Shown piece after piece: positions 1 to 64,000 of a DNA stretch of 64,000 bases (within the stretch, counting starts at the first letter, position 1; every line of letters begins with the position of its first letter). The stretch covers positions 1,798,001-1,862,000 of the forward strand of contig NZ_CP114909.1 of the NCBI RefSeq assembly GCF_027497355.1, in the 5' to 3' direction. The position numbers were made by a program, and so were the translations under genes. The notes under the pieces are model-generated. The model did no database searches. It saw only the letters and a list, made by a program, of their open reading frames with translations, and was not told where the DNA came from. The stretch is from Micromonospora sp. WMMA1947 (lineage in GTDB: Bacteria; Actinomycetota; Actinomycetes; Mycobacteriales; Micromonosporaceae).

Positions 1-1
1 G

Positions 2-1186
2 GTGACCGTGGCCGAGGAACAGGGCCTGCGCGTCCTCGTGCACGACGGCGAGTTCACCGAGCGCGTCCTCGGCCTCCCGGCCGAGCTGCACCGGGTCGAC
101 GAGCGGCGGCAGGAGGAGCTGATCGCCGCCGCGGTCCCCGGCGAGAAGCTCCAGCCGCCGGAGCGCGAGGGCCGCACCATAGTGCTGACCTCCGGCACCA
201 CAGGCGCGCCCAAGGGCGCCCGGCGGCCCACCCCGCACGGCTTCGGCCCGCTGGTGTCCATCATCGACCGCATCCCGCTGCACGCGAAGAACACCGTGAT
301 GATCGCCGCGCCGGTCTTCCACACCTGGGGGTACGCCGCACTGCAGGTCTCGTTCGCGCTGCGCGCCACAGTCGTGCTGCACCGCCGCTTCGACCCGGCC
401 GCCACGCTCGCCGCGCTGGTCGACCAGCGGTGCGACGCGATGTTCGCCGTACCGGTGATGCTGCAACGGCTGATGGAGGTGGCGCCGCCGCAGCCCCGGC
501 CGGCGCTCAAGGTGGTGGCGGTCAGCGGTTCCGCGCTGCCCGGCAACCTGGCCGTCGCGTTCATGGACCGGTACGGCGACGTGCTCTACAACCTGTACGG
601 CTCGACCGAGGTCTCCTGGGCCTCCATCGCCGGCCCGCGCGAGCTGCGCGCCGCGCCCACCACCGCCGGCCGGCCGCCGCACGGCACCCGGCTGGCCATC
701 CTGGACGAGACCGGCCGGGCGGTCCGCGACGGCGAGGTCGGGCGGATCTTCGTGGGCAACGAGATGCTGTTCGAGGGCTACACCTCGGGCGCCGGCCGGG
801 AGAGCCGCGACGGCCTGCTCGACACCGGCGACCTGGGCCGGCTGAACGCCGACGGGCTGCTCTTCGTCGACGGCCGGGCCGACGACATGATCGTCTCGGG
901 TGGGGAGAACGTCTTCCCGTCCGAGGTGGAGGATCTGATCGCCCGGTTGCCGCAGGTCCGCGAGGTCGCCGTGATCGGCGTACCGGACCCCGACTACGGC
1001 CAGCGGCTGGCCGCGTTCCTGGCGCTGCACACCGGCGAGACGCTCGACCCGGAGGCGGTCCGCGAGTACGTCCGCCGCTACCTGGCCCGCTTCTCCGTGC
1101 CCCGCGACGTGGTGTTCGTGAAATACCTGCCGCGCAACGCCACCGGCAAGGTGCTCACCCGGGAGCTGCGCCGCTACTTCGACTGA
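2..1186 (+). CDS. AMP-dependent acyl-CoA synthetase/ligase, N-terminus outside window
   Basis: ANL-superfamily ligase that activates a carboxylic acid as acyl-AMP and transfers it to CoA. The visible 394 residues contain the ATP-binding loop TSGTTGAPKG near residue 64, the YGSTE motif near 200, DTGDLGRL near 273, the hinge and A8 region GRADDMIVSGGENVFPSEVE near 290-308, and the catalytic lysine in NATGK at about 383. Complete family members have 500-550 residues, so roughly the first 100-130 are missing; the codon at base 2 is not a trustworthy start. The substrate cannot be read from sequence; the overall look is FadD-like. It ends about 80 bases before the next gene, which has its own start signals. 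Confidence 0.9.
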   Translation: MTVAEEQGLRVLVHDGEFTERVLGLPAELHRVDERRQEELIAAAVPGEKLQPPEREGRTIVLTSGTTGAPKGARRPTPHGFGPLVSIIDRIPLHAKNTVMIAAPVFHTWGYAALQVSFALRATVVLHRRFDPAATLAALVDQRCDAMFAVPVMLQRLMEVAPPQPRPALKVVAVSGSALPGNLAVAFMDRYGDVLYNLYGSTEVSWASIAGPRELRAAPTTAGRPPHGTRLAILDETGRAVRDGEVGRIFVGNEMLFEGYTSGAGRESRDGLLDTGDLGRLNADGLLFVDGRADDMIVSGGENVFPSEVEDLIARLPQVREVAVIGVPDPDYGQRLAAFLALHTGETLDPEAVREYVRRYLARFSVPRDVVFVKYLPRNATGKVLTRELRRYFD

Positions 1187-1264
1187 TCGACATCGGACAG
1201 ACAGCCCTGACCGCCCGGTGCTACGTTCTCCCCCGATCGGACGGGGACAACGGGGAGCACCACA

Positions 1265-2735
1265 ATGGACCGGTTTCGGCGGCGTACCGCGCTCGGCCTT
1301 TTCGTCGGCGGCGCGTCCGCCGCCGCGCTCGGCTCGTTCGAGCCGGTCCACGGCAGCCGGCCCGACGACGCACCCACCCGGTGGCCGGTTCCGCCCGTCG
1401 AACGGGAGAACCGCGCCGCCGGCGAGCCGTGGTGGCCCGCGCACGGCGGCCCGGCCGCCGACGACAGGCGGCGTCAGATCCAGGGGTACGCCTCGACGAC
1501 GAGCGTCGCCCCCGGCGAGGTGATCGATTTCCACGTCGCCGTCAATCCCGGCGGCCGGTTCCGGATCAGCGTGCACCGCATCGGCTGGTACGACGGCGCG
1601 GGCGCCCGCACGATGCTGACCAGCCCCGAGCTGAGGGGCAAGCCGCAGCCGGTGCCGGTCGCCGACCCGGAAGGTGTGCTCGACTGCCGGTGGCCGGTGT
1701 CCTGGCGCCTGCCCGTCCCGCACGGCTGGACCTCCGGCCTCTACCAGGCGGTCTTCACCTCGGCCGGCGGCTGGCGGGCCTGCACGCCGTTCGTGGTGCG
1801 CGACGACAGGCGCCCGGCCGCGCTCTGCGTGGTGCTGCCGGTGACCACCTGGCAGGCGTACAACCAGTGGCCGCGCGACCGGCGGGTCGGCAAGAGCCTC
1901 TACAACGGCTACCGGCCCAGTGGGCGGCGCGACCCGGCGCTGCGGGCGCGCGCCGTCTCGTTCGACCGCCCGTACGCCGACGCGGGCCTGCCCACCCACT
2001 TCGACCGCGACGAGGCAGCGGTCCGGTGGCTGGAACGCAACCGCTACGACGTCAGCTACGCCACCAGCTTCGACCTGCACTCCGGGCGACTCGCCCCGGC
2101 CCGGTACCGGGGTCTGGTGTTCTGCGGGCACGACGAGTACTGGTCGGCCGAGATGCGCAGCGCCACCGAGGTCGGCCTGGACGGGGGCACCAGCCTCGCG
2201 TTCCTCGGCGCGAACAGCGTCTACTGGCACGCCCGCGTACGCCCCGCCGCCGACGGCCGCCCCGAACGCGTCCTCGAGTGCGCCAAGACACTGCCCGACC
2301 CGGGCGCCGGCACCGGCGACCCGACAGTGACCTGGCGCGACCTGGACCGGCCGGAACAGGCGCTGCTCGGCGTGCAGTACAACGGCATCGTGCTGACCCC
2401 GCAGCCGCTCGTGGTGCGCGCCGCCGACCACTGGGTGTGGGCCGGCACCGGCGTCGCCGACGGCGACCGCATCCCGGGCGTGGTCGCGGGCGAGGCGGAC
2501 GGGCTGCACGCCGCCCTCCCCCGGCCCGCCGGAACCGCGCTCAGCTCGTCGCCGTACCCGGCCCAGCAGGGCGGGCGGCGACTCCAGAGCAGCCACCTCC
2601 ACGAGACGGCACGCGGAGCTGTCGTCTTCGCCAGCGGCACGCTCGGCTGGACACTGGCACTGGACCGGCAGGGGCACCGTGACCCGCGCATCGAGCGGGC
2701 CACGGCGAACGTGCTCGACCGGATGGTCGGGCCGG

Positions 2736-2752
<17 letters not shown>
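1265..2752 (+). CDS. Tat-exported protein with N,N-dimethylformamidase beta-subunit-like domain
   Basis: The protein has 495 residues. It starts with a twin-arginine signal (RRRTALGLF at about residues 5-13, then an Ala/Gly-rich hydrophobic run), so it should leave the cell folded. The body resembles the large-subunit fold annotated as N,N-dimethylformamidase beta subunit. Typical blocks are RIGWYDGAGAR, LPVTTWQAYNQW, the segment around SYATSFDLH, and FCGHDEYWS. No small subunit gene lies nearby, so a true amidase role is doubtful; many actinobacterial members are uncharacterised secreted proteins. The ATG follows GGGAGC in the leader. The 3' end overlaps the convergent purD by 17 bases, so the two transcripts can pair at their ends. 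Confidence 0.75.
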
Positions 2753-3992
<1,240 letters not shown>

Positions 3993-4020
3993 CCTACTGA
4001 CCGCCCCACCCCACCCCGTC

Positions 4021-4078
4021 GATCATGAAGTTGACGGCAGGATGTGAGATCGACATCGCCGTCAACTTCATGGTCAAC
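4021..4078. repeat. GATCATG palindromic element, copy 1
   Basis: Imperfect 58-base inverted repeat. The left arm is GATCATGAAGTTGACGGC (4021-4038), the right arm GCCGTCAACTTCATGGTC (4058-4075), with a loop of about 19 bases containing ATGTGAGATCGACA. It closely matches the copy at 5100-5160, including the loop, in the same orientation. The stop codon of the reverse-strand gene at 4074-5003 is the TGA read from its right edge. It could act as a terminator or RNA stabiliser for that gene or downstream of purD's promoter side. Confidence 0.85.
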
Positions 4079-5003
4079 GCCGGGTCCTCGCGGCCAGTGC
4101 CTGGCGGATCACCTGGGGGATGTAGTCGGGACGGAGGGTGTCGGGCCAGGTGAACCTGAGGACGGTCCAGCCGGCGTTGGTCAGACGGTTCTGCCGCTGC
4201 CTGTCGTCGAAGAGCGCATCGGGCGTGGAGTGCGGACCACTTCCGTCCGCCTCGGCGATCACCCGGGCGGTCCGCCAGCCCATGTCGCCGATGCCGAGCA
4301 GGTAGCCGTCGGCGTCCCGCACCTCGACCTGGAGTGCGTCCGGCGGGACGCCGCCGTCGACGCACCGGAGACGGGTACGCGTCTCCAGCGGCGACTGGGC
4401 GCCGCCGTTCGCCTCGGCCAGGTAACGACGTGCGTTCACCACGCCCCGGCGGCCCGCGATCAGGGCGGGGATGGCCGCGAACTCGTCCTCACTGATCCGT
4501 CCCTGGTTGAGCGCCGAGTCGAGCAGGGCCACCGCGACGTAGCGACGTACCCGGAGGACGAGTTCCGCGAGCGTGTGCGTGGGAGCCGTCACCGGAATGC
4601 CGTCGACAGTCGTCAGCGCCTGCTCGGGATGCTCGAACTGGTGCAACGCCACGGCGGGATCCCTGACACGGGCCGGCCGCGCCGCGTGCCCCGGCACCGC
4701 GACGTGAATCGTGCCCGTCCTCGGCAGCCCCGCGATCCCGTGCAGCTCGGCTGCCGTGCCGAGAACGGCGTGCGCCTCCGGACCCAGCGACAGGACCGCC
4801 GCCCGGATCTGACGGCGTCGCTCCGCGCCGTCGGGTCCGGGGCGGTCGACGGCGTACGTCGCGCGAGCCAGCCGCCGCCACCGACGCGAGGTGAGAAGAT
4901 TGTCGATCTCGTGCCGGCTGAAGCCGGCCCGGAGCGCCTGTGCACGGGTGACGACGCCACCCTGGTCACTCGCGATCTGCCGGATCACCCAAGCCCGTTC
5001 CAC
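4074..5003 (-). CDS. AbiEi-like winged-helix plus DUF559 (Vsr-like nuclease fold) protein
   Basis: The protein has 309 residues from GTG 5003; an ATG at 5108 inside the upstream palindrome would give 344. The N-terminus (IASDQGGVVTRAQALRAG followed by RHEIDNLL and RRLARATYAV) is the helix-turn-helix type found in AbiEi antitoxins. The C-terminus (MGWRTARVIAEADG, DRQRQNRLTNAGW, VLRFTW) is DUF559, related to the Vsr/PD-(D/E)XK nuclease fold. I prefer GTG 5003 because the family N-terminus begins there and the extra 35 residues are low-complexity. No AbiEii toxin gene is adjacent, so the antitoxin label reflects domain similarity only. The gene lies between two copies of one palindromic element, and its stop codon is provided by one of them. 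The function of such solitary proteins is not established. Confidence 0.75.
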   Translation of the reverse strand: MERAWVIRQIASDQGGVVTRAQALRAGFSRHEIDNLLTSRRWRRLARATYAVDRPGPDGAERRRQIRAAVLSLGPEAHAVLGTAAELHGIAGLPRTGTIHVAVPGHAARPARVRDPAVALHQFEHPEQALTTVDGIPVTAPTHTLAELVLRVRRYVAVALLDSALNQGRISEDEFAAIPALIAGRRGVVNARRYLAEANGGAQSPLETRTRLRCVDGGVPPDALQVEVRDADGYLLGIGDMGWRTARVIAEADGSGPHSTPDALFDDRQRQNRLTNAGWTVLRFTWPDTLRPDYIPQVIRQALAARTRR

Positions 5004-5043
5004 CCACCGAGCGTCCCCGCGCACGCCACCCACGCGAGACCCC

Positions 5044-5073
5044 TGTGGATAACCCACCCAACCCTGTGGACAA
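5044..5073 (-). other. pair of DnaA-box-like sites
   Basis: On the reverse strand the sequence reads TTGTCCACA then TTATCCACA (plus strand TGTGGACAA at 5065-5073 and TGTGGATAA at 5044-5052). Both match the DnaA-box consensus, and their starts are 21 bases apart, about two helical turns. They lie in the 5' region of the DUF559 gene. Two sites cannot make an origin, but they could titrate DnaA or regulate the gene. Confidence 0.55.
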
Positions 5074-5099
5074 CCCCGACCGGCCTTCGCCGTCGCCCC

Positions 5100-5160
5100 G
5101 TTGATCATGAAGTTAGCGGCAATGTGGATCTACAAAACGGCCGTCAACTTCATGATCAAC
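5100..5160. repeat. GATCATG palindromic element, copy 2
   Basis: Inverted repeat of about 61 bases with arms GTTGATCATGAAGTTAGCGG (from 5100) and GGCCGTCAACTTCATGATCA (from 5139), and an AT-richer loop with ATGTGGATCTACAAAA. It aligns over its whole length with the copy at 4021-4078 in the same orientation. It lies between the DUF559 gene and the 3' end of purA and could terminate purA transcripts. An in-frame ATG of the DUF559 reading frame (5108) lies inside it. Confidence 0.85.
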
Positions 5161-5161
5161 C

Positions 5162-6567
<1,406 letters not shown>

Positions 6568-6625
6568 CTAACAAGTAGTGACGGTGGGACCAGCAGGGGT
6601 TGGTCGAGAAGCAGGAGGCTCCTTC

Positions 6626-7624
6626 GTGTACGACGTGGTGCTGCTCACCCTCGGCTCGGACCGGGACGCTCCCGGTGGTGGCTGCGGCAGCGGCGGCGCC
6701 TGCTGCGGCGGCGCGGACGACACCGCTGCCGAGAGCGGCGAGGAGCGCTGCGAGACGCCGCGCGTACCGGTGCTGGCCTGCGCGGACGAGCTGACCGCCC
6801 GCGGCGCCCGGGTGACCACGGTGACCGCGCGATCGGACCGGGAGATCGACGAGGTGCTGGCCCGGCTCGACGGCCCGCCGCGCGCCGACGGCCTCACCTG
6901 GCCCGACTCCGACGGCAAGACCCGGCTGGTCGTCGCCACGGCGAGTGACGGCCAGTTGCGCGCCGTCCTGCGCCGGCTGGTCCGCCGGTACGCTCCGCCG
7001 CCGAGCCGCCGCCCCGCGGACCTCGCAGACAACCGTACGGTGCCCGACCTGCCCCCGGTGGGCGTACTCCCGCTCGATCCGGCCCGGTCCGGGACGGCGC
7101 GGGACCTGGCCGCGCAGCTCGGGTTGCCCCGGGATCCGGCGGGTGTGGCCGCCGCGGTGCTGGACGGCACCGCCCGGCGGCTGGACCTGCTGCGCAACGA
7201 CGGCGGCTCGGTGACGCTGGACGGCGCGCTGCTCGGCGCCGCCGACGACGCCGGTCGCCCGCTGCACTGGCGGGCCCGGGTCGAGGTCGACGGCACTGTG
7301 CTCAGCGACGGTACCGAGCCGATCACGGCGTGCGCGATCGGCAACGCGGGCGGGTACGCGCGCCTGGGTGAGGTGGACCTGCTGGGCGGTCCGGATCCGG
7401 CCGACGGCCGGGTGACGGTGGGCGTCGCCGTACCGGTGGTGAGCCGGTCGGCGTTGGGCCGGAAGAAGGTCCGGCTGGAGGTGCGCCGGGCGCGGGGCCG
7501 TGCGGTGGCGGTGGTGCCCCGCGACGAGAAGGTGCCCTTCCTCGACGACGGCGTCGAGGGCGAGCTGAGCCGCAAGCGCTCCTGGTGGACCGAGCCGGGC
7601 GCCTGGGCGGTCTGGACGGGCTGA
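6626..7624 (+). CDS. diacylglycerol/lipid-kinase-like protein with altered nucleotide motifs
   Basis: The protein has 332 residues from GTG 6626, which follows AGGAGG by seven bases; an upstream in-frame start at 6578 lacks such a site. The C-terminal half (ITACAIGNAGGYARLGEVDL) resembles the beta-sandwich domain of diacylglycerol and sphingosine kinases. In the N-terminal half the family signature GGDGT appears as ASDGQ (LVVATASDGQ), and GTGNDLA appears as SGTARDLA (LPLDPARSGTARDLAAQLG), so catalysis may be lost or changed. A Gly/Cys segment (GGGCGSGGACCGG, with more cysteines just after) sits near residue 15 and could bind metal. The true activity is unknown. Confidence 0.65.
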   Translation: MYDVVLLTLGSDRDAPGGGCGSGGACCGGADDTAAESGEERCETPRVPVLACADELTARGARVTTVTARSDREIDEVLARLDGPPRADGLTWPDSDGKTRLVVATASDGQLRAVLRRLVRRYAPPPSRRPADLADNRTVPDLPPVGVLPLDPARSGTARDLAAQLGLPRDPAGVAAAVLDGTARRLDLLRNDGGSVTLDGALLGAADDAGRPLHWRARVEVDGTVLSDGTEPITACAIGNAGGYARLGEVDLLGGPDPADGRVTVGVAVPVVSRSALGRKKVRLEVRRARGRAVAVVPRDEKVPFLDDGVEGELSRKRSWWTEPGAWAVWTG

Positions 7625-7701
7625 CCTCGGTCGATTCCCTCCCGGCTCGCGGCGCTGGCCGGACCGCCTATCCTCGGCGGAAGGAATGGGGAGGAACCGT
7701 G

Positions 7702-9630
7702 GTGCACGAGAACGACGACCGGGCCCACGTACCGGGCCGGCCGCAGGTGCCGCAGCGGGACGTCGAGCCGCTCTGGCCGCCGGAGGAGACCGACGCGGCG
7801 GCGGCCACGATCCCGCCGTGGGCGTCGGTGCCCTGGCCGCTCCCGTCGGCCGACGCTCCGACACCGCCGGCGGCGGACGTCCCGGCACCACCGGCGGCGG
7901 ACGTTCCGACGCCGCCGGCGCCCGCGGTCGACCTGGACCTGCCGTTCACGCTCGACCAGGCGACGTCCGGCCCGTCACCGGCCCAGCCGGCACCGGCGAC
8001 CACGACCGCCCCGGACACGACCGCCACCCGGGAGACCTCCGACGCGGACGACGAGGGCGCCGGGAACGGACGGGCCACCTCGCCGTGGGCACAGCCGCCG
8101 CAGCGGGCCGGGTCGGACTCCACCACCACGCCGGTCCCCGCCGACGCCACGGCCGCGGAGCCCGAGGCAGCGGAGGCCGACGGCACCGCGTCCGGCCGCG
8201 CCACCGTGGTGCCGCCGTCGCCGTCCGACGCTCGCTCCGAAGACGGCACGGTTTCCGGCCGCGCCACTGTCACCGCGGTACCGCCCGCACCGTCCGACGC
8301 CCTCCCCGCCGACGGCACCGTCGCGGGCCGGGCCACTGTCGCCGGTACGCCGGCCCCGCCGTCGCCGGACACCGGCTCCGGAGCGACAGGGCCCGGCGGT
8401 CCCGCGCCGGAGCCGCCGCGCCTCGGGCCGTTCCCGCCGTCGCCGGGCGTGCCGGCGCAGCCGTCCCCCTACGGCAACGGCTACCCGCCGCCCGGCTACC
8501 AGCCACAACCCGGCCAGCCCGGGTATCAGCCGCAACCCGGCCAGCCCGGCTGGTACCCGCCGACCGGCTGGACGCCCCAGACCGGCGTGCCACAGCCGGG
8601 CGGTCCGATGCCCCCGCAGGCGCCCGTGTCCGGCCCGGTGGCACCCCCGCCGGCGCATCAGCCCCCGGCCCACCCGGAGCAGGGCTGGACGGCGCAGCAG
8701 GCGGTGCCCCCGACCGCCGAGGACTTCGCCCGCCGCCGCCAGGCCCGGCCGGTCGACCCGGTGGCCACCATGGGCGTACGCGCGGTGGTCAACAAGATCG
8801 GGCTGGTCCGGCTCGCGCCCGGGCGGCACGAGCAGGAGATGAAGCGCGACATCGAGATGGTCCGCCGCAACTTCGGCGGGCTGCGCCAGGTGACAGTGGT
8901 CAACCCGAAGGGCGGCGCCGGCAAGACGGTGGCGATCCTGCTGCTCGCCATGACGTTCGGCCAGAAACGCGGCGGCTACGTGCTGGCCTGGGACAACAAC
9001 GAGACCCAGGGCACCCTCGGCATGCGGGCGCAGCAGGACTTCCACGCCCGTACGGTGCGGGACATGCTGCGGGACCTGGCCCAGTTCCAGGGGCCGCACG
9101 GCCGGGTCGGCGACCTGTCGCAGTACGTCCGCTCGCAGGGCGAGGGCATGTTCGACGTACTCGCCTCGGACGAGTCCGCGACCGGCGGCGAGATGCTCAC
9201 CGCCGCCGCGTTCGCGGAGATCCGTGAGGTGGTCAGCCGCTTCTACAAGCTGATCTTCGTGGACACCGGGAACAACGTCCGGGCGCAGAACTGGCAGGCC
9301 GCCATGGACGCCACCGACCAGCTCGTGGTGACCATGTCGGCCCGTAACGACTCGGCCGAGACCGCCGCCCGGATGCTCGACCACCTGGAGCAGAGCGGCC
9401 GGCAGCGGCTGGTGCGGCAGGCGGTGACGGTGGTCTCGATGCCGCCGTCACGCAAGGAGATCGACCTGCCCGCGATCCAGGCCCACTTCGCGGCGCGGAC
9501 CCGGGCGGTGCTGCTGGCGCCGTACGAGCGGCTCATCGACACCGGCGAGCCGCTGCGGTACGGGCAGCTCTCCTCCGCCACCCGGGACGCCTGGCTGAAG
9601 ATCGCCGCGTCGGTGGCGGAAGGGCTGTAG
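7702..9630 (+). CDS. ParA/MinD-like ATPase with long Pro-rich N-terminal region
   Basis: The protein has 642 residues from GTG 7702; GTG 7699 is equally in frame, and GGGGAGGA precedes both. Residues 1 to about 350 are low-complexity and Pro/Ala-rich, with three spaced copies of a Gly-Arg-Ala-Thr-Val motif and a repeated YQPQPGQPG unit. The C-terminal 290 residues form the ATPase: deviant Walker A KGGAGKT near 404, IFVDTGNN near 515 and VVTMSARNDSAET near 540. The layout recalls actinobacterial MinD/ParA proteins associated with type VII secretion or cell poles, but no ESX gene is near. It is followed by a shared bidirectional terminator. Confidence 0.75.
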   Translation: MHENDDRAHVPGRPQVPQRDVEPLWPPEETDAAAATIPPWASVPWPLPSADAPTPPAADVPAPPAADVPTPPAPAVDLDLPFTLDQATSGPSPAQPAPATTTAPDTTATRETSDADDEGAGNGRATSPWAQPPQRAGSDSTTTPVPADATAAEPEAAEADGTASGRATVVPPSPSDARSEDGTVSGRATVTAVPPAPSDALPADGTVAGRATVAGTPAPPSPDTGSGATGPGGPAPEPPRLGPFPPSPGVPAQPSPYGNGYPPPGYQPQPGQPGYQPQPGQPGWYPPTGWTPQTGVPQPGGPMPPQAPVSGPVAPPPAHQPPAHPEQGWTAQQAVPPTAEDFARRRQARPVDPVATMGVRAVVNKIGLVRLAPGRHEQEMKRDIEMVRRNFGGLRQVTVVNPKGGAGKTVAILLLAMTFGQKRGGYVLAWDNNETQGTLGMRAQQDFHARTVRDMLRDLAQFQGPHGRVGDLSQYVRSQGEGMFDVLASDESATGGEMLTAAAFAEIREVVSRFYKLIFVDTGNNVRAQNWQAAMDATDQLVVTMSARNDSAETAARMLDHLEQSGRQRLVRQAVTVVSMPPSRKEIDLPAIQAHFAARTRAVLLAPYERLIDTGEPLRYGQLSSATRDAWLKIAASVAEGL

Positions 9631-9636
9631 GACGGG

Positions 9637-9673
9637 CGCGACGGCCGGCCCCCGGATCGGGACCGGCCGTCGC
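9637..9673. terminator. bidirectional terminator-like hairpin
   Basis: Near-perfect inverted repeat with arms CGCGACGGCCGG and CCGGCCGTCGCG between the convergent ATPase and DUF3151 genes. Its position fits termination of both transcripts. Confidence 0.7.
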
Positions 9674-9681
9674 GGCAGTGG

Positions 9682-10110
9682 TCAGTCGCCGGAGAGCGCG
9701 TCTCCGGCGGCCGGGTCGCAGTCGCGGAGGAACTGGGCGCACCGGGCCGCCTCGTCCGCCTCGCCGATCTCCCCCGCGGCGCGGGACAGCACGTAGAGGC
9801 AGCGGAGGAAGCCCCGGTTGGGCTTGTGCGACCAGGGCACCGGGCCGTGACCCTTCCAGCCGCTGCGGCGCAGCTGGTCCAGGCCCCGGTGGTAGCCGGT
9901 GCGGGCGTACGCGTACGCCGCCACGACCTGACCCGCGGCGAGCGAGCGGCCGGCCAGCGCGGCCCACGCCGCGCTGTGGGTCGGGAATCGGGCCGCGACC
10001 TCGGCGTACGCCTCGTCGGTGCCCTGCTCGGCCGCCGCCGCCAGCGCGGCGTCGGCCTCCTCGTGGGCCGGGAGCAGGGTGGCCGGTGGCTCAGGCAACA
10101 GGTTCTGCAT
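9682..10110 (-). CDS. DUF3151 family protein
   Basis: The protein has 142 residues from ATG 10110 (MQNLLPEPP); a TTG four codons upstream is possible but less likely. The helical, TPR-like sequence contains the family blocks RFPTHSAAWAALA, AYAYARTGYHRGLDQLRRSGW and GPVPWSHKPNRGFLRCLYVL. DUF3151 proteins are common in actinobacteria and often lie near fructose-bisphosphate aldolase genes; fbaA is 1.6 kb away here. No biochemical role is known to me. There is no signal peptide or membrane segment, so it should be cytoplasmic. Confidence 0.88.
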   Translation of the reverse strand: MQNLLPEPPATLLPAHEEADAALAAAAEQGTDEAYAEVAARFPTHSAAWAALAGRSLAAGQVVAAYAYARTGYHRGLDQLRRSGWKGHGPVPWSHKPNRGFLRCLYVLSRAAGEIGEADEAARCAQFLRDCDPAAGDALSGD

Positions 10111-10188
10111 CGCCCCATTCAACCCGCTTCGCCCACGGGTACGCGAGGGGCCTCGCCCGTACGGTTGGCTGAACGGCTGAGGGTTTCG

Positions 10189-10275
10189 TCACGCCTGCGG
10201 CGGGAGCACACGTACCCGCGGCCCATGCCGCCGCCGTGGTTCTTGCACTACAAATACAGATCCGGAGCCTCCCCA
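10189..10275 (-). other. AT-richer intergenic island, possible 19-residue ORF
   Basis: The 10111-10372 gap contains an unusually AT-rich stretch for this genome (TTCTTGCACTACAAATACAG, plus strand, from about 10241). On the minus strand a GTG at 10248 opens a 19-residue ORF ending at 10189, Arg/Pro-rich ([18 protein letters not shown]). No ribosome-binding site lies at normal distance, so it would need leaderless translation. It may instead be promoter DNA for the flanking genes. I cannot assign it. Confidence 0.25.
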
Positions 10276-10289
10276 GGACCCGGTTACGC

Positions 10290-10320
10290 AGGAGCCCGGC
10301 GGCGTGCCCGCCGGGCTCCT
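10290..10320. terminator. GC-rich hairpin
   Basis: Perfect inverted repeat AGGAGCCCGGCGG / CCGCCGGGCTCCT with a five-base loop, about 50 bases before the LOG-family start. It lies between the divergent DUF3151 and LOG genes. It could end an upstream minor transcript or structure the LOG leader. Confidence 0.5.
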
Positions 10321-10372
10321 GTCGTTCCCGCCCCCGGTTTCGGCACTTGCCGCGCGGGGGCAGGATGGCCTG

Positions 10373-11584
10373 GTGCCGACCCCACCACCCGCGGACGTCA
10401 TCGAGCCGCACGCGCCCCACGTCAACGAGATCGAGACCCGCACCGCGTTCGAGCAGCGGCTGGCCGGGGGAACCCTGGCCGGTCTGACCGTGCAGGGCCT
10501 GCGCCTCGACCTCGACCCCGTACCCGACCTGCGCGGGATCGACGTCACCGGCACGCTCTTCGTGGGCTGCCGGTTCGCCGGCCGCGAGGTGGGCGCGGAC
10601 CTGGTCCGCCGGGGCGCCAACGTGGTCCCGCCGTTCTCCGGGCTGCCCTACCCGACCCAGCCGTCGCACCTCTACACCGCCGACGAGCTGGCCGCCGGGT
10701 TCGCCGAGGGCGGGTTCGCCGAGATGTACGACACCCGGGTGTACGCGCACTTCCGGGCGCACGGCGGCGCGCTGCCGGACGTACGCGAGGCGCTCGGGCA
10801 GCGACTGCACGACCACGGCGTGGACAACGCGCTGGCCGACGCCACCCGGTCGTGGCTGGCCGCGCACGGGCCGCAGTCGGTCGTCGGGGTGATGGGCGGG
10901 CACGCGGTGCCGCGCGGCAGCGTCGCGTACCGGATGGCCGCCGTGCTGGGCTGGGAGCTGGCGCGGGCCGACCGCCTGGTGGTCACCGGCGGCGGTCCGG
11001 GCGTGATGGAGGCGGCGAACCTCGGCGCGTTCCTCGCGGCCTGGCCGGCCGAGGAGCTGTCCGCCGCGATCGACGTGCTCGCCGTCGCGCCGGACTTCAC
11101 CGACCACGACCGGTACACGGCGGCGGCGCTGGCGGTGCGCAAGCGGTACGCGGACGGTCCGTCGCTGCCCTCGCCCCGCCCGTCGGCACCCGGCGCCGAG
11201 TGGGCCCGTTCCGGCGGGCTGGCCATCCCCACCTGGCTGTACGGCCACGAGCCGGCGAACCTGTTCGCGGGCCGGATCGCGAAGTACTTCTCCAACGCCA
11301 TCCGGGAGGACACGATCCTGCGGCTGGCCCGGGGCGGGATCGTGTTCGCGCCCGGCAAGGCCGGCACCGTGCAGGAGGTGTTCCAGGCGGCCACCAAGAC
11401 GTTCTACGGCACCGACGGGGCGAGCGGGGCGTACGTGTTCCTGGACCGCACGTACTGGACCACCGAGCTGCCGGTGGAGTCGTTGCTGCGGCCGCTGTTC
11501 GCCGCGTCGCCGTTCGGCGACCTGTCGCACACGATCCACCTGACCGACGACGTGCACGACGCCATCCGCCTGCTGGTGCAGTGA
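10373..11584 (+). CDS. LOG-family (lysine-decarboxylase-like fold) protein
   Basis: The protein has 403 residues from GTG 10373; an upstream ATG at 10304 would add a Pro-rich stretch without similarity. The Rossmann-like core carries VGVMGGHAVPRGS, VTGGGPGVMEAANLGAF and the LOG signature region APGKAGTVQEVFQ, where the usual PGGxGTxxE reads PGKAGTVQE. LOG proteins release the cytokinin base or hydrolyse purine nucleoside monophosphates, but this one is twice the usual length. It belongs to a large poorly studied subgroup, so the substrate is uncertain. The TGA stop is followed at once by a dispersed GGGCCC repeat. Confidence 0.75.
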   Translation: MPTPPPADVIEPHAPHVNEIETRTAFEQRLAGGTLAGLTVQGLRLDLDPVPDLRGIDVTGTLFVGCRFAGREVGADLVRRGANVVPPFSGLPYPTQPSHLYTADELAAGFAEGGFAEMYDTRVYAHFRAHGGALPDVREALGQRLHDHGVDNALADATRSWLAAHGPQSVVGVMGGHAVPRGSVAYRMAAVLGWELARADRLVVTGGGPGVMEAANLGAFLAAWPAEELSAAIDVLAVAPDFTDHDRYTAAALAVRKRYADGPSLPSPRPSAPGAEWARSGGLAIPTWLYGHEPANLFAGRIAKYFSNAIREDTILRLARGGIVFAPGKAGTVQEVFQAATKTFYGTDGASGAYVFLDRTYWTTELPVESLLRPLFAASPFGDLSHTIHLTDDVHDAIRLLVQ

Positions 11585-11665
11585 AAGGAAGGGCCCCCTC
11601 TTAACGCCTCCGGTAGAGGAAGGGCCCCTTGTCAACCATAGTGGTTGACAAGGGGCCCTTCCTTA
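11585..11665. repeat. GGGCCC dispersed element, copy 1, with 20+ bp hairpin
   Basis: Begins AAGGAAGGGCCCC directly after the LOG stop codon and continues TTAACGCCTCCGGTAGA, then a second AGGAAGGGCCCCTTGTCAAC. That second block forms a long, almost perfect hairpin with GTTGACAAGGGGCCCTTCCT (from 11644), between two convergent genes. Related copies lie at 31617 and 60671. It likely terminates both flanking transcripts. Confidence 0.85.
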
Positions 11666-11676
11666 CCCGCGAGGGG

Positions 11677-12699
11677 TCACTTCATGGTGGTGCCGGTGGA
11701 GCGCAGGTGCTCGCAGGCCTCGACCACGCGGGCGGCCATGCCGGCCTCGGCGGCCTTGCCCCAGACGCGCGGGTCGTACATCTTCTTGTTGCCGACCTCG
11801 CCGTCGACCTTCAGCACGCCGTCGTAGTTGCGGAACATGTGGTCCGCGACCGGGCGGGTGAAGGTGTACTGGGTGTCGGTGTCGATGTTCATCTTCACCA
11901 CGCCGTAGTCCAGGGCCTCCCGGATCTCCGACAGTAGCGAGCCGGAGCCGCCGTGGAAGACCAGGCTCAGCGGCTTGTCCTTGCCGTACTTGGCGCCGAC
12001 CGCCACCTGGATGTCGTGCAGCACCGAGGGGCGCAGCTTGACGTTGCCCGGCTTGTAGACGCCGTGCACGTTGCCGAAGGTCAGCGCCGCCATGTAGCGG
12101 CCCTTCTCGCCCAGGCCGAGCGCGTCGACCATGGCCAGGCCGTCCTCGACGGTGGTGTAGAGCTTGTCGTTGATGGCGTTCTCGACGCCGTCCTCCTCGC
12201 CGCCGACGACGCCGACCTCGATCTCGAGGACGATCTTGCCCTTGGCGGCCTCGGCGAGCAGCTGCTCGGCGATCTCCAGGTTCTCCGCCACCGGCACGGC
12301 CGAGCCGTCCCACATGTGCGACTGGAACAGCGGCTCCTGGCCGGCCTTGACGCGCTCCTGCGAGATGGCCATCAGCGGCCGGACGAACTTGTCCAGCTTG
12401 TCCTTCGGGCAGTGGTCGGTGTGCAGCGCGATGTTCACCGGGTACTTCTTGGCGACCTCGTGCGCGTACGCGGCGAACGCCACGGCGCCGGTCACCATGT
12501 CCTTCACGGACGGGCCGGACAGGTACTCCGCGCCGCCGGTGGAGACCTGGATGATGCCGTCGCTCTCCGCATCGGCGAAGCCCTTGAGCGCCGCGTTCAG
12601 CGTCTGCGAGGAGGTCACGTTGATCGCGGGGTACGCGTACCGGCCGGCCTTGGCCCGGTCCAGCATCTCCGCGTAAGCCTCAGGGGAAGCGATGGGCAT
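11677..12699 (-). CDS. fbaA: class II fructose-bisphosphate aldolase
   Basis: Zinc-dependent aldolase of glycolysis and gluconeogenesis interconverting fructose-1,6-bisphosphate with DHAP and glyceraldehyde-3-phosphate. Its 340 residues fit the class IIA bacterial form. Visible zinc and substrate elements are ALHTDHCPKDK near 109, the glycine loop FHGGSGS near 250 and VVKMNIDTDTQY near 271. The N-terminus MPIASPEAYAEMLDRAK is typical of actinobacterial Fba. It appears monocistronic, ending in the repeat hairpin at 11585-11665, with its promoter in the 12700-12830 gap. Confidence 0.97.
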   Translation of the reverse strand: MPIASPEAYAEMLDRAKAGRYAYPAINVTSSQTLNAALKGFADAESDGIIQVSTGGAEYLSGPSVKDMVTGAVAFAAYAHEVAKKYPVNIALHTDHCPKDKLDKFVRPLMAISQERVKAGQEPLFQSHMWDGSAVPVAENLEIAEQLLAEAAKGKIVLEIEVGVVGGEEDGVENAINDKLYTTVEDGLAMVDALGLGEKGRYMAALTFGNVHGVYKPGNVKLRPSVLHDIQVAVGAKYGKDKPLSLVFHGGSGSLLSEIREALDYGVVKMNIDTDTQYTFTRPVADHMFRNYDGVLKVDGEVGNKKMYDPRVWGKAAEAGMAARVVEACEHLRSTGTTMK

Positions 12700-12830
12700 G
12701 TCGAACGCTCCTTACTTACCGCTCTCGGCCGTGCAGGCCGCTGTCTTCCATGGGTGCGCCGGACCGCGCTGTCCACCGCGGGCAGTATCCCGCAGGAGCG
12801 CGAGCGGGGCGCAACCGGCCCGGACGCCGC

Positions 12831-13214
12831 TCACCGATTCTCCAGCCGGTCCGGTACGACGACGCTGATCAGCCAGCTCACCACCGCGACCACGATGGCG
12901 CCCCAGAAGGCGGCCCAGAAGCCGTCCACGTGGAACGGGAGCTTCAGCACGCCGGCGATCCAGTCGGTCAGCATGAACAGCAGCGCGTTCACCACGAGCG
13001 CGAACAGACCGAGCGTGAGCAGGTAGAACACGCAGCCGAACACCTTGATGAGCGGCTTGAGCACCGCGTTGACCACGCCGAAGACCAGTGCCACCACGAT
13101 CAGGGTGAGCACGTTGTTGCCGGTGTTGCGGCCGCTCACCTCCACCCCGGGCACGATCAGCGTCGCGATCCACAACGCGACCGCGGTGATCGCCAGTCGG
13201 ATCAGGAAGCCCAT
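12831..13214 (-). CDS. YvlD/phage-holin-like small membrane protein
   Basis: The protein has 127 residues from ATG 13214 (MGFLIRLAITAVALWIATLI). Four hydrophobic helices span nearly the whole protein, with the family features VNAVLKPLIKVF and VNALLFMLTDWI. Families annotated as phage holin family 4 or YvlD are widespread chromosomal membrane proteins; no phage genes lie nearby, so the holin name should not be read as function. It lies upstream of fbaA on the same strand with about 130 bases between them. Confidence 0.8.
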   Translation of the reverse strand: MGFLIRLAITAVALWIATLIVPGVEVSGRNTGNNVLTLIVVALVFGVVNAVLKPLIKVFGCVFYLLTLGLFALVVNALLFMLTDWIAGVLKLPFHVDGFWAAFWGAIVVAVVSWLISVVVPDRLENR

Positions 13215-13351
13215 GGCAACCATCCTGGCACCGGCCGCGCTCCCGGAGCGGGACAATCGCCGACTCCGCGTTCCGCCCGCCACCCAGCGGCGGCCCGGAG
13301 CAGCCCGTACGGTGGTGGGGACGATGCCCGCACGGAGATCAGGGAGGGACG

Positions 13352-13561
13352 ATGGGTCAGCCCGACGAGGACTTCGCGCCCAGTGACCACCTCGCCCCGG
13401 AGGAGCGGGATCTGGAGGCCGAACCGGCCGACGCGGTGGAGCAGGCCACCACGGTGACCGACGACACCGACGGCGAGCCGCACCGCGGCATGGAGGTCGA
13501 CGACTGGGACGCCATGGAGCAGGCCCGCGTCGTCACCGCTGACGAGGACGACTACCGCTGA
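13352..13561 (+). CDS. small acidic hypothetical protein
   Basis: The protein has 69 residues, very rich in Asp and Glu (about one third) and probably disordered, with no membrane segment. Two related Met-Glu-containing segments (GMEVDDWDAMEQARVV) suggest a loose internal repeat. The start follows AGGGAGGGACG, an excellent ribosome-binding site, which with the codon pattern argues for a real gene. It ends 12 bases before the convergent LCP gene. I do not recognise a function. Confidence 0.7.
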   Translation: MGQPDEDFAPSDHLAPEERDLEAEPADAVEQATTVTDDTDGEPHRGMEVDDWDAMEQARVVTADEDDYR

Positions 13562-13573
13562 CGCGGCGCCGGG

Positions 13574-14629
13574 TCACCGCAGGGCGGTGGCCCGGGCCGG
13601 GTGGGCGGCGGCCCACTCCGCCAGTCGGTCGGCTCGCAGCGCGTCCAGGAACCCGGGGCTGAGTGCCGGGTCCGGCTCGAATCCGTGCCCCTTCTCCTCT
13701 GCGATGCGCACCGGAAGACTCAGCGCGACCGGCTCGGCGCCACCGGCCCGGCTGGTCGCGCCCACCAGCGCCGGCAGCGACAGGTCGCCGGTGTCGACCG
13801 TGACGGCCGATCCGACCCGCAGGAGCAGCCGGCCGAGTTGTGCCGGGTCCGTCGCCGTGCCCTGCTCCCGAAGCTGGTGGAGCAGGCCGGCGGCGTAGCG
13901 CGCCGCGTTGCGGTCGCGGTCCAGTCCGCCGTCGCGCAGGCCGTACCGCTGCCGCAGCAGGTCCACCGCCGCCGCGCCGCCCAGCCGCTGGCACCCGGCC
14001 GGGAACCGTCGCTCGGTGTGCACCGAGCGCACCGGCTCCGGCAGGCAGACCGGTACGCCGCCGACCGCGTCGGTCAGCTCCCGTGCCCCCGGGTACGTGA
14101 GCACGGCGCCGGCGTCGACGCGTACCCCGGTCAGCCGGGCGACCGCCTGGCGGGTCGTCCGGTAGCCGGCGGCCAGGTCGGTGCCCGCCCCGGGGGCGCG
14201 GGAGAAGGTCGCGTTGAGTTGCTCCGACCCTCCGCGCGCCGGTATCGGCACCAGCAGGTCGCGCGGGAGCGACACGAGGTAGAGCCGGCTCCGGTCGGCC
14301 GGCACGTGCACCAGCAGGATCGAGTCGGCACGGCGGCTGCCGGCGTCCTGGTCGACGCCGAGCAGCAGCACGTTCAGCGCGCCGCCGGGTTCCGGCTCCG
14401 GCGTGGCGTGCAGGGGCGCCGCTGTCGGTGCCGGCGGCCGGGGCGCCATCGCGGTGAAACCGACCAGCGCGACGGCGGCGACCGCCAGCGCGGTGCCGGC
14501 CAGGCGTACGCGCCGACGGCGCCGACGGCGCATGACGACCGCCCGGTCGACGGCGGCCCGGACCGGGCCGACGGGCGGGGTGGACTCCTCGAGGCGGGCG
14601 AACGCGGCCCGCAGTTCGTCCTCGATCAT
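13574..14629 (-). CDS. LytR-CpsA-Psr (LCP) family protein
   Basis: The protein has 351 residues. A short cytoplasmic N-terminus ends in an Arg cluster (residues 33-40), followed by one membrane helix (about 42-60) and an extracellular LCP domain: NVLLLGVDQDAGSRRADSILLVHV, then LYLVSLPRDLLVPIP with the conserved Arg-Asp pair. LCP enzymes transfer undecaprenyl-linked glycopolymers to peptidoglycan. The ATG shares its A with the stop of the sigma-factor gene (TGATG), so the pair is translationally coupled. In this position an anti-sigma factor is more usual; the N-terminal 30 residues resemble the cytoplasmic start of such proteins, so a regulatory role is also possible. Confidence 0.8.
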   Translation of the reverse strand: MIEDELRAAFARLEESTPPVGPVRAAVDRAVVMRRRRRRRVRLAGTALAVAAVALVGFTAMAPRPPAPTAAPLHATPEPEPGGALNVLLLGVDQDAGSRRADSILLVHVPADRSRLYLVSLPRDLLVPIPARGGSEQLNATFSRAPGAGTDLAAGYRTTRQAVARLTGVRVDAGAVLTYPGARELTDAVGGVPVCLPEPVRSVHTERRFPAGCQRLGGAAAVDLLRQRYGLRDGGLDRDRNAARYAAGLLHQLREQGTATDPAQLGRLLLRVGSAVTVDTGDLSLPALVGATSRAGGAEPVALSLPVRIAEEKGHGFEPDPALSPGFLDALRADRLAEWAAAHPARATALR

Positions 14630-15111
14630 CAGCAGACCTCCACGAGTTCGGCTCGGAGGGTGGCCAGCGCGCGCGAGATGCTGGACCGGACGGTGCCCAC
14701 AGCGCAGCCGAGGATTTCGGCGATCTCCCCGTCCGGCAGGTCCTCGTAGTAGCGCAGCACCAGGGCGGCGCGCTGCCGCCGGGGCAATCGGGACAGCCAG
14801 GACCGGATCTGGTCCCGGTCGACGGTGGACTGGGCGTGGTCGGCAGCGGCGGGCACCGAGTCGTCGACCTCGCCGCGCAGCAGCACCCGTCGCGCCCACG
14901 AGCCGCGCCGCCAGTCGATGAACTGGTTGGTGAGCATGCGGCGCACGTACCGCTCCGGGACGTCGCTGCGAGCCACCCTCCGCCAGTGGAGCTGGACCCG
15001 GACCATGGTCTCCTGCACCAGGTCCTGGGCCTGGTGTGGGTCGCCCGTCAGCATGACCGCGTACCGCAGCAGGGCGCCCAGCCGCGCGTCGGCGAACTCC
15101 TCGTACGTCAC
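14629..15111 (-). CDS. SigE-family (ECF) RNA polymerase sigma factor
   Basis: The protein has 160 residues. Region 2 spans about 8-75 (ALLRYAVMLTGDPHQAQDLVQET, VRRMLTNQFIDWRR) and region 4 about 105-155 (LPRRQRAALVLRYYEDL, EIAEILGCAVGTVRSSISRA). This is the compact SigE-family type very common in Streptomyces and Micromonospora. The GTG start follows GGAGGTGCA. It is coupled to the LCP gene downstream, suggesting control of or by a cell-wall function. No classical anti-sigma gene is adjacent. Confidence 0.92.
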   Translation of the reverse strand: MTYEEFADARLGALLRYAVMLTGDPHQAQDLVQETMVRVQLHWRRVARSDVPERYVRRMLTNQFIDWRRGSWARRVLLRGEVDDSVPAAADHAQSTVDRDQIRSWLSRLPRRQRAALVLRYYEDLPDGEIAEILGCAVGTVRSSISRALATLRAELVEVC

Positions 15112-15277
15112 TGCACCTCCCGGTGTCCGATTGATGGACGGTCCCGGGCAGCTGGAACATTGCGGTGGCGCCGATCATCCGTTCGGTCAATATTCATGAT
15201 GTGGGACAACGCGATCCTTTAAGGAATCTTTAAGCTCCGTGGGCTCCACCTGAACACCCCCACGGGAGGACCCCCAC

Positions 15278-16852
15278 ATGCTCAGCAACTCCAGCCGGCG
15301 TTGGCTCGCCGGGTTGGGCGTCGCAGGCGCGTTCGTCGCCGCCTCCGCCACCCCCGGCTACGCCGCGGACTCCGAGGTCAAGCTCGGTGTCTTCTTCGGC
15401 GACACCACGATCGCCACCGATTCGGACGGCAAGATCGAGTCCAGCACCGTCCACAGCTCGGCCCCGGTCGTGCTGCACGACGTCACCGTCCGCTACGAGC
15501 TCACCGGCCTCGCCGGCAAGGTGACTGTCGGCAAGGATGAGGACACCTCCGCCGACTGCACCTCGCCGTCGGCGAACGTGCTCGTGTGCACGTTGCCCTG
15601 GGAGGTGGAGGTCGACGAGTGGGGCCACGGCGGGCTCTTCCCGGTGCAGATCAAGGCCACCGACAAGGCCGCGGACGGCGACGCCGGCACGATCAAGGTG
15701 ACGCTGTCGGCGAACGGCTTCGACGGCGTCTCGCACGAGGCCAAGGTGCGCGTCGGTGAGGGCGTCGACCTGGCGGCCGGCCCGGAAACCACGGTGTCTG
15801 CCGCCCCCGGCAAGAGCTTCACCGCGCCGCTGAAGGTGACGAACGTCGGCGAGACCACCGCCAAGGGCGCCGCCGTCATCTTCTACAACGACTACGGCCT
15901 GAACTCCACCAAGCACTACAGCAACTGCACGTACGTCGGCGACGAGCTGCGCACCTGCCGGTTCGACGAGGAGCTTCCCGCCGGCGGCACGTTCGGCGCG
16001 ACGCTGCCGTACGCGCTCGGCGCGGACACCATGGCGCCGGGCTCCCGGTACGGCGAGATCATCTGGATGACGCCGAACGAGTTCGAGGACTTCGAGGGCT
16101 ACCTCGGCAACTACGACGTGACCATCGGCGAGCCGGGCACCGACGGCAAGCTGACGCTGGCCGAGGCCGCCGGCAAGGCCGCGGCGCGGGGCTTCCAGGC
16201 CGACCCCCGGCCGGAGAACAACGGCACGTACCTCGAGGTGAAGGTCACCGGCAACAACAGCACCGACCTGGAGGCGCTCGGCGCCGCCGTGACCGGCAAG
16301 GCCGGCGCGACGGTCAAGGCGGCCATCGGTCTGCGCAACAACGGCCCGGCCACCCTGGACTACAGCCGCTCCGGCAGCTCGGTCACGTACCTGACCTTCG
16401 ACGTGCCGAAGGGCACCACCACGACGGCGGTTCCGGAGAACTGCGCGCCGGTCAAGGGTGACGAGTGGGGTGAGCCCGGCCAGCCGGGTGGGCGTCACTA
16501 CCGCTGCTACTTCGGCTCGCAGCTGAAGGTCGGCGAGACCGTCACGCTCGACTTCGGCCTGAAGATCGACAAGGTGATCGCCAACGACACCGGCCTCGTG
16601 AAGATCAACGTGCCGTGCGAGTGCGACGGTGGCTTCTACCGCGACGTGAAGCCGGCCAACGACACCGCCAAGGTAGTCGTCAACGCGGCGGCGGGTGGCG
16701 GCGACGGTGGACAGGGCGGCGGTGACGGCGGCACGCTGCCGATCACCGGTTCCTCCACCGGCCTGATCGCCGGCATCGGCGCGCTGCTGCTCGGTGCCGG
16801 CGCGGTCGGCTACGTGCTGACCCGCCGCCGCCGGACCCGCTTCGTAGCCTGA
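15278..16852 (+). CDS. LPXTG cell-wall-anchored protein
   Basis: The protein has 524 residues. It has an N-terminal Sec signal (SRRWLAGLGVAGAFVAASA, cleavage probably after GYAA), several beta-sandwich-like repeats of about 120 residues with conserved cysteine pairs, and a Gly-rich linker (GGGDGGQGGGDGG). A C-terminal sorting signal follows: LPITG near residue 488, a hydrophobic helix and an RRRRTR tail, so sortase should fix it to peptidoglycan. The ATG follows GGGAGGACCCCC. An AT-richer upstream stretch (CCTTTAAGGAATCTTTAAG near 15217) probably holds promoter elements. No catalytic motif is seen; a surface structural or adhesive role is a guess. Confidence 0.9.
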   Translation: MLSNSSRRWLAGLGVAGAFVAASATPGYAADSEVKLGVFFGDTTIATDSDGKIESSTVHSSAPVVLHDVTVRYELTGLAGKVTVGKDEDTSADCTSPSANVLVCTLPWEVEVDEWGHGGLFPVQIKATDKAADGDAGTIKVTLSANGFDGVSHEAKVRVGEGVDLAAGPETTVSAAPGKSFTAPLKVTNVGETTAKGAAVIFYNDYGLNSTKHYSNCTYVGDELRTCRFDEELPAGGTFGATLPYALGADTMAPGSRYGEIIWMTPNEFEDFEGYLGNYDVTIGEPGTDGKLTLAEAAGKAAARGFQADPRPENNGTYLEVKVTGNNSTDLEALGAAVTGKAGATVKAAIGLRNNGPATLDYSRSGSSVTYLTFDVPKGTTTTAVPENCAPVKGDEWGEPGQPGGRHYRCYFGSQLKVGETVTLDFGLKIDKVIANDTGLVKINVPCECDGGFYRDVKPANDTAKVVVNAAAGGGDGGQGGGDGGTLPITGSSTGLIAGIGALLLGAGAVGYVLTRRRRTRFVA

Positions 16853-16866
16853 CCCGAAGCACCCCA

Positions 16867-16899
16867 GGTGCCCCGCCGACCCAAGGTCGGCGGGGCACC
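16867..16899 (+). terminator. terminator of the LPXTG gene
   Basis: Perfect inverted repeat GGTGCCCCGCCGACC / GGTCGGCGGGGCACC with a three-base loop, 14 bases after the stop codon. No T-run follows, as is usual in these genomes. Confidence 0.85.
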
Positions 16900-16958
16900 G
16901 CCACATAGAAAGCAAAGACACCCAGCAGCACGCCCGTCGACGAAGCCGGACCACGTCA

Positions 16959-17030
16959 GGTTTCCGGGGAGCCCGGCCCGCGCAGGGATCAAGCCTGACC
17001 GCCCGGAGCGGGTCGGGCTCCCCGGAAACC
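16959..17030 (+). repeat. long hairpin in the leader of the RNA repair operon
   Basis: Arms GGTTTCCGGGGAGCCCG (from 16959, extended by gCCCG) and CGGGCTCCCCGGAAACC (to 17030, preceded by CGGGt) form a stem of about 21 pairs with one mismatch, ending 39 bases before the hen1 start. GTCAGG just outside the left arm can also pair with CCTGAC in the loop (16994-16999), giving an alternative fold. It may be a regulatory leader or another dispersed palindrome. Confidence 0.7.
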
Positions 17031-17069
17031 CCCACGACACGGACCAACAAACCAAGAGATCATCGACAA

Positions 17070-18590
17070 GTGCTGCTGACCCTCACCACGACCCACCGCC
17101 CCGCGACCGACCTCGGCCACCTCCTGGTGAAGCACCCGGACCGCGTACAGACCTTCGATCTGCCCGCCGGTGCCGCGCATGTGTTCTACCCGGAGGCGGA
17201 CAAGGCGCGCTGCACGGCGGCGCTGCTGGTCGAGATCGATCCGCTCAAGCTGGGCGGCGGCCACCGGAACCGGGCACCGGAGGGCTTCGCGCTCGGGCAG
17301 TACGTCAACGACCGTCCGTACGCCGCCTCCAGCCTGCTCTCGTCAGCGCTGTCGAAGGTGTTCCGCTCCGCCCTGCGCGGCGAGTCGCGCGACCGTCCCG
17401 AGCTGGCGGCGAGCGCGATCCCGCTGGCCGTACGGGTGCCGGTGCTGCGCTGCCGGGGCGGCGCCGAGCTGGCGGTACGGATCTTCACCCCGCTGGGCTG
17501 GACCGTGACTGCGACCCCGATCCCGCTCGACGAGACGTACCCGGAATGGGGCGACAGCCGGTACGTCGACCTGACGCTGACCGGCACGCTGCGGCTCGCG
17601 GACGCGCTCAACCACCTGTACGTGCTGCTGCCGGTGCTCGACGACGCCAAGCACTACTGGGTGGCGCCGGACGAGGTGGACAAGCTGCTGCGCGCCGGTG
17701 CCGGCTGGCTGGCCGGGCACCCGGAGCGGGGCCTGATCACGCGCCGCTACCTGGCGCACCGCCGCGCGCTCGCGGGCGAGGCGATGGCGCGCCTGACCGA
17801 GCTGCGACTTGCCGACGAGCCCTCCGCCGACGACAGCATCGAGCCGTCGACCGGAGAGCCGGCCGAGTCGCCGGGCGGCGGGGCCGGGACGGCGGAGGAC
17901 GTCCGCCGCGCCTCCCTCGCGGTACGGCGTCGGGAGGCGGTGCTCGCCGCGCTGCGGGACAGCGGCGCGAGCCGGGTGCTGGACCTGGGTTGCGGTGGCG
18001 GCGCGCTGCTCACCGCGCTCGTCGCCGACCGGCGGTTCACCGAGGTGGTGGGCGTCGACGTGTCCGACCGGTCGCTGGCCGTGGCGGCCCGGCGGCTGCG
18101 GCTGGACCGGCTGCCGGAGCGGCAGCGGGACCGGATCCGGCTGTGGCAGTCCGCGCTGACCTACCGGGACGACCGGCTCCGGGGGTACGACGCGGCGGTG
18201 CTGATGGAGGTCGTCGAGCACCTCGACCCGCCGCGCCTGCCGGCGCTGGAGGACGCGGTGTTCGGTCACGCGCGGCCGGGCACGGTGGTGGTGACCACCC
18301 CGAACGTCGAGTACAACGTGCGCTACGAGGGGCTCGAGCCGGGCCGGTTCCGGCACGCGGACCACCGGTTCGAGTGGACCCGGGCCGAGTTCGCCGCCTG
18401 GGTGGACCGGGTGGCGGCGGCCCACGGCTACACGGCGGTGCTCGGCGGCGTCGGCGACGACGACCCGGAGGTGGGCACGCCGACCCAGATCGCGGTGCTC
18501 ACCCGCGACGAGCGCGCCGGCCAGCGCGGCCGGGCCGACAACAACGACAGCAACGACAGCACCGACCGGAAGGAGGCGACGAACCGATGA
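17070..18590 (+). CDS. hen1: 3'-terminal RNA ribose 2'-O-methyltransferase Hen1
   Basis: Bacterial Hen1 methylates the 2'-OH of the 3'-terminal ribose at a broken RNA end before Pnkp seals it, which prevents recleavage at that site. The protein has 506 residues. The N-terminal half (1 to about 250) is the Pnkp-interacting and ligase-activating region. The methyltransferase half has the SAM motif VLDLGCGGGAL near 305 and the metal-binding set in MEVVEHLDPPRLP near 378 with FRHADHRFEW near 427. The GTG 17070 start has only a weak ribosome-binding site (AAGAGA), and a large hairpin lies in its leader. Its stop overlaps the pnkp start (ATGA), so the two are co-translated. Confidence 0.93.
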   Translation: MLLTLTTTHRPATDLGHLLVKHPDRVQTFDLPAGAAHVFYPEADKARCTAALLVEIDPLKLGGGHRNRAPEGFALGQYVNDRPYAASSLLSSALSKVFRSALRGESRDRPELAASAIPLAVRVPVLRCRGGAELAVRIFTPLGWTVTATPIPLDETYPEWGDSRYVDLTLTGTLRLADALNHLYVLLPVLDDAKHYWVAPDEVDKLLRAGAGWLAGHPERGLITRRYLAHRRALAGEAMARLTELRLADEPSADDSIEPSTGEPAESPGGGAGTAEDVRRASLAVRRREAVLAALRDSGASRVLDLGCGGGALLTALVADRRFTEVVGVDVSDRSLAVAARRLRLDRLPERQRDRIRLWQSALTYRDDRLRGYDAAVLMEVVEHLDPPRLPALEDAVFGHARPGTVVVTTPNVEYNVRYEGLEPGRFRHADHRFEWTRAEFAAWVDRVAAAHGYTAVLGGVGDDDPEVGTPTQIAVLTRDERAGQRGRADNNDSNDSTDRKEATNR

Positions 18591-21104
18591 CCGTCCTGGA
18601 CATCCCCGAGCTGGCACTGGTGGCGCTCGTCGGCGTCTCCGGCTCCGGCAAGTCCACGTTCGCCCGGCGGCACTTCGCGCCCAGCCAGGTGCTCTCCTCG
18701 GACACGTTCCGCGGCCTGGTGGCCGACGACGAGAACGACCAGTCCGCGTCGGCCGACGCGTTCGACGCGCTGCACCACGTCGCCGCCATCCGGCTGCGCC
18801 GGGGACTGCTCACCGTGGTCGACGCGACGAACCTCCAGCCGCACGCCCGCGCCGGGCTGATCCGGGTGGCCCGGGAGCACGACGTGCTGCCGGTGGCGAT
18901 CGTGCTGGACGTGCCGGAGGCGGTGGCCTGGGAGCGTACGGAGGCGCGCGCCGACCGCACGCACGGTCGCCAGGTGCTCAACCGGATGCGCCGCGACCTG
19001 CGGCAGTCGTACGGGCGACTGGCCCGGGAGGGCTTCCGCAAGGTGCACGTGCTGCGCGGCGTGGAGGAGATCGACGCCGCGGAGATCCGCTACGAGAAGC
19101 TGTTCAACGACCGGCGTGACCTGACCGGCCCGTTCGACGTGATCGGGGACGTGCACGGCTGCCGTGCCGAACTGGAGGCGCTGCTGTCCCGGCTCGGCTA
19201 CGTGCTGCGGCACGACGACGCGGGCCGCCCGGTGGACGCGGCGCACCCGTCGGGGCGTACCGCGGTGTTCGTCGGTGACCTGGTGGACCGCGGCCCGGAC
19301 TCGCCCGGCGTGCTCCGCCTGGTGATGGGCATGGTGGCGGCCGGCCACGCGATCTGCGTGCCTGGTAACCACGAGCAGAAGCTGCTGCGCAAGCTGCGCG
19401 GCCGGGACGTCCGGCTGACCCACGGCCTGGCCGAGACGATGGAGCAGCTCGCCGCCGAGTCGCCGGAGTTCGTCGCCGGGGTGGAGACGTTCATCGACGG
19501 CCTGGTCAGCCACTTCGTGCTCGACGGCGGCCGGCTGGTGGTGGCGCACGCCGGGCTGAAGGAGGCGTACCACGGGCGGGCGTCCGGCCGGGTGCGGTCG
19601 TTCGCGCTCTACGGCGAGACCACCGGCGAGACCGACGAGTACGGCCTGCCGGTGCGCTACCCGTGGGCGCGGGACTACCGGGGCTCGGCGATGGTCGTGT
19701 ACGGGCACACGCCGACGCCCGAGCCGGAGTGGGTGAACAACACCATCTGCCTGGACACCGGTTGCGTGTTCGGCGGGAAGCTCACCGCGCTGCGCTACCC
19801 GGAGAAGGAGCTGGTCGCGGTCCCGGCGGTGAAGGAGTGGTACGCCCCGGCGCGTCCGCTGGTCCCGGTCGCGCCCGCGCGTCCGGACACCGTGCTGGAC
19901 CTGGCCGACGTGACCGGGCGACGGCACGTCACCCACGCGTACGGTTCGCTCACGGTGCCCGCCGAGAACGCCGCCGCCGCGCTGGAGGTGATGAGCCGGT
20001 TCGCGGTCGACCCGGGCCGGCTGGTGTGGCTGCCGCCGACCATGGCGCCCTGCTCCACGTCGACTGTCGAAGGGTTCCTGGAGCACCCGGCCCAAGCCTT
20101 CGCCGACTACCGGGCCGCCGGTGTCGACCGGGTGGTCTGCGAGGAGAAGCACATGGGCTCGCGGGCGGTGGTGCTCGTGGAACGCGAGCCGGGCCGGTTC
20201 GACGGCGGGGTGGTGCACACCCGTACCGGTAGGCCGTTCTTCGGCCCCCCGCTCGACGGCGAGCTGCTGGCCCGGGTGCGCGCGGCGGTCACCGCCGCCG
20301 GTCTCTGGGCCGAGCTGGGCACCGACTGGCTGCTGCTCGACACCGAGCTGCTGCCCTGGTCGGCGAAGGCGGGCGGGCTGATCCGCGAGCAGTACGCCGG
20401 GGTCGGCGCGGCCGGGCGGGCCGCGTTGCCGGCGGTGCTCGGGGCGCTGGACACGGCCGCCGGGCGCGGGCTGCCGGTGGCCGGGCTGCGCGACCGGATG
20501 GCCGGGCGGGCCGCCGAGGTCACCGCCTACTCGGCGGCCTACCGGGCGTACGTCCGGCCGACCGACGGGCTGCGCGGGGTGACGCTGGCGCCGTTCGCGG
20601 TGCTGGCGGGGGCCGGGGCGAGCTACGCCGACCGGGACCACGGCTGGCACCTGGCGCTGGCCGACCGGCTCTGCGCCGCCGACCCGGAGTTCTTCACCCC
20701 GACCCGGCGGCGGGAGGTGGACCTGGCCGACGAGGCGGCGGTGGCGGACGCGACGCAGTGGTGGCTGACGCTCACCGCGGCCGGCGGCGAGGGCATGGTG
20801 GTCAAGCCGTACGCGGGCCTGGCCGCCCGGACGCCGAAGGGCTCGCTGCTCCAGCCGGGAATCAAGTGCCGGGGCCGGGGAGTACCTGCGGATCATCTAC
20901 GGTCCCGGGTACACCGAGGCGGCGCAGCTCGCCGCGTTGCGCCGCCGGTCGCTGGGCCGCAAGCGCGGGCTCGCCCTGCGCGAGCACGGTCTGGGCCTGG
21001 CCGCCCTGGACGCACTGGCCGAGGACGCCCCGCTCTGGCGCCGCCACGAGCTGGTGTTCGCGATCCTCGCCTGCGAGTCCGAGCCGGTCGATCCCCGCCT
21101 CTGA
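18587..21104 (+). pseudogene. pnkp: polynucleotide kinase-phosphatase-ligase Pnkp, apparent frameshift near 20878
   Basis: Three-module RNA repair enzyme. The kinase has P-loop GVSGSGKST at 16-24. The metallophosphoesterase has DVIGDVHGC near 184, FVGDLVDRGPDS near 230 and PGNHEQK near 260. The ligase/adenylyltransferase has EEKHMGSRAV near 520, GGEGMVVKPYAG and QPGIKCRGR. Directly after KCRGR the frame is lost at CCGGGGAG (20876-20882): removing one G restores EYLRIIYGPGYTEAAQL through to the family end SEPVDPRL, stop 21102-21104. With that correction the protein has 838 residues, the normal length. As written the original frame stays open into dedA, giving a false 1,124-residue fusion. Sequencing error or recent mutation are both possible. 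It is coupled to hen1 by a 4-base overlap. Confidence 0.85.
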
Positions 21105-21160
21105 CGACCATGCCCGGTCCGGCCGAAATGCCGGACCGGGCCGGGGTACCCTGTGTGGCC

Positions 21161-21961
21161 GTGGACACAGCAGAGAAGACCCGGATGTTCTCCGAGAGCG
21201 TGGCGTTGAACCCGCTCGACCCGAAGGACCTCATCCACACCTTCGGCATGATCGGCGTCTGGGTGATCCTCTTCGCCGAGACCGGGCTGCTGGTCGGCTT
21301 CTTCTTCCCGGGTGACTCGCTGCTGTTCCTGGCCGGGGTGGCCGCCTCCCCGGTGGCCGACGCCATCTTCGGCGACGGCACCCGCGTGTCCCTGGCCGGG
21401 CTGCTGATCGGCGGTCCGCTCTGCGCCATCGTCGGCGCCCAGCTCGGGCACTGGCTCGGCGCCCGGTTCGGCCGCCGCATGTTCGACAAGCCCAACTCCC
21501 GGCTGTTCAAGCGGGAGTACGTGGAGAAGGCGGAGTACTACTTCCAGAAGTTCGGCCCGGCGAAGGCCGTGGTGCTGGCCCGGTTCATCCCGATCGTGCG
21601 GACGTTCCTCAACCCGGTGGCCGGGGTGCTGGGCATGTCGTCCCGCCAGTTCTTCGTGTGGAACGTGGTGGGCGCGATCCTCTGGGTGGACGGCATCCTG
21701 CTGATCGGCTACCTGCTGGCCCGCCAGATCTACGACGCCATCGGCGACAAGATCGACAGGTACATCCTGCCGGTGGTCGCGCTGATCATCGTGATCTCGG
21801 TGCTGCCGATCTTCTTCGAGTTCCTGCGGGACCGGCGGGCACGCAAGCGCGGCGAGGCGGTCGCGGTGATCACCGCGGCGACCGTGGCGGGCACTGTGGA
21901 GGCGGCCCGTGAGGGCATCCACGAGCACGGTGACGGGCACGACGGTTCGCACCGCCGCTGA
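21161..21961 (+). CDS. DedA-family membrane protein
   Basis: The protein has 266 residues from GTG 21161; ATG 21185 is an alternative. Typical DedA/SNARE-associated features are the amphipathic entry segment FFFPGDSLLFLAG, the second re-entrant region VVLARFIPIVRTFLNP with the conserved Arg and Pro residues, and about four to six membrane helices followed by a charged C-terminal tail. DedA proteins act in lipid carrier recycling and membrane homeostasis. It follows pnkp by 56 bases and is read in the frame into which the pnkp frameshift runs. A strong terminator follows. Confidence 0.92.
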   Translation: MDTAEKTRMFSESVALNPLDPKDLIHTFGMIGVWVILFAETGLLVGFFFPGDSLLFLAGVAASPVADAIFGDGTRVSLAGLLIGGPLCAIVGAQLGHWLGARFGRRMFDKPNSRLFKREYVEKAEYYFQKFGPAKAVVLARFIPIVRTFLNPVAGVLGMSSRQFFVWNVVGAILWVDGILLIGYLLARQIYDAIGDKIDRYILPVVALIIVISVLPIFFEFLRDRRARKRGEAVAVITAATVAGTVEAAREGIHEHGDGHDGSHRR

Positions 21962-21980
21962 GCGGCCGTGTAAAGACAGC

Positions 21981-22012
21981 GAAGGCCGGCCCTCGGGCGA
22001 GGACCGGCCTTC
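21981..22012 (+). terminator. terminator after dedA
   Basis: Inverted repeat GAAGGCCGGCCCTCG / CGAGGACCGGCCTTC with one mismatch, 19 bases after the stop. Confidence 0.85.
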
Positions 22013-22137
22013 GACGTCACTGCTCCAGCCGGGTCACACGGACGACGACAGCCGTCACCGTGCGCTGATGGCGCCACCCCTCGCACGCCACCGGTCACCC
22101 GGTCGGGACGACCCTCGTTCGGGTCGGCCCGAAGGTT

Positions 22138-22515
22138 TCAGCGAGCCTTCTTGGTGGCCCGCTTCCGCGGCGGGGTGAGCAGATCCGCGATCGTGGCGAT
22201 CGCGGACGGCACCAGCCGGTAGTACGCCCAGACCCCGCGCTTCTCCCGCTCCAGCAAGCCGGCCTCGGTGAGGATTCGCAGGTGGTGGCTGACCGTCGGC
22301 TGCGAGAGGCCGAGCGGCGCGGTGAGGTCACACACGCACGCCTCCCCCTCGGGAGCCGACTGGATCAGGCTGAGCAGCCGCAGCCGTGCGGGGTCAGCGA
22401 GGGCCTTGAGGACCCCCGCAAGCCGCTCGGCGTCGGCGCGTTCGATCGGCTCGCCGGCAAGCGGCGAGATCTGAGGCATGGTCATTTCAGCCAACGCAGT
22501 TCCCACGTATTCCAT
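22138..22515 (-). CDS. ArsR/SmtB-family transcriptional regulator
   Basis: The protein has 125 residues with a winged-helix fold: LAGVLKALADPARLRLLSLI, recognition helix SQPTVSHHLRILTEAGLL and wing REKRGVWAYYRL. The motif EACVCDL carries two cysteines in the ArsR/CadC metal-binding position, so As(III), Cd(II) or a similar ion could be the ligand. No efflux pump, arsenate reductase or other target lies next to it, so the regulated genes are elsewhere or it regulates only itself. ATG 22515 gives the N-terminus MEYVG; MPQIS at residue 13 is an alternative start. The basic C-terminus (PPRKRATKKAR) is unusual for the core family. Confidence 0.9.
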   Translation of the reverse strand: MEYVGTALAEMTMPQISPLAGEPIERADAERLAGVLKALADPARLRLLSLIQSAPEGEACVCDLTAPLGLSQPTVSHHLRILTEAGLLEREKRGVWAYYRLVPSAIATIADLLTPPRKRATKKAR

Positions 22516-22572
22516 CCTTCCACCAGCAGCATCGATCCGCCTGCATATCAGCAGATCCGAATCGGCAAACTT

Positions 22573-23112
22573 TTACGCCACAAGGCCGAGGTCAGCCAAC
22601 GTATAGGCCGCCCGATAGGGCAATCCGGCGGCTCGCACCGTGTCGCCGGCACCTCGATCAACAATAACCGCCACACCCACCACCTCGGCCCCTGCCTCAC
22701 GCAATGCCTCGACAGCCGTCAACACACTTCCACCGGTCGTGGAGGTGTCCTCGACCGCCAGCACCCGCCGCCCGGAGACGTCCGGCCCCTCGATCCGGCG
22801 CTGAAGACCGTGAGCCTTGCCCTCCTTGCGGACCACGAAGGCGTCGACAGCGCGGCCGGTGCCCGCCGAGGCGTGCAGCATGGCGGCGGCCACCGGATCG
22901 GCGCCCAGGGTCAGCCCACCGACCGCGTCGTACGCCCAGTCGGCGGTGAGGTCACGCATGACCCGACCGATCAACGGAGCCGCCTCGTGATGGAGCGTGA
23001 CGCGACGCAGATCCACGTACCAGTCCGCCTCGCGGCCCGACGAGAGCACCACCCGGCCATGCACCACAGCGAGGTCAGTGATGAATTTGCGCAGGTCGTC
23101 GTGGTCGCCCAT
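22573..23112 (-). CDS. pyrE: orotate phosphoribosyltransferase
   Basis: Cytoplasmic enzyme of de novo pyrimidine synthesis converting orotate and PRPP into OMP. The protein has 179 residues from ATG 23112 (MGDHDDLRKFI). The PRPP-binding motif VLAVEDTSTTGGSVL (about 118-132), preceded by VVRKEGKAHG with the catalytic lysine region, is clear. A longer upstream frame exists but lacks similarity. The SDR gene lies 163 bases upstream on the same strand; the 60 bases downstream to ArsR are AT-richer than average. Confidence 0.95.
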   Translation of the reverse strand: MGDHDDLRKFITDLAVVHGRVVLSSGREADWYVDLRRVTLHHEAAPLIGRVMRDLTADWAYDAVGGLTLGADPVAAAMLHASAGTGRAVDAFVVRKEGKAHGLQRRIEGPDVSGRRVLAVEDTSTTGGSVLTAVEALREAGAEVVGVAVIVDRGAGDTVRAAGLPYRAAYTLADLGLVA

Positions 23113-23275
23113 GGCCCAAGAGCGTACTTCGCAAGTCTGAGCGCCGTGCTTCGGGTCTGCCCTGGTCAACCCTGCGGGCGACGGACGGGTGGCGATGAGC
23201 GGCTACGCTGTGCGACCGTCCATCCCGGCCGGCCGTCGCACCGGCTCGCCGACGGTCGGCCACCGGTGCGCCGCG

Positions 23276-24076
23276 CTACCGGCCGACAGTCCCCCGGGTG
23301 TCCCGCCGGAAGCCACGCAGCAGGCGTTTCGGCGCGTGTCGCAGTCCGGCCGCCGCCACCTTGTACTTCCAGTCCGGGACACTCACGGACTTGCCTTTAT
23401 GCAGGTCACGAAGCCCTTCGGCGACCACATCGTCGGCTCGCAGCCAGGCCCAGGCGGGCAGGCGGGACATGTCGATGCCCGCGCGTTCGTGATTTCCGGT
23501 TCGTGTGTAGCCGGGGCAGAGCGCCATCACGCGTACGCCGAGCGGCGCGACGGACTGGCCGATCGATTCACTGAAATTCGTCACCCACGCCTTGCTGGCG
23601 GAGTACGTGGATCCCGGCATGGGGACACCGAAGCCCGCGACGGAAGAGACATTTATCACTGCCCCGTGGCCTCGTTCGATCATCGGACCGAGGGCGGCAT
23701 GGGTCAGACGCAGCACCGCGAGCACGTTGAGCCGGACGAGTCGCGCCTCGTCCGCCACCGACGAACGGACGAACGAGGTGTTCAGACTGATGCCGGCGTT
23801 GTTGACGAGCAGCTCGATCGGCGTACCGGCGGCCAGCCGGTGTTCGACAGCCGGACAACCGTCCTCGGTGGACAGATCGGCGGCGATCGTCTCGGCGTCG
23901 CCGCCGTGCCGGCCGGTCAGCTCGGCCGCCAGCGCGTCGAGCCGAGCCGCGTCCCGGGCCACCAGGACGAGGTCCCAGCCGTCGGCGGCGAGCCGCCGGG
24001 CGAACGCCTCGCCGATGCCGAGGCTGGCGCCGGTGACCAGGGCGCGGCGCCGGGAGGGGTGGGTGTCACCGGTCAT
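23276..24076 (-). CDS. short-chain dehydrogenase/reductase
   Basis: NAD(P)-dependent oxidoreductase of 266 residues with the classical SDR marks: cofactor loop TGASLGIG (about 15-22), LLVNNAGIS near 90, catalytic Ser in VINVSSVAGFG and the YSASK Tyr-Lys pair near 157-161. The arginine-rich segment after the loop (VARDAARLD) suggests NADP(H). Its ATG overlaps the stop of the upstream membrane-protein gene by the ATGA pattern. The basic C-terminal tail (KYKVAAAGLRHAPKRLLRGF) is typical of a YqjQ-like lipid-related subgroup, but the substrate is unknown. Confidence 0.93.
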   Translation of the reverse strand: MTGDTHPSRRRALVTGASLGIGEAFARRLAADGWDLVLVARDAARLDALAAELTGRHGGDAETIAADLSTEDGCPAVEHRLAAGTPIELLVNNAGISLNTSFVRSSVADEARLVRLNVLAVLRLTHAALGPMIERGHGAVINVSSVAGFGVPMPGSTYSASKAWVTNFSESIGQSVAPLGVRVMALCPGYTRTGNHERAGIDMSRLPAWAWLRADDVVAEGLRDLHKGKSVSVPDWKYKVAAAGLRHAPKRLLRGFRRDTRGTVGR

Positions 24077-24795
24077 CGGCGGTCCTCGGGGGGTGGCGGG
24101 AACCCGCCCGGCTGAGCGGGCGGGGCGGACGGCTGGTGCAGACCGGGCGGCGGTCCCCAGGGCGTCGGCCCGGTGTTCGGCGCGCCGGACACCGTCGCGC
24201 CGTAGCCGGACAGCCGCAGCGGTGCGGTGCGGCGGCGCAGGAACGCCCCGGACGACGGCAACGTGAGCAGCGCAGCGACCACCAGGTAGCCGAGGATCTG
24301 CGTCACCGACACCGTCGCGTTCACCGGGATCCACCACGAGGGGTAGGCGTCACCGACCAGTCCCAGCAGCTCGGCGGTGATCCGGTCGTCCGCGCCGAGC
24401 CGCAGCGGGGCGGCCCGCTGGCCGACCAGCACCGCCAGCCCGCAGCATCCGCAGAGCAGGCCCGTACCGGCGACCACCCAGGTCGCCGTGCGGGCGGCGG
24501 GACGGCCGGCGAGCAGGCCGAACGCGAGCCCGGCCAGCAGGAGGGCGGCGAGCACACCGAGGACGGCGGCCAGCACCGTGGAACCGCGCAGCAGGCCGGC
24601 CACCTGGTCGATGTCGCCGCCGCTCGCGCCGGTCCGTTGCGCCGCCGCGTTCCGGAACCGGTCCACCGTGCCGCCGCCGACGGCCAGGTTGGCCACCGCG
24701 TACGCCACGGCGCCCACCGCCATCGCCAGCAGCAGCGCCGCCGCGGCGAGGACCGTGCCGGGCCGGCGGGGTGCGGCCCGATCGGGGTACGACAC
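24073..24795 (-). CDS. four-helix membrane protein with Pro-rich tail
   Basis: The protein has 240 residues: four predicted membrane helices (about 16-38, 73-95, 100-120, 160-180) and a cytoplasmic tail rich in Pro and Gly. A double cysteine (GLLCGCCGL) lies in helix 3. PSWWIPVN before helix 4 matches PSWYTPVN of the next gene upstream, and the overall layout is the same, so the two are likely old paralogues. It is translationally coupled to the SDR. I do not recognise a function; similar Micromonospora pairs are usually hypothetical. Confidence 0.75.
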   Translation of the reverse strand: MSYPDRAAPRRPGTVLAAAALLLAMAVGAVAYAVANLAVGGGTVDRFRNAAAQRTGASGGDIDQVAGLLRGSTVLAAVLGVLAALLLAGLAFGLLAGRPAARTATWVVAGTGLLCGCCGLAVLVGQRAAPLRLGADDRITAELLGLVGDAYPSWWIPVNATVSVTQILGYLVVAALLTLPSSGAFLRRRTAPLRLSGYGATVSGAPNTGPTPWGPPPGLHQPSAPPAQPGGFPPPPEDRR

Positions 24796-24867
24796 GACTG
24801 ATCCCTCCGGTAGGCGTCGGCTTGCAACCTACTCGGAGGGATCGTCGGCGTCGCGTCAATCCGGACG

Positions 24868-25638
24868 TCAACTTCCGGATGGCGGCTCCGGGTCGCGGCG
24901 CTCGCCCGGCTGACCGCCCGGCGCGGACGGCGGCTGACCGCCCGGCGCGGACGGCGGCTGACCGCCGGGCGTCGACGGCGGGGTGCCGGGAGCCGGCGGG
25001 TACGACGGGTACGCCGGGTCGCCGGACTGGCCCGGGTACGCCGGGTAGGCGCCACCCGGCACCGGCGGCTCCCAGCCGGCCTTGGGCTTGCGGAAGAACT
25101 CGTTCGCCTTCGGCAGCGCCAGCAGGATCAGCGCGGCCAGCAGGGCGAGCAGCGCGATCAGACCCAGCAGCAGGTTGACCGGGGTGTACCAGGACGGCAG
25201 CGCGTCGTCCAGCCGGCGCTGGATCTCCTCGGCGCTGGGCATGTCACCGCTGGTGGTGCCGCTGCCCGTCATGCCGCCGGTGAGACCGGTCAGCAGCCCG
25301 CCGCCGGTGCAGCAGAACAGGATGCCGCCCAGCACCCAGGTGGTGATCCGGGAGCCGTTCTTGCCCCGGTTGTTCAGCAGCGCGAGGACGACGAGCCCGG
25401 CCGCGATCAGCAGCGACACGACCGCCGTGATGAGGCTGAACGCGTACGCGATGTCGGCGGCCCCCTCGGCCGAGGTGCCGGCGTACGCGTCGGTGAGAAC
25501 GTCTCGGATCTTGCCGACGACGGCCAGCGCGACGATCAGGTTCACCACCTGGATCGCGGCGACGAGGATGAGCAGCCAACTGGAGAGCGTCACCACGCCG
25601 GGACGCGTGCGGGGCGGGGTGCCCGGAGCATCGACCAT
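24868..25638 (-). CDS. four-helix membrane protein, paralogue of the neighbour, with tandem PGGQPPSA repeats
   Basis: The protein has 256 residues from ATG 25638, which follows GGAAGGGAGAATC. The order is four membrane helices (about 17-38, 68-90, 100-122, 158-178), PSWYTPVN before the last helix, a CC pair in helix 3, then a tail with YPAYPGQ-like repeats and three tandem units of PGGQPPSA. Architecture and the PSW motif match the 240-residue protein encoded just downstream. The Pro/Tyr-rich tail could be a protein-interaction surface. Function unknown. Confidence 0.75.
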   Translation of the reverse strand: MVDAPGTPPRTRPGVVTLSSWLLILVAAIQVVNLIVALAVVGKIRDVLTDAYAGTSAEGAADIAYAFSLITAVVSLLIAAGLVVLALLNNRGKNGSRITTWVLGGILFCCTGGGLLTGLTGGMTGSGTTSGDMPSAEEIQRRLDDALPSWYTPVNLLLGLIALLALLAALILLALPKANEFFRKPKAGWEPPVPGGAYPAYPGQSGDPAYPSYPPAPGTPPSTPGGQPPSAPGGQPPSAPGGQPGERRDPEPPSGS

Positions 25639-25705
25639 GATTCTCCCTTCCTGGATCAGATGCCCACCGTAGCGATCTTCCACCAGCTCAGCACGCCGGA
25701 ATGGC

Positions 25706-26758
25706 TCACCTCTCGGCGGCGCGCCGCAACCGGCGGTGCTCGGCGGTGACCACGCCGAGCAGCGCGAGGTCGAGCGCGACGGCGGAGACCGCGCCGAACT
25801 GGTTGACGGTGAAGTTGAATACCTGCCCGAACAGCAGGTCGACGAGCAGCGCCAGCTTGAACAGGCGGAACGCCTCGGCCCGGTTGCGCCGCAGCAGCCA
25901 GGCGGCCCAGATACCGAGCACCGCGGTGACGAGCGCGGTGGCGCTGACGCCGAGCACCGCGCCCCACTCCCGTTCCTGGTCCAGGTGCCCGGTCACGCCG
26001 TCGAGGAACACCGCCACCACCGTCAGCACCGGCTCGACGACCAGGTAGACCACCACCGGCCAGACCAGCCAGCGGCGTCCGGCCGCCCAGACGGCGAGGC
26101 GCCGGGCCCGGTCCGCCGCCCGCTGCCAGAGCGGCACCGGCGGCGGCTCCCGGTGGGGCACCGCGTCCAGCAGGTGCGCCACCGCCGTCTCGGTGTCCGG
26201 CCCGGTGCCCTGCACGAGCCGCAGCACGGCGATCCGGCGCCTGTCGGTCAGCCCGCCCGGGAGACCGCTGAGCACCATGTCCAGCGCGTTCGCGGTGCGC
26301 TCGGCGGGCGTCAGCCGGGACCGGCCGGTGCGTCCGCGTACGGCCTGGGTGAGCAGGACCAGCAGCGCGAACGCGACGTAGATGATGGCGGCGGCGGGGG
26401 CGTAGAAGTAGTCGGTGCCGGTGGTGACGAACTTGCCCACCTCGTCGATGAACAGCCCGAACCCGATGCCGCCGACGATCGCCCCGCCGGTGCGGGCGCC
26501 GCCGCCGAGGAAGACGAGCGGGATGCCCAGGCCGACGGCGAGCAGCAGGCCGCCCCAGAGCACGTGCGCGATGTGCAGCCCGCCGCCGCCGAGCTGCGGA
26601 TAGTCGGTGGCCTTCAGGTACGCGCGGACGGCGAGCACGGTGACCACGCCGGAGAGCACGAACGCCTGGAGGTAGGACGCCGCCTCGACCGCCCGGGTCG
26701 GCAGCCGGCGGACCAGCCAGCCGATCCCCGGTCGGTGGCGCGGCGATTCGGGTGGCAT
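25706..26758 (-). CDS. multi-pass membrane protein of unknown function
   Basis: The protein has 350 residues and about seven to eight hydrophobic helices, grouped in an N-terminal set (30-160) and a C-terminal set (225-335) around a soluble segment of about 60 residues (TPAERTANALDMVLSG). The acidic FGLFIDEVGKFVTTGTDYFY segment lies within the membrane part and looks conserved. It ends 67 bases before the neighbouring four-helix gene and starts 10 bases after the speE stop, so it may be the last gene read from the speE operon. I do not recognise the family. Confidence 0.7.
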   Translation of the reverse strand: MPPESPRHRPGIGWLVRRLPTRAVEAASYLQAFVLSGVVTVLAVRAYLKATDYPQLGGGGLHIAHVLWGGLLLAVGLGIPLVFLGGGARTGGAIVGGIGFGLFIDEVGKFVTTGTDYFYAPAAAIIYVAFALLVLLTQAVRGRTGRSRLTPAERTANALDMVLSGLPGGLTDRRRIAVLRLVQGTGPDTETAVAHLLDAVPHREPPPVPLWQRAADRARRLAVWAAGRRWLVWPVVVYLVVEPVLTVVAVFLDGVTGHLDQEREWGAVLGVSATALVTAVLGIWAAWLLRRNRAEAFRLFKLALLVDLLFGQVFNFTVNQFGAVSAVALDLALLGVVTAEHRRLRRAAER

Positions 26759-26768
26759 GCCCCGAAAC

Positions 26769-28337
26769 CTAGTAGCCGCGCCACTCCTCGCGGGCGTAGT
26801 CCAGCACCCTGGGCCGCAACAGCGTGGAGGCCGGCACGTCCAGCCGGGCCCGGTCGGCGGGGAACGTGGCGGCGGCGGCGAGCACGTCGGGCGTGAGGAA
26901 ACGCAGCGGCGGCGGGTCGGCCGGCAGCGCCAGCTCCGGCGCGACGTCGCCCGGCGCGGCGAGCACGAACCCCCAGTCGCCGAAGCTCGGCACGTCGACG
27001 TGGTACGGCACGGTGGCGAAGCCCGCCTCGCGGATCGACCGCTCGATCGACCAGTACGACCGGGGCGCGAAGTAGGGCGACCCGGACTGCACGACCAGCC
27101 GCCCGCCGGGGGCCAGCACCGGCCGGATCAGCGTGTAGAACTCGATCGTGTAGAGCTTCGCGGTGGCCGTCTCGTCCGGGTCGGGCAGGTCGGCGATCAC
27201 CACGTCGAAGCGGTCCGTGGCGGTACGCAGCCAGGCGAACGCGTCCAGGTTGAGCACCCGTACCCGGGGGTCGGTGAGCGACTCCCGGTTCAGCTCGCGC
27301 AGCTGCGGCTCGCGGCGGGCCAGCTCCACCACGGCCGGGTCGAGGTCGACGAGCGTCACCGACCGCACGTCCGGGTACTTGAGGATCTCCCGCGCGGCCA
27401 GCCCGTCCCCGGCCCCGAGCACCAGCACGTCACCGTGTGCCCCGCGCATCGCCGGGTGCACGAGCGCCTCGTGGTAGCGGTACTCGTCGATCGAGCTGAA
27501 CTGGAGGTCGCCGTTGAGGAACAGCCGTAGGTCGGTGGCGGATTGGCCGGGTTCGCGCACCGAGCGGGTCAGCACGATCTCCTGGTAGCGGCTGCGCTCG
27601 GCGTGCACCACCGGGTCGCGGTAGAGCTGCTGGCGGGTGGTCACCTCGAAGTCGTGGGCGGTCACCCACGCGTACCCGAGGAGCAGACCGACCACGACGG
27701 TGGCGGCGCCCAGCGCGGCCCGCGCCCGGCGGCTGAGGTCGGCCCGGAACACGGTGAAGACGAGCACCACCCCGGCGACCGCGTTCACCGCGCCCACCAC
27801 GAGCGCGCCCTTGAGCTGGCCGAAGACCGGGATCAGCAGGAACGGGAAGGCCAGCCCGCCGAGCAGCGCGCCCACGTAGTCGGCGGCGAACAGGTCGGCC
27901 ACCGCGCTGCCCGCGGACTGCTCCCGGATGCGTTGCAGCATCACCATGAGCAGCGGGATCTCCGCGCCGATCAGCAGGCCGAGCACGAACGCGGTGCCGA
28001 CGAGCGCTGGCCCGTACAGGTCGAGCCAGGCGAACGCGGCGTAGAGACCGAGCACGGACAGGCCGCCGAGCAGCGCCAGCGTCAGCTCGATCACCGCGAA
28101 CGAGACCACCGCCCGGGACTGCAACGGCTTCGCCACCAGCGCGCCGACGCCCATCGCGAAGACCATCACGCCGAGCACGATCGACGCCTGGCCGACCGTG
28201 TCGCCGATCAGGTAGCTGCCGAGCGCCACAAGCGCCAGCTCGTACACCAGGCCGCAGGCCGCGCACACGAAGACCGCGAGCAGGACCGCCGCGCGGGCCA
28301 GGCGCCACCGCGGCCGTGCGGCCACGTCGACGGTCAC
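26769..28337 (-). CDS. speE: membrane-embedded polyamine aminopropyltransferase (spermidine synthase fold)
   Basis: The protein has 522 residues from GTG 28337. The N-terminal 220 residues form about seven membrane helices. The C-terminal 300 residues carry the aminopropyltransferase domain: FLNGDLQFSSIDEYRYHEALVHP, the dcSAM-binding loop VLVLGAGDGLAAREIL, VTLVDLDPAVVELAR and the catalytic DLPDPD near 405. Soluble SpeE has about 290 residues; this long form is common in actinobacteria. GTGA overlap with the upstream gene and the DUF350/DUF4247/DUF2617/DUF4178 neighbours mark the known actinobacterial cluster. Whether its acceptor is really putrescine is unproven. Confidence 0.88.
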   Translation of the reverse strand: MTVDVAARPRWRLARAAVLLAVFVCAACGLVYELALVALGSYLIGDTVGQASIVLGVMVFAMGVGALVAKPLQSRAVVSFAVIELTLALLGGLSVLGLYAAFAWLDLYGPALVGTAFVLGLLIGAEIPLLMVMLQRIREQSAGSAVADLFAADYVGALLGGLAFPFLLIPVFGQLKGALVVGAVNAVAGVVLVFTVFRADLSRRARAALGAATVVVGLLLGYAWVTAHDFEVTTRQQLYRDPVVHAERSRYQEIVLTRSVREPGQSATDLRLFLNGDLQFSSIDEYRYHEALVHPAMRGAHGDVLVLGAGDGLAAREILKYPDVRSVTLVDLDPAVVELARREPQLRELNRESLTDPRVRVLNLDAFAWLRTATDRFDVVIADLPDPDETATAKLYTIEFYTLIRPVLAPGGRLVVQSGSPYFAPRSYWSIERSIREAGFATVPYHVDVPSFGDWGFVLAAPGDVAPELALPADPPPLRFLTPDVLAAAATFPADRARLDVPASTLLRPRVLDYAREEWRGY

Positions 28338-29107
28338 TGTCTGCTCCGGGTACGTCCGGCGGCTCCCGCCCCGGCGCGCTGCGCGGGCACCCGTGCCCGG
28401 TGGTTGCGGCGCTGTCGCACGCCCACGGCGAGGAACAGCGCGGCGAGCAGGAACAGGCCGACCGAGCTGAGCACGTAGATCCAGCGGTCCCGCCAGAAGT
28501 CGTTGCCGGCGTCCGGCAGCGGAGCGGCGGCTGTCGACGGCGCGGCGGTGGGTGTCGCGGCCGGCTCGGCGAGCCCGCGCTCGGCGGCGAGCAGCGGCAG
28601 GATCGTGGCGGCCCGGGTGACGGCCCAGCCCGGGTCGTCGACGAACGCCTCCTCGTCCAGCCCGAACCGGCCCAGCCGGGTCTCGATCGCGGCGAGGTCG
28701 GCGAACTCGATGTCGTCCGAGCCCTTGATCCGGATCGTGGCGGAGTCCTCCGACTCGCTGCTGGACGAGGTGTACCTGACGTTCGCGGAGACCGCGAGCC
28801 AGCGCGCGCAGCCGGGCGCGTCGATGACTGTGGTGCCGTCGCCGAGGTTGGAGCCGACGCTCACCTCGTCGTACACGTCGAGCAGTTCCCAGCCGTAGCA
28901 GATGCCCTGGCTGTCGGCGGCGGCGCGGAGGATCGGCACGGTGCCGGACCGCTCGTCGGCGATCGGTGCGGGGACGGAGGTGTCCGAGTCGCCGCTGAAC
29001 ACGCCGATGGCGCAGACGACGACCACGATCCCCACGACCACGGACCAGATCACCGTCTGCGTGCGCTTGTCCTTCCCCACCGAGTGCTTGGCGGGCCTGC
29101 CGCTCAT
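28334..29107 (-). CDS. bitopic membrane protein of the speE operon
   Basis: The protein has 257 residues. Two hydrophobic helices (about 19-38 and 217-238) flank an extracytoplasmic part of about 175 residues with a Thr/Ala/Pro-rich stretch before the second helix. Cysteines near residues 69 and 99 (QGICYGWE, APGCARWL) may form a disulphide. The C-terminus is short and strongly basic. Start and stop overlap both neighbours (TGATG with DUF350, GTGA with speE), indicating tight co-translation. No known domain is apparent. Confidence 0.75.
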   Translation of the reverse strand: MSGRPAKHSVGKDKRTQTVIWSVVVGIVVVVCAIGVFSGDSDTSVPAPIADERSGTVPILRAAADSQGICYGWELLDVYDEVSVGSNLGDGTTVIDAPGCARWLAVSANVRYTSSSSESEDSATIRIKGSDDIEFADLAAIETRLGRFGLDEEAFVDDPGWAVTRAATILPLLAAERGLAEPAATPTAAPSTAAAPLPDAGNDFWRDRWIYVLSSVGLFLLAALFLAVGVRQRRNHRARVPAQRAGAGAAGRTRSRQ

Positions 29108-29529
29108 CAGATGATCGCGGCCGCGATGATCGCACCGGTGGCGAGGTGCACGGTGGCGGAGACCCAGACGGCCGGGTGCGGCTGCGGGTCGACGAGCAGC
29201 TCACCGAGCTTGCCCGGGGTGGCCACGTCGAGCAGCACGAACGCCGCCGCCATGATCACCAGGCCGAGGATGCCGTACGCGGCGGCGCCGATCAGCCCCA
29301 GCGTGAAGTCGTCGTCGCTGGCGACGATCGCGGCGACCACGATCGTGCCCACCCCGAGCAGGTTCGACGAGAGCAGCAGCGCCGCGTTGCGGTTGCGCTC
29401 GGCCCAGATCAGCTCGTGGAGCTTGCCGGGGGTGGCCAGATCGACCAGCACGTAGCCGATCGCCATCAGGACGACGCCGACCGCGCCGTACGCGAGGGTG
29501 ACCAGCAGGTCGGTGACGAGATGCTGCAC
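29107..29529 (-). CDS. DUF350 family membrane protein
   Basis: The protein has 140 residues from a GTG start preceded by GGAG. Four membrane helices arise from an internal duplication: VLVDLATPGKLHELI in the first half matches VLLDVATPGKLGELL in the second. DUF350 proteins are small inner-membrane proteins of unknown biochemistry that regularly neighbour aminopropyltransferases and DUF4178 proteins, as here. The stop shares an A with the next gene's ATG. Confidence 0.9.
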   Translation of the reverse strand: MQHLVTDLLVTLAYGAVGVVLMAIGYVLVDLATPGKLHELIWAERNRNAALLLSSNLLGVGTIVVAAIVASDDDFTLGLIGAAAYGILGLVIMAAAFVLLDVATPGKLGELLVDPQPHPAVWVSATVHLATGAIIAAAII

Positions 29530-29560
29530 AGAGGACTCCAGGATGAGGGGATCGACAGGG

Positions 29561-29986
29561 CTACTTGCCGGAGCCGGGGCCGCCGCCCCGGACCGTGCTG
29601 CCTCGGCCCCAGCCCCAGCTGTTGCCGACGACGCTGTGGTACCGGGGGTAGGCGGTGGTCATCCTCTCCAGCAGGATCACCGAGCCGACGGCGAGCGGGA
29701 GGATCACCACCGAGTCGTCGTCGTAGCGCAGGTAGACGCCGCTGCCGTCGACGTACTGGTCGGCCGGCCGCCAGGCGTCGGTGATCTGCTTGGACACCTC
29801 GCTCGGCGCCTTGTTCGAGGTGTACGCGATCGCGTTCGAGCCGATGTCCCGCCCGGAGGCGCGGGAGAAGTTGTCCTCCACGTAGCCCCGGGGCGAGAAG
29901 TTGCCGTAGAAGATCGCGAAGGCGGCGATGAGCGCGCCGATGACGGCGACCGCCACGCCCACCACGAACCACCGTCGGTACGTCAC
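29561..29986 (-). CDS. DUF4247 family protein
   Basis: The protein has 141 residues: an N-terminal membrane anchor (about 6-27), then a small extracytoplasmic domain with GYVEDNFSRASGRDIGSNAIAY-like family start (split here by context), GVYLRYDDDSVVILP and a Gly-rich C-terminus containing WGWGRGSTVRGGG. It is a standard member of the actinobacterial speE/DUF350 cluster. Its ATG overlaps the DUF2617 stop (ATGA), and 31 bases separate it from DUF350. Confidence 0.82.
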   Translation of the reverse strand: MTYRRWFVVGVAVAVIGALIAAFAIFYGNFSPRGYVEDNFSRASGRDIGSNAIAYTSNKAPSEVSKQITDAWRPADQYVDGSGVYLRYDDDSVVILPLAVGSVILLERMTTAYPRYHSVVGNSWGWGRGSTVRGGGPGSGK

Positions 29987-30477
29987 AGCTCCTCCACCAC
30001 GGTCTCGGTCAGAACCAGCTCGTTCGTCTGCGGGTAGACGTGCCAGGTACGCCAGGCGAGCGCACCGTCCGGCGGCCGGGGCCGGACGGAGAGCGCGGTG
30101 ACCGCGTCCTCGTCGCCGGGGAAGACCCCGATCAGCGCGTACGGATCCTCGGCGAGCTCGGCGCGCAGCGCCGCGACCCGGGTACGCAGGCCGTCGCCGT
30201 CCGGCCGGAGCACGGTGGCCATGAACCGGTAACCGGTCGTAGCGTCGTGCAGCGCGTCCGGCAGGTGCGGCGGGCGGCCGGGCAGGCAGGCGACCGTCTC
30301 GGTGAGCCCACCGAGCACCACCTGGTGCGAGGCGCCGAGCAGGCGCAGCCGCAGCCGGGGCAGGCCGGGCAGGTCGATGTCGCGTACGGCGAGCGCCGGC
30401 AGCTCCGGGCCGCCGAGGGCCAGGCTCAGGTCGGCGGCGCTGGTGTCGACGTAGGGCGTGTGCAGGGAGACGAGCAC
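29983..30477 (-). CDS. DUF2617 family protein
   Basis: The protein has 164 residues from GTG 30477, one base after the DUF4178 stop. It is soluble and mixed alpha/beta without a signal, so probably cytoplasmic. Features are LHTPYVDTSAADLSLALG, a central LGASHQVVLGGLTETVACLPG and FPGDEDAVTAL. DUF2617 is regularly found in this cluster; its biochemical role is not known to me. The longer frame starting at 30501 would overlap the upstream gene and is less likely. Confidence 0.82.
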   Translation of the reverse strand: MLVSLHTPYVDTSAADLSLALGGPELPALAVRDIDLPGLPRLRLRLLGASHQVVLGGLTETVACLPGRPPHLPDALHDATTGYRFMATVLRPDGDGLRTRVAALRAELAEDPYALIGVFPGDEDAVTALSVRPRPPDGALAWRTWHVYPQTNELVLTETVVEEL

Positions 30478-30478
30478 G

Positions 30479-31117
30479 TCAGCGCACCGTCTCCGGTCCA
30501 CCCTGCGGGTAGATCATCACCTCGGCGCGGCGCAGCTCCTCACCGAGGTTGACCTCCCAGCCGGCCTCGCCGTACGCCTCGAACGACAGGCGTGCGCCGC
30601 CGGGCGCCTGGTAGTCGTAGTAGCGCATGGTGCCGTGCGGGTCGAGGCCGGTGCCCTCGGTCGCGGTGTACCGGGCCTGGCCCGACTCGTCCCAGTTGTA
30701 GCGGCGGCCGGCCATCTCCAGCGTCGGGGCACCAGGCGTGACGGTGGCCCCCGGCTCGCTGGTCCAGAGCACCAGTTCCAGGTCCGGGTCGGTCTCGACG
30801 GAGAGCCAGCGCTTCACCCCACCCGCGTCGTCGAGCAGGTGCTCCGCCCAGCTCCACCCGCCCTCGACCAGGTGCACCGAGCCGCGCACGGTGTACGGCA
30901 CCGAGCGGATCTCGACGATGTCACCGGGCTTGAGCGCGCGCGGGTCGCCACGCAGCGCGTCCGCGTCCCGGTCCCGGAACGGGTCACCCGGTGCCGCCTT
31001 CGCCTTCGGGCCGGACGCCGACCGGGACCTCCGCAGCGCGATCACGGCGATCACCACACCGGCCACCCCGACGAGGCACCCCAGCGTGGTCACCACGTAC
31101 GCCAACGAACCGTTCAC
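30479..31117 (-). CDS. DUF4178 domain protein, first gene of the speE operon
   Basis: The protein has 212 residues from GTG 31117, which follows GGGGGAGGCGGTA, the best ribosome-binding site here; an in-frame start at 31162 is poorer. One N-terminal membrane helix (about 5-28) and a basic linker precede a beta-rich DUF4178 domain with RWLSVETDPDLELVLWTS and YNWDESGQARYTATEGTG. It heads the tightly spaced series DUF4178, DUF2617, DUF4247, DUF350, bitopic protein, SpeE, so the operon promoter should lie in 31118-31202. Confidence 0.82.
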   Translation of the reverse strand: MNGSLAYVVTTLGCLVGVAGVVIAVIALRRSRSASGPKAKAAPGDPFRDRDADALRGDPRALKPGDIVEIRSVPYTVRGSVHLVEGGWSWAEHLLDDAGGVKRWLSVETDPDLELVLWTSEPGATVTPGAPTLEMAGRRYNWDESGQARYTATEGTGLDPHGTMRYYDYQAPGGARLSFEAYGEAGWEVNLGEELRRAEVMIYPQGGPETVR

Positions 31118-31202
31118 TACCGCCTCCCCCAACCCGCTCGGCGGGAACGGTAACAACCGCACGCACGCCTTCTGAAGTCCTGTTCGCTGAGTGTGCGGTC
31201 AG

Positions 31203-31577
31203 CTACCGCTCGCCGCCGGCGAGCCGGTCGGCGGCGTACTCGCGCAGCGTGGCGCGGCCCATGAGGCAGCCGGAGAACGTGGTGAACTCGCCGTCGTCGC
31301 CGCGCAGCCGGGTCCACGCCGCCCGCCCGGCGGCCGGGTCGACCGCCTCCAGCAGCGTCGCCGCGTACGCCCGCCCGGCCGGTGAACCCTTGCGGAGCAG
31401 CTTGTCGACCCGCTTGCGGGCCGCCTCCGGGTGCTCCCGCAGCCCCTGCTCCAGCCGCCGGTACGCCTCGGTCGCGGGCAGCACCTGACCCGCCAGCCCC
31501 ACCCCGCCGAAGGCGAGGGTGTCCGCGCCGTCGAGTTCGCGCGCCGCCTCGTCCAGTTCCCGCTCCCACGCACTCAT
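31203..31577 (-). CDS. conserved hypothetical helical protein
   Basis: The protein has 124 residues, almost entirely charged helix-forming sequence (LDEAARELDGADTL, EAYRRLEQGLREHPEAARKRVDKLLRKG), without membrane or signal segments. A pair-forming C-terminal segment FTTFSGCLMGRATLREYAADRL looks like a family core. The ATG 31577 start is fixed by the lack of upstream similarity. It lies between the speE operon and a dispersed repeat. Function unknown. Confidence 0.65.
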   Translation of the reverse strand: MSAWERELDEAARELDGADTLAFGGVGLAGQVLPATEAYRRLEQGLREHPEAARKRVDKLLRKGSPAGRAYAATLLEAVDPAAGRAAWTRLRGDDGEFTTFSGCLMGRATLREYAADRLAGGER

Positions 31578-31616
31578 GCCCCACTATGTGCCCACCCCAC
31601 CACCCCCTCCAACCAC

Positions 31617-31670
31617 AAGGAAGGGCCCCCTGTTAACGCCTCCGGTAGAGGAAGGGCCCCTTGTTAACCA
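31617..31670. repeat. GGGCCC dispersed element, copy 2
   Basis: Reads AAGGAAGGGCCCCCTGTTAA, CGCCTCCGGTAGAG, then GAAGGGCCCCTTGTTAACCA on the plus strand. It is nearly the same as copy 1 (11585) and, in reverse, copy 3 (60671). Two GGAAGGGCCCC blocks are separated by the fixed spacer GCCTCCGGTAGA. It sits just downstream of the MFS gene and may terminate it. Confidence 0.85.
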
Positions 31671-31675
31671 CAGGG

Positions 31676-32887
31676 TCAGGTCAGCCGGGTCGCGTCGCGC
31701 AACGGACGCCAGGCGAACACGGCGATCGCCGCCATAGCCCCCGCCGCGGCCCAGAACGGTGTGGTGATCCGCCAGGTCCCGGCCAGCAGACCGCCGAGGA
31801 GCGCACCGAGCGCGGCTCCGCCGAGATCGAGCAGCGCATACACGCTGCCAACCCGCCCGCGCAGGTGGGACGGCACGATTCGCTGCCGGACCGACGCGGC
31901 GGTGATGCCCCAGACCATGGCGTGGACGCTGAAGACGATCAGGACAGCGGCGGCGATCCAGGGCGCCGTCGTGACGGCCAGGGTCACGTGTGTGACGACC
32001 TCGACGACCAGGCCGCCACGCAGCACCGTACCGGCGCCGAGCGCCCGGGTGAGTGCGCCGGCAACCGTCGTGCCGAACAGGCCCCCGACAGCGAACGAGG
32101 TCAGCAGGAAGCCGTACCCGACGTCGGACAGGCCCAGTCGCTGCCGGCAGTAGAGCACGAACACCGCGAATGCGGCACCGAACGCTACGTTGCCCAGGCC
32201 CATGCTCACGGCGAGCGTCCGCAACAGGCGGTGCCGCCACAGCCAGCGCACACCCTGGCGTATCTCGCCGCGCAGCGAGCCGCGCGGACGGGCCTCGTCC
32301 GGCACGGGCGCCCGTCGGATGCCGGCGATCAGGGCCGCCGCAGCCGCGAAGGTCAGCGCGTCGAGCCCGAACGGCACAGCGGCGGAGACGACGAACAGCC
32401 ACGCGCCCAGCGGCTTGGCGACGAACTGGTTGCCGATGGTGAACGTCGCGTACAGCCGGGCGTTGGCGGCGGGCAGCCTCTCGGATGCGACCACCGCCGG
32501 GAGCAGAGCGCCCATCGCGGTGTCCACGAGGGTTTCACCGACGCCGAGCAGGAACAGCACCACGTAGATGACCGCCACGGTGACCGTGCCGGTGGCGACG
32601 GTGAGCGTCAGCCCGGCCAGCGCCGCGGCGCGGAACAGATTGACGACGACGACCAGCAGACGTCTGTCGAGCCGGTCCACGTATGCGCCGCTGACCAGCG
32701 CGAACAGCAGCCAAGGCAGTTGTTGGGCGAAGACGGCGCCGGCGATCAGGGCCGGATCGTTGCTGACGGCGGCCACCAGCAGCGGGCCGGCGGCCATGGT
32801 GACACCGTCACCGATGTTGGAGACCGCCGAAGCGGTCCACAGTCTGGTGAAGTCCGCGCCGAGACGCGCGGGTGGAAGGGCACGCAA
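31676..32887 (-). CDS. MFS exporter (macrolide-efflux / EntS-like)
   Basis: Major facilitator protein of 403 residues with about 10-12 helices. LPARLGADFTRLWTASAVSNIGDG-type N-terminus (TASAVSNIGDGVTM), the loop motif SGAYVDRLDRRLL and SHLRGRVGSVYALLDLGG in the second half place it among drug-efflux MFS proteins. TTG 32887 is chosen because GAGGAG lies seven bases upstream; an ATG at 32921 is out of frame. A leader ORF and competing hairpins precede it, suggesting induction by a ribosome-acting compound. Substrate unknown. Confidence 0.85.
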   Translation of the reverse strand: MRALPPARLGADFTRLWTASAVSNIGDGVTMAAGPLLVAAVSNDPALIAGAVFAQQLPWLLFALVSGAYVDRLDRRLLVVVVNLFRAAALAGLTLTVATGTVTVAVIYVVLFLLGVGETLVDTAMGALLPAVVASERLPAANARLYATFTIGNQFVAKPLGAWLFVVSAAVPFGLDALTFAAAAALIAGIRRAPVPDEARPRGSLRGEIRQGVRWLWRHRLLRTLAVSMGLGNVAFGAAFAVFVLYCRQRLGLSDVGYGFLLTSFAVGGLFGTTVAGALTRALGAGTVLRGGLVVEVVTHVTLAVTTAPWIAAAVLIVFSVHAMVWGITAASVRQRIVPSHLRGRVGSVYALLDLGGAALGALLGGLLAGTWRITTPFWAAAGAMAAIAVFAWRPLRDATRLT

Positions 32888-32927
32888 GAAGAGCTCCTCG
32901 AGCCAGGAGGGAAACGGTCATGAGGGA

Positions 32928-33006
32928 CCGCTTCGCGGCGAGGAGCACCGCCGCCGGGATCCGGCGGCGAAGCGTCAGCGAGCGGTGTGCTCTCGCGGCG
33001 AAGCGG
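32928..33006 (-). promoter_or_regulatory. attenuator-like leader with competing hairpins
   Basis: In the transcript, segment 1 (33006-32987, CCGCTTCGCCGCGAGAGCAC) can pair over about 20 bases with segment 3 (32948-32928, GTGCTCCTCGCCGCGAAGCG). A perfect inner hairpin (CGCCGCCGG / CCGGCGGCG, 32969-32949) lies between them. GCGGCGAAGCG occurs twice on the plus strand (32964-32974, 32996-33006), so segment 3 has two possible partners. Segment 1 lies inside the leader ORF, the classical geometry for ribosome-mediated attenuation. Confidence 0.65.
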
Positions 33007-33031
33007 GGACCGCCGGCAGGCTGAGGCGCAT
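32975..33031 (-). CDS. 18-residue leader peptide of the MFS exporter
   Basis: ATG 33031 is preceded by AAGGAG at good spacing and encodes MRLSLPAVPASPREHTAR before TGA. The ORF overlaps the first arm of the attenuator hairpin. Short leader peptides of this kind precede antibiotic-inducible rRNA methylase and efflux genes in actinobacteria; a ribosome stalled here would block segment 1 and change the fold ahead of the exporter. Translation is inferred from the signal and the context. Confidence 0.6.
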   Translation of the reverse strand: MRLSLPAVPASPREHTAR

Positions 33032-33111
33032 CTGCGGCTCCTTAACTGTCGATTGACGTTCCGGGCAGGATATTCGGCTGTCGCCCGCTGCGCCGCCCGT
33101 CCCACCGGACG

Positions 33112-33144
33112 GCGAAGGCCCGGCCTGGGCGGCCGGGCCTTCGC
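33112..33144 (-). terminator. clpB terminator
   Basis: Perfect inverted repeat GCGAAGGCCCGGCC / GGCCGGGCCTTCGC with a five-base loop, 13 bases after the clpB stop. Confidence 0.85.
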
Positions 33145-33156
33145 GGGTGGGGCGGG

Positions 33157-35748
33157 TCAGGCGGCGGTGACCGCGAGGGACTCCTTGGTGTCGGACAGGT
33201 CGACGCGGACCGTGTCGCCGTCGCGGATCTCACCGGCCAGCAGCGCCTTGGCGAGCTGGTCGCCGATCGCCGACTGCACCAGCCGGCGCAGCGGGCGGGC
33301 GCCGTAGATCGGGTCGTACCCGTGCTCGGCCAGCCACGTCCGGGCCGCGTCGGTGATCTCCAGGCCCAGCCGGCGGTCCGCGAGACGGGTACGCATCCGG
33401 TCGAGCTGGATGTCCACGATCGAGCGCAGGTCCTCGCCCTGGAGCGCGGCGAACACCACGATGTCGTCGAGCCGGTTGAGGAACTCCGGCTTGAAGTGCG
33501 ACCGGACCACCGCGAGCACGCCCTCCCGGCGCTCGTTCTCGCTGAGCGTCAGGTCGCTGATCACCGACGAACCCAGGTTCGAGGTGAGGATCAGGATCGC
33601 GTTGCGGAAGTCCACGGTACGGCCCTGACCGTCGGTGAGCCGGCCGTCGTCGAGCACCTGGAGCAGCACGTCGAAGACGTCCGGGTGGGCCTTCTCCACC
33701 TCGTCCAGCAGGATCACCGAGTACGGCCGGCGGCGTACCGCCTCGGTGAGCTGGCCGCCCTCCTCGTAGCCGACGTATCCGGGCGGGGCACCGACCAGGC
33801 GGGCCACCGAGTGCTTCTCGCCGTACTCGCTCATGTCGATGCGGACCATGGCCCGCTCGTCGTCGAAGAGGAACTCGGCGAGCGCCTTGGCGAGCTCGGT
33901 CTTGCCGACGCCGGTCGGGCCGAGGAACAGGAAGCTGCCGGTCGGGCGGTCCGGGTCGGCGACGCCGGCCCGGGCGCGGCGCACCGCGTCGGAGACCGCG
34001 CCCACCGCCTCGGCCTGGCCGACGACGCGGGCCCGCAGCGACTCCTCCATCCGGAGCAGCTTGGCGGTCTCGCCTTCGAGCAGCCGGCCGGCGGGGATGC
34101 CGGTCCAGGAGGCGACCACGGCGGCGATGTCGTCCGCGCCGACCTCCTCCTTGAGCATCGCGCCGTCGGCCTGGAGCCGGGCCAGCTCCTCCTCGGCCTG
34201 CTTCAGCTCGGTCCGCAGCGCGGGGATCCGGCCGTACCGCAGCTCGGCGGCGCGTTCCAGCTCGCCGTCGCGCTCGGCCCGCTCGGCCTCGCCGCCGAGG
34301 CGCTCCAGCTCCTCCTTGGCGGTGGAGAGCTTGGTGATGTGGCTCTTCTCGGTCTGCCAGCGTTCGGAGAGCGCGGTGAGCTGCTCGCGCTTGTCGGCCA
34401 GCTCCTTGCGCAGCCGCTCCAGACGCTCGGCGGACGCGGCGTCCGGCTCCTTCGCCAGCGCCATCTCCTCGATCTCCAGGCGGCGTACCGCCCGCTCGAT
34501 CTCGTCCACCTCGACCGGGCGCGAGTCGATCTCCATGCGCAGCCGGGACGCGGACTCGTCCACCAGGTCGATCGCCTTGTCCGGCAGGAAGCGGTCGGTG
34601 ATGTACCGGTCGGAGAGCGCGGCGGCGGCGACCAGGGCGGCGTCGGTGATGCGTACGCCGTGGTGCACCTCGTAGCGCTCCTTGAGCCCGCGCAGGATGC
34701 CGATGGTGTCCTCGATGGTCGGCTCGCCGACCAGCACCGGCTGGAAGCGGCGCTCCAGCGCGGGGTCCTTCTCGATGTGCTCGCGGTACTCGTCGAGCGT
34801 CGTCGCGCCGACCATCCGCAGCTCACCGCGCGCCAGCATCGGCTTGAGCATGTTGCCGGCGTCCATCGAGCCCTCGCCCTTGCCGGCGCCGACCACGGTG
34901 TGCAGCTCGTCGAGGAACGTGATGACCTGGCCGTCGGAGTTCTTGATCTCCTCCAGCACGGACTTCAGCCGCTCCTCGAACTGACCGCGGTAGGACGCGC
35001 CGGCGACCATCGCGCCGAGGTCGAGCGAGACCAGCTTCTTGTCCCGCAGCGACTCCGGCACGTCGCCGGCCACGATCCGCTGGGCCAGGCCCTCCACGAT
35101 CGCGGTCTTGCCGACGCCCGGCTCGCCGATCAGCACCGGGTTGTTCTTGGTACGCCGGGACAGCACCTGGATCACCCGGCGGATCTCCGAGTCTCGGCCG
35201 ATCACCGGGTCGATCTTGCCGTCGCGGGCGCTGGCGGTGAGGTCCACGCCGTACTTGGCCAGGGCCTGGTAGGTCTGCTCCGGGTCGGCGGTGGTGACCC
35301 GGCGGTCCCCGCCCCGGACGGTCGGGAACGCGGCGACCAGGTTCTCCTCGGTGGCGCCGGAGTTCTTCAGCGCGACCGAGACGGCGCCGCCGACCCGGGC
35401 GAGCCCGGCCAGCAGGTGCTCGGTGGAGGTGTACTCGTCGCCCAGCGGCCGCGCGATCTGTTCGGCGGCGCCGATGGCGTTGACGAACTCGCGGGCCAGC
35501 GTCGGCTCGGCGATGCTCGACCCGCGCGCGGCGGGCAGCGCGTCGACCGAGCGCTGGGCGACGCGGCGCAGCTCGGCGGGGTCGGCCCCGACGGCGCGCA
35601 GCAGGCCCGCGGCGGTCGAGCCCTCGGTGTCCAGCAGTGACAGCAGCAGGTGCCAGGGCTCCACGGTGGCGTGACCGCGCTGGTTCGCCAGCGCGACGGC
35701 ACCGGTGATGGCCTCGCGGCTCTTGGTGGTGAGACGTTCCGTGTTCAT
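33157..35748 (-). CDS. clpB: ATP-dependent disaggregase chaperone ClpB
   Basis: Hexameric AAA+ disaggregase working with DnaK/DnaJ/GrpE on aggregated proteins. The protein has 863 residues from ATG 35748. It has a Clp-N repeat domain (1-145), NBD1 with GEPGVGKT near 207, a coiled-coil middle domain at about 405-525, and NBD2 with [10 protein letters not shown] near 609 and [13 protein letters not shown]. The N-terminus [14 protein letters not shown] is typical; an upstream in-frame ATG at 35781 is unlikely. A HAIR operator at 35795-35813 places it under HspR. Confidence 0.97.
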
Positions 35749-35794
35749 GGGCTCCCCCGGATCGGCGTGTCCACTGGACATGACACAACCAGAG

Positions 35795-35813
35795 TTGAGT
35801 CTATTCCGCTCAA
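35795..35813 (-). promoter_or_regulatory. HAIR operator (HspR site) of clpB
   Basis: TTGAGT-CTATTCC-GCTCAA matches the HspR-associated inverted repeat CTTGAGT-N7-ACTCAAG with one changed base. It lies 47 bases upstream of the clpB start. HspR is encoded in this window, so repression of clpB without heat stress is expected. Confidence 0.8.
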
Positions 35814-35857
35814 CTCCACCCCTGTGACCTGAGTCACCGCCCTCCGGTCCGGCCGGA

Positions 35858-35909
35858 GAGATCTTGGTACGAAACGGCCCCTCCGAGGGCCCTTTCGTAC
35901 CAAGATCTC
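35858..35909. repeat. GAGATCTTGGTACGAAA palindrome at a stop codon
   Basis: Perfect 17-base arms GAGATCTTGGTACGAAA (35858-35874) and TTTCGTACCAAGATCTC (35893-35909), with a GGCCC/GGGCC stem inside the loop. The stop TGA of the minus-strand 84-residue gene (35908-35910) begins the palindrome in the direction of transcription, so it probably terminates that gene. It also separates this unit from the clpB promoter. Confidence 0.85.
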
Positions 35910-36162
35910 AGCGACGTGGCAGGCGCGCGAGGCACGGGGTCTCGTGGTCGGCGCGCAGCACGCAACGCCGGCCGCCGTCCAGCTTGCGGTCGCAGAACAC
36001 CCAATGGCGTACGGCCTGGTCGTCCTCGGCCGAGACGGTGATGCCACCCAGCTCCACCACCGCGAGGAACGCCAACGACCGTCCGGCCGTGCGACCGAGC
36101 ATCTTCGCCCGAGCCAGATCGGCCGCACGCACCGGCAGGTGGATCACGTACCGCCCGGTCAC
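35908..36162 (-). CDS. small Cys-containing hypothetical protein
   Basis: The protein has 84 residues from GTG 36162, overlapping the upstream stop (GTGA). There are two basic/hydrophobic segments (RYVIHLPVRAADLARAKMLGR-like start, then LAFLAVVELGGITVSAEDDQ) and a C-terminal part with three spaced cysteines and a His (WVFCDRKLDGGRRCVLRAD, HETPCLARL) that could bind zinc. It is co-translated with the DivIVA-like gene. I know no family. Confidence 0.6.
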   Translation of the reverse strand: MTGRYVIHLPVRAADLARAKMLGRTAGRSLAFLAVVELGGITVSAEDDQAVRHWVFCDRKLDGGRRCVLRADHETPCLARLPRR

Positions 36163-36476
36163 GGCCGCCCGGCCAGGTCGCGCATCGACGGGGCCTGCCG
36201 GGACTGCCACTCACGCAGGGCGCCCTTGATCCGGGCCGTCTCCTCACGACTCCGGGCGACTTCGGCGTACGCGGCGGCGAGGTCCCCGGCGACGCGATCG
36301 AGGAACGCGGCGACCTCGGCGGGGTCCAGCCCTCGGCGGCGCGTCGCGAAGCGGCGGCCCCGCACCTGCCAGGGCCGGAGCGGAAGGTACGACGCGGAGC
36401 GGTAGGCACCGACCGGCGCGGAGTTGGGCGGGGTGAGGCTCCGCCGCTTCGGACGTATTCGCAGGAGATTGCGCAC
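36159..36476 (-). CDS. DivIVA-domain-like small coiled-coil protein
   Basis: The protein has 105 residues from GTG 36476, with AAGGGA upstream. After a basic N-terminus, GRRFATRRRGLDPAEVAAFLDRV matches the lipid-binding start of DivIVA/GpsB proteins, followed by a helical coil to about residue 95. It lacks the long second coiled coil of true DivIVA, so it is probably an adaptor of unknown role. It forms a two-gene unit with the Cys-containing protein, divergent from the GntR gene. Confidence 0.7.
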   Translation of the reverse strand: MRNLLRIRPKRRSLTPPNSAPVGAYRSASYLPLRPWQVRGRRFATRRRGLDPAEVAAFLDRVAGDLAAAYAEVARSREETARIKGALREWQSRQAPSMRDLAGRP

Positions 36477-36622
36477 GACGCTGTCCCTTCTTCCAGGCCA
36501 AGGAGACGGGTGAGGCGACACGACTGGCCGCGCACGACCAGTCGCGCCGACCACGGGTGCCAACCGGAGGGCCGGTTTGCCTACCAGGCGTTCCGCCGAA
36601 GGCATCCGCACGAGGAACATAC

Positions 36623-36635
36623 AATGCAAAGCATT
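36623..36635. promoter_or_regulatory. palindromic operator candidate AATGC-AAA-GCATT
   Basis: Perfect inverted repeat, partly repeated as GCATTGCATG next to it, in the AT-richer divergent region between the DivIVA-like and GntR genes. It is a plausible GntR-type operator for one or both directions; no proof. Confidence 0.45.
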
Positions 36636-36653
36636 GCATGACAAGGAGTGAGC

Positions 36654-36680
36654 ATGCTTAGCACGCGAAGTGTTGGCTGA
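36654..36680 (+). CDS. 8-codon mini-ORF before the GntR gene
   Basis: ATG at 36654 follows AAGGAG with a 5-base spacer and encodes MLSTRSVG before TGA, 48 bases upstream of the GntR start. It could be a leader peptide or the trace of an initiation site. Only the signal quality supports it. Confidence 0.35.
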   Translation: MLSTRSVG

Positions 36681-36728
36681 CCGGTCTGACTCGTGGGAAG
36701 ATCTCGGGGCCTACCAGGAGTTGCCGCC

Positions 36729-36959
36729 ATGCCCCGAGTTTCGGACCGTCAGAGAATCGCGCAGGACATCAGAGACAAGATCGCTTCGGGTGAGTACGGC
36801 CCTGGCGACAAACTCCCCTCCCTGCGTGAACTGATCGCGCACTACCAGGTGTCCGCGGAGCCGGTCCGCTCGGCGCTGTTGATCCTTCAGGCCGAAGGTC
36901 TGGTCGAGGGACATCAGGGCAAGGGCACCTATGTCACCGCTCGCGACGACACCCCCTGA
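36729..36959 (+). CDS. minimal GntR-type winged-helix protein
   Basis: The protein has 76 residues from ATG 36729, with AGGAG eight bases upstream. It is only the DNA-binding domain of the GntR family: RIAQDIRDKIASGEYGPGDKLPS, RELIAHYQVSAEPVRSALLIL-type recognition helix, and wing GLVEGHQGKGTYV. No effector domain is present, as in many small actinobacterial GntR proteins. It is probably the regulator of the divergent DivIVA-like unit or of itself. Confidence 0.88.
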   Translation: MPRVSDRQRIAQDIRDKIASGEYGPGDKLPSLRELIAHYQVSAEPVRSALLILQAEGLVEGHQGKGTYVTARDDTP

Positions 36960-37027
36960 TCACGCAGCGCCGAGCGACTGATCCACCCCGGACGCGGCAG
37001 GTGCGCGCCCGGAGTAGCCTCACCCGC

Positions 37028-37528
37028 GTGCGAGTACGTGTCGAGCAGACCTCCCTGCCCGGGATCGGCGTACGTCATGATCTGATGACGGAGTCCGGCC
37101 GCCGGCTCGGTGTGGTCTCCCACCGCAATGGCCGTCGCGACCTGGTCCTCTACGACCCGGACGATCCCGACTCCTGCCAACATGACATACCCCTGACCGA
37201 CGACGAGGCGGAGGCGCTCGCCGACATCCTCGGCGCGTCGCTGATGCTGGGTCAGCTCTCCGGTCTGCGCGAGCAGGCCGCCGGGCTGCTGACCGAGCAG
37301 GTGGCCATCCCGGCGGGGTCGAAGTACGTCGGCAAGCGGCTCGGGGACACCAAGGCGCGCACCCGGACCAGCGCGTCCATCGTGGCCGTGCTGCGTCAGG
37401 GCGCCGTGAACGTCTCGCCCGAACCCACCTTCCGGTTCGAGGCCGGCGATGTGGTCGTCGTGGTCGGCACCCGTCAGGGGCTCGACGGCGTGACCGCGAT
37501 TCTCGCCGAGACCGATCCGGACGGCTGA
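37028..37528 (+). CDS. KhtT-like regulatory subunit with TrkA-C domain
   Basis: The protein has 166 residues from GTG 37028 (VRVRVEQTSLPGIGVRHDL). The C-terminal RCK/TrkA-C domain includes EQVAIPAGSKYVGKRLGDT and FEAGDVVVVVGTRQGLDGV. In Bacillus KhtT controls the K+/H+ antiporter KhtU, and related TrkA-C domains bind c-di-AMP. The antiporter gene starts five bases after the stop, so the subunits are made together. Confidence 0.85.
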   Translation: MRVRVEQTSLPGIGVRHDLMTESGRRLGVVSHRNGRRDLVLYDPDDPDSCQHDIPLTDDEAEALADILGASLMLGQLSGLREQAAGLLTEQVAIPAGSKYVGKRLGDTKARTRTSASIVAVLRQGAVNVSPEPTFRFEAGDVVVVVGTRQGLDGVTAILAETDPDG

Positions 37529-37533
37529 CGCGT

Positions 37534-38751
37534 ATGCACGAAACCACAATCCTGCTCATCGAAGTCGGTGCGCTGCTGCTCCTGCTCGGCCTGCTCGGCC
37601 GGCTGAGCCGTCGCTTCGGCGTCTCGCCCATCCCGCTGTACCTGCTCGCCGGCCTGGCGTTCGGGCACGGCGGGCTGCTGCCGCTCAACGCCAGCGAGGA
37701 GTTCTTCGCCGTCGGCGCCGAGATCGGCGTGATCCTGCTGCTGGTCATGCTCGGTCTGGAGTACAGCGCCAACGAACTGGTGGGCAACCTCCGGTCGGCC
37801 GCGCCGGCCGGCGTGATCGACGCGGTCTTCAACGCGCTGCCCGGTTTCGCCTTCGCGCTCCTGCTCGGCTGGGGCTGGGTGGCGGCGGTGGTGCTCGCGG
37901 GCGTCACGTGGGTGTCGTCGTCCGGCGTGATCGCCAAGGTGCTCGGCGACCTGGGCCGGGTGGGTAACCGGGAGACGCCGGTGATCCTGTCCGTCCTGGT
38001 GATCGAGGACCTGGCCATGGCCCTCTACCTGCCGTTGGTCACCGCGCTGCTCGCCGGGGTCGGCCTGATGAAGGGCGGCATCGCGCTCGCCATCGCGGTG
38101 TTCACCGTGGTCGTCGTGCTGGCCGTGGCGATCCGGTACGGCCACCTGATCTCCGCCGCGCTCTCCGCCAAGGATCCGGAGGCGCTCCTGCTCGGGGTAC
38201 TCGGCCTCACCCTGCTGGTCGCGGGCGTCGCGGCCAAGCTCCAGGTCTCCGCGGCGGTCGGCGCGTTCCTGGTGGGCATCGCGCTGTCCGGGCCGGTCGC
38301 GCACCACGCCACCGAACTGCTCTCCCCGCTGCGTGATCTCTTCGCCGCGGTCTTCTTCGTGTTCTTCGGGCTGGTCACCAATCCGCTGGACATGCCGCCG
38401 GTGCTGGTGCCCGCGCTGCTGCTCGCAGTGGTCACCATGGCGACGAAGGTGGCCACCGGCTACCTGGCCGCCCGCCGGGTCGGGATCGCCGAGCCCGGGC
38501 GCTGGCGGGCCGGTCTGGCGCTGACCCCGCGTGGCGAGTTCTCCATCGTCATCGCCGGGCTGGCCGTCTCGGCCATCTACCCGGTGGAACCGAAGCTCGC
38601 CGCGCTCGCCACCGCGTACGTGTTGATCACGGTGGTGACCGGGCCGCTGCTCGCCCGGCTGCCCGACACCCGATGGTTCAAGCAGTGGCTGCGCAGCCGC
38701 GCCGTCGCCGCACGGCCGCCCGCGCCGCTGCCCCTGGGCTCCGGCGACTGA
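37534..38751 (+). CDS. CPA2-type cation:proton antiporter (KhtU/KefB-like)
   Basis: Membrane antiporter of 405 residues, about 12 helices, exchanging K+ (or Na+) for protons. Family marks are PIPLYLLAGLAFGHGGL, VMLGLEYSANEL, VLVIEDLAMALYLPL with the paired acidic residues, and LTPRGEFSIVIAGLAV. No soluble RCK domain is fused at the C-terminus; that part is encoded separately in the KhtT-like gene upstream. A terminator follows. Confidence 0.93.
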   Translation: MHETTILLIEVGALLLLLGLLGRLSRRFGVSPIPLYLLAGLAFGHGGLLPLNASEEFFAVGAEIGVILLLVMLGLEYSANELVGNLRSAAPAGVIDAVFNALPGFAFALLLGWGWVAAVVLAGVTWVSSSGVIAKVLGDLGRVGNRETPVILSVLVIEDLAMALYLPLVTALLAGVGLMKGGIALAIAVFTVVVVLAVAIRYGHLISAALSAKDPEALLLGVLGLTLLVAGVAAKLQVSAAVGAFLVGIALSGPVAHHATELLSPLRDLFAAVFFVFFGLVTNPLDMPPVLVPALLLAVVTMATKVATGYLAARRVGIAEPGRWRAGLALTPRGEFSIVIAGLAVSAIYPVEPKLAALATAYVLITVVTGPLLARLPDTRWFKQWLRSRAVAARPPAPLPLGSGD

Positions 38752-38756
38752 CACGG

Positions 38757-38795
38757 CGCCGGGCCGGATCAGCCGAGGGCAGATCCGGCCCGGCG
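38757..38795 (+). terminator. terminator of the antiporter operon
   Basis: Inverted repeat CGCCGGGCCGGATC / GATCCGGCCCGGCG, six bases after the antiporter stop. Confidence 0.85.
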
Positions 38796-38916
38796 TTGTC
38801 AAATTGATCCCGGGAAGGTCTACCACTGCTCCGCCCAACCGCGTTAACGTTTCGGCCCAGCAGCCAGGGTCCGCGGGTGGCCTGCGCCCCCGCCAGCGCA
38901 AGCGGAAGGTCGGCCG

Positions 38917-39345
38917 GTGAGCGTGCAGGAAGAGACGTTCCGCGGCTTCGCCAACCCGGTCGATCCCTCGCCCGCCGAGCTCCGCTCGTGGGCGTATCAG
39001 CCGGATTCGGTGCCGCTGACCTCGATGCCGCCCGACTGGGATCTGCTCGTCGCCGGTGACCACCTGGTGCAGACGCTGTTCGACCTGGCGATGGACCAGG
39101 GCTGCCCGGCGCGGCGGTTCGCGCTGCACTGCCTCTACATCTACGCCGCCGACGGCATCCGGACGAACTTCCGCGCCCACCCCAAGCGCCGGTTCCGCAA
39201 GCTGGTCGAGCAGGCCGAGAAGTCCGGCGACGACCTGATGCGCAACTGGGCGCACAACAGCCGGGTGCTGCTCGCCCGGCCGGACCTCTTCGTCTACCGG
39301 GACTGGTGCGAGGGCGGCCTGGTCCGCGAGAACCGCCGCCTCTGA
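38917..39345 (+). CDS. conserved hypothetical protein
   Basis: The protein has 142 residues from GTG 38917 with GGAAGG upstream. It is soluble and helical, with conserved-looking blocks PPDWDLLVAGDHLVQTLFDLA, ALHCLYIYAADGIRTNFRAHPK and WAHNSRVLLARPDLFVYRDWC. Such proteins occur widely in actinobacteria without known function. It appears monocistronic, ending at a terminator shared with the next gene. Confidence 0.8.
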   Translation: MSVQEETFRGFANPVDPSPAELRSWAYQPDSVPLTSMPPDWDLLVAGDHLVQTLFDLAMDQGCPARRFALHCLYIYAADGIRTNFRAHPKRRFRKLVEQAEKSGDDLMRNWAHNSRVLLARPDLFVYRDWCEGGLVRENRRL

Positions 39346-39358
39346 CACGAACGACGAA

Positions 39359-39389
39359 CGGGCCGGGATCCCCCGTGGATCCCGGCCCG
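39359..39389. terminator. bidirectional terminator
   Basis: Perfect inverted repeat CGGGCCGGGATCC / GGATCCCGGCCCG with a five-base loop, between convergent genes. Confidence 0.85.
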
Positions 39390-39404
39390 CACGTCGGCGG
39401 ATCG

Positions 39405-39611
39405 TCAGGTCGATCCGCCCTGCTTCTTGCGCCGCTCGTCGTCCCGTGCCCGGTCCACACCGTGGTCCGTCTGGTCGGCGAAGCGCCCTTCCTTGACCTT
39501 GTCGCTGAAGCGTCCCTCGGTGACCCGGTCGAACCGCTCGCGGACGTTCTCGGCCACCTTCTCCAGCCGTTCCTCCGCGCGCTCGGCCACCTTCTTCGCC
39601 GGTTCCGCCAT
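39405..39611 (-). CDS. small highly charged hypothetical protein
   Basis: The protein has 68 residues with more than half charged, probably one long amphipathic helix. A tandem pattern (FDRVTEGRFSDKVKEGRFADQ) repeats EGRF. There is no signal or membrane segment. It lies between convergent transcripts, just downstream of hspR. Function unknown; it resembles small stress-type helical proteins only in composition. Confidence 0.6.
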   Translation of the reverse strand: MAEPAKKVAERAEERLEKVAENVRERFDRVTEGRFSDKVKEGRFADQTDHGVDRARDDERRKKQGGST

Positions 39612-39735
39612 GGCTCCCCCCGCCAGCCCGGAGTCCGCTATGAGGCTTTTGCCCCTGAGGAAAAGCCTAATCGACAGTGCCCCGCCGTACCCCGGATTCC
39701 CCTGACCCGGGCCGCGAACCGGCCCGGGAAAGGAC

Positions 39736-39778
39736 GAAGGCCGGCGCGGCCCCGGGGGAGCGGGGCGCGCCGGCCTTC
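39736..39778 (-). terminator. terminator of the dnaK operon
   Basis: Long inverted repeat GAAGGCCGGCGCGgCCCCG / CGGGGcGCGCCGGCCTTC, starting about 10 bases after the hspR stop. Confidence 0.8.
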
Positions 39779-39788
39779 CGGTACGAGG

Positions 39789-40229
39789 TCAGCGGTCGGG
39801 AGCGCGGCGCGGACGCCAGACGACGAGCGCGGTGGACGTGCGGTTGGTGGGCACGAGGTCGCCGCGGGGGAAGCCACCGAGCGACTCCAGCTCGGCGATC
39901 CGCCGGTACGCGGCGTCCAGTTCCGCCTCCAGCCGGGCCACCCGCTGCTGCGCCTCTTCGAGCAGGCGCTCCAACCCGATGATCCGCTTGACCCCGGCCA
40001 GGTTGATCCCGTCGTCCTGGCTGAGGCGCTGCACCTCGCGGAGCAGCACCACGTCCCGGACGCTGTACCGGCGACCGCCGCCGGACGCCCGGCCGGCCTG
40101 CACCAGGCCCAGCCGGTCGTACTGGCGCAGCGTCTGGGGGTGCATCCCCGCCATTCGCGCGGCCACCGAGATCATCAAGACCTTGGCCTCGTAGGCCGGG
40201 TCACCCGAGCCGACGTACTCCTCCGACAT
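39789..40229 (-). CDS. hspR: MerR-family heat-shock repressor HspR
   Basis: The protein has 146 residues. The MerR-type DNA-binding domain comprises VLMISVAARMAGMHPQTLR, the YDRLGLVQAGRASGGGRRYS wing and VQRLSQDDGINLAGVKRII; a coiled coil follows. HspR binds HAIR sites and in actinobacteria acts with DnaK as corepressor. Being last in the dnaK-grpE-dnaJ operon closes a feedback loop. HAIR sites in this window lie before dnaK (44253) and clpB (35795). Confidence 0.95.
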   Translation of the reverse strand: MSEEYVGSGDPAYEAKVLMISVAARMAGMHPQTLRQYDRLGLVQAGRASGGGRRYSVRDVVLLREVQRLSQDDGINLAGVKRIIGLERLLEEAQQRVARLEAELDAAYRRIAELESLGGFPRGDLVPTNRTSTALVVWRPRRAPDR

Positions 40230-40253
40230 GCCCGCTCACCTCCGCTGCCGACC

Positions 40254-41441
40254 TCAACTGAATCGACGTACCCGCGCGTCGAGATGTTCCCGCGCGGCGG
40301 GCGGAGTCTGCGCCGCGAAGGTCTCCAGCGCCGCCCGCGCCTCGTCCGACACCTTCGCCGGGACCACCACGTCGAGCGTGACCAGCAGGTCACCGGCGCG
40401 GCCGTCCTTGCGTACGACGCCCTTGCCGCGGGCGCGCAGCACCCGCCCACCGGGCGTACCCGGTGGCACCCGCAGGGTCACCGTCCCGTCCAGGGTCGGT
40501 ACGCGCAGGTCCGTGCCGAGAACCGCCTCGGCGTACGTGATCGGGACGGTCAGGGTCAGGTCGTCCCCGGTACGCCCGAACAGCTCGTCCGGGCGGACCT
40601 TCACCTGCACGAACAGGTCACCGGCCGGGCCGCCCCGCTCGCCGGGCTCGCCCCGGCCGGCCAGGCGGATCCGCTGCCCGTCGGCCACACCGGCCGGGAA
40701 GCGCACGTTGAGTGTGCGGGTCTTGGTGACCCCGCCGGTGCCGTGGCACTCCGGGCACTTCTCCTCGACGATCGTGCCGACGCCCTGGCAGTTGCGGCAC
40801 GGCTCGGAGAAGCTGAACGACCCCTGGTTGCGGGTAGTCACCCCGGCGCCGTGACAGACCGGGCAGGCCACCGGCTGGGTGCCGGGCTTCGCGCCGTTGC
40901 CGTGGCAGGTGTCGCAGACTCCGGGGGCGCGCAGCGTCAGCGGCAGCGTGACGCCACGTACCGCGTCGGTGAAGTCGAGCGCGACCTCGGTCTCGACGTC
41001 CCGCCCGCGGGCCGGGCCACGCGGGCGTGCCGGACCGCCGGCGCCCCCGCCACCGGAGAAGATCGAGCTGAACAGGTCGGTGAAGCCACCACCGCTGAAC
41101 CGGGTGTCGCCACCGCCCGCGCCGCCGCCGAACAGGTCGGAGACGTCGAACGGCATGCCGCCCGGCTGGCCCCCGCCGCGGGCGTTGCGCCGGAAGGCAC
41201 CGGAGCCGAACAGCGAGCGCATCTCGTCGTACTCGCGGCGCTTCTTCTCGTCACCGAGCACCGCGTACGCCTCGGAGACGGTCTTGAACCGCTCCTCGGC
41301 ACCGGTGTCGCCGGGGTTGTGGTCCGGGTGCGACTCCCGGGCCAACTTGCGGTACGCCTTCTTGATCTCGTCCGAGGAGGCGGACTTGTCCACGCCCAAC
41401 GCGGCGTAGTAGTCCTTCTCGATCCAGTCCTTGGAACTCAC
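40254..41441 (-). CDS. dnaJ: co-chaperone DnaJ
   Basis: Hsp40 of 395 residues from GTG 41441, preceded by GGAAGGGGG. The J-domain (10-75) has the HPD motif (ARESHPDHN). Gly/Phe-rich linkers follow, then a zinc domain with four CxxCxGxG-type repeats (CDTCHGNG, CPVCHGAG, CRNCQGVG, CPECHGTG) and a C-terminal substrate domain. The N-terminus SSKDWIEKDYYAALGV is characteristic of actinobacterial DnaJ1. It is separated from grpE by a strong hairpin. Confidence 0.97.
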   Translation of the reverse strand: MSSKDWIEKDYYAALGVDKSASSDEIKKAYRKLARESHPDHNPGDTGAEERFKTVSEAYAVLGDEKKRREYDEMRSLFGSGAFRRNARGGGQPGGMPFDVSDLFGGGAGGGDTRFSGGGFTDLFSSIFSGGGGAGGPARPRGPARGRDVETEVALDFTDAVRGVTLPLTLRAPGVCDTCHGNGAKPGTQPVACPVCHGAGVTTRNQGSFSFSEPCRNCQGVGTIVEEKCPECHGTGGVTKTRTLNVRFPAGVADGQRIRLAGRGEPGERGGPAGDLFVQVKVRPDELFGRTGDDLTLTVPITYAEAVLGTDLRVPTLDGTVTLRVPPGTPGGRVLRARGKGVVRKDGRAGDLLVTLDVVVPAKVSDEARAALETFAAQTPPAAREHLDARVRRFS

Positions 41442-41474
41442 CGGTCCACCCCCTTCCACGGGTCGAATCCCGGT

Positions 41475-41507
41475 CGTCCCGCCCGCCCGGTGCGGGCGGG
41501 CGGGACG
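41475..41507 (-). other. strong hairpin between grpE and dnaJ
   Basis: Perfect inverted repeat CGTCCCGCCCGCCCG / CGGGCGGGCGGGACG with a three-base loop in the 79-base gap. Within an operon this could be a partial terminator or a processing/stabilising element, lowering dnaJ-hspR relative to dnaK-grpE. Confidence 0.65.
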
Positions 41508-41520
41508 TCACGGGTCGGCA

Positions 41521-42255
41521 CTACTCCGGGTCCGCGACCGCGACCATGGCGGGCCGCAGCAGCCGCTCGCCGAGCTGGTAACCGCGCCGCATGACCTGTA
41601 CGCAGGTCGGCTCGGTCACGTCGGCGGAGGTCTGGTGCGCCACCGCCTCGTGCCGGGTCGGGTCGAACGGGTCACCGGTCTCGCCGAACGCGGTCAGGCC
41701 GAACTTGGCCAGCGCGCCGGTGAGCTGCTCGGCCACACTGCCGAACGGGCCCACCAGGTCGCCGTGCTCGCGCGCCCGGTCCAGGTCGTCGAGGATCGGC
41801 AGCAGCGCGGTGAGCACCGCCCCGGTTGCCTGCTCCTGCACCAGGTTGCGGTCCCGGTCGACCCGCTTGCGGTAGTTGGCGTACTCCGCCGTGACCCGCT
41901 GGAGGTCGCGGGTGCGCTCCTCCAGGTCGGTGCGGAGCGACTCCAGCTCGGCACCGAGCGGCGCGTCCGTGCCGGTCCCGCCCTTCGGCTCGGCGGGCGC
42001 GTCGACCACGGCCGGACCGCTGACCTCGGCCTCGCCGCCGATCTCGTCGACCACGACCTCGGCCTCCTCGACCAGCCCTTCGGCGGGCGCGTCGGCGGCC
42101 GCGTCGGCCGCCGAGGCGTCGTTCGCGGGCTGCTCGGTCACCTTGCCGAGCTTGCGCTTGTCACGGATGACGACCCGGGGTTCGTCGCCGGCGTCCTTGC
42201 CGGCGCCCGCCGACCCGGTGGCACCCGGGTCGGCCGCGCGTGGCTTGTCCGTCAT
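41521..42255 (-). CDS. grpE: nucleotide exchange factor GrpE
   Basis: The protein has 244 residues. An unusually long acidic, disordered N-terminus (1 to about 100) precedes the coiled coil and beta-domain (ERTRDLQRVTAEYANYRKRV, LLPILDDLDRAREHGDLVG, VMRRGYQLGERLLRPAMVAV). GrpE releases ADP from DnaK. The start at 42255 lies 48 bases after the dnaK stop. Confidence 0.95.
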   Translation of the reverse strand: MTDKPRAADPGATGSAGAGKDAGDEPRVVIRDKRKLGKVTEQPANDASAADAAADAPAEGLVEEAEVVVDEIGGEAEVSGPAVVDAPAEPKGGTGTDAPLGAELESLRTDLEERTRDLQRVTAEYANYRKRVDRDRNLVQEQATGAVLTALLPILDDLDRAREHGDLVGPFGSVAEQLTGALAKFGLTAFGETGDPFDPTRHEAVAHQTSADVTEPTCVQVMRRGYQLGERLLRPAMVAVADPE

Positions 42256-42303
42256 GCGGTTACCTCATCCCTCTGCCGTGCGAATCGTGTCCGGGACCGG
42301 ATG

Positions 42304-44172
<1,869 letters not shown>

Positions 44173-44252
44173 GTTCGCTTCCTCGCTTCGTAACGGGTGA
44201 GCAGGTCAGACGGCCTGCCCGGCGGGTCGCCCGGAAGCGACCGCACCATAAG

Positions 44253-44271
44253 TTGAGTGAACTTGACTCAA
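44253..44271 (-). promoter_or_regulatory. HAIR operator (HspR site) of the dnaK operon
   Basis: TTGAGT-GAACTTG-ACTCAA is a perfect core match to the HAIR consensus, located 81-99 bases before the dnaK ATG. It should bind HspR encoded at the end of the same operon. Confidence 0.9.
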
Positions 44272-44382
44272 TAGTGCCACGCGATCGCCAATCCGCAAGT
44301 CGAGGTTGAGCCGACCCGGCGCAACCCGACCGTTACTACTGTCCGGTTGTCTTACCTTGCGTCGGTCGGGCACGCTTTAGCG

Positions 44383-46203
44383 GTGACGACGCATGGCGAT
44401 TCCGCCACCCGTGCCGGCGCGCCCGCCGTCGCAGCCCGCACCGGAGCCACCACCGGCGACGACCAGCCTGCTCACGCCGCCGACGGCCTGCCCGCCGCGC
44501 TCTCCGGCCTGCGGGCGGCGATCGATGCGGCCCGCTTCCCGCTCGCCCTCCCCTCGGCCGAGCCGGCCCGGCACGCCGCGGCGAGCGTCACCGACCAGCT
44601 CGACGACTACCTGCTGCCCCGGCTGGCCCGGCTCGACGCCCCGCTCCTGGTGGTCGTCGGCGGCTCCACCGGCGCCGGCAAGTCGACGCTCGTCAACAGC
44701 CTGGTCAAGGCGCGGGTCAGCGCGGCGGGCGTGCTCCGCCCCACCACCCGCTCCCCGGTGCTGGTGTGCAGCCCGACCGACGCGGCCTGGTTCCGGCAGG
44801 GCGACCTGCTGCCCGGCCTGACCCGGACCACCGAGCCCAGCGAGCAGCCGGGCACCCTGCACCTGGTCACCGCGCCGGCACTGCCGCCCGGCCTGGCCTT
44901 CCTCGACGCGCCGGACATCGACTCGGTGGTCGACGCCAACCGGGCGCTCGCCGGTCAGCTGCTCGCCGCCGCCGACCTCTGGCTGTTCGTCACCACCGCC
45001 GCCCGGTACGCCGACGCCGTCCCCTGGGAGCTGCTGCGCAGCGCCCGCGCCCGGGGCACCGCCGTGGCGATGGTGCTGGACCGGGTCCCCCCGGAGGCAG
45101 CCGACGAGGTCGCCGCCCACCTGTCCGAGATGCTCGCCGAGCAGGAGCTGGGTGCCGCGCCGCTGTTCGTGCTGCCGGAGACCTGGGTGGACGGGCAGGG
45201 GCTGCTGCCGGACCGGATCACCGCACCGCTCAGCGACTGGTTCTCCCGGCTCGCCGCCGATGCCGAGGCCCGCGCCGCGGTGGTCCGGCAGACGCTCGAC
45301 GGCGCGCTGGCCGCGCTGCACCCGGTGGTGGAGGCGCTGGCCGAGGCCGCCGACGAGCAGGTCACCGCCGCCGACGCGCTGGACGAGCGGGTCCAGGCCG
45401 CGTACCGCAGCGCGGAGCGCAGCGTCGACCAGGGGCTCAAGGACGGCCGGCTGCTGCGCGGTGAGGTGCTGGCGCGCTGGCAGGAGTTCATCGGCACCGG
45501 CGACTTCTTCCGCGGGCTGGAGGCCCGCATCGGGCGGCTGCGCGACCGGGTGGTCGCGGCGGTCACCGGACGGCCCGCTCCCGCCGCGGAACTGCGTACC
45601 GCGATCGAGTCCCAGCTCGTCACGCTGCTGCGCGGGGTGGCGGCCGAGGCGGCGGAGAACGCGTACACGGGCTGGAAGGCGCACCCGGCGGGCGCGGCGC
45701 TGCTGGAGCCGGACCTGGCGCACCCCTCGGCCGACCTGCCGGAGCGGGCCGAGCAGCTGGTCCGCGACTGGCAGCGCGGCGTGCTGGAGCTGGTCCGGGT
45801 CGAGGGCGGCGACCGGCGGTTCGTGGCGCGCACCGCCGCGTACGCGGTGAACGCCACCGGCCTCGCCGTCATGATCGGTGTGTTCGCCTCCACCGCGTTC
45901 ATCCCCACCGGGCTGGAGGTCGCCGCGGGCACCGGCACGGCGGTCGCCGGGCAGACGGTGCTCCAGGCGATCTTCGGCGACCAGGCGGTCCGCAACCTGG
46001 CCCGCAAGGCCCGCGTCGACCTGCTCGACCGGGTGGGCAAGCTGCTGGCCGAGGAGGCCGAGCGCTTCCTGAGCCGCACCGAGGCCGAGCGCCCGGCCGC
46101 GAACGCCGGTGCGGCGCTGCGCTGGTCCGCCGTCGAGGTCGAGCGGGCCCGGCACCGCAGCGGTCTGTTCCCGACGAACACCGAGCAGGACGGTCGCCAG
46201 TGA
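44383..46203 (+). CDS. dynamin-like GTPase, first of a pair
   Basis: The protein has 606 residues from GTG 44383. The G-domain has VVVGGSTGAGKSTLVNSLV near 90-105 and FLDAPDIDSVVDANR near 173 in place of DxxG. A helical part follows, then two hydrophobic segments near 485-530 (NATGLAVMIGVFASTAFIP, GTAVAGQTVLQAIFG). The layout matches bacterial dynamin-like proteins. The Streptomyces DynA/DynB pair, also adjacent, supports FtsZ rings at sporulation septa; a similar role is an inference. The next gene overlaps by GTGA. Confidence 0.8.
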   Translation: MTTHGDSATRAGAPAVAARTGATTGDDQPAHAADGLPAALSGLRAAIDAARFPLALPSAEPARHAAASVTDQLDDYLLPRLARLDAPLLVVVGGSTGAGKSTLVNSLVKARVSAAGVLRPTTRSPVLVCSPTDAAWFRQGDLLPGLTRTTEPSEQPGTLHLVTAPALPPGLAFLDAPDIDSVVDANRALAGQLLAAADLWLFVTTAARYADAVPWELLRSARARGTAVAMVLDRVPPEAADEVAAHLSEMLAEQELGAAPLFVLPETWVDGQGLLPDRITAPLSDWFSRLAADAEARAAVVRQTLDGALAALHPVVEALAEAADEQVTAADALDERVQAAYRSAERSVDQGLKDGRLLRGEVLARWQEFIGTGDFFRGLEARIGRLRDRVVAAVTGRPAPAAELRTAIESQLVTLLRGVAAEAAENAYTGWKAHPAGAALLEPDLAHPSADLPERAEQLVRDWQRGVLELVRVEGGDRRFVARTAAYAVNATGLAVMIGVFASTAFIPTGLEVAAGTGTAVAGQTVLQAIFGDQAVRNLARKARVDLLDRVGKLLAEEAERFLSRTEAERPAANAGAALRWSAVEVERARHRSGLFPTNTEQDGRQ

Positions 46204-47879
46204 GCAACGTCGTCGGACGGATGCGTGACGCGCTGCGCGGCGAGCAGCGGGTCGACCCGGACGTGCTGATCGAGCGCCTCCAGGCGATCCAGCGGTTCCT
46301 GGCCGCGGTGGACGGCGACGTGCCCGACGCTCAACTGGTCGCCGCGCACACGGTGGTCGAGCGCGCCGGTGACCGGCTCGCGCTCTCCGGCCGACACACG
46401 GTGGTCGCGCTCGCCGGCGCGACGGGCAGCGGCAAGTCGAGCCTGTTCAACTCGCTGGCGCGGCTCGACCTCTCCCCGGTGGGCGTACGCCGCCCCACCA
46501 CGGGTGTCGCGCACGCGTGCGTGTGGGGCCCGCTGGACGGCGCGGTCCGGCTGCTCGACTGGATCGGGGTGCTGCCCCGGCACCGGTTCGTCCGGGAGAG
46601 CCCGCTGGACGCCGACGACGAGTCGAACCTGCACGGCCTGGTCCTGCTCGACCTGCCCGACTTCGACTCGGTGCAGCACGGCCACCGGCTGGAGGTGGAC
46701 CGCCTGCTCGGCCTGGTCGACCTGGTGGTCTGGGTGGTCGACCCGCAGAAGTACGCCGACCGCGTGATCCACACGAGCTACCTGCGCGAGTTCCACAGAC
46801 ACAAGGACGTCACGGTCGTGGTGCTCAACCAGGCCGACCGGCTGCACCCGACCGAGCTGCCCAGGGTCCTGGACGACCTGCGCCGGCTGCTCGATGACGA
46901 CGGGCTGGGCGGGGTGCCGCTGCTGCCGACCGTCGCGGTGGACCCGAACGGGCTGGACGGGCTGCGGGCCGAACTGGAGCGTACGGTCGCCGAACGGCAG
47001 GCCGCGCTGCGCCGGCTCTCCGGCGACGTGGACGCCGTGGTGGACGATCTCGAACCGCTCGTCGGGCCGGAGCCACCGCGCACCCGGCCCGGTGACGCCT
47101 CGGCGCAGGAGCTGACCCGGGCCCTCGCCGGCGCGGCCGGGGTGCCGACGGTGGCGGCGGCGGTCGAGGGGGCGTACCGGCACCGGGCGGTCGGCAACAC
47201 CGGCTGGCCGCTGCTGCGGAGCTGGCGCAAGCTGCGGCCGGATCCGCTGCGCCGGCTGCACCTGTCCGGGCGGGATCCGGACGCGCCGGCGGAGAGCCTG
47301 GTCGCGGCCACCTCCGTACCCGATCCGACGGCCGCGCAGCGCTCGGCGGTCACGCTGGCGATCCGCGCGGTTGCCGAGCGGGCCGGTGGCGGTCTGCCCG
47401 CGCCGTGGCCCGCCGCGGTGACCGCCGCGGCCCGGGGCCGGCAGGCCGACCTGCCGGGCGCGCTCGACCACGCGGTCGCCGCGACCGACCTGGGCATGGA
47501 CCGCCGGCCCGCCTGGTGGCGGGTGGTCGGCGCGCTGCAGTGGGTGGTCACCCTCGCCGCGCTGGCCGGCCTGGTCTGGCTGATCATCGGGTACGCGGTG
47601 CGCCTGCTCGGCCTGCCGCCGCTGGAGCACCCGACGCTCGGTGTGGTGCCCTGGCCCACCGTCCTGCTGCTCGGCGGCCTGCTGGCCGGGCTGCTGATCG
47701 CGGCACTCACCCGGCCGGTGGTCGGGTGGGCGGCCCGGCGGGCCCGGGCGCGGGCCGAGCAACGCCTGCTCACATCCGTGGGCAGCGTCTCCGAGAAGTA
47801 CGTGCTGGACCCGGTCTGGGCGGTGCTGACGCGCTACGGCACGGCCCGGGACGCGCTGCGCGAGGCGGGACGGCGCTAG
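46200..47879 (+). CDS. dynamin-like GTPase, second of a pair
   Basis: The protein has 559 residues. The P-loop is ALAGATGSGKSSLFNSLARL near 70-85; VLLDLPDFDSVQHGHRLEVD is the G3 region near 150, and VVLNQADRLHPTELP gives the NxxD base-recognition motif near 205. Two C-terminal helices (about 440-465 and 483-505) place it in the membrane, followed by a basic segment. It is translationally coupled to the preceding GTPase, so they probably form a heteromeric membrane-remodelling unit. Confidence 0.8.
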   Translation: MSNVVGRMRDALRGEQRVDPDVLIERLQAIQRFLAAVDGDVPDAQLVAAHTVVERAGDRLALSGRHTVVALAGATGSGKSSLFNSLARLDLSPVGVRRPTTGVAHACVWGPLDGAVRLLDWIGVLPRHRFVRESPLDADDESNLHGLVLLDLPDFDSVQHGHRLEVDRLLGLVDLVVWVVDPQKYADRVIHTSYLREFHRHKDVTVVVLNQADRLHPTELPRVLDDLRRLLDDDGLGGVPLLPTVAVDPNGLDGLRAELERTVAERQAALRRLSGDVDAVVDDLEPLVGPEPPRTRPGDASAQELTRALAGAAGVPTVAAAVEGAYRHRAVGNTGWPLLRSWRKLRPDPLRRLHLSGRDPDAPAESLVAATSVPDPTAAQRSAVTLAIRAVAERAGGGLPAPWPAAVTAAARGRQADLPGALDHAVAATDLGMDRRPAWWRVVGALQWVVTLAALAGLVWLIIGYAVRLLGLPPLEHPTLGVVPWPTVLLLGGLLAGLLIAALTRPVVGWAARRARARAEQRLLTSVGSVSEKYVLDPVWAVLTRYGTARDALREAGRR

Positions 47880-47930
47880 ACCGGCGTGCTGACCGGTGTG
47901 GGGGCGGCCGGTGCGGCGTAGGGTCGATAC

Positions 47931-49157
47931 ATGGCCACGCCACAGACCCCCTACGACGCGGTGCTGCACGCCGCGCGCGACGTGACGAGGCTCGACTCGG
48001 CCCTGGACGCGGAGATGCTCGGCGCCGCGTTGCTGGGCAGCGTCTACGCCGTCGCGGAGCACGACCGGGAGCAGGCCGTCCGCGACTTCGTCACCGGTTT
48101 CCTCGCCGCCACGTCCCGGCGCCGCAGCGCCGCCGCGACCACCCTGCGGGCCGTCTTCGCCGCCCTGGTGCCCGACGCCGAGGGCGCCGCCCGGGTCCGG
48201 CCCGGCGCGTACGCCCCGTCGTGGGCCGGTCAGCTGGGCCGGGTGCGCGTCACCGGCGCCTGGGCCTACGGCGACGTGTACGGCGACCAGACCTCCTACC
48301 TCGCCACGTTCGCGTACGACGACGAGGAGGAGGGCGGCCCGGAGCACGCGCTGGTGGCCCTGGTCGACCACAACATCGGCATCACCAAGGACGTCTTCGT
48401 CGGCGGCCCGGCCGGGCGGATCGTCGAGCAGGCCCGGGAGATCTGCACCGAGGACGAGTTCACCTGGTTCCGCACCGAGGACCCGGCCCGGATGCACGCC
48501 GAGGTGAGCCGTCACCTGGCGGTCACCGACGACCTGGCCGAACTGCCCGCGCAGGGCTCGCTCGCCACCGACCGGGCGCTCGTGGGCGCGCGGCTGGCCG
48601 CACTCCCGGGGCCGACACCGCCGGCCGGTCCGGCCGTGATGCCGGCGCCCACCGACGAGGAGCGCACCCGCCTGGTCCGCGCGTTCCTCGACTCGCCGGA
48701 GGCGGCCCGCTTCGGCCTGCCCGAGGTGGCCGACGGCGAGCTGGCCTCGCTGCACTTCTGCCTCGGCCTGCTGCTCGACCACGCGGCCAGCTTCCCGGAC
48801 GCCGACCCGATGCGGTGGAGCCCGATGGTGGCCGAGCTGTTCCTGCTCGACTGGGTGCACCGCCGTGCCGTGCTGGACATGGACGACGCGGCGATGCTGC
48901 CCCGGGTGCTGCGCGCCTGGGCGGCGTACGCGGCCCGGCAGCGCGGGCTGTCGCAGTCGGCCGCCGCCCGGACGGACGAGGCGATCACCGAGATGGTCCC
49001 GGAGTTCGCCCGGCTCTACAGCACCGGCGAGCGGCGCAGCCCCGCCACCGCGGCGGTGGCCCAGCTCATGGCGGACGGGGTGGACCCGGACGACCCGGAG
49101 GCGCTGAACGCCTGGATCGAGGCGAACCGCCACCGCCTGACCGACGACCCGGCCTAG
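47931..49157 (+). CDS. conserved hypothetical cytoplasmic protein
   Basis: The protein has 408 residues without signal or membrane segments. Blocks that look family-conserved include ALLGSVYAVAEHDREQAVRDF, VALVDHNIGITKDVFVGG, and the C-terminal AAYAARQRGLSQSAAARTDEAI. Similar proteins occur across actinobacteria next to GTPase or helicase genes, but I know no function. It starts 51 bases after the GTPase pair on the same strand and may be co-transcribed. Confidence 0.75.
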   Translation: MATPQTPYDAVLHAARDVTRLDSALDAEMLGAALLGSVYAVAEHDREQAVRDFVTGFLAATSRRRSAAATTLRAVFAALVPDAEGAARVRPGAYAPSWAGQLGRVRVTGAWAYGDVYGDQTSYLATFAYDDEEEGGPEHALVALVDHNIGITKDVFVGGPAGRIVEQAREICTEDEFTWFRTEDPARMHAEVSRHLAVTDDLAELPAQGSLATDRALVGARLAALPGPTPPAGPAVMPAPTDEERTRLVRAFLDSPEAARFGLPEVADGELASLHFCLGLLLDHAASFPDADPMRWSPMVAELFLLDWVHRRAVLDMDDAAMLPRVLRAWAAYAARQRGLSQSAAARTDEAITEMVPEFARLYSTGERRSPATAAVAQLMADGVDPDDPEALNAWIEANRHRLTDDPA

Positions 49158-49170
49158 GCATTCACGCCCG

Positions 49171-49251
49171 CATGATCGGCACCACCTCGGCGAGGTGGCT
49201 GCATCGGGCCGGGTGGGATCGCACCACTACGGCGAAGTGGTGTCGATCATG
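49171..49251. repeat. CATGATCG palindromic element at a stop codon
   Basis: Arms CATGATCGGCACCACCTCGG (from 49171) and GCGAAGTGGTGTCGATCATG (to 49251) pair at 18 of 21 positions, with a loop of about 40 bases. It shares the GATCATG end of the palindromes at 4021 and 5100 but has a different body. The stop TGA of the minus-strand gene (49247-49249) is read from within the right arm. It lies between convergent genes. Confidence 0.8.
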
Positions 49252-50011
49252 AGGTGTGGGACACCGATGGCCGGGCCGGGCCGGACGGAACAGAGGTGGC
49301 GGACGGTCCGGCGGAACCCGGCGGATCGGCGGGGCCTGACGGATCGACAGGACCGGACGTACCCGATGGGCCGGAGGGCTCGGACGTCGGTTCCGACGAG
49401 GGCTCGGAGGTGGGCGTCGGCTCGGCCGTCGTGACCGACGGCTCGGGGCTCGGGCTCGGCTCGGGCGTCGGCGTGGCCGGGTCGGACGGCGAGTGTGACG
49501 GCGACGGTGAGGGCACCGGCGACGGGCGGGGCGGGCGGACCGGGGTGGGCCGGACGGGCGCGGCCGGCGGCGGGGGCGCGGCGACCGGGCGGGACCGGTG
49601 CCGGGAGCCGAGGTCGCTGTCGTCGGGCAGGGCCGGTGCCGCCGGGAGCACCGGCCGCGCCGGGGGCACCGAGGTCACGTCGACGGCGGGCGTGGGCGTG
49701 GACGGCACCGGGGCCTGGGTGCCCTGGGGCATCGGGATGACCACCGGGCCGACCGAGGGGGTCGGCAGGAACGGGGTGCTGGTGTCGGGGAGGGCGCTGT
49801 TGCCGACGGTGGCGGATCCGGTGCTGATGGCGGCGAGGATCGGCATGGAGGCGGTGCCGGCGAGCAGCGCCACGGTGAGCAGGTAGCCGCGGCTGGGACC
49901 GCCCGTTCCGGGGGCGCGGTGGGCGCCCACGACCCGGCGGTACGGGGAGGCGGGCAGGGCCCGGTGGCGGCCGAGGAAGGGCGTACCGGGCGGACCCTCT
50001 GGTTCGGACAC
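49247..50011 (-). CDS. membrane-anchored Pro/Ser-rich protein
   Basis: The protein has 254 residues from GTG 50011, placed about seven bases after GAGGAG; GTG 50017 is too close to that site. One membrane helix (about 44-64, GYLLTVALLAGTASMPILAA) is followed by about 190 outside residues, nearly all Pro, Ser, Thr, Glu and Gly, with PSPSPSHSPS and repeated SGP/PSG triplets near the end. It looks like a wall-spanning stalk without an obvious functional head; no sorting signal ends it. Confidence 0.6.
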   Translation of the reverse strand: MSEPEGPPGTPFLGRHRALPASPYRRVVGAHRAPGTGGPSRGYLLTVALLAGTASMPILAAISTGSATVGNSALPDTSTPFLPTPSVGPVVIPMPQGTQAPVPSTPTPAVDVTSVPPARPVLPAAPALPDDSDLGSRHRSRPVAAPPPPAAPVRPTPVRPPRPSPVPSPSPSHSPSDPATPTPEPSPSPEPSVTTAEPTPTSEPSSEPTSEPSGPSGTSGPVDPSGPADPPGSAGPSATSVPSGPARPSVSHTS

Positions 50012-50495
50012 CGGCACACTCCTCACGCACGGACGGGACGAAGAGCAGCGCGAATATCAGGACAAATGCCGCGCCGTGGCTCATCGCAAGCTTGACCCAG
50101 TGACGCTCAGTTCACCAGTCGCAACCGCGTGTCGACACACATTTTGTGCGTCGCCCGCTCCCGCCACTGGGGACAAAAGCGCTCATCCGTCATGAACCCG
50201 ATGGAACCTCACCGGCGAGGGAGGCCATACTGTGGGCCCGCTCACCTCCTCTGCAATCATTCAGACACGACGGCAACGCAGCCGCCACTTCCGCGTACCC
50301 CGCGGCTGGTGCGGAACGGTGCCGGCGCTCCCGGGCCTGGGTCTGTCCCGACGGACTCCGGCTCACACCGCGCGGCAACCCCTACCGGGGTCAGGCGCGG
50401 TCGCCAGGGACCGACCCGGCACCAGCCGGGCGGGCGCACGAGGTGCGCGGCTCGGGTAACCCCCGGCGCCGGCGCAGACAGACAGGGAGAGACGG
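50012..50495. other. 484-base intergenic region before the dehydrogenase operon
   Basis: Holds the divergent promoters of the Pro/Ser-rich gene and the E1alpha gene. GGAGGCCATACTGTGG near 50222 could contain a -10-like hexamer TACTGT. GC-rich stretches near 50425-50450 (CCCGGCACCAGCCGGG, GCGCACGAGGTGCGC) can form small hairpins in the E1alpha leader. The open frames here have no family look; I see no RNA gene. Confidence 0.4.
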
Positions 50496-51674
50496 ATGGC
50501 AAAGGGCGACCCCGGGGCCGCCACCCGCAGTAAGCGGGCCGCACCCCGTACCAGACGCGCCGCCGCGACCGGTGAAGCCGAACTCGTACAGCTGCTCACC
50601 CCCGAGGGTGAGCGGATCGAGAGCGCGCTCGGCCCGGACGGGACCGAGTACCGCGTCGACTTCACCGACGAGGAGTACCGCGGGCTCTACCGCGACCTCG
50701 TGCTGGTCCGCAAGCTGGACGCCGAGGCCACCGCTCTGCAGCGCCAGGGCGAACTGGGCCTGTGGGCCAGCCTGCTGGGCCAGGAGGCCGCGCAGGTCGG
50801 CTCCGGCCGGGCGCTGCGGAAGCAGGACATGGCTTTCCCGACCTACCGCGAGCACGGCGTGCTCTACTGCCGCGGCATCGACCCGATCATGCCGCTGGGC
50901 CTGTTCCGCGGCGTCGACCAGGGCGGCTGGGACCCGAACGAGTTCAAGTTCAACATGTACACGATCGTGATCGGGGCGCAGACCCTGCACGCGACCGGGT
51001 ACGCCATGGGTGTCGCCATGGACGGCAAGACCGGCGGCGAGGACGGCGAGGCGGTCATCGCCTACTTCGGCGACGGCGCCACCAGCCAGGGCGACGTCAA
51101 CGAGTCGTTCGTCTGGGCCAGCGTCTTCAACGCCCCGCTGGTGTTCTTCTGCCAGAACAACCAGTACGCCATCTCCGAGCCGCTGGAGCGGCAGACCCGC
51201 GTGCCGCTGTACCGGCGGGCCGGCGGGTTCGGCTTCCCGGGTGTCCGGGTGGACGGCAACGACGTGCTCGCGTCGTACGCGGTGACCCGGCACGCGCTGG
51301 ACAACGCGCGCAACGGCCAGGGCCCGAGCCTGATCGAGGCGTACACCTACCGGATGGGCGCGCACACCACCTCCGACGACCCGACCCGCTACCGCATCGC
51401 CAGCGAGGTCGAGGCGTGGCAGGCGAAGGACCCGATCGCCCGGATGAAGGCGTTCCTGACCAAGCAGAAGATCGCCGACGAGTCGTTCTTCACCGCTGTC
51501 GACGAGCAGGCCCGCACCGAGTCGGTGCACCTGCGCGAGCGCGTGCTCGCCATGCCCGACCCGCAGCCGACGACCATGTTCGACCACGTCTACCCCAACG
51601 GCTCTCCCGAACTGGACGAGCAGCGGGCCCGGTTCACGCAGTACATGGAGTCCTTCGAGGGGAGCGCGCACTGA
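50496..51674 (+). CDS. pdhA: 2-oxoacid (pyruvate or branched-chain) dehydrogenase E1 alpha subunit
   Basis: Thiamine-diphosphate enzyme subunit of 392 residues. The ThDP motif FGDGATSQGDVNES (about 190-203) and the phosphorylation-loop-like YRMGAHTTSDDPTRYR are clear; a basic N-terminal extension (1-40) precedes the fold. E1 decarboxylates the 2-oxoacid and passes the acyl group to E2. The heterotetrameric alpha/beta type is shared by PDH and branched-chain dehydrogenases, so the substrate is not certain. ATG 50496 follows GGGAGAGACGG. Its stop overlaps the E1beta start (TGATG). Confidence 0.9.
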   Translation: MAKGDPGAATRSKRAAPRTRRAAATGEAELVQLLTPEGERIESALGPDGTEYRVDFTDEEYRGLYRDLVLVRKLDAEATALQRQGELGLWASLLGQEAAQVGSGRALRKQDMAFPTYREHGVLYCRGIDPIMPLGLFRGVDQGGWDPNEFKFNMYTIVIGAQTLHATGYAMGVAMDGKTGGEDGEAVIAYFGDGATSQGDVNESFVWASVFNAPLVFFCQNNQYAISEPLERQTRVPLYRRAGGFGFPGVRVDGNDVLASYAVTRHALDNARNGQGPSLIEAYTYRMGAHTTSDDPTRYRIASEVEAWQAKDPIARMKAFLTKQKIADESFFTAVDEQARTESVHLRERVLAMPDPQPTTMFDHVYPNGSPELDEQRARFTQYMESFEGSAH

Positions 51675-52663
51675 TGGCCACGGAGACGCTCACCCTCGGC
51701 AAGGCACTCAACACCGGTCTGCGGCGGGCCCTGGAGAACGACCCGAAGGTCGTCATCATGGGCGAGGACGTCGGCAAGCTCGGCGGCGTGTTCCGGATCA
51801 CCGACGGCCTCCAGAAGGACTTCGGCGACCAGCGCGTGATCGACACCCCGCTGGCCGAGTCCGGCATCATCGGCACCGCCGTCGGCCTGGCCATCCGTGG
51901 CTTCCGGCCGGTCTGCGAGATCCAGTTCGACGGCTTCGTCTACCCCGCGTACGACCAGATCGTGTCGCAGGTGGCGAAGATGCACTACCGCTCGCAGGGC
52001 AAGGTGCGGATCCCGATGGTCATCCGCATCCCGTTCGGCGGCGGCATCGGCGCCGTCGAGCACCACTCCGAGTCGCCCGAGGCGTACTTCGCGCACACCG
52101 CCGGTCTCAAGGTGGTGAGCTGCGCGAACCCGCAGGACGCGTACGTGATGATCCAGCAGGCGATCGCCTCGGACGACCCGATCGTGTTCCTGGAGCCGAA
52201 GCGGCGCTACTGGGAGAAGGGTCCGGTGGACCTGGAGGCGCCGATCGCCGACGCGTACCCGCTGCACTCGGCCCGGGTCGCGCGGCCCGGCACCGACGCG
52301 ACGGTGCTGGCGTACGGCCCGATGGTCCGCACCGCGCTCGACGCGGCCACCGCCGCCGCCGAGGACGGCCGCGAGCTGGAGGTCATCGACCTGCGGACGA
52401 TCTCGCCGCTGGACCTGACCGCCGCGTACGAGTCGGTGCGGCGCACCGGCCGCTGCGTGGTCGTACACGAGGCCCCGGGCAACCTGGGTCTCGGGTCGGA
52501 GATCGCGGCCCGGATCACCGAGGAGTGCTTCTACTCCCTGGAGTCCCCGGTGCTGCGGGTGACCGGCTTCGACACCCCCTACCCGGCCGCCCGGGTGGAG
52601 GAGGAGTACCTGCCCGACCTGGACCGGGTGCTCGACGCCGTCGACCGCACGTTCGGCTGGTGA
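51674..52663 (+). CDS. pdhB: 2-oxoacid dehydrogenase E1 beta subunit
   Basis: The protein has 329 residues. Family marks are VIMGEDVGKLGGVFRITDGL, TPLAESGIIGTAVGLAIRG, and GAVEHHSESPEAYFAHTAGL with the catalytic-site histidines. The C-terminal transketolase domain has VVHEAPGNLGLGSEIAARI. It forms the alpha2beta2 E1 with the upstream product; one-base overlap with E1alpha and overlap or near-contact with E2 show a single operon. Confidence 0.93.
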   Translation: MATETLTLGKALNTGLRRALENDPKVVIMGEDVGKLGGVFRITDGLQKDFGDQRVIDTPLAESGIIGTAVGLAIRGFRPVCEIQFDGFVYPAYDQIVSQVAKMHYRSQGKVRIPMVIRIPFGGGIGAVEHHSESPEAYFAHTAGLKVVSCANPQDAYVMIQQAIASDDPIVFLEPKRRYWEKGPVDLEAPIADAYPLHSARVARPGTDATVLAYGPMVRTALDAATAAAEDGRELEVIDLRTISPLDLTAAYESVRRTGRCVVVHEAPGNLGLGSEIAARITEECFYSLESPVLRVTGFDTPYPAARVEEEYLPDLDRVLDAVDRTFGW

Positions 52664-52668
52664 GCGGC

Positions 52669-54132
52669 ATGTCCCGGATCAAGGAGTTCAACCTTCCCGA
52701 CCTGGGCGAGGGCCTGACCGAGGGCGAGATCCTCGCCTGGTTGGTCAAGGTCGGCGACGACATCGAGCTGAACCAGCCGATCGTCGAGGTGGAGACCGCC
52801 AAGGCGGCGGTCGAGATCCCGGCGAAGTGGGCCGGACGGGTGCAGGCGATCTTCCACCCGGAGGGGTCCACCGTCGAGGTCGGCGTGCCGATCATCGCGA
52901 TCGACACCGACCCGAACGCCGGGCCGATCGAGGAGTCCACCACCGCGACTCCCGCGTCGGACCTGCCGGCCCCGTCGGCCGCGTCGCTGGCCGCGGTCCA
53001 GGTCGCGCCGGCCGAGGGCATGGTCGAGCCGGGCCTGATCGGTGGTGTGGCCCCGGGTGGGCGTACCGCCGTGCTGGTCGGCTACGGCCCGCGCAACGCC
53101 CCGGCCAAGCGCCGTCCCCGCAAGGGCGACGCGCCGGCGGCGGCACCGGCTCAGGCCGCCGCTCCGGTGGCACCCGCGCCTGTCGCGCCCGCGCCGGTGG
53201 CGCCCGCTCCGGCGGTGAACGGCAACGGCCGGGTCACCGGCCCGGTGCTGGCCAAGCCGCCGGTCCGCAAGCTGGCGAAGGATCTCGGCATCGACCTGGC
53301 CACGCTCACCGGCTCGGGTCCGCTCGGCTCGATCACCCGTGAGGACGTACAGCGGGCGGCGAGCGCGACCCCGGCGGCGGCCGAGCCGCTGACGGTCGCG
53401 GCACCGGCCGCGTCGGCCGCGAGCTTCGGCGCGGACCGCGAGCAGCGCATCCCGGTCAAGGGGGTACGCAAGCTCACCGCGGAGAACATGGCCCGATCGG
53501 CGTTCACCGCCCCGCACGTGACGGAGTTCCTGACCGTCGACGTGACCCGGGCGATGAAGGCGCTGGACCGGCTGCGTGACCGGCGCGAGTGGCGCGACGT
53601 GCGGGTCTCGCCGCTGCTGCTGGTCGCCAAGGCGGTGCTGCTGGCGGTCAAGCGGCACCCGATGGTCAACTCGACCTGGGCCGGCGACGAGATCGTGGTG
53701 AAGGAGTACGTCAACCTCGGCATCGCGGCGGCCACCGAGCGCGGCCTGATCGTGCCGAACATCAAGGACGCCGGGCGGCTCTCGCTGCGCGAGCTGGCGG
53801 ACGCGATGACGCAGCTGGTGCAGACCGCGAAGTCGGGGAAGACGTCCCCGGCGGACATGTCCGGCGGCACGCTCACCATCACCAACGTCGGCGTCTTCGG
53901 CGTCGACACCGGTACGCCGATCCTGCCCCCGGGCGAGTCGGCGATCCTCGCCTTCGGCGCGGTACGGGAGCAGCCCTGGGTGCACAAGGGCAAGGTGAAG
54001 CCGCGCCTGGTGACCACGCTGGGCCTGTCCTTCGACCACCGGATCATCGACGGCGAGCTGGGCTCGAAGTTCCTCCGCGACATCGGTGAGTTCCTGGTCG
54101 ACCCGGAGGCGGCGCTGCTCGCCTGGACCTGA
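52669..54132 (+). CDS. pdhC: 2-oxoacid dehydrogenase E2 (dihydrolipoyl acyltransferase)
   Basis: The protein has 487 residues from ATG 52669; a GTG at 52660 overlapping the E1beta stop is an alternative. It has one lipoyl domain (1-80) with the lipoyl lysine in VEVETAKAAVEIP at about 44. A Pro/Ala-rich linker with PVAPAPVAPAPVAPAP repeats follows, then a peripheral subunit-binding domain near 200-235 (VRKLAKDLGIDLATLTGSG). The catalytic domain ends with SFDHRIIDGELG near 456, the HxxxDG site. No E3 gene is present here; the shared lipoamide dehydrogenase must come from elsewhere. Confidence 0.94.
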   Translation: MSRIKEFNLPDLGEGLTEGEILAWLVKVGDDIELNQPIVEVETAKAAVEIPAKWAGRVQAIFHPEGSTVEVGVPIIAIDTDPNAGPIEESTTATPASDLPAPSAASLAAVQVAPAEGMVEPGLIGGVAPGGRTAVLVGYGPRNAPAKRRPRKGDAPAAAPAQAAAPVAPAPVAPAPVAPAPAVNGNGRVTGPVLAKPPVRKLAKDLGIDLATLTGSGPLGSITREDVQRAASATPAAAEPLTVAAPAASAASFGADREQRIPVKGVRKLTAENMARSAFTAPHVTEFLTVDVTRAMKALDRLRDRREWRDVRVSPLLLVAKAVLLAVKRHPMVNSTWAGDEIVVKEYVNLGIAAATERGLIVPNIKDAGRLSLRELADAMTQLVQTAKSGKTSPADMSGGTLTITNVGVFGVDTGTPILPPGESAILAFGAVREQPWVHKGKVKPRLVTTLGLSFDHRIIDGELGSKFLRDIGEFLVDPEAALLAWT

Positions 54133-54148
54133 CGTACCGATCGCTCCG

Positions 54149-54197
54149 GTCACGGCCGGTGTGCCACGGGTGAACACCCGGCACACCGGCCGTGACC
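54149..54197 (+). terminator. terminator of the dehydrogenase operon
   Basis: Perfect 18-base arms GGTCACGGCCGGTGTGCC / GGCACACCGGCCGTGACC around a loop that itself contains GGGTG/CACCC, 16 bases after the E2 stop. Confidence 0.88.
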
Positions 54198-54235
54198 GTT
54201 TTGGGAACGGAATCATAGGATCTGAGGGCGCGTCG

Positions 54236-54252
54236 ACCTACGATCCGTAGGT
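54236..54252. promoter_or_regulatory. operator-like palindrome upstream of the IS copy
   Basis: ACCTACG-ATC-CGTAGGT is a perfect inverted repeat, followed about 20 bases later by the AT-rich CACCTAATAATCG. Before the IS insertion this was roughly 110 bases upstream of the 45-residue gene, a natural promoter/operator distance. The binding protein is unknown. Confidence 0.5.
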
Positions 54253-54305
54253 ACGTGGTTCAGCTCACCTAATAATCGATGGCGATGGGCGGCCCGGTGC
54301 GCTTA

Positions 54306-55344
54306 GTGAGTGTTTGAGATTTGGGGTGCGGCGGCGTGTTGGGTTGAGGTGAGGGAAGGCCCTCGGTAGGTCCGGTGGTGTCGAGCCAACCGTTTCCATA
54401 CCGAGGGCCTTCTGATGACGTTGTACCCGATCACTGTCACGCCGTCCGCGTCGCCCCGCCGTTATCCGTCGCAGCGGGTGCGGCGGGAACGGGAACGGGC
54501 GGTGCGGCGGCGGTATCCCGGTGATCTGACCGATGCGCAGTGGGCGTTGATCGCGCCGCTGGTCACGCCGGTGTCGGTCGGTCGGCGGGGGCGGCCGCCG
54601 TCGCATCCGATGCGGGCGATCGTCACGGCGATCTTGTATGTGGCCTGCACCGGTTGTCCGTGGCGGGCCCTGCCGCGGGAGTTCCCGCCCCCGGGGACGG
54701 TGTACTGGTGGTTCGCTCGATGGCGCGATGACCACACGTTGATGCGTCTGCACGACCGGTTGCGGGAGCAGTGCCGTACCGCCGCCGGACGGCACGCGCA
54801 TCCCAGCGCCGGAGCGATCGATTCTCAGTCGGTGCGCGCCGCGGACACCGTGCCCCGACACAGCCGCGGTTTCGACGTGGCGAAGAAGGTCAACGGCCGT
54901 AAACGCCACATCGTCGTGGACACCATGGGCCTACTCCTGGCCGTCATGGTCACCGGCGCGCACGTCAACGACCGCAGCATCGCCCGGGACCTGCTCTGGC
55001 GCACCCGGCTGTTCCACCCCCGCCTACGCCTGCTCTGGGCAGACGGCGGCTACATCGGCACCCTGAGCACCTGGGCCCGCCACGCCCTCGACCTCACCGT
55101 GCACCTGGTCCGCAAACTCCCCGGACAACACACCTTCGTCGTGCTGCCCCGCCGCTGGGTCGTCGAACGCACCTTCGCCTGGATCAGCAAGAAACGCCGC
55201 TGCGTCCGCGACTACGAACGCCTACCGGCCAGCCACGCCGCCTTCGTTACCTGGGCCATGATCCACGTCATGGTCACCCGCCTGGCCCGACACACGAAAC
55301 CGGCCCAGGCAACCCACACCTGAGCCGGAATCTCAAACACTCAC
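54306..55344 (+). mobile_element. IS5-family insertion sequence, 1,039 bp, intact
   Basis: Perfect 16-base terminal inverted repeats GTGAGTGTTTGAGATT (54306-54321) and AATCTCAAACACTCAC (55329-55344), flanked by TTA on both sides (54303-54305 and 55345-55347), a likely target duplication. It holds one transposase gene. GAAGGCCCTCGGTA (54355) and TACCGAGGGCCTTC (54399) form a hairpin that covers the region just before the transposase start; such hairpins are known to block translation from read-through transcripts. The matching ends suggest a recent insertion. Confidence 0.92.
54415..55323 (+). CDS. IS5-family DDE transposase
   Basis: The protein has 302 residues in one frame. The N-terminal helix-turn-helix part (LTDAQWALIAPLVTP, CPWRALPREFPPPGTVYWW) is followed by the RNase-H-like core with Asp in GAIDSQSVRA near 138, Asp in LLWADGGYIG near 209 and Glu in RRWVVERTFAWISKKRR near 252, a full DDE triad. 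This is the IS5/IS427-like single-ORF type without programmed frameshift. Nothing appears broken, so it should be functional. Confidence 0.93.
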   Translation: MTLYPITVTPSASPRRYPSQRVRRERERAVRRRYPGDLTDAQWALIAPLVTPVSVGRRGRPPSHPMRAIVTAILYVACTGCPWRALPREFPPPGTVYWWFARWRDDHTLMRLHDRLREQCRTAAGRHAHPSAGAIDSQSVRAADTVPRHSRGFDVAKKVNGRKRHIVVDTMGLLLAVMVTGAHVNDRSIARDLLWRTRLFHPRLRLLWADGGYIGTLSTWARHALDLTVHLVRKLPGQHTFVVLPRRWVVERTFAWISKKRRCVRDYERLPASHAAFVTWAMIHVMVTRLARHTKPAQATHT

Positions 55345-55399
55345 TTAAATAGAGACATCAAGGGGCTGACAACCGAATAGCCAGGAGGAGAGACCCAAG

Positions 55400-55537
55400 A
55401 TGAGCATGATCGAGCGAATCCGCACCCGCCGCGACGCCAACCGCCGCGCCCGCGCCATCGAGCACGCGCTGCGTTCCGCGAACTCGCCCGCGGTCCGCGA
55501 GGAGCTTCTCGCCATCGCCCAGCGTCACATGAGCTGA
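55400..55537 (+). CDS. 45-residue basic protein, separated from its upstream region by the IS
   Basis: Encodes 45 residues beginning MSMIERIRTRRDANRRARAI and ending AIAQRHMS, after the strong site AGGAGGAG about ten bases upstream. It is rich in Arg and Ala and is probably helical. The good ribosome-binding site, a clean terminator 30 bases after the stop and codon pattern all support a real gene. Similar short Arg-rich ORFs occur in actinobacteria. The IS ends 55 bases before its start, between gene and presumed promoter. Confidence 0.65.
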   Translation: MSMIERIRTRRDANRRARAIEHALRSANSPAVREELLAIAQRHMS

Positions 55538-55566
55538 CGTCACAGACCTTTCTCACCTCCTCCAGT

Positions 55567-55600
55567 CCGAAGACCCGCCCGACACCGGGCGGGTCTTCGG
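55567..55600 (+). terminator. terminator after the 45-residue gene
   Basis: Perfect 14-base arms CCGAAGACCCGCCC / GGGCGGGTCTTCGG with a six-base loop. The rest of the gap, to 55884, contains promoter space for the next gene and no recognisable feature. Confidence 0.9.
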
Positions 55601-55884
55601 CGTATCGGCATCGGTCGGCACCGGGATTCCACCTCGCTCCACCGCCCGGTACGGTTGGCACGGTCGCCAACCGGTTGGTTCCGGGCCGACGCGGGCAAGT
55701 GAAACCCATCGACGTCGTCCGGTGACTGACGGTGACGGCTGATGCTCCCCCGGGCGGCTCCGGGCGACCACCGGATACGGTGCGGGGAGCCCGCACGGCC
55801 GGTACCCGCCGGCGACGCCGGTAGCCATGCCGACGGTTCCCCGACCGGCATCGGCGGCCGACCTGTGATGGAGGAGGCGCACCC

Positions 55885-58716
55885 ATGACGTCCGAGGCTC
55901 CGCACCGCCCCGGCCAGGAGCCGGGCGAGGTGTCGCCGGGCACCGGCGGACCGGTGCCGTACGGCGATCAGCCGGCGCAGCAGGACAACGGGTACAACGG
56001 CGCACCCGACCTCGGCTGGGCACCGCCCCCGCCGGCCGGTCGGCCCGCGCAGCCGGCCCCGGCCTGGGCCGCGAACGACGACCAGCCACCCGCGTGGGCC
56101 CCGCCCGCCGGGCAGCCGGTGACCGGGCGGGCGACCGCCCAGGTCCCGCAGCCCGCCTGGGGCGGCAACGACCAGGGCAACCCCGCCTGGTCCGGTTCCG
56201 GTGGCCCGGCCTGGGGCAACCAGGAGCAGTCCGGCCCGGACCGCGGCGCCGAGCAGGCACCGCCCGCCTGGGCCGCCACGCCGCCGGGCAGCCCGGCCGA
56301 GCCGTCGCAGGCCCCCTGGGCCGCCGCCGAGCAGAACCGTCCCGGATGGAACGCCGGCGAGCAGCAGCAGGGCTGGTCGCCGTCCGGTGACCCGGCCGCC
56401 CGCGGCACCGGCTACGTGCCCGCCCCGGCCACCGTGCCGAACGAGACCTGGGTCACGCCCGCCCCCGCGGACGACCCGCATCGCTCCGGCGGCTTCGCGC
56501 CCACCGCCGGGCAGCACGAGGACGCCTCCGGTCGCGCCGGTGGCTGGGCCGCCGCGCAGCAGCAGCAGGACGACCCGAACCGCTCCGGCGGCTGGAACCC
56601 GCGCGACGAGCAGCCCGCCGCGTCCGACGACCCGAACCGCTCGGGCGGCTGGAACCCGCGAGAGAGCCAGCCGGCCTGGGCGCCGGGTCAGCAGACCGGC
56701 GCCACCTGGCCGCCGGCCGACCCGCCCGCCCGGGCCGCCGCAGCGGTCTCGGTACCCGGTGCCGCCCGGCCGGACCACGCCTGGTCCACTCCGGAGCAGT
56801 CCGATCAGGACAACCGCCCGGCCGAGGACAGCGGCGGCTGGCGCGCGACCGGTGGGCCGCAGCACGACGAGGGACAGCGTTCCGGCGGCTGGCCCGCCCC
56901 GCAGGGCGAGAACCGGTCCGGCGGCTGGGACGAGCCGGCCCGCGCCGAGGACCCGGACCGCTCGGGCGGCTGGGCTGCCGGGCGCGCCGCGAACCCGGCC
57001 GAGGCGGCGCAGCCGGGTGGCTGGGAGCCGAACCGGCAGTCCGGCGACTGGGGTGACGGCGCCGCCGTACCGCAGCAGCGTGACTCCGGCGAGCAGGCCG
57101 GCGCCTGGAGCGGCGCGGCCGCCGTACCGCAGCAGCACGAGCCCGCGCGGCCGGCGGACGAGCCGGCGCAGCCCGCCTGGGGCGCCGCCGCGCCGGCCGA
57201 GGCGTCGGCCCGCGCCAGCGTGTCCGTGCCGTCGACCGACGCACCCGCCGGCTGGGGCGGCAACCAGGACGAGCGTCCGGCCGCACCGTCGCCCGAGCCG
57301 TGGCCGCAGGCCGAGGCGTGGGGCCGGTCCGAGGACTCCGCCCCGGCCTACCAGCCCGCCCCCGCGCCGGGCATCTCCCCCGGCAACGCGGTGCCGCTGC
57401 CGGCGCAGCAGCAGCGGGTGCCGGGCGCCGCGCTGGCCGCGTCGTCGCCCACCGACCACCCGGGCAACGAACCCCAGGGGTACGAGCCGGAGCGCGGCGA
57501 CGGTGGCTGGAACGCGTCCCGCCCCGAGGAGCCGCAGTCGCCCGCCGTTCCCGCACCGCGTACCTCCCCGGAGGGCGGCCCGGTTTCGGCGAGCGCGTCG
57601 GTGCCGGTGGCCAGCCGGGTCACCCCGCCGTCCGACCAGCCGCTGCCGACCGGCGGCCCCACGCCGCAGCCCCGGGTGTACGGCCGTCCCGCCCGCCCGG
57701 AGCCCGAGGACGCCCCCGAGCCGGACGAGCCCGGGTTCCCCGGCCAGGACGGGCCGCACGGCAACGGCTTCCCCGGCCCCGGCCCGCAGTCGCGGTCCGA
57801 GGACGCCGACGGCCCGCAGGGGTACGCCGGCGCGCCCTCCTCGCCCGCCGCGCCGCCGTCGTTCCCGGTCGGTATGCCGTCCTTCGCGGACGCGCCCGGC
57901 AACACCCGTCCCGCCAACGGCGTGCACCCGGGCGGCGAGCAGCCCGGCACGGGTCGCGACCCGTTCGGTGGCCCGCAGAGCCCGTACGGCAACCCCGGCG
58001 GCCAGGACCCGTTCGGCGGTCCCGGCGGTCGGCCGGAACCGTTCGGCCCCGGCGGTCAGCAGGAGTCGTTCGGCGGCCCCGGCGGTCAGCCCGACCCGTT
58101 CGGCGGTCCCGGCGGTCAGCCCGACCCGTTCGGCGGTCCGGGTGGGCAGCAGGCGGCGTTCGGCAGCCCGGCCGGGCGGCCCGAGCCGTTCGGCGAGCCG
58201 GACCGGTTCGGCCCGCCCGCCGGAGGACGCGCCTCGGTGGCGGTGCCCGGCCAGGGCCCGGCCGGTGGCGGCAACGCCTTCCCGCCGCCTCAGCAGGCCC
58301 CGCCGGCCTGGTCGCAGGACGGGCCCGGCACCGAGCCGGAGCAGGGCCGCTTCGACGCGTTCAAGCCGGATGCCACCGAGTCGCAGACCGAGGCGCCCCC
58401 GCCGAAGGTGCGCAACGGCCGGGTGCTCGCCGCCGTGCTGATCGCCGCGGTGCTCATCCTCGCCGTACCGCTCGGCCTGCTGACGCTGCTCGGCAAGGTC
58501 GGCGACAAGTCGGACGGCTTCGACCCGGCGGTCGGCTCCTGCGTGAAGCAGTCCGGCACGAGCGCCGTGGCCGCCGACTGCGGCGAGCCGGGCGCGTTCA
58601 GCGTGGTGTCGAAGGTGGACAACAAGGACAAGTGCGCCGACCTGTCGCAGCCCTCGGTCTCGGTCGAGGGCGGCGGGACCACCCGGGTGCTCTGCCTGAA
58701 GCCCGCCGGCCAGTAA
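55885..58716 (+). CDS. very long Pro/Gly/Trp-rich protein with C-terminal membrane helix and Cys domain
   Basis: The protein has 943 residues, with GGAGGAGG before the ATG. Residues 1 to about 840 are disordered and made of repeats: PAW units (QPAWGGND-type) near the start, (D)PxRSGGW units between about 190 and 380, and FGGPGG(Q) units at about 700-770. A short motif with ASVxVP recurs four times. A membrane helix (about 847-868, VLAAVLIAAVLILAVPLGLL) is followed by about 75 outside residues with four cysteines in pairs, resembling the LppU/SCO3897-type C-terminal domain. So the long part should be cytoplasmic. Function unknown. Confidence 0.8.
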   Translation: MTSEAPHRPGQEPGEVSPGTGGPVPYGDQPAQQDNGYNGAPDLGWAPPPPAGRPAQPAPAWAANDDQPPAWAPPAGQPVTGRATAQVPQPAWGGNDQGNPAWSGSGGPAWGNQEQSGPDRGAEQAPPAWAATPPGSPAEPSQAPWAAAEQNRPGWNAGEQQQGWSPSGDPAARGTGYVPAPATVPNETWVTPAPADDPHRSGGFAPTAGQHEDASGRAGGWAAAQQQQDDPNRSGGWNPRDEQPAASDDPNRSGGWNPRESQPAWAPGQQTGATWPPADPPARAAAAVSVPGAARPDHAWSTPEQSDQDNRPAEDSGGWRATGGPQHDEGQRSGGWPAPQGENRSGGWDEPARAEDPDRSGGWAAGRAANPAEAAQPGGWEPNRQSGDWGDGAAVPQQRDSGEQAGAWSGAAAVPQQHEPARPADEPAQPAWGAAAPAEASARASVSVPSTDAPAGWGGNQDERPAAPSPEPWPQAEAWGRSEDSAPAYQPAPAPGISPGNAVPLPAQQQRVPGAALAASSPTDHPGNEPQGYEPERGDGGWNASRPEEPQSPAVPAPRTSPEGGPVSASASVPVASRVTPPSDQPLPTGGPTPQPRVYGRPARPEPEDAPEPDEPGFPGQDGPHGNGFPGPGPQSRSEDADGPQGYAGAPSSPAAPPSFPVGMPSFADAPGNTRPANGVHPGGEQPGTGRDPFGGPQSPYGNPGGQDPFGGPGGRPEPFGPGGQQESFGGPGGQPDPFGGPGGQPDPFGGPGGQQAAFGSPAGRPEPFGEPDRFGPPAGGRASVAVPGQGPAGGGNAFPPPQQAPPAWSQDGPGTEPEQGRFDAFKPDATESQTEAPPPKVRNGRVLAAVLIAAVLILAVPLGLLTLLGKVGDKSDGFDPAVGSCVKQSGTSAVAADCGEPGAFSVVSKVDNKDKCADLSQPSVSVEGGGTTRVLCLKPAGQ

Positions 58717-58835
58717 CCACACGTACGCGGAGCGCCCATCCCTCGCCGGGGTGGGCGCTCTGCGCCGTTCCGGTGTGCGTCTGTTCACCCCGGGATCGCC
58801 GGGAGCCCGCCCGGCCGGTGCGGCACGATGGGGGC

Positions 58836-60668
58836 ATGAGCGCACGCGTACGGGCACCGGAACTGCGGGGTCGGGCCTGGCTGAACACCGGCGGCAAGGC
58901 CGTCACACTGGCCGACCTGCGCGGCAAGATCGTCCTGCTCGACTTCTGGACGTTCTGCTGCATCAACTGCCTGCACGTGCTGGACGAGTTGCGTCCGCTC
59001 GAGGAGAAGTACGGCGACGTCCTGGTCGTGATCGGGGTGCACTCGCCGAAGTTCGAGCACGAGAAGGACCCGGCGGCGCTGGCCGCGGCCGTCGAGCGGT
59101 ACGGCGTGCACCACCCGGTGCTCGACGACGCCGAGATGGACATGTGGCAGCAGTACGCGGCCAAGGCGTGGCCGACGCTCGCCGTGGTCGACCCCGAGGG
59201 GTACGTGGTCGCCACCATGGCCGGCGAGGGGCACGCCGAAGGACTGGCCCGCCTCATCGACGACCTGATCGACACCCACGAGGCGAAGGGCACGCTGCAC
59301 CGGGGCGAAGGCCCGTACGTGCCGCCCGCCGAGCCGGACACGGTGCTGCGGTTCCCCGGCAAGGCGCTGCCGCTGGACGGTGGAAACCTGCTGGTCAGCG
59401 ACTCGGCCCGGCACTCACTGGTCGAGCTGGCCGCCGACGGCGAGACGGTGGTCCGCCGCATCGGCGCCGGTTCCCGGGGGCGTACGGACGGCCCGGCCTC
59501 CGCCGCCACGTTCGCCGAGCCGCAGGGGCTCTGCCTGCTGCCGCCGCACGTGGCCGAGGTCGCCGGTTACGACGTGGTGGTCGCGGACACGGTCAACCAC
59601 CTGCTGCGCGGCGTACGGCTGTCCTCCGGCGAGGTGGTCACCGTGGCCGGTACCGGACGGCAGTGGCGCTCGACAGTCGACGACCACGCGCACGACGCCC
59701 GCGCGGTCGACCTGTCCTCCCCTTGGGACGTGGCCTGGTACGACGACCGGGTGATCGTCGCGATGGCCGGCATCCACCAGCTCTGGTGGTTCGACCCGAT
59801 CAAGCGGACCGCCGGCATGTACGCCGGGACCACTGTCGAGGCGCTGCGCGACGGCCCGCTGCCGGACGTGTGGATGGCCCAGCCGTCCGGGTTGTCGGTC
59901 TCGGCCGACGGCGCCCGCCTGTGGGTGGCCGACAGCGAGACCAGCGCGATCCGGTGGGTCTCCGGCGGCGAGATGCACACCGCTGTCGGTCAGGGCCTGT
60001 TCGACTTCGGGCACGTCGACGGCCCGGCCGACCAGGCGTTGCTCCAGCATCCGCTGGGCGTATGCGCGTTGCCCGACGGCTCGGTGCTGATCGCCGACAC
60101 GTACAACGGGGCGGTGCGCCGCTTCGACCCGGAGACCGGCCAGGTGGGCACCGTGGCGGACGGGCTGGCCGAGCCGAGCGACCTGGTGCTCACCGGGGAG
60201 GGCGAGGTGCTGGTGGTCGAGTCGGCCGCGCACCGGCTGACCCGGCTGGCCCCGGGTGCGCTGACGTCGGCCGGCGCGAACACGGTGGACGGCCCCCGGC
60301 ACCGGCTGGAACGCAAACCCACCGACGTGGCGGCCGGTGAACTGGCCCTGGACGTGATCTTCACGCCGGCGTCGGGGCAGAAGCTCGACGAGACGTACGG
60401 GCCCTCAACCCGGCTGGTGGTCTCGGCGTCCCCGCCGGAGCTGCTGGTCGAGGGCGCGGGCACGACCACCGAGCTGTCCCGCAGGCTGGTGGTCAGCGGC
60501 GACGTGGCGCAGGGGGTACTCCAGGTGACCGCCCAAGCGGCGACCTGCGACGCCGACGTCGAGCACGCGGCCTGCCACCTGACGCGGCAGGACTGGGGCG
60601 TACCGGTGCGGGTGGTCACCGGCGGCGCGACTCGCGTACCGCTGGTCCTGCGGGGGATGGACGCCTGA
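58836..60668 (+). CDS. thioredoxin-like plus NHL-repeat protein (NHLRC2-like)
   Basis: The protein has 610 residues. The N-terminal thioredoxin-like domain (1-150) has the active site FWTFCCINCLHVLDEL, where the usual CxxC appears as CCINC. It is followed by an NHL/six-bladed propeller (about 175-480) with repeated motifs such as LLVSDSARHSLVEL, VVVADTVNHLLRGV and VLIADTYNGAVRRFD, and a C-terminal beta domain. There is no signal peptide, so cytoplasmic redox use is likely. The substrate is unknown; related proteins exist from bacteria to animals. Confidence 0.9.
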   Translation: MSARVRAPELRGRAWLNTGGKAVTLADLRGKIVLLDFWTFCCINCLHVLDELRPLEEKYGDVLVVIGVHSPKFEHEKDPAALAAAVERYGVHHPVLDDAEMDMWQQYAAKAWPTLAVVDPEGYVVATMAGEGHAEGLARLIDDLIDTHEAKGTLHRGEGPYVPPAEPDTVLRFPGKALPLDGGNLLVSDSARHSLVELAADGETVVRRIGAGSRGRTDGPASAATFAEPQGLCLLPPHVAEVAGYDVVVADTVNHLLRGVRLSSGEVVTVAGTGRQWRSTVDDHAHDARAVDLSSPWDVAWYDDRVIVAMAGIHQLWWFDPIKRTAGMYAGTTVEALRDGPLPDVWMAQPSGLSVSADGARLWVADSETSAIRWVSGGEMHTAVGQGLFDFGHVDGPADQALLQHPLGVCALPDGSVLIADTYNGAVRRFDPETGQVGTVADGLAEPSDLVLTGEGEVLVVESAAHRLTRLAPGALTSAGANTVDGPRHRLERKPTDVAAGELALDVIFTPASGQKLDETYGPSTRLVVSASPPELLVEGAGTTTELSRRLVVSGDVAQGVLQVTAQAATCDADVEHAACHLTRQDWGVPVRVVTGGATRVPLVLRGMDA

Positions 60669-60670
60669 CC

Positions 60671-60728
60671 GGAGGTGTTAAGAAGGGCCCCTTCCTCTAC
60701 CGGAGGCGTTAAGAAGGGGCCCTTCCTT
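60671..60728. repeat. GGGCCC dispersed element, copy 3 (reverse orientation)
   Basis: Read on the minus strand it starts AAGGAAGGGCCCCTTCTTAA directly after the pxpA stop TGA, followed by CGCCTCCGGTAGAG and a second GAAGGGCCCCTTCTTAACA block. It is the same family as at 11585 and 31617. It lies between convergent genes. Confidence 0.87.
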
Positions 60729-61478
60729 TCACGCGAACGGAGTGAGCGTCACCCCCGCGTCGACAAGCGCGGCCCGCACCAGCTCCGCGCACCGCACCGC
60801 ACCGGGCGTGTCGCCGTGCAGGCAGATCGACTCGACCGGGGCGGGGATCACCGTCCCGTCGACGGCGACCAGCGTCCGCTCGACGGCCATCCGTACCGCC
60901 CGGACGGCCACCTGCTCCGGGTCGGTCACGAGCGCGTCGGGTGAGCTGCGCGGCACGAGCGTGCCGTTGGGGAGGTAGTTGCGGTCGGCGAACCCCTCGG
61001 CCACCACCCGCAGTCCGGCGCCCGCGGCGAGCTGGGCCAGCACGGTGCCGGGCTGGCAGAGCACCGGCAGCTCGTGGTCGTATCCGCTGATCGCCGCCAC
61101 CAGCGCGGCGGCCTGACCCTCGTCGTGGGCCGCCGCGTGGTAGAGCGCCCCGTGCGGCTTGAGGTAGCGGACCCGGGTGCGGTACAGGCGGCAGAAGGCG
61201 TCGAGCGCCCCGAGCTGGTAGATGGTCTCGTCGCGCAGCTCGGCGAAGTCGTACGCGATGTGCCGCCGGCCGAAGCCGGCGAGGTCCCGGTAGCCGACCT
61301 GCGCGCCCACCGCGACGCCGCGTTCGGCGGCACCGGCGCAGACGCGGTGCATGGTGGCCGCGTCGCCGGCGTGGAAACCGCAGGCGACGTTCGCGGAGCT
61401 GATCAGGTCGAGCAGTGCGTGGTCGTCGCCGAGCCGCCAGCTTCCGAATCCCTCGCCGAGGTCAGCGTTGAGGTCCAT
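60729..61478 (-). CDS. pxpA: 5-oxoprolinase subunit A (LamB/YcsF family)
   Basis: The protein has 249 residues. The start MDLNADLGEGFGSWRLGDD and motifs NVACGFHAGDAATM and YLKPHGALYH with the metal-binding His/Asp residues define the YcsF family. PxpA works with PxpB and PxpC in ATP-dependent hydrolysis of 5-oxoproline, a by-product of glutamine or glutamate cyclisation, to glutamate. It is last in the pxpB-pxpC-pxpA operon; its ATG lies 17 bases before the pxpC stop. Confidence 0.95.
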   Translation of the reverse strand: MDLNADLGEGFGSWRLGDDHALLDLISSANVACGFHAGDAATMHRVCAGAAERGVAVGAQVGYRDLAGFGRRHIAYDFAELRDETIYQLGALDAFCRLYRTRVRYLKPHGALYHAAAHDEGQAAALVAAISGYDHELPVLCQPGTVLAQLAAGAGLRVVAEGFADRNYLPNGTLVPRSSPDALVTDPEQVAVRAVRMAVERTLVAVDGTVIPAPVESICLHGDTPGAVRCAELVRAALVDAGVTLTPFA

Positions 61479-62325
61479 GGAACGTCACCGTAGTGCCTGG
61501 CCGGGCCTGGGCGAGCGCTGTCACGTCGTCCACCACTCCGATGACCGGGTACCCGCCGGTGGTGGGGTGGTCGGCCAGGAAGACCAGCGGTTGACCCGAC
61601 GGCGGCACCTGCACCGCGCCGAGCACCAGACCCTCGCTCGGGAGTTCGCCGGCCACCGCGCGGGTCAGCGCCGCGCCGGCCAGCCGCGCGCCGACCCGGT
61701 TGCTGTCCGGGCTCACCGTGTACGCGTCGCGGCACAGCAGGTCCAGCGCCTCGGGCGTGAACCAGTCCTGCCGGGGGCCGGGACGCACGCTCAGCCGTAG
61801 CTCGTCCGGGACCGGCCCGGTGACGGGGACGTCGACGGGTGCGGGTGGGCCGGCCGGGGTGCCGAGCGGCAGCCGGTCCCCGTCGCGCAGCGGCGGCGGT
61901 CCGAGGCCGGAGAGTGTGTCGGTGGCGCGGCTGCCGAGCACCGGTTCGACGGCGATCCCGCCGCTGACCGCGAGCCAGGTCCGTACTCCGGCGTGGGCCG
62001 GTCCGACGCGCAGCACCGCGCCCGCCGGGAGCGAGAGCGGCCGTCCCACGTCGCCCGGCCGGATGTCCCCGGTCCGCCACTCGACGACCACGTCGGCCGG
62101 GGCGCCGATGAGCGCGACGGCGACGGCCCGGGTGAACCGCAGGGCACAGCCGGTCATGGTGATCTCCAGCCCGGCGGCGTGCTCGTCGTTGCCGACGAGC
62201 CGGTTGGCCAGGCGCAGGGCGGCCGGGTCGAGGGCTCCGGAGCGGGGTACGCCGAGGTGCGCCCACCCGGACCGGCCCTGGTCCTGAACGGTGGTGAGCG
62301 CCCCGGCCCGCAGCACCTCGATCAC
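61462..62325 (-). CDS. pxpC: 5-oxoprolinase subunit C (biotin-dependent-carboxyltransferase-like)
   Basis: The protein has 287 residues from GTG 62325 overlapping the pxpB stop (GTGA). KipA/AHS2-type motifs are ALTTVQDQGRSGWAHLGVP, GALDPAALRLANRLVGND, and the C-terminal FLADHPTTGGYPVIGVV. It forms a complex with PxpB. Both ends overlap partner genes, so the three subunits are co-translated. Confidence 0.95.
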   Translation of the reverse strand: MIEVLRAGALTTVQDQGRSGWAHLGVPRSGALDPAALRLANRLVGNDEHAAGLEITMTGCALRFTRAVAVALIGAPADVVVEWRTGDIRPGDVGRPLSLPAGAVLRVGPAHAGVRTWLAVSGGIAVEPVLGSRATDTLSGLGPPPLRDGDRLPLGTPAGPPAPVDVPVTGPVPDELRLSVRPGPRQDWFTPEALDLLCRDAYTVSPDSNRVGARLAGAALTRAVAGELPSEGLVLGAVQVPPSGQPLVFLADHPTTGGYPVIGVVDDVTALAQARPGTTVTFHGPQR

Positions 62326-62936
62326 GACGCGTCGACCAGCCGGACGCGGGTGCCGGGGGTGAGCCGGGCCGGCGGGTCGGCGTGCACGTCGAACAGCGGC
62401 AGGTCGGTGCGGCCGACGAGCAGCCAGCCACCGGGTGACGCGGCGGGGTAGATGCCCGCGTACGGGCCGGCGAGCGCGACCGAGCCGGCCGGCACCCGGG
62501 TACGCGGCGTGGCGAGCCGGGGGACGGCGAGCTCGGGCGGCAGCCCGGTCAGGTACGCGAACCCGGGCGCGAAGCCGCAGAACGCGACCCGGAACTCGGT
62601 GCGCCGCAGCCGGTCGACGACGGCGGGCACGTCGGTGTCCCAGTGGCCGGCGACGCGCGGCAGGTCCTCCCCGTCGTACACGACTGGGACCCGGACCTCG
62701 GCGGTGGCCGGGCCGGAGACGGCGGTGCGGGGCCGCCAGCCGGCGATCCGCGCGGCGGCCGTCTCCGGGTCCGGTACGCCGTCGAGCAGCACGGTGACCG
62801 CGCCCGGGACGATCTCGGTGGCGGTCAGTTCGCCTGCCTCGCGCCGGTGCCACAGTTCGGCCCGCCACGCCTGCGCCTGCTCCGCGTCGTCGCAGTCGAG
62901 GAGAAGGGCGTACGCCCCGACCGGCCGGATCCGCAT
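62322..62936 (-). CDS. pxpB: 5-oxoprolinase subunit B (KipI/AHS1 family)
   Basis: The protein has 204 residues from ATG 62936, preceded by GGGAGG. The AHS1 core shows FCGFAPGFAYLTGLP, RVPAGSVALAGPYAGIYP and SPGGWLLVGRTD. It is the first gene of the operon; the promoter lies in the 75-base gap to the divergent trhA-like gene. The longer upstream frame has no similarity and is not used. Confidence 0.95.
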   Translation of the reverse strand: MRIRPVGAYALLLDCDDAEQAQAWRAELWHRREAGELTATEIVPGAVTVLLDGVPDPETAAARIAGWRPRTAVSGPATAEVRVPVVYDGEDLPRVAGHWDTDVPAVVDRLRRTEFRVAFCGFAPGFAYLTGLPPELAVPRLATPRTRVPAGSVALAGPYAGIYPAASPGGWLLVGRTDLPLFDVHADPPARLTPGTRVRLVDAS

Positions 62937-63011
62937 CCGGTCATCCTCCCGCCGGGTGAGGTGACGGTCCACACTACTTGCAAGTAACCTACGCTGTCGT
63001 AACCTAATGAC

Positions 63012-63689
63012 GTGACGACCTCCGCACCGTTCCGGCTCCGGCCGGCCGACATCGGGAAGCCGCGTATGCGCGGCTGGCTGCACGCGTACGCGTTCTTCGC
63101 CGCTCTCGTCTGCGGCATCGTGCTCTGTTCGATCGCCGCCGGTCGTCCCGGCTGGGCACCGCTGGTGAGCTGCCTGATCTACAGCTTCACGGTGTGCGGG
63201 CTGTTCGGCACCAGCGCGCTCTACCACCGGCGGGTCTGGTCCGAACGCGGCTATCAGATCATGCGCCGGATGGACCACTCGATGATCTTCGTGTTCATCG
63301 CCGGGACCTACACACCGTTCTGCGCGCTGCTGCTGGACACCCGGCAGGCCACGATCATGCTGAGCCTGGTCTGGGGCGGCGCGATCGCGGGCGTGGCGGT
63401 CAAGCTGATCTGGCCGCACGCGCCGCGCTGGGTCTCCGCCCCGCTCTATCTGGCGCTCGGCTGGGTCGCGGTGGCCATGCTGCCGCAGATCCTGCACGCA
63501 GGTGGCGTGACCGCGCTGGTGCTGCTGAGCGTGGGCGGCGCGATCTACAGCGTGGGCGCGGTGTTCTACGCGCTGCGCCGGCCGAACCCGTGGCCCACCG
63601 TCTTCGGGCACCACGAGTTCTTCCACGCCTGCACGCTCGTCGCGGCGATCTGCCACCACATCGCGATCTACTTCGCGTTGTTCGCCTGA
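63012..63689 (+). CDS. trhA: hemolysin III / PAQR-family membrane protein (TrhA-like)
   Basis: The protein has 225 residues from GTG 63012, with seven membrane helices. The PAQR signature residues are visible: FGTSALYHR, MDHSMIFVFIAGTYTPFC, and HHEFFHACTLVAAICHHIA with the three zinc-binding histidines. In bacteria TrhA acts in membrane energy or lipid homeostasis; hemolysis is a historical name. No clear ribosome-binding site precedes the GTG, so leaderless expression is possible. Confidence 0.92.
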   Translation: MTTSAPFRLRPADIGKPRMRGWLHAYAFFAALVCGIVLCSIAAGRPGWAPLVSCLIYSFTVCGLFGTSALYHRRVWSERGYQIMRRMDHSMIFVFIAGTYTPFCALLLDTRQATIMLSLVWGGAIAGVAVKLIWPHAPRWVSAPLYLALGWVAVAMLPQILHAGGVTALVLLSVGGAIYSVGAVFYALRRPNPWPTVFGHHEFFHACTLVAAICHHIAIYFALFA

Positions 63690-63718
63690 GCCGAGCCGGA
63701 CCGGCCCCGGACATGCGC

Positions 63719-63746
63719 GAGGGCCCCGCACCGTTGCGGGGCCCTC
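63719..63746. terminator. bidirectional terminator
   Basis: Perfect arms GAGGGCCCCGCA / TGCGGGGCCCTC with a four-base loop between the convergent trhA-like and DUF6458 genes. Confidence 0.87.
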
Positions 63747-63759
63747 GGGTTCTGGGGGG

Positions 63760-64000
63760 TCAGGCCGGGTAGCCCGAGCCCGGACGGCGCACCTCGCGGT
63801 ACTCCTCGCGTACGACGCGGTCGTCGCGCACCGGCACCACCGGCTCGGCCACGACCTGCTCGCGTACCGGAGCGGCCACCACACGGCGGCGGCTGTTCCA
63901 GAAGTAGAGCGTGGTGAGCAGGCCGGCGACGCCGGCGAGCATGAGCACCCAGCCCACCACGTTGAGGTTCAGCCATCCGAGATTGGCGTCGACGGCGAAC
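63760..64000 (-). CDS. DUF6458 family small membrane protein, N-terminus cut by window end
   Basis: The open frame runs off the window: FAVDANLGWLNLN precedes the internal VVGWVLMLAGVAGLLTTLYFW, so the GTG at 63960 is not the real start. Family members are about 90-100 residues with two helices and a basic, Val/Arg-rich tail, here RRRVVAAPVREQVVAEP to the end GYPA. Roughly 15 residues are missing. The function is unknown; the family is widespread in actinobacteria. Confidence 0.85.
   Translation of the reverse strand, partial: FAVDANLGWLNLNVVGWVLMLAGVAGLLTTLYFWNSRRRVVAAPVREQVVAEPVVPVRDDRVVREEYREVRRPGSGYPA

Follow-up and report, generated by a model that had tools for sequence, protein, structure and literature searches.

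The repeats known as REP, together with their RAYT proteins, are the best known case of a bacterial palindrome with a dedicated enzyme, which cleaves the repeat in single-stranded form. In an excerpt of PMC3733652, REP repeats carry a GTAG or CGTC tag at one of their ends, and the abstract of PMC8266576 describes the spread of REP-type repeats as poorly understood. AbiEi proteins appear in excerpts of PMC7319586 as repressors that bind inverted repeats, AbiEi and Rv2827c each binding a pair of 23-bp inverted repeats separated by 3 and 13 bp. The homing endonuclease I-Bth0305I, according to an excerpt of PMC3943268, forms a dimer on a target site that is almost 60 bp long.

Between purA and purD, Micromonospora sp. 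WMMA1947, from a genus of soil bacteria, carries a gene for an AbiEi-EDxHD/DUF559 protein bracketed by two palindromes. An earlier note on this DNA had likened the layout to REP sequences with their RAYT transposase, and the likeness holds well beyond the locus. As in REP/REPIN and RAYT (TnpA-REP) systems, palindromes both flank a putative helper gene and are dispersed through the genome in tens of copies, the gene with its cognate flanking palindromes is mostly single-copy, and the class of repeat follows the resident protein. The enzymes differ, an AbiEi part plus a Vsr/EDxHD nuclease here and a Y1 HUH transposase there, and so do the repeats, which here end in GATCA without a GTAG (or CGTC) tag and have a fixed core of 54-55 nt. 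The Y1/RAYT transposase family PF01797 is absent from 73 of the 101 genus genomes, the source genome included, and for those 73 a RAYT is ruled out as the mover. With neither the Y1 transposase nor the GTAG tag, the system works like REP/RAYT yet is not a member of it.

Other described systems share some features with this one. Unlike the type IV antitoxins AbiEi and Rv2827c, the protein has a fused nuclease domain, and its sites are dispersed through the genome and stand at both ends of the gene. No AbiEii/DUF1814 toxin gene is adjacent, the neighbours being purD and purA or, at a second locus, sdhB and a nudix-like gene. AbiE antitoxins bind inverted repeats in their own promoter; here a palindrome lies upstream of the gene and is a candidate operator. 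Unlike I-Bth0305I and Vsr, the gene stands free between purA and purD and its product has an AbiEi-like DNA-binding part; unlike EDxHD homing endonucleases, it shares its genome with many intact copies of its presumed target. Copying into a cleaved allele, as by a homing endonuclease, would be compatible with the frequent replacement of the module at one locus. The palindromes resemble MITEs in that they are short, code for nothing, consist of inverted repeats and have a putative helper acting in trans; they differ in that the helper is not a known transposase and that, short of a systematic search, no insertion sequence sharing their ends came to notice as a parent. The pairing of gene and palindrome was not found described in the titles or abstracts searched, the subscription literature being mostly outside reach, and none of the papers containing an arm string concerns Micromonospora by title or abstract, among the matches listed.

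Layout of the module

The window, by which we mean the whole stretch of 64,000 nucleotides that was analysed, contains the following features.

2736..3992, minus strand: purD (Pfam), downstream neighbour
4021..4075, no strand: palindrome A, core GATCATGAAGTT...AACTTCATGGTC, 55 nt
4074..5027, minus strand: AbiEi-EDxHD/DUF559 gene, analysed as 317 codons and a stop
4080..4394, minus strand: Vsr/EDxHD-type nuclease domain, residues 212-316
4407..5000, minus strand: AbiEi-like winged helix-turn-helix and middle domain, presumed arm binder, residues 10-207
5044..5052, minus strand: DnaA-box-like 9-mer TTATCCACA, upstream of the gene
5065..5073, minus strand: DnaA-box-like 9-mer TTGTCCACA, upstream of the gene
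5103..5157, no strand: palindrome B, core GATCATGAAGTTAGCGGC...GCCGTCAACTTCATGATC, 55 nt
5215..6504, minus strand: purA (Pfam), upstream neighbour

The earlier note had described two palindromes that enclose exactly one gene, and both points are borne out. The inverted repeat of palindrome A spans 4017-4079 with 22-nt arms (91% complementary), that of palindrome B spans 5096-5164 with 25-nt arms (88% complementary), and the single minus-strand gene enclosed by them lies in turn between purD and purA. Both cores read GATCATGAAGTT...AACTTCATGATC with small changes over 55 nt, the middle being variable, and outer bases like CGTT/AACG lengthen the inverted repeats beyond the cores. As had been pointed out, the TGA stop (4074-4076) overlaps the end of palindrome A, and an in-frame ATG (5106-5108) sits inside palindrome B; the gene frame is open up to that ATG, and the candidate start used for analysis is the 5027 end. 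The claim that the two copies share one orientation did not hold: the arms, being palindromic, align in both directions, and the asymmetric middles, with their AGATC motif, are opposed in the window. Among the 38 scorable pairs from 46 loci of the two ATG classes with one element per side, the middles point the same way in 21 and opposite ways in 17.

The 12-mer GATCATGAAGTT, at up to two mismatches, occurs seven times in the window against 0.60 expected, and 0 of 100 shuffles reach seven. An Rfam scan of window positions 3900-5300 matched no family. The earlier observation is confirmed as real, and it is bigger than first described.

TTATCCACA and TTGTCCACA, which we take to be DnaA boxes, TTGTCCACA in its actinobacterial form, lie between the upstream palindrome and the gene and are the window's only two TTRTCCACA sequences. 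At least one DnaA-box-like 9-mer is found in 74 of 78 genus orthologs, with two in 48 (three more orthologs are too short). Such a 9-mer also precedes 23 of 24 orthologs from other genera, leaving aside one that was too short to score, and 17 of 29 paralogs; the background rate, taken from four genomes, is 0.002-0.007 per 220 nt. We infer from these sites that expression of the gene is tied to replication, probably through control by DnaA.

The protein

The nuclease-like fold that had been proposed for the product on the strength of DUF559 agrees with the C-terminal half, which is Vsr/EDxHD homing-endonuclease-like; the N-terminal half is of the AbiEi DNA-binding type. Pfam AbiEi_4 and DUF559 both score above their cut-offs on the gene product, PADLOC AbiEi models match it with E down to 3.5e-23, and fold comparison finds the AbiEi antitoxin fold together with a putative catalytic domain of the I-Bth0305I type. 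A PDB sequence search returned one weak match (3hrl, E 0.78). Across 61 sequences of the putative EDxHD nuclease domain, E215, E259 and D261 are invariant, and D248, H266 and D275 are at least 90% conserved. Members of the gene family are annotated in their sources as antitoxin-domain, endonuclease-domain, DUF559 or hypothetical proteins, and every one of the 24 named genome loci with at least 57% identity belongs to Micromonospora.

Bracketing of the gene by palindromes

A detector for GATCA-ended elements finds palindromes on both flanks of the gene in 71 of the 81 genus loci and on one flank in 10, five of them at contig ends; none has zero. The named Micromonospora loci, a set that overlaps the 81, have both flanks palindromic in 22 of 24 cases; the downstream copy at L038 is degenerate, and L047 is cut off by the contig start. 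Distant paralogs were dropped as unflanked controls, since the first detector recognised one arm type and a generic detector, which accepts GATC-ended inverted repeats, found other palindromes there. Random genes replaced them as the control set. With the generic detector, both flanks are palindromic in 58 of 72 genus orthologs (9 at contig ends left out), 8 of 23 other-genus orthologs (2 left out; neither flank in 7 of the 23), 16 of 29 distant paralogs (31-37% identity, with other palindromes) and 1 of 729 control genes.

At the paralogs the palindromes are of other kinds, most of them longer, comprising CGATCTTGCACTTT, GTCGATCATGGAGTTGTG and GTCGATCTTGGAGTTGTG types of about 64-82 nt and a GTCGATCTAGGGCATATCG type of 64 nt. 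Loci of distant AbiEi-DUF559 paralogs that carry their own palindromes include L141 and L385. Two further copies of the GATCTTGGAGTT type beside L141 occur elsewhere in 552 kb of the source genome.

Dispersal in genomes

The source genome (6.31 Mb, one contig) contains the 12-mer, at up to one mismatch, 101 and 99 times per strand, as against 5 and 4 for the reversed control; two-arm patterns identify 68 ATG-class and 38 AAG-class elements. Reversed-control two-arm patterns gave zero matches in the 101 genus genomes, and this result, together with the control genes above, rules out chance or ordinary terminators as the origin of the elements. Carriage by a plasmid or phage was also considered and rejected, with one 30% plasmid match and no phage match. 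Most elements lie outside crude ORF calls (35 of 41 sampled), and they are scarce in divergent spacers (2 of 41 versus 119 of 494 background gaps, by crude gene calls).

The 77 genomes that carry a module or fragments of one hold a median of 41 AAG and ATG copies (minimum 7), versus a median of 4 in the 24 that carry none, with a p value of 2.5e-10 that ignores relatedness. For unlinked copies alone the figures are 39 versus 4 between module-bearing and module-less genomes (p 5e-10, relatedness again ignored). The co-occurrence that the earlier note proposed to look for is present: elements are many in gene-bearing genomes and few where the site is truly empty, and the gene is bracketed far above control genes. 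The outcome that the earlier note had named as a refutation did not occur: both enrichment at the gene and empty sites were found, though most dispersed copies adjoin unrelated genes.

Architecture of the palindrome

The core is rigid in length. Among 39 opposed arm pairs (pairs within 400 nt, in 1.65 Mb from four genomes), 35 measure 55 nt, one measures 56 and three are longer. Arm classes were assigned per locus by majority as AAG, ATG1 (RRCGG) or ATG2 (RTTGYC), with exceptions at L103, which has mixed flanks, and L095, which has an ATG start but an AAG-like inner arm and length. Gene-flanking elements are 55 nt long in 52 of 54 cases for ATG1 and 42 of 44 for ATG2; those of the AAG class are 54 nt in 35 of 55 cases and 55 nt in the other 20. 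In the ortholog classes encountered, the elements end in GATCA/TGATC, and a detector that does not require GATC gives the same ends. The 19-nt middle is drawn from few recurring motifs, GATC (GGAGATC), CGACACGCCG, GACAAAWCGGAC and AGCGCT, which are combined with differing arms in several Micromonospora genomes. At one orthologous site, CGTCCGATTTGTC variants are retained and the remainder drifts. The motif CGACACGCCG occurs in a second genus, g16, too, despite the different arms there.

At most of the positions that vary among the elements of one genome, the two arms change independently of each other, which argues against arms base-paired as a hairpin. For 34 of the 61 ATG elements of genome G021, positions 13, 14 and 18 are identical between arms in 27, 16 and 23 elements versus 26.2, 16.5 and 23.4 expected, and position 9 leans to agreement (24 versus 18.9). 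The corresponding counts for 21 elements of the source genome, at positions 9, 14 and 18, are 15, 8 and 8 versus 13.0, 10.9 and 10.6. Across species the gene-flanking arms agree, as at ATG1 position 8 in 54 of 54, an agreement inflated by relatedness. Because the arms vary independently within a genome yet share a local consensus across species, a pair of protein-bound half-sites tracking one protein would fit better than a hairpin.

Arm class on protein and neighbour trees

A tree of the 75 intact protein sequences requires 3 changes of arm class, versus a mean of 35.9 for shuffled classes. The tree of the neighbours purA and purD (66 rows) requires 28, versus a shuffled mean of 31.0, and 23 of 200 shuffles are as low. 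On the 63 rows shared by both, there are 3 changes on the protein tree versus 27 on the neighbour tree. Since arm class follows the protein and not the neighbours, gene and both palindromes have been exchanged as one module, replaced repeatedly at one locus.

Linkage suffices to explain the coupling of arm and protein at the locus itself; results for unlinked copies do not rest on linkage. For the latter, gene-side copies were subtracted and 73 one-class genomes were compared, the four genomes with modules of two classes being left out. Unlinked AAG elements have a median of 24 in the 29 genomes with an AAG module versus 5.5 in the 44 others (p 1.4e-8), unlinked ATG2 elements a median of 7.5 in the 20 genomes with an ATG2 module versus 0 in the 53 others, 36 of them lacking any (p 7.6e-7), and unlinked ATG elements other than ATG2 a median of 26 in matching genomes versus 13 (p 8e-4), all three p values ignoring relatedness. 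Independent pairs on the neighbour tree tend in the same direction but are too few, at 4.2 same and 1.2 opposite of 12 for AAG and 2.8 and 0 of 8 for ATG2. Many genomes also hold numerous copies of a non-resident class (G021 has an AAG module and 61 ATG elements), and such copies are read as relics of an earlier module. We regard a cognate pairing of the AbiEi-EDxHD nuclease family with dispersed palindromes as very probable.

Filled, solo and empty sites

The earlier note had suggested looking for presence or absence of the whole unit in relatives, and the purA-purD spacer indeed holds a full module, a solo palindrome or nothing, depending on the species. The 24 genus genomes without an ortholog comprise 9 with short purA-purD spacers (39-71 bp), 1 with a decayed remnant, 6 with solo palindromes and 8 unclassed. 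The ten genomes with an empty or decayed site have 0-4 elements each. Those six with a solo palindrome in the spacer have 4-41, among them the gene-less yet rich G057 (41 copies) and G079 (38), and the eight module-less genomes with a contig break, or in which purA was not found, have 1-31. The genome with the decayed purA-purD module (G099, locus L188) has zero strict-pattern elements and seven Y1 transposase matches.

The same three states recur at a second locus. A module lies between sdhB (Pfam) and a nudix-like gene (read from the sequence) in seven genomes, bracketed likewise wherever the contig reaches. The sdhB-nudix spacer of 30 other genomes holds a solo palindrome in 6, an odd spacer of 380 nt in 1 (G092) and none in 23. 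The class of the solo palindrome matches the resident one in four of these six genomes and differs from it in G065 and G038.

Orthologs in genus g16 have gene-side arms of the form GATCATGAACTTATGG. As we had predicted from these gene-side arms, a pattern built on them occurs in all 11 g16 genomes, at 1-60 copies, and in 0 of 15 genomes of eight other genera. Nine g16 genomes with a close ortholog hold 4-60 copies, and the two without one (G205 and G219) hold 1 and 8.

Movement and insertion sites

Comparisons between near species (n = 73, ordered and not independent) found the same element in 46 cases, a different class in the same place in 16, an empty site in 8 and another outcome in 3. Near species mostly share copies, so movement is slow. 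Among five sites with an empty counterpart, no clean target duplication at a precise junction was obtained, spacers diverging fast. Two of the five keep a single GATC where the element would sit, which is compatible with insertion at GATC and suggestive only. At one site between convergent genes (L009, source genome C1:501362), six species have the element and five have a GC-rich hairpin, as judged by eye; elements may partly be kept as terminators, standing in for GC hairpins.

A second dispersed repeat, GGAAGGGCCCC...TTAAC, was seen at window positions 11587-11650 and 31619-31680 and also elsewhere in G000, G021, G019 and G062. It is often paired, 31 bp apart. At one palindrome site of G062, relatives carry this repeat in its place.

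Proposed mechanism and alternative explanations

The explanation that we consider probable, from comparison of sequences, is a REP/RAYT-like mobile palindrome system spread by the AbiEi-EDxHD nuclease. The AbiEi-type N-terminal half, as a dimer, would bind the two arms of the palindrome of about 55-63 bp, as its fold and known AbiEi operators suggest, and the C-terminal Vsr/EDxHD nuclease would cut or nick it. The gene, usually between purA and purD, and its two cognate palindromes make up one module, which species gain, exchange and lose, its loss sometimes leaving a solo palindrome. Gene-less copies probably spread through cutting in trans by the resident protein, followed by repair or copying. 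The arm sequence would represent the specificity of each protein clade, and the two DnaA boxes would have the gene expressed in step with replication. Of the nuclease-linked mobile palindrome that the earlier note put forward, linkage and exchange are supported; that the nuclease moves the palindrome is what we infer. We also lean towards a broader view of an AbiEi-EDxHD superfamily in the Micromonosporaceae, in which each clade would spread its own operator-like palindrome selfishly, as DnaA-controlled "mobile operators", the modules being old alleles that pass from species to species at loci that stay fixed.

The palindromes might instead be operators, insulators or terminators of a genome-wide regulator that does not move them, their number reflecting selection for sites. 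This accords with the repression through inverted repeats that excerpts of PMC7319586 ascribe to AbiEi proteins, with the rarity of elements in divergent spacers, with their position at one site, which GC hairpins occupy in other species, and with the frequent conservation of orthologous copies. We judge it unlikely all the same: point mutation would hardly give tens of sites per genome that each have two 18-nt arms a fixed distance apart, the genome-wide arm class differs with the resident allele, the fused predicted nuclease domain keeps its conserved acidic residues, and the module itself is present at two loci. In another reading a different transposase moves MITE-like palindromes, the nuclease gene is cargo between two copies, and the coupling of arm and protein is linkage only. 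Module exchange alone does yield local coupling on the protein tree, and terminal inverted repeats with conserved GATCA ends suit such elements. Unlinked copies too match the resident class, however, paralogs elsewhere carry their own, different palindromes, and the Y1 transposase, the family searched, is absent from 73 of 101 genomes, which leaves this reading quite improbable.

It is more improbable still that the gene is an orphan AbiE-type antitoxin or a phage-defence nuclease whose autoregulatory sites are repeated by chance. The PADLOC AbiEi matches, with E down to 3.5e-23, are what such a protein would give; against this, the direct neighbours are purD and purA with no toxin gene, and the palindromes stand on both sides of the gene, even past its stop codon, and are dispersed.

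Significance

The way in which gene and palindrome change together between species suggests a small mobile DNA of a kind not described before. If the system spread by the AbiEi-EDxHD nuclease is as proposed, its mobile palindrome is served by an enzyme that has no relation to any known transposase, and a second, unrelated protein with the genomic logic of REP/RAYT would mean that such a pattern arose more than once in evolution. At a single locus, arm class and protein clade have been exchanged jointly about 25 times, which provides a system for study. The proposal would give a testable function to proteins now named antitoxin-domain, endonuclease-domain, DUF559 or hypothetical, and it would explain a repeat present at tens of copies in most of the Micromonospora genomes sampled.
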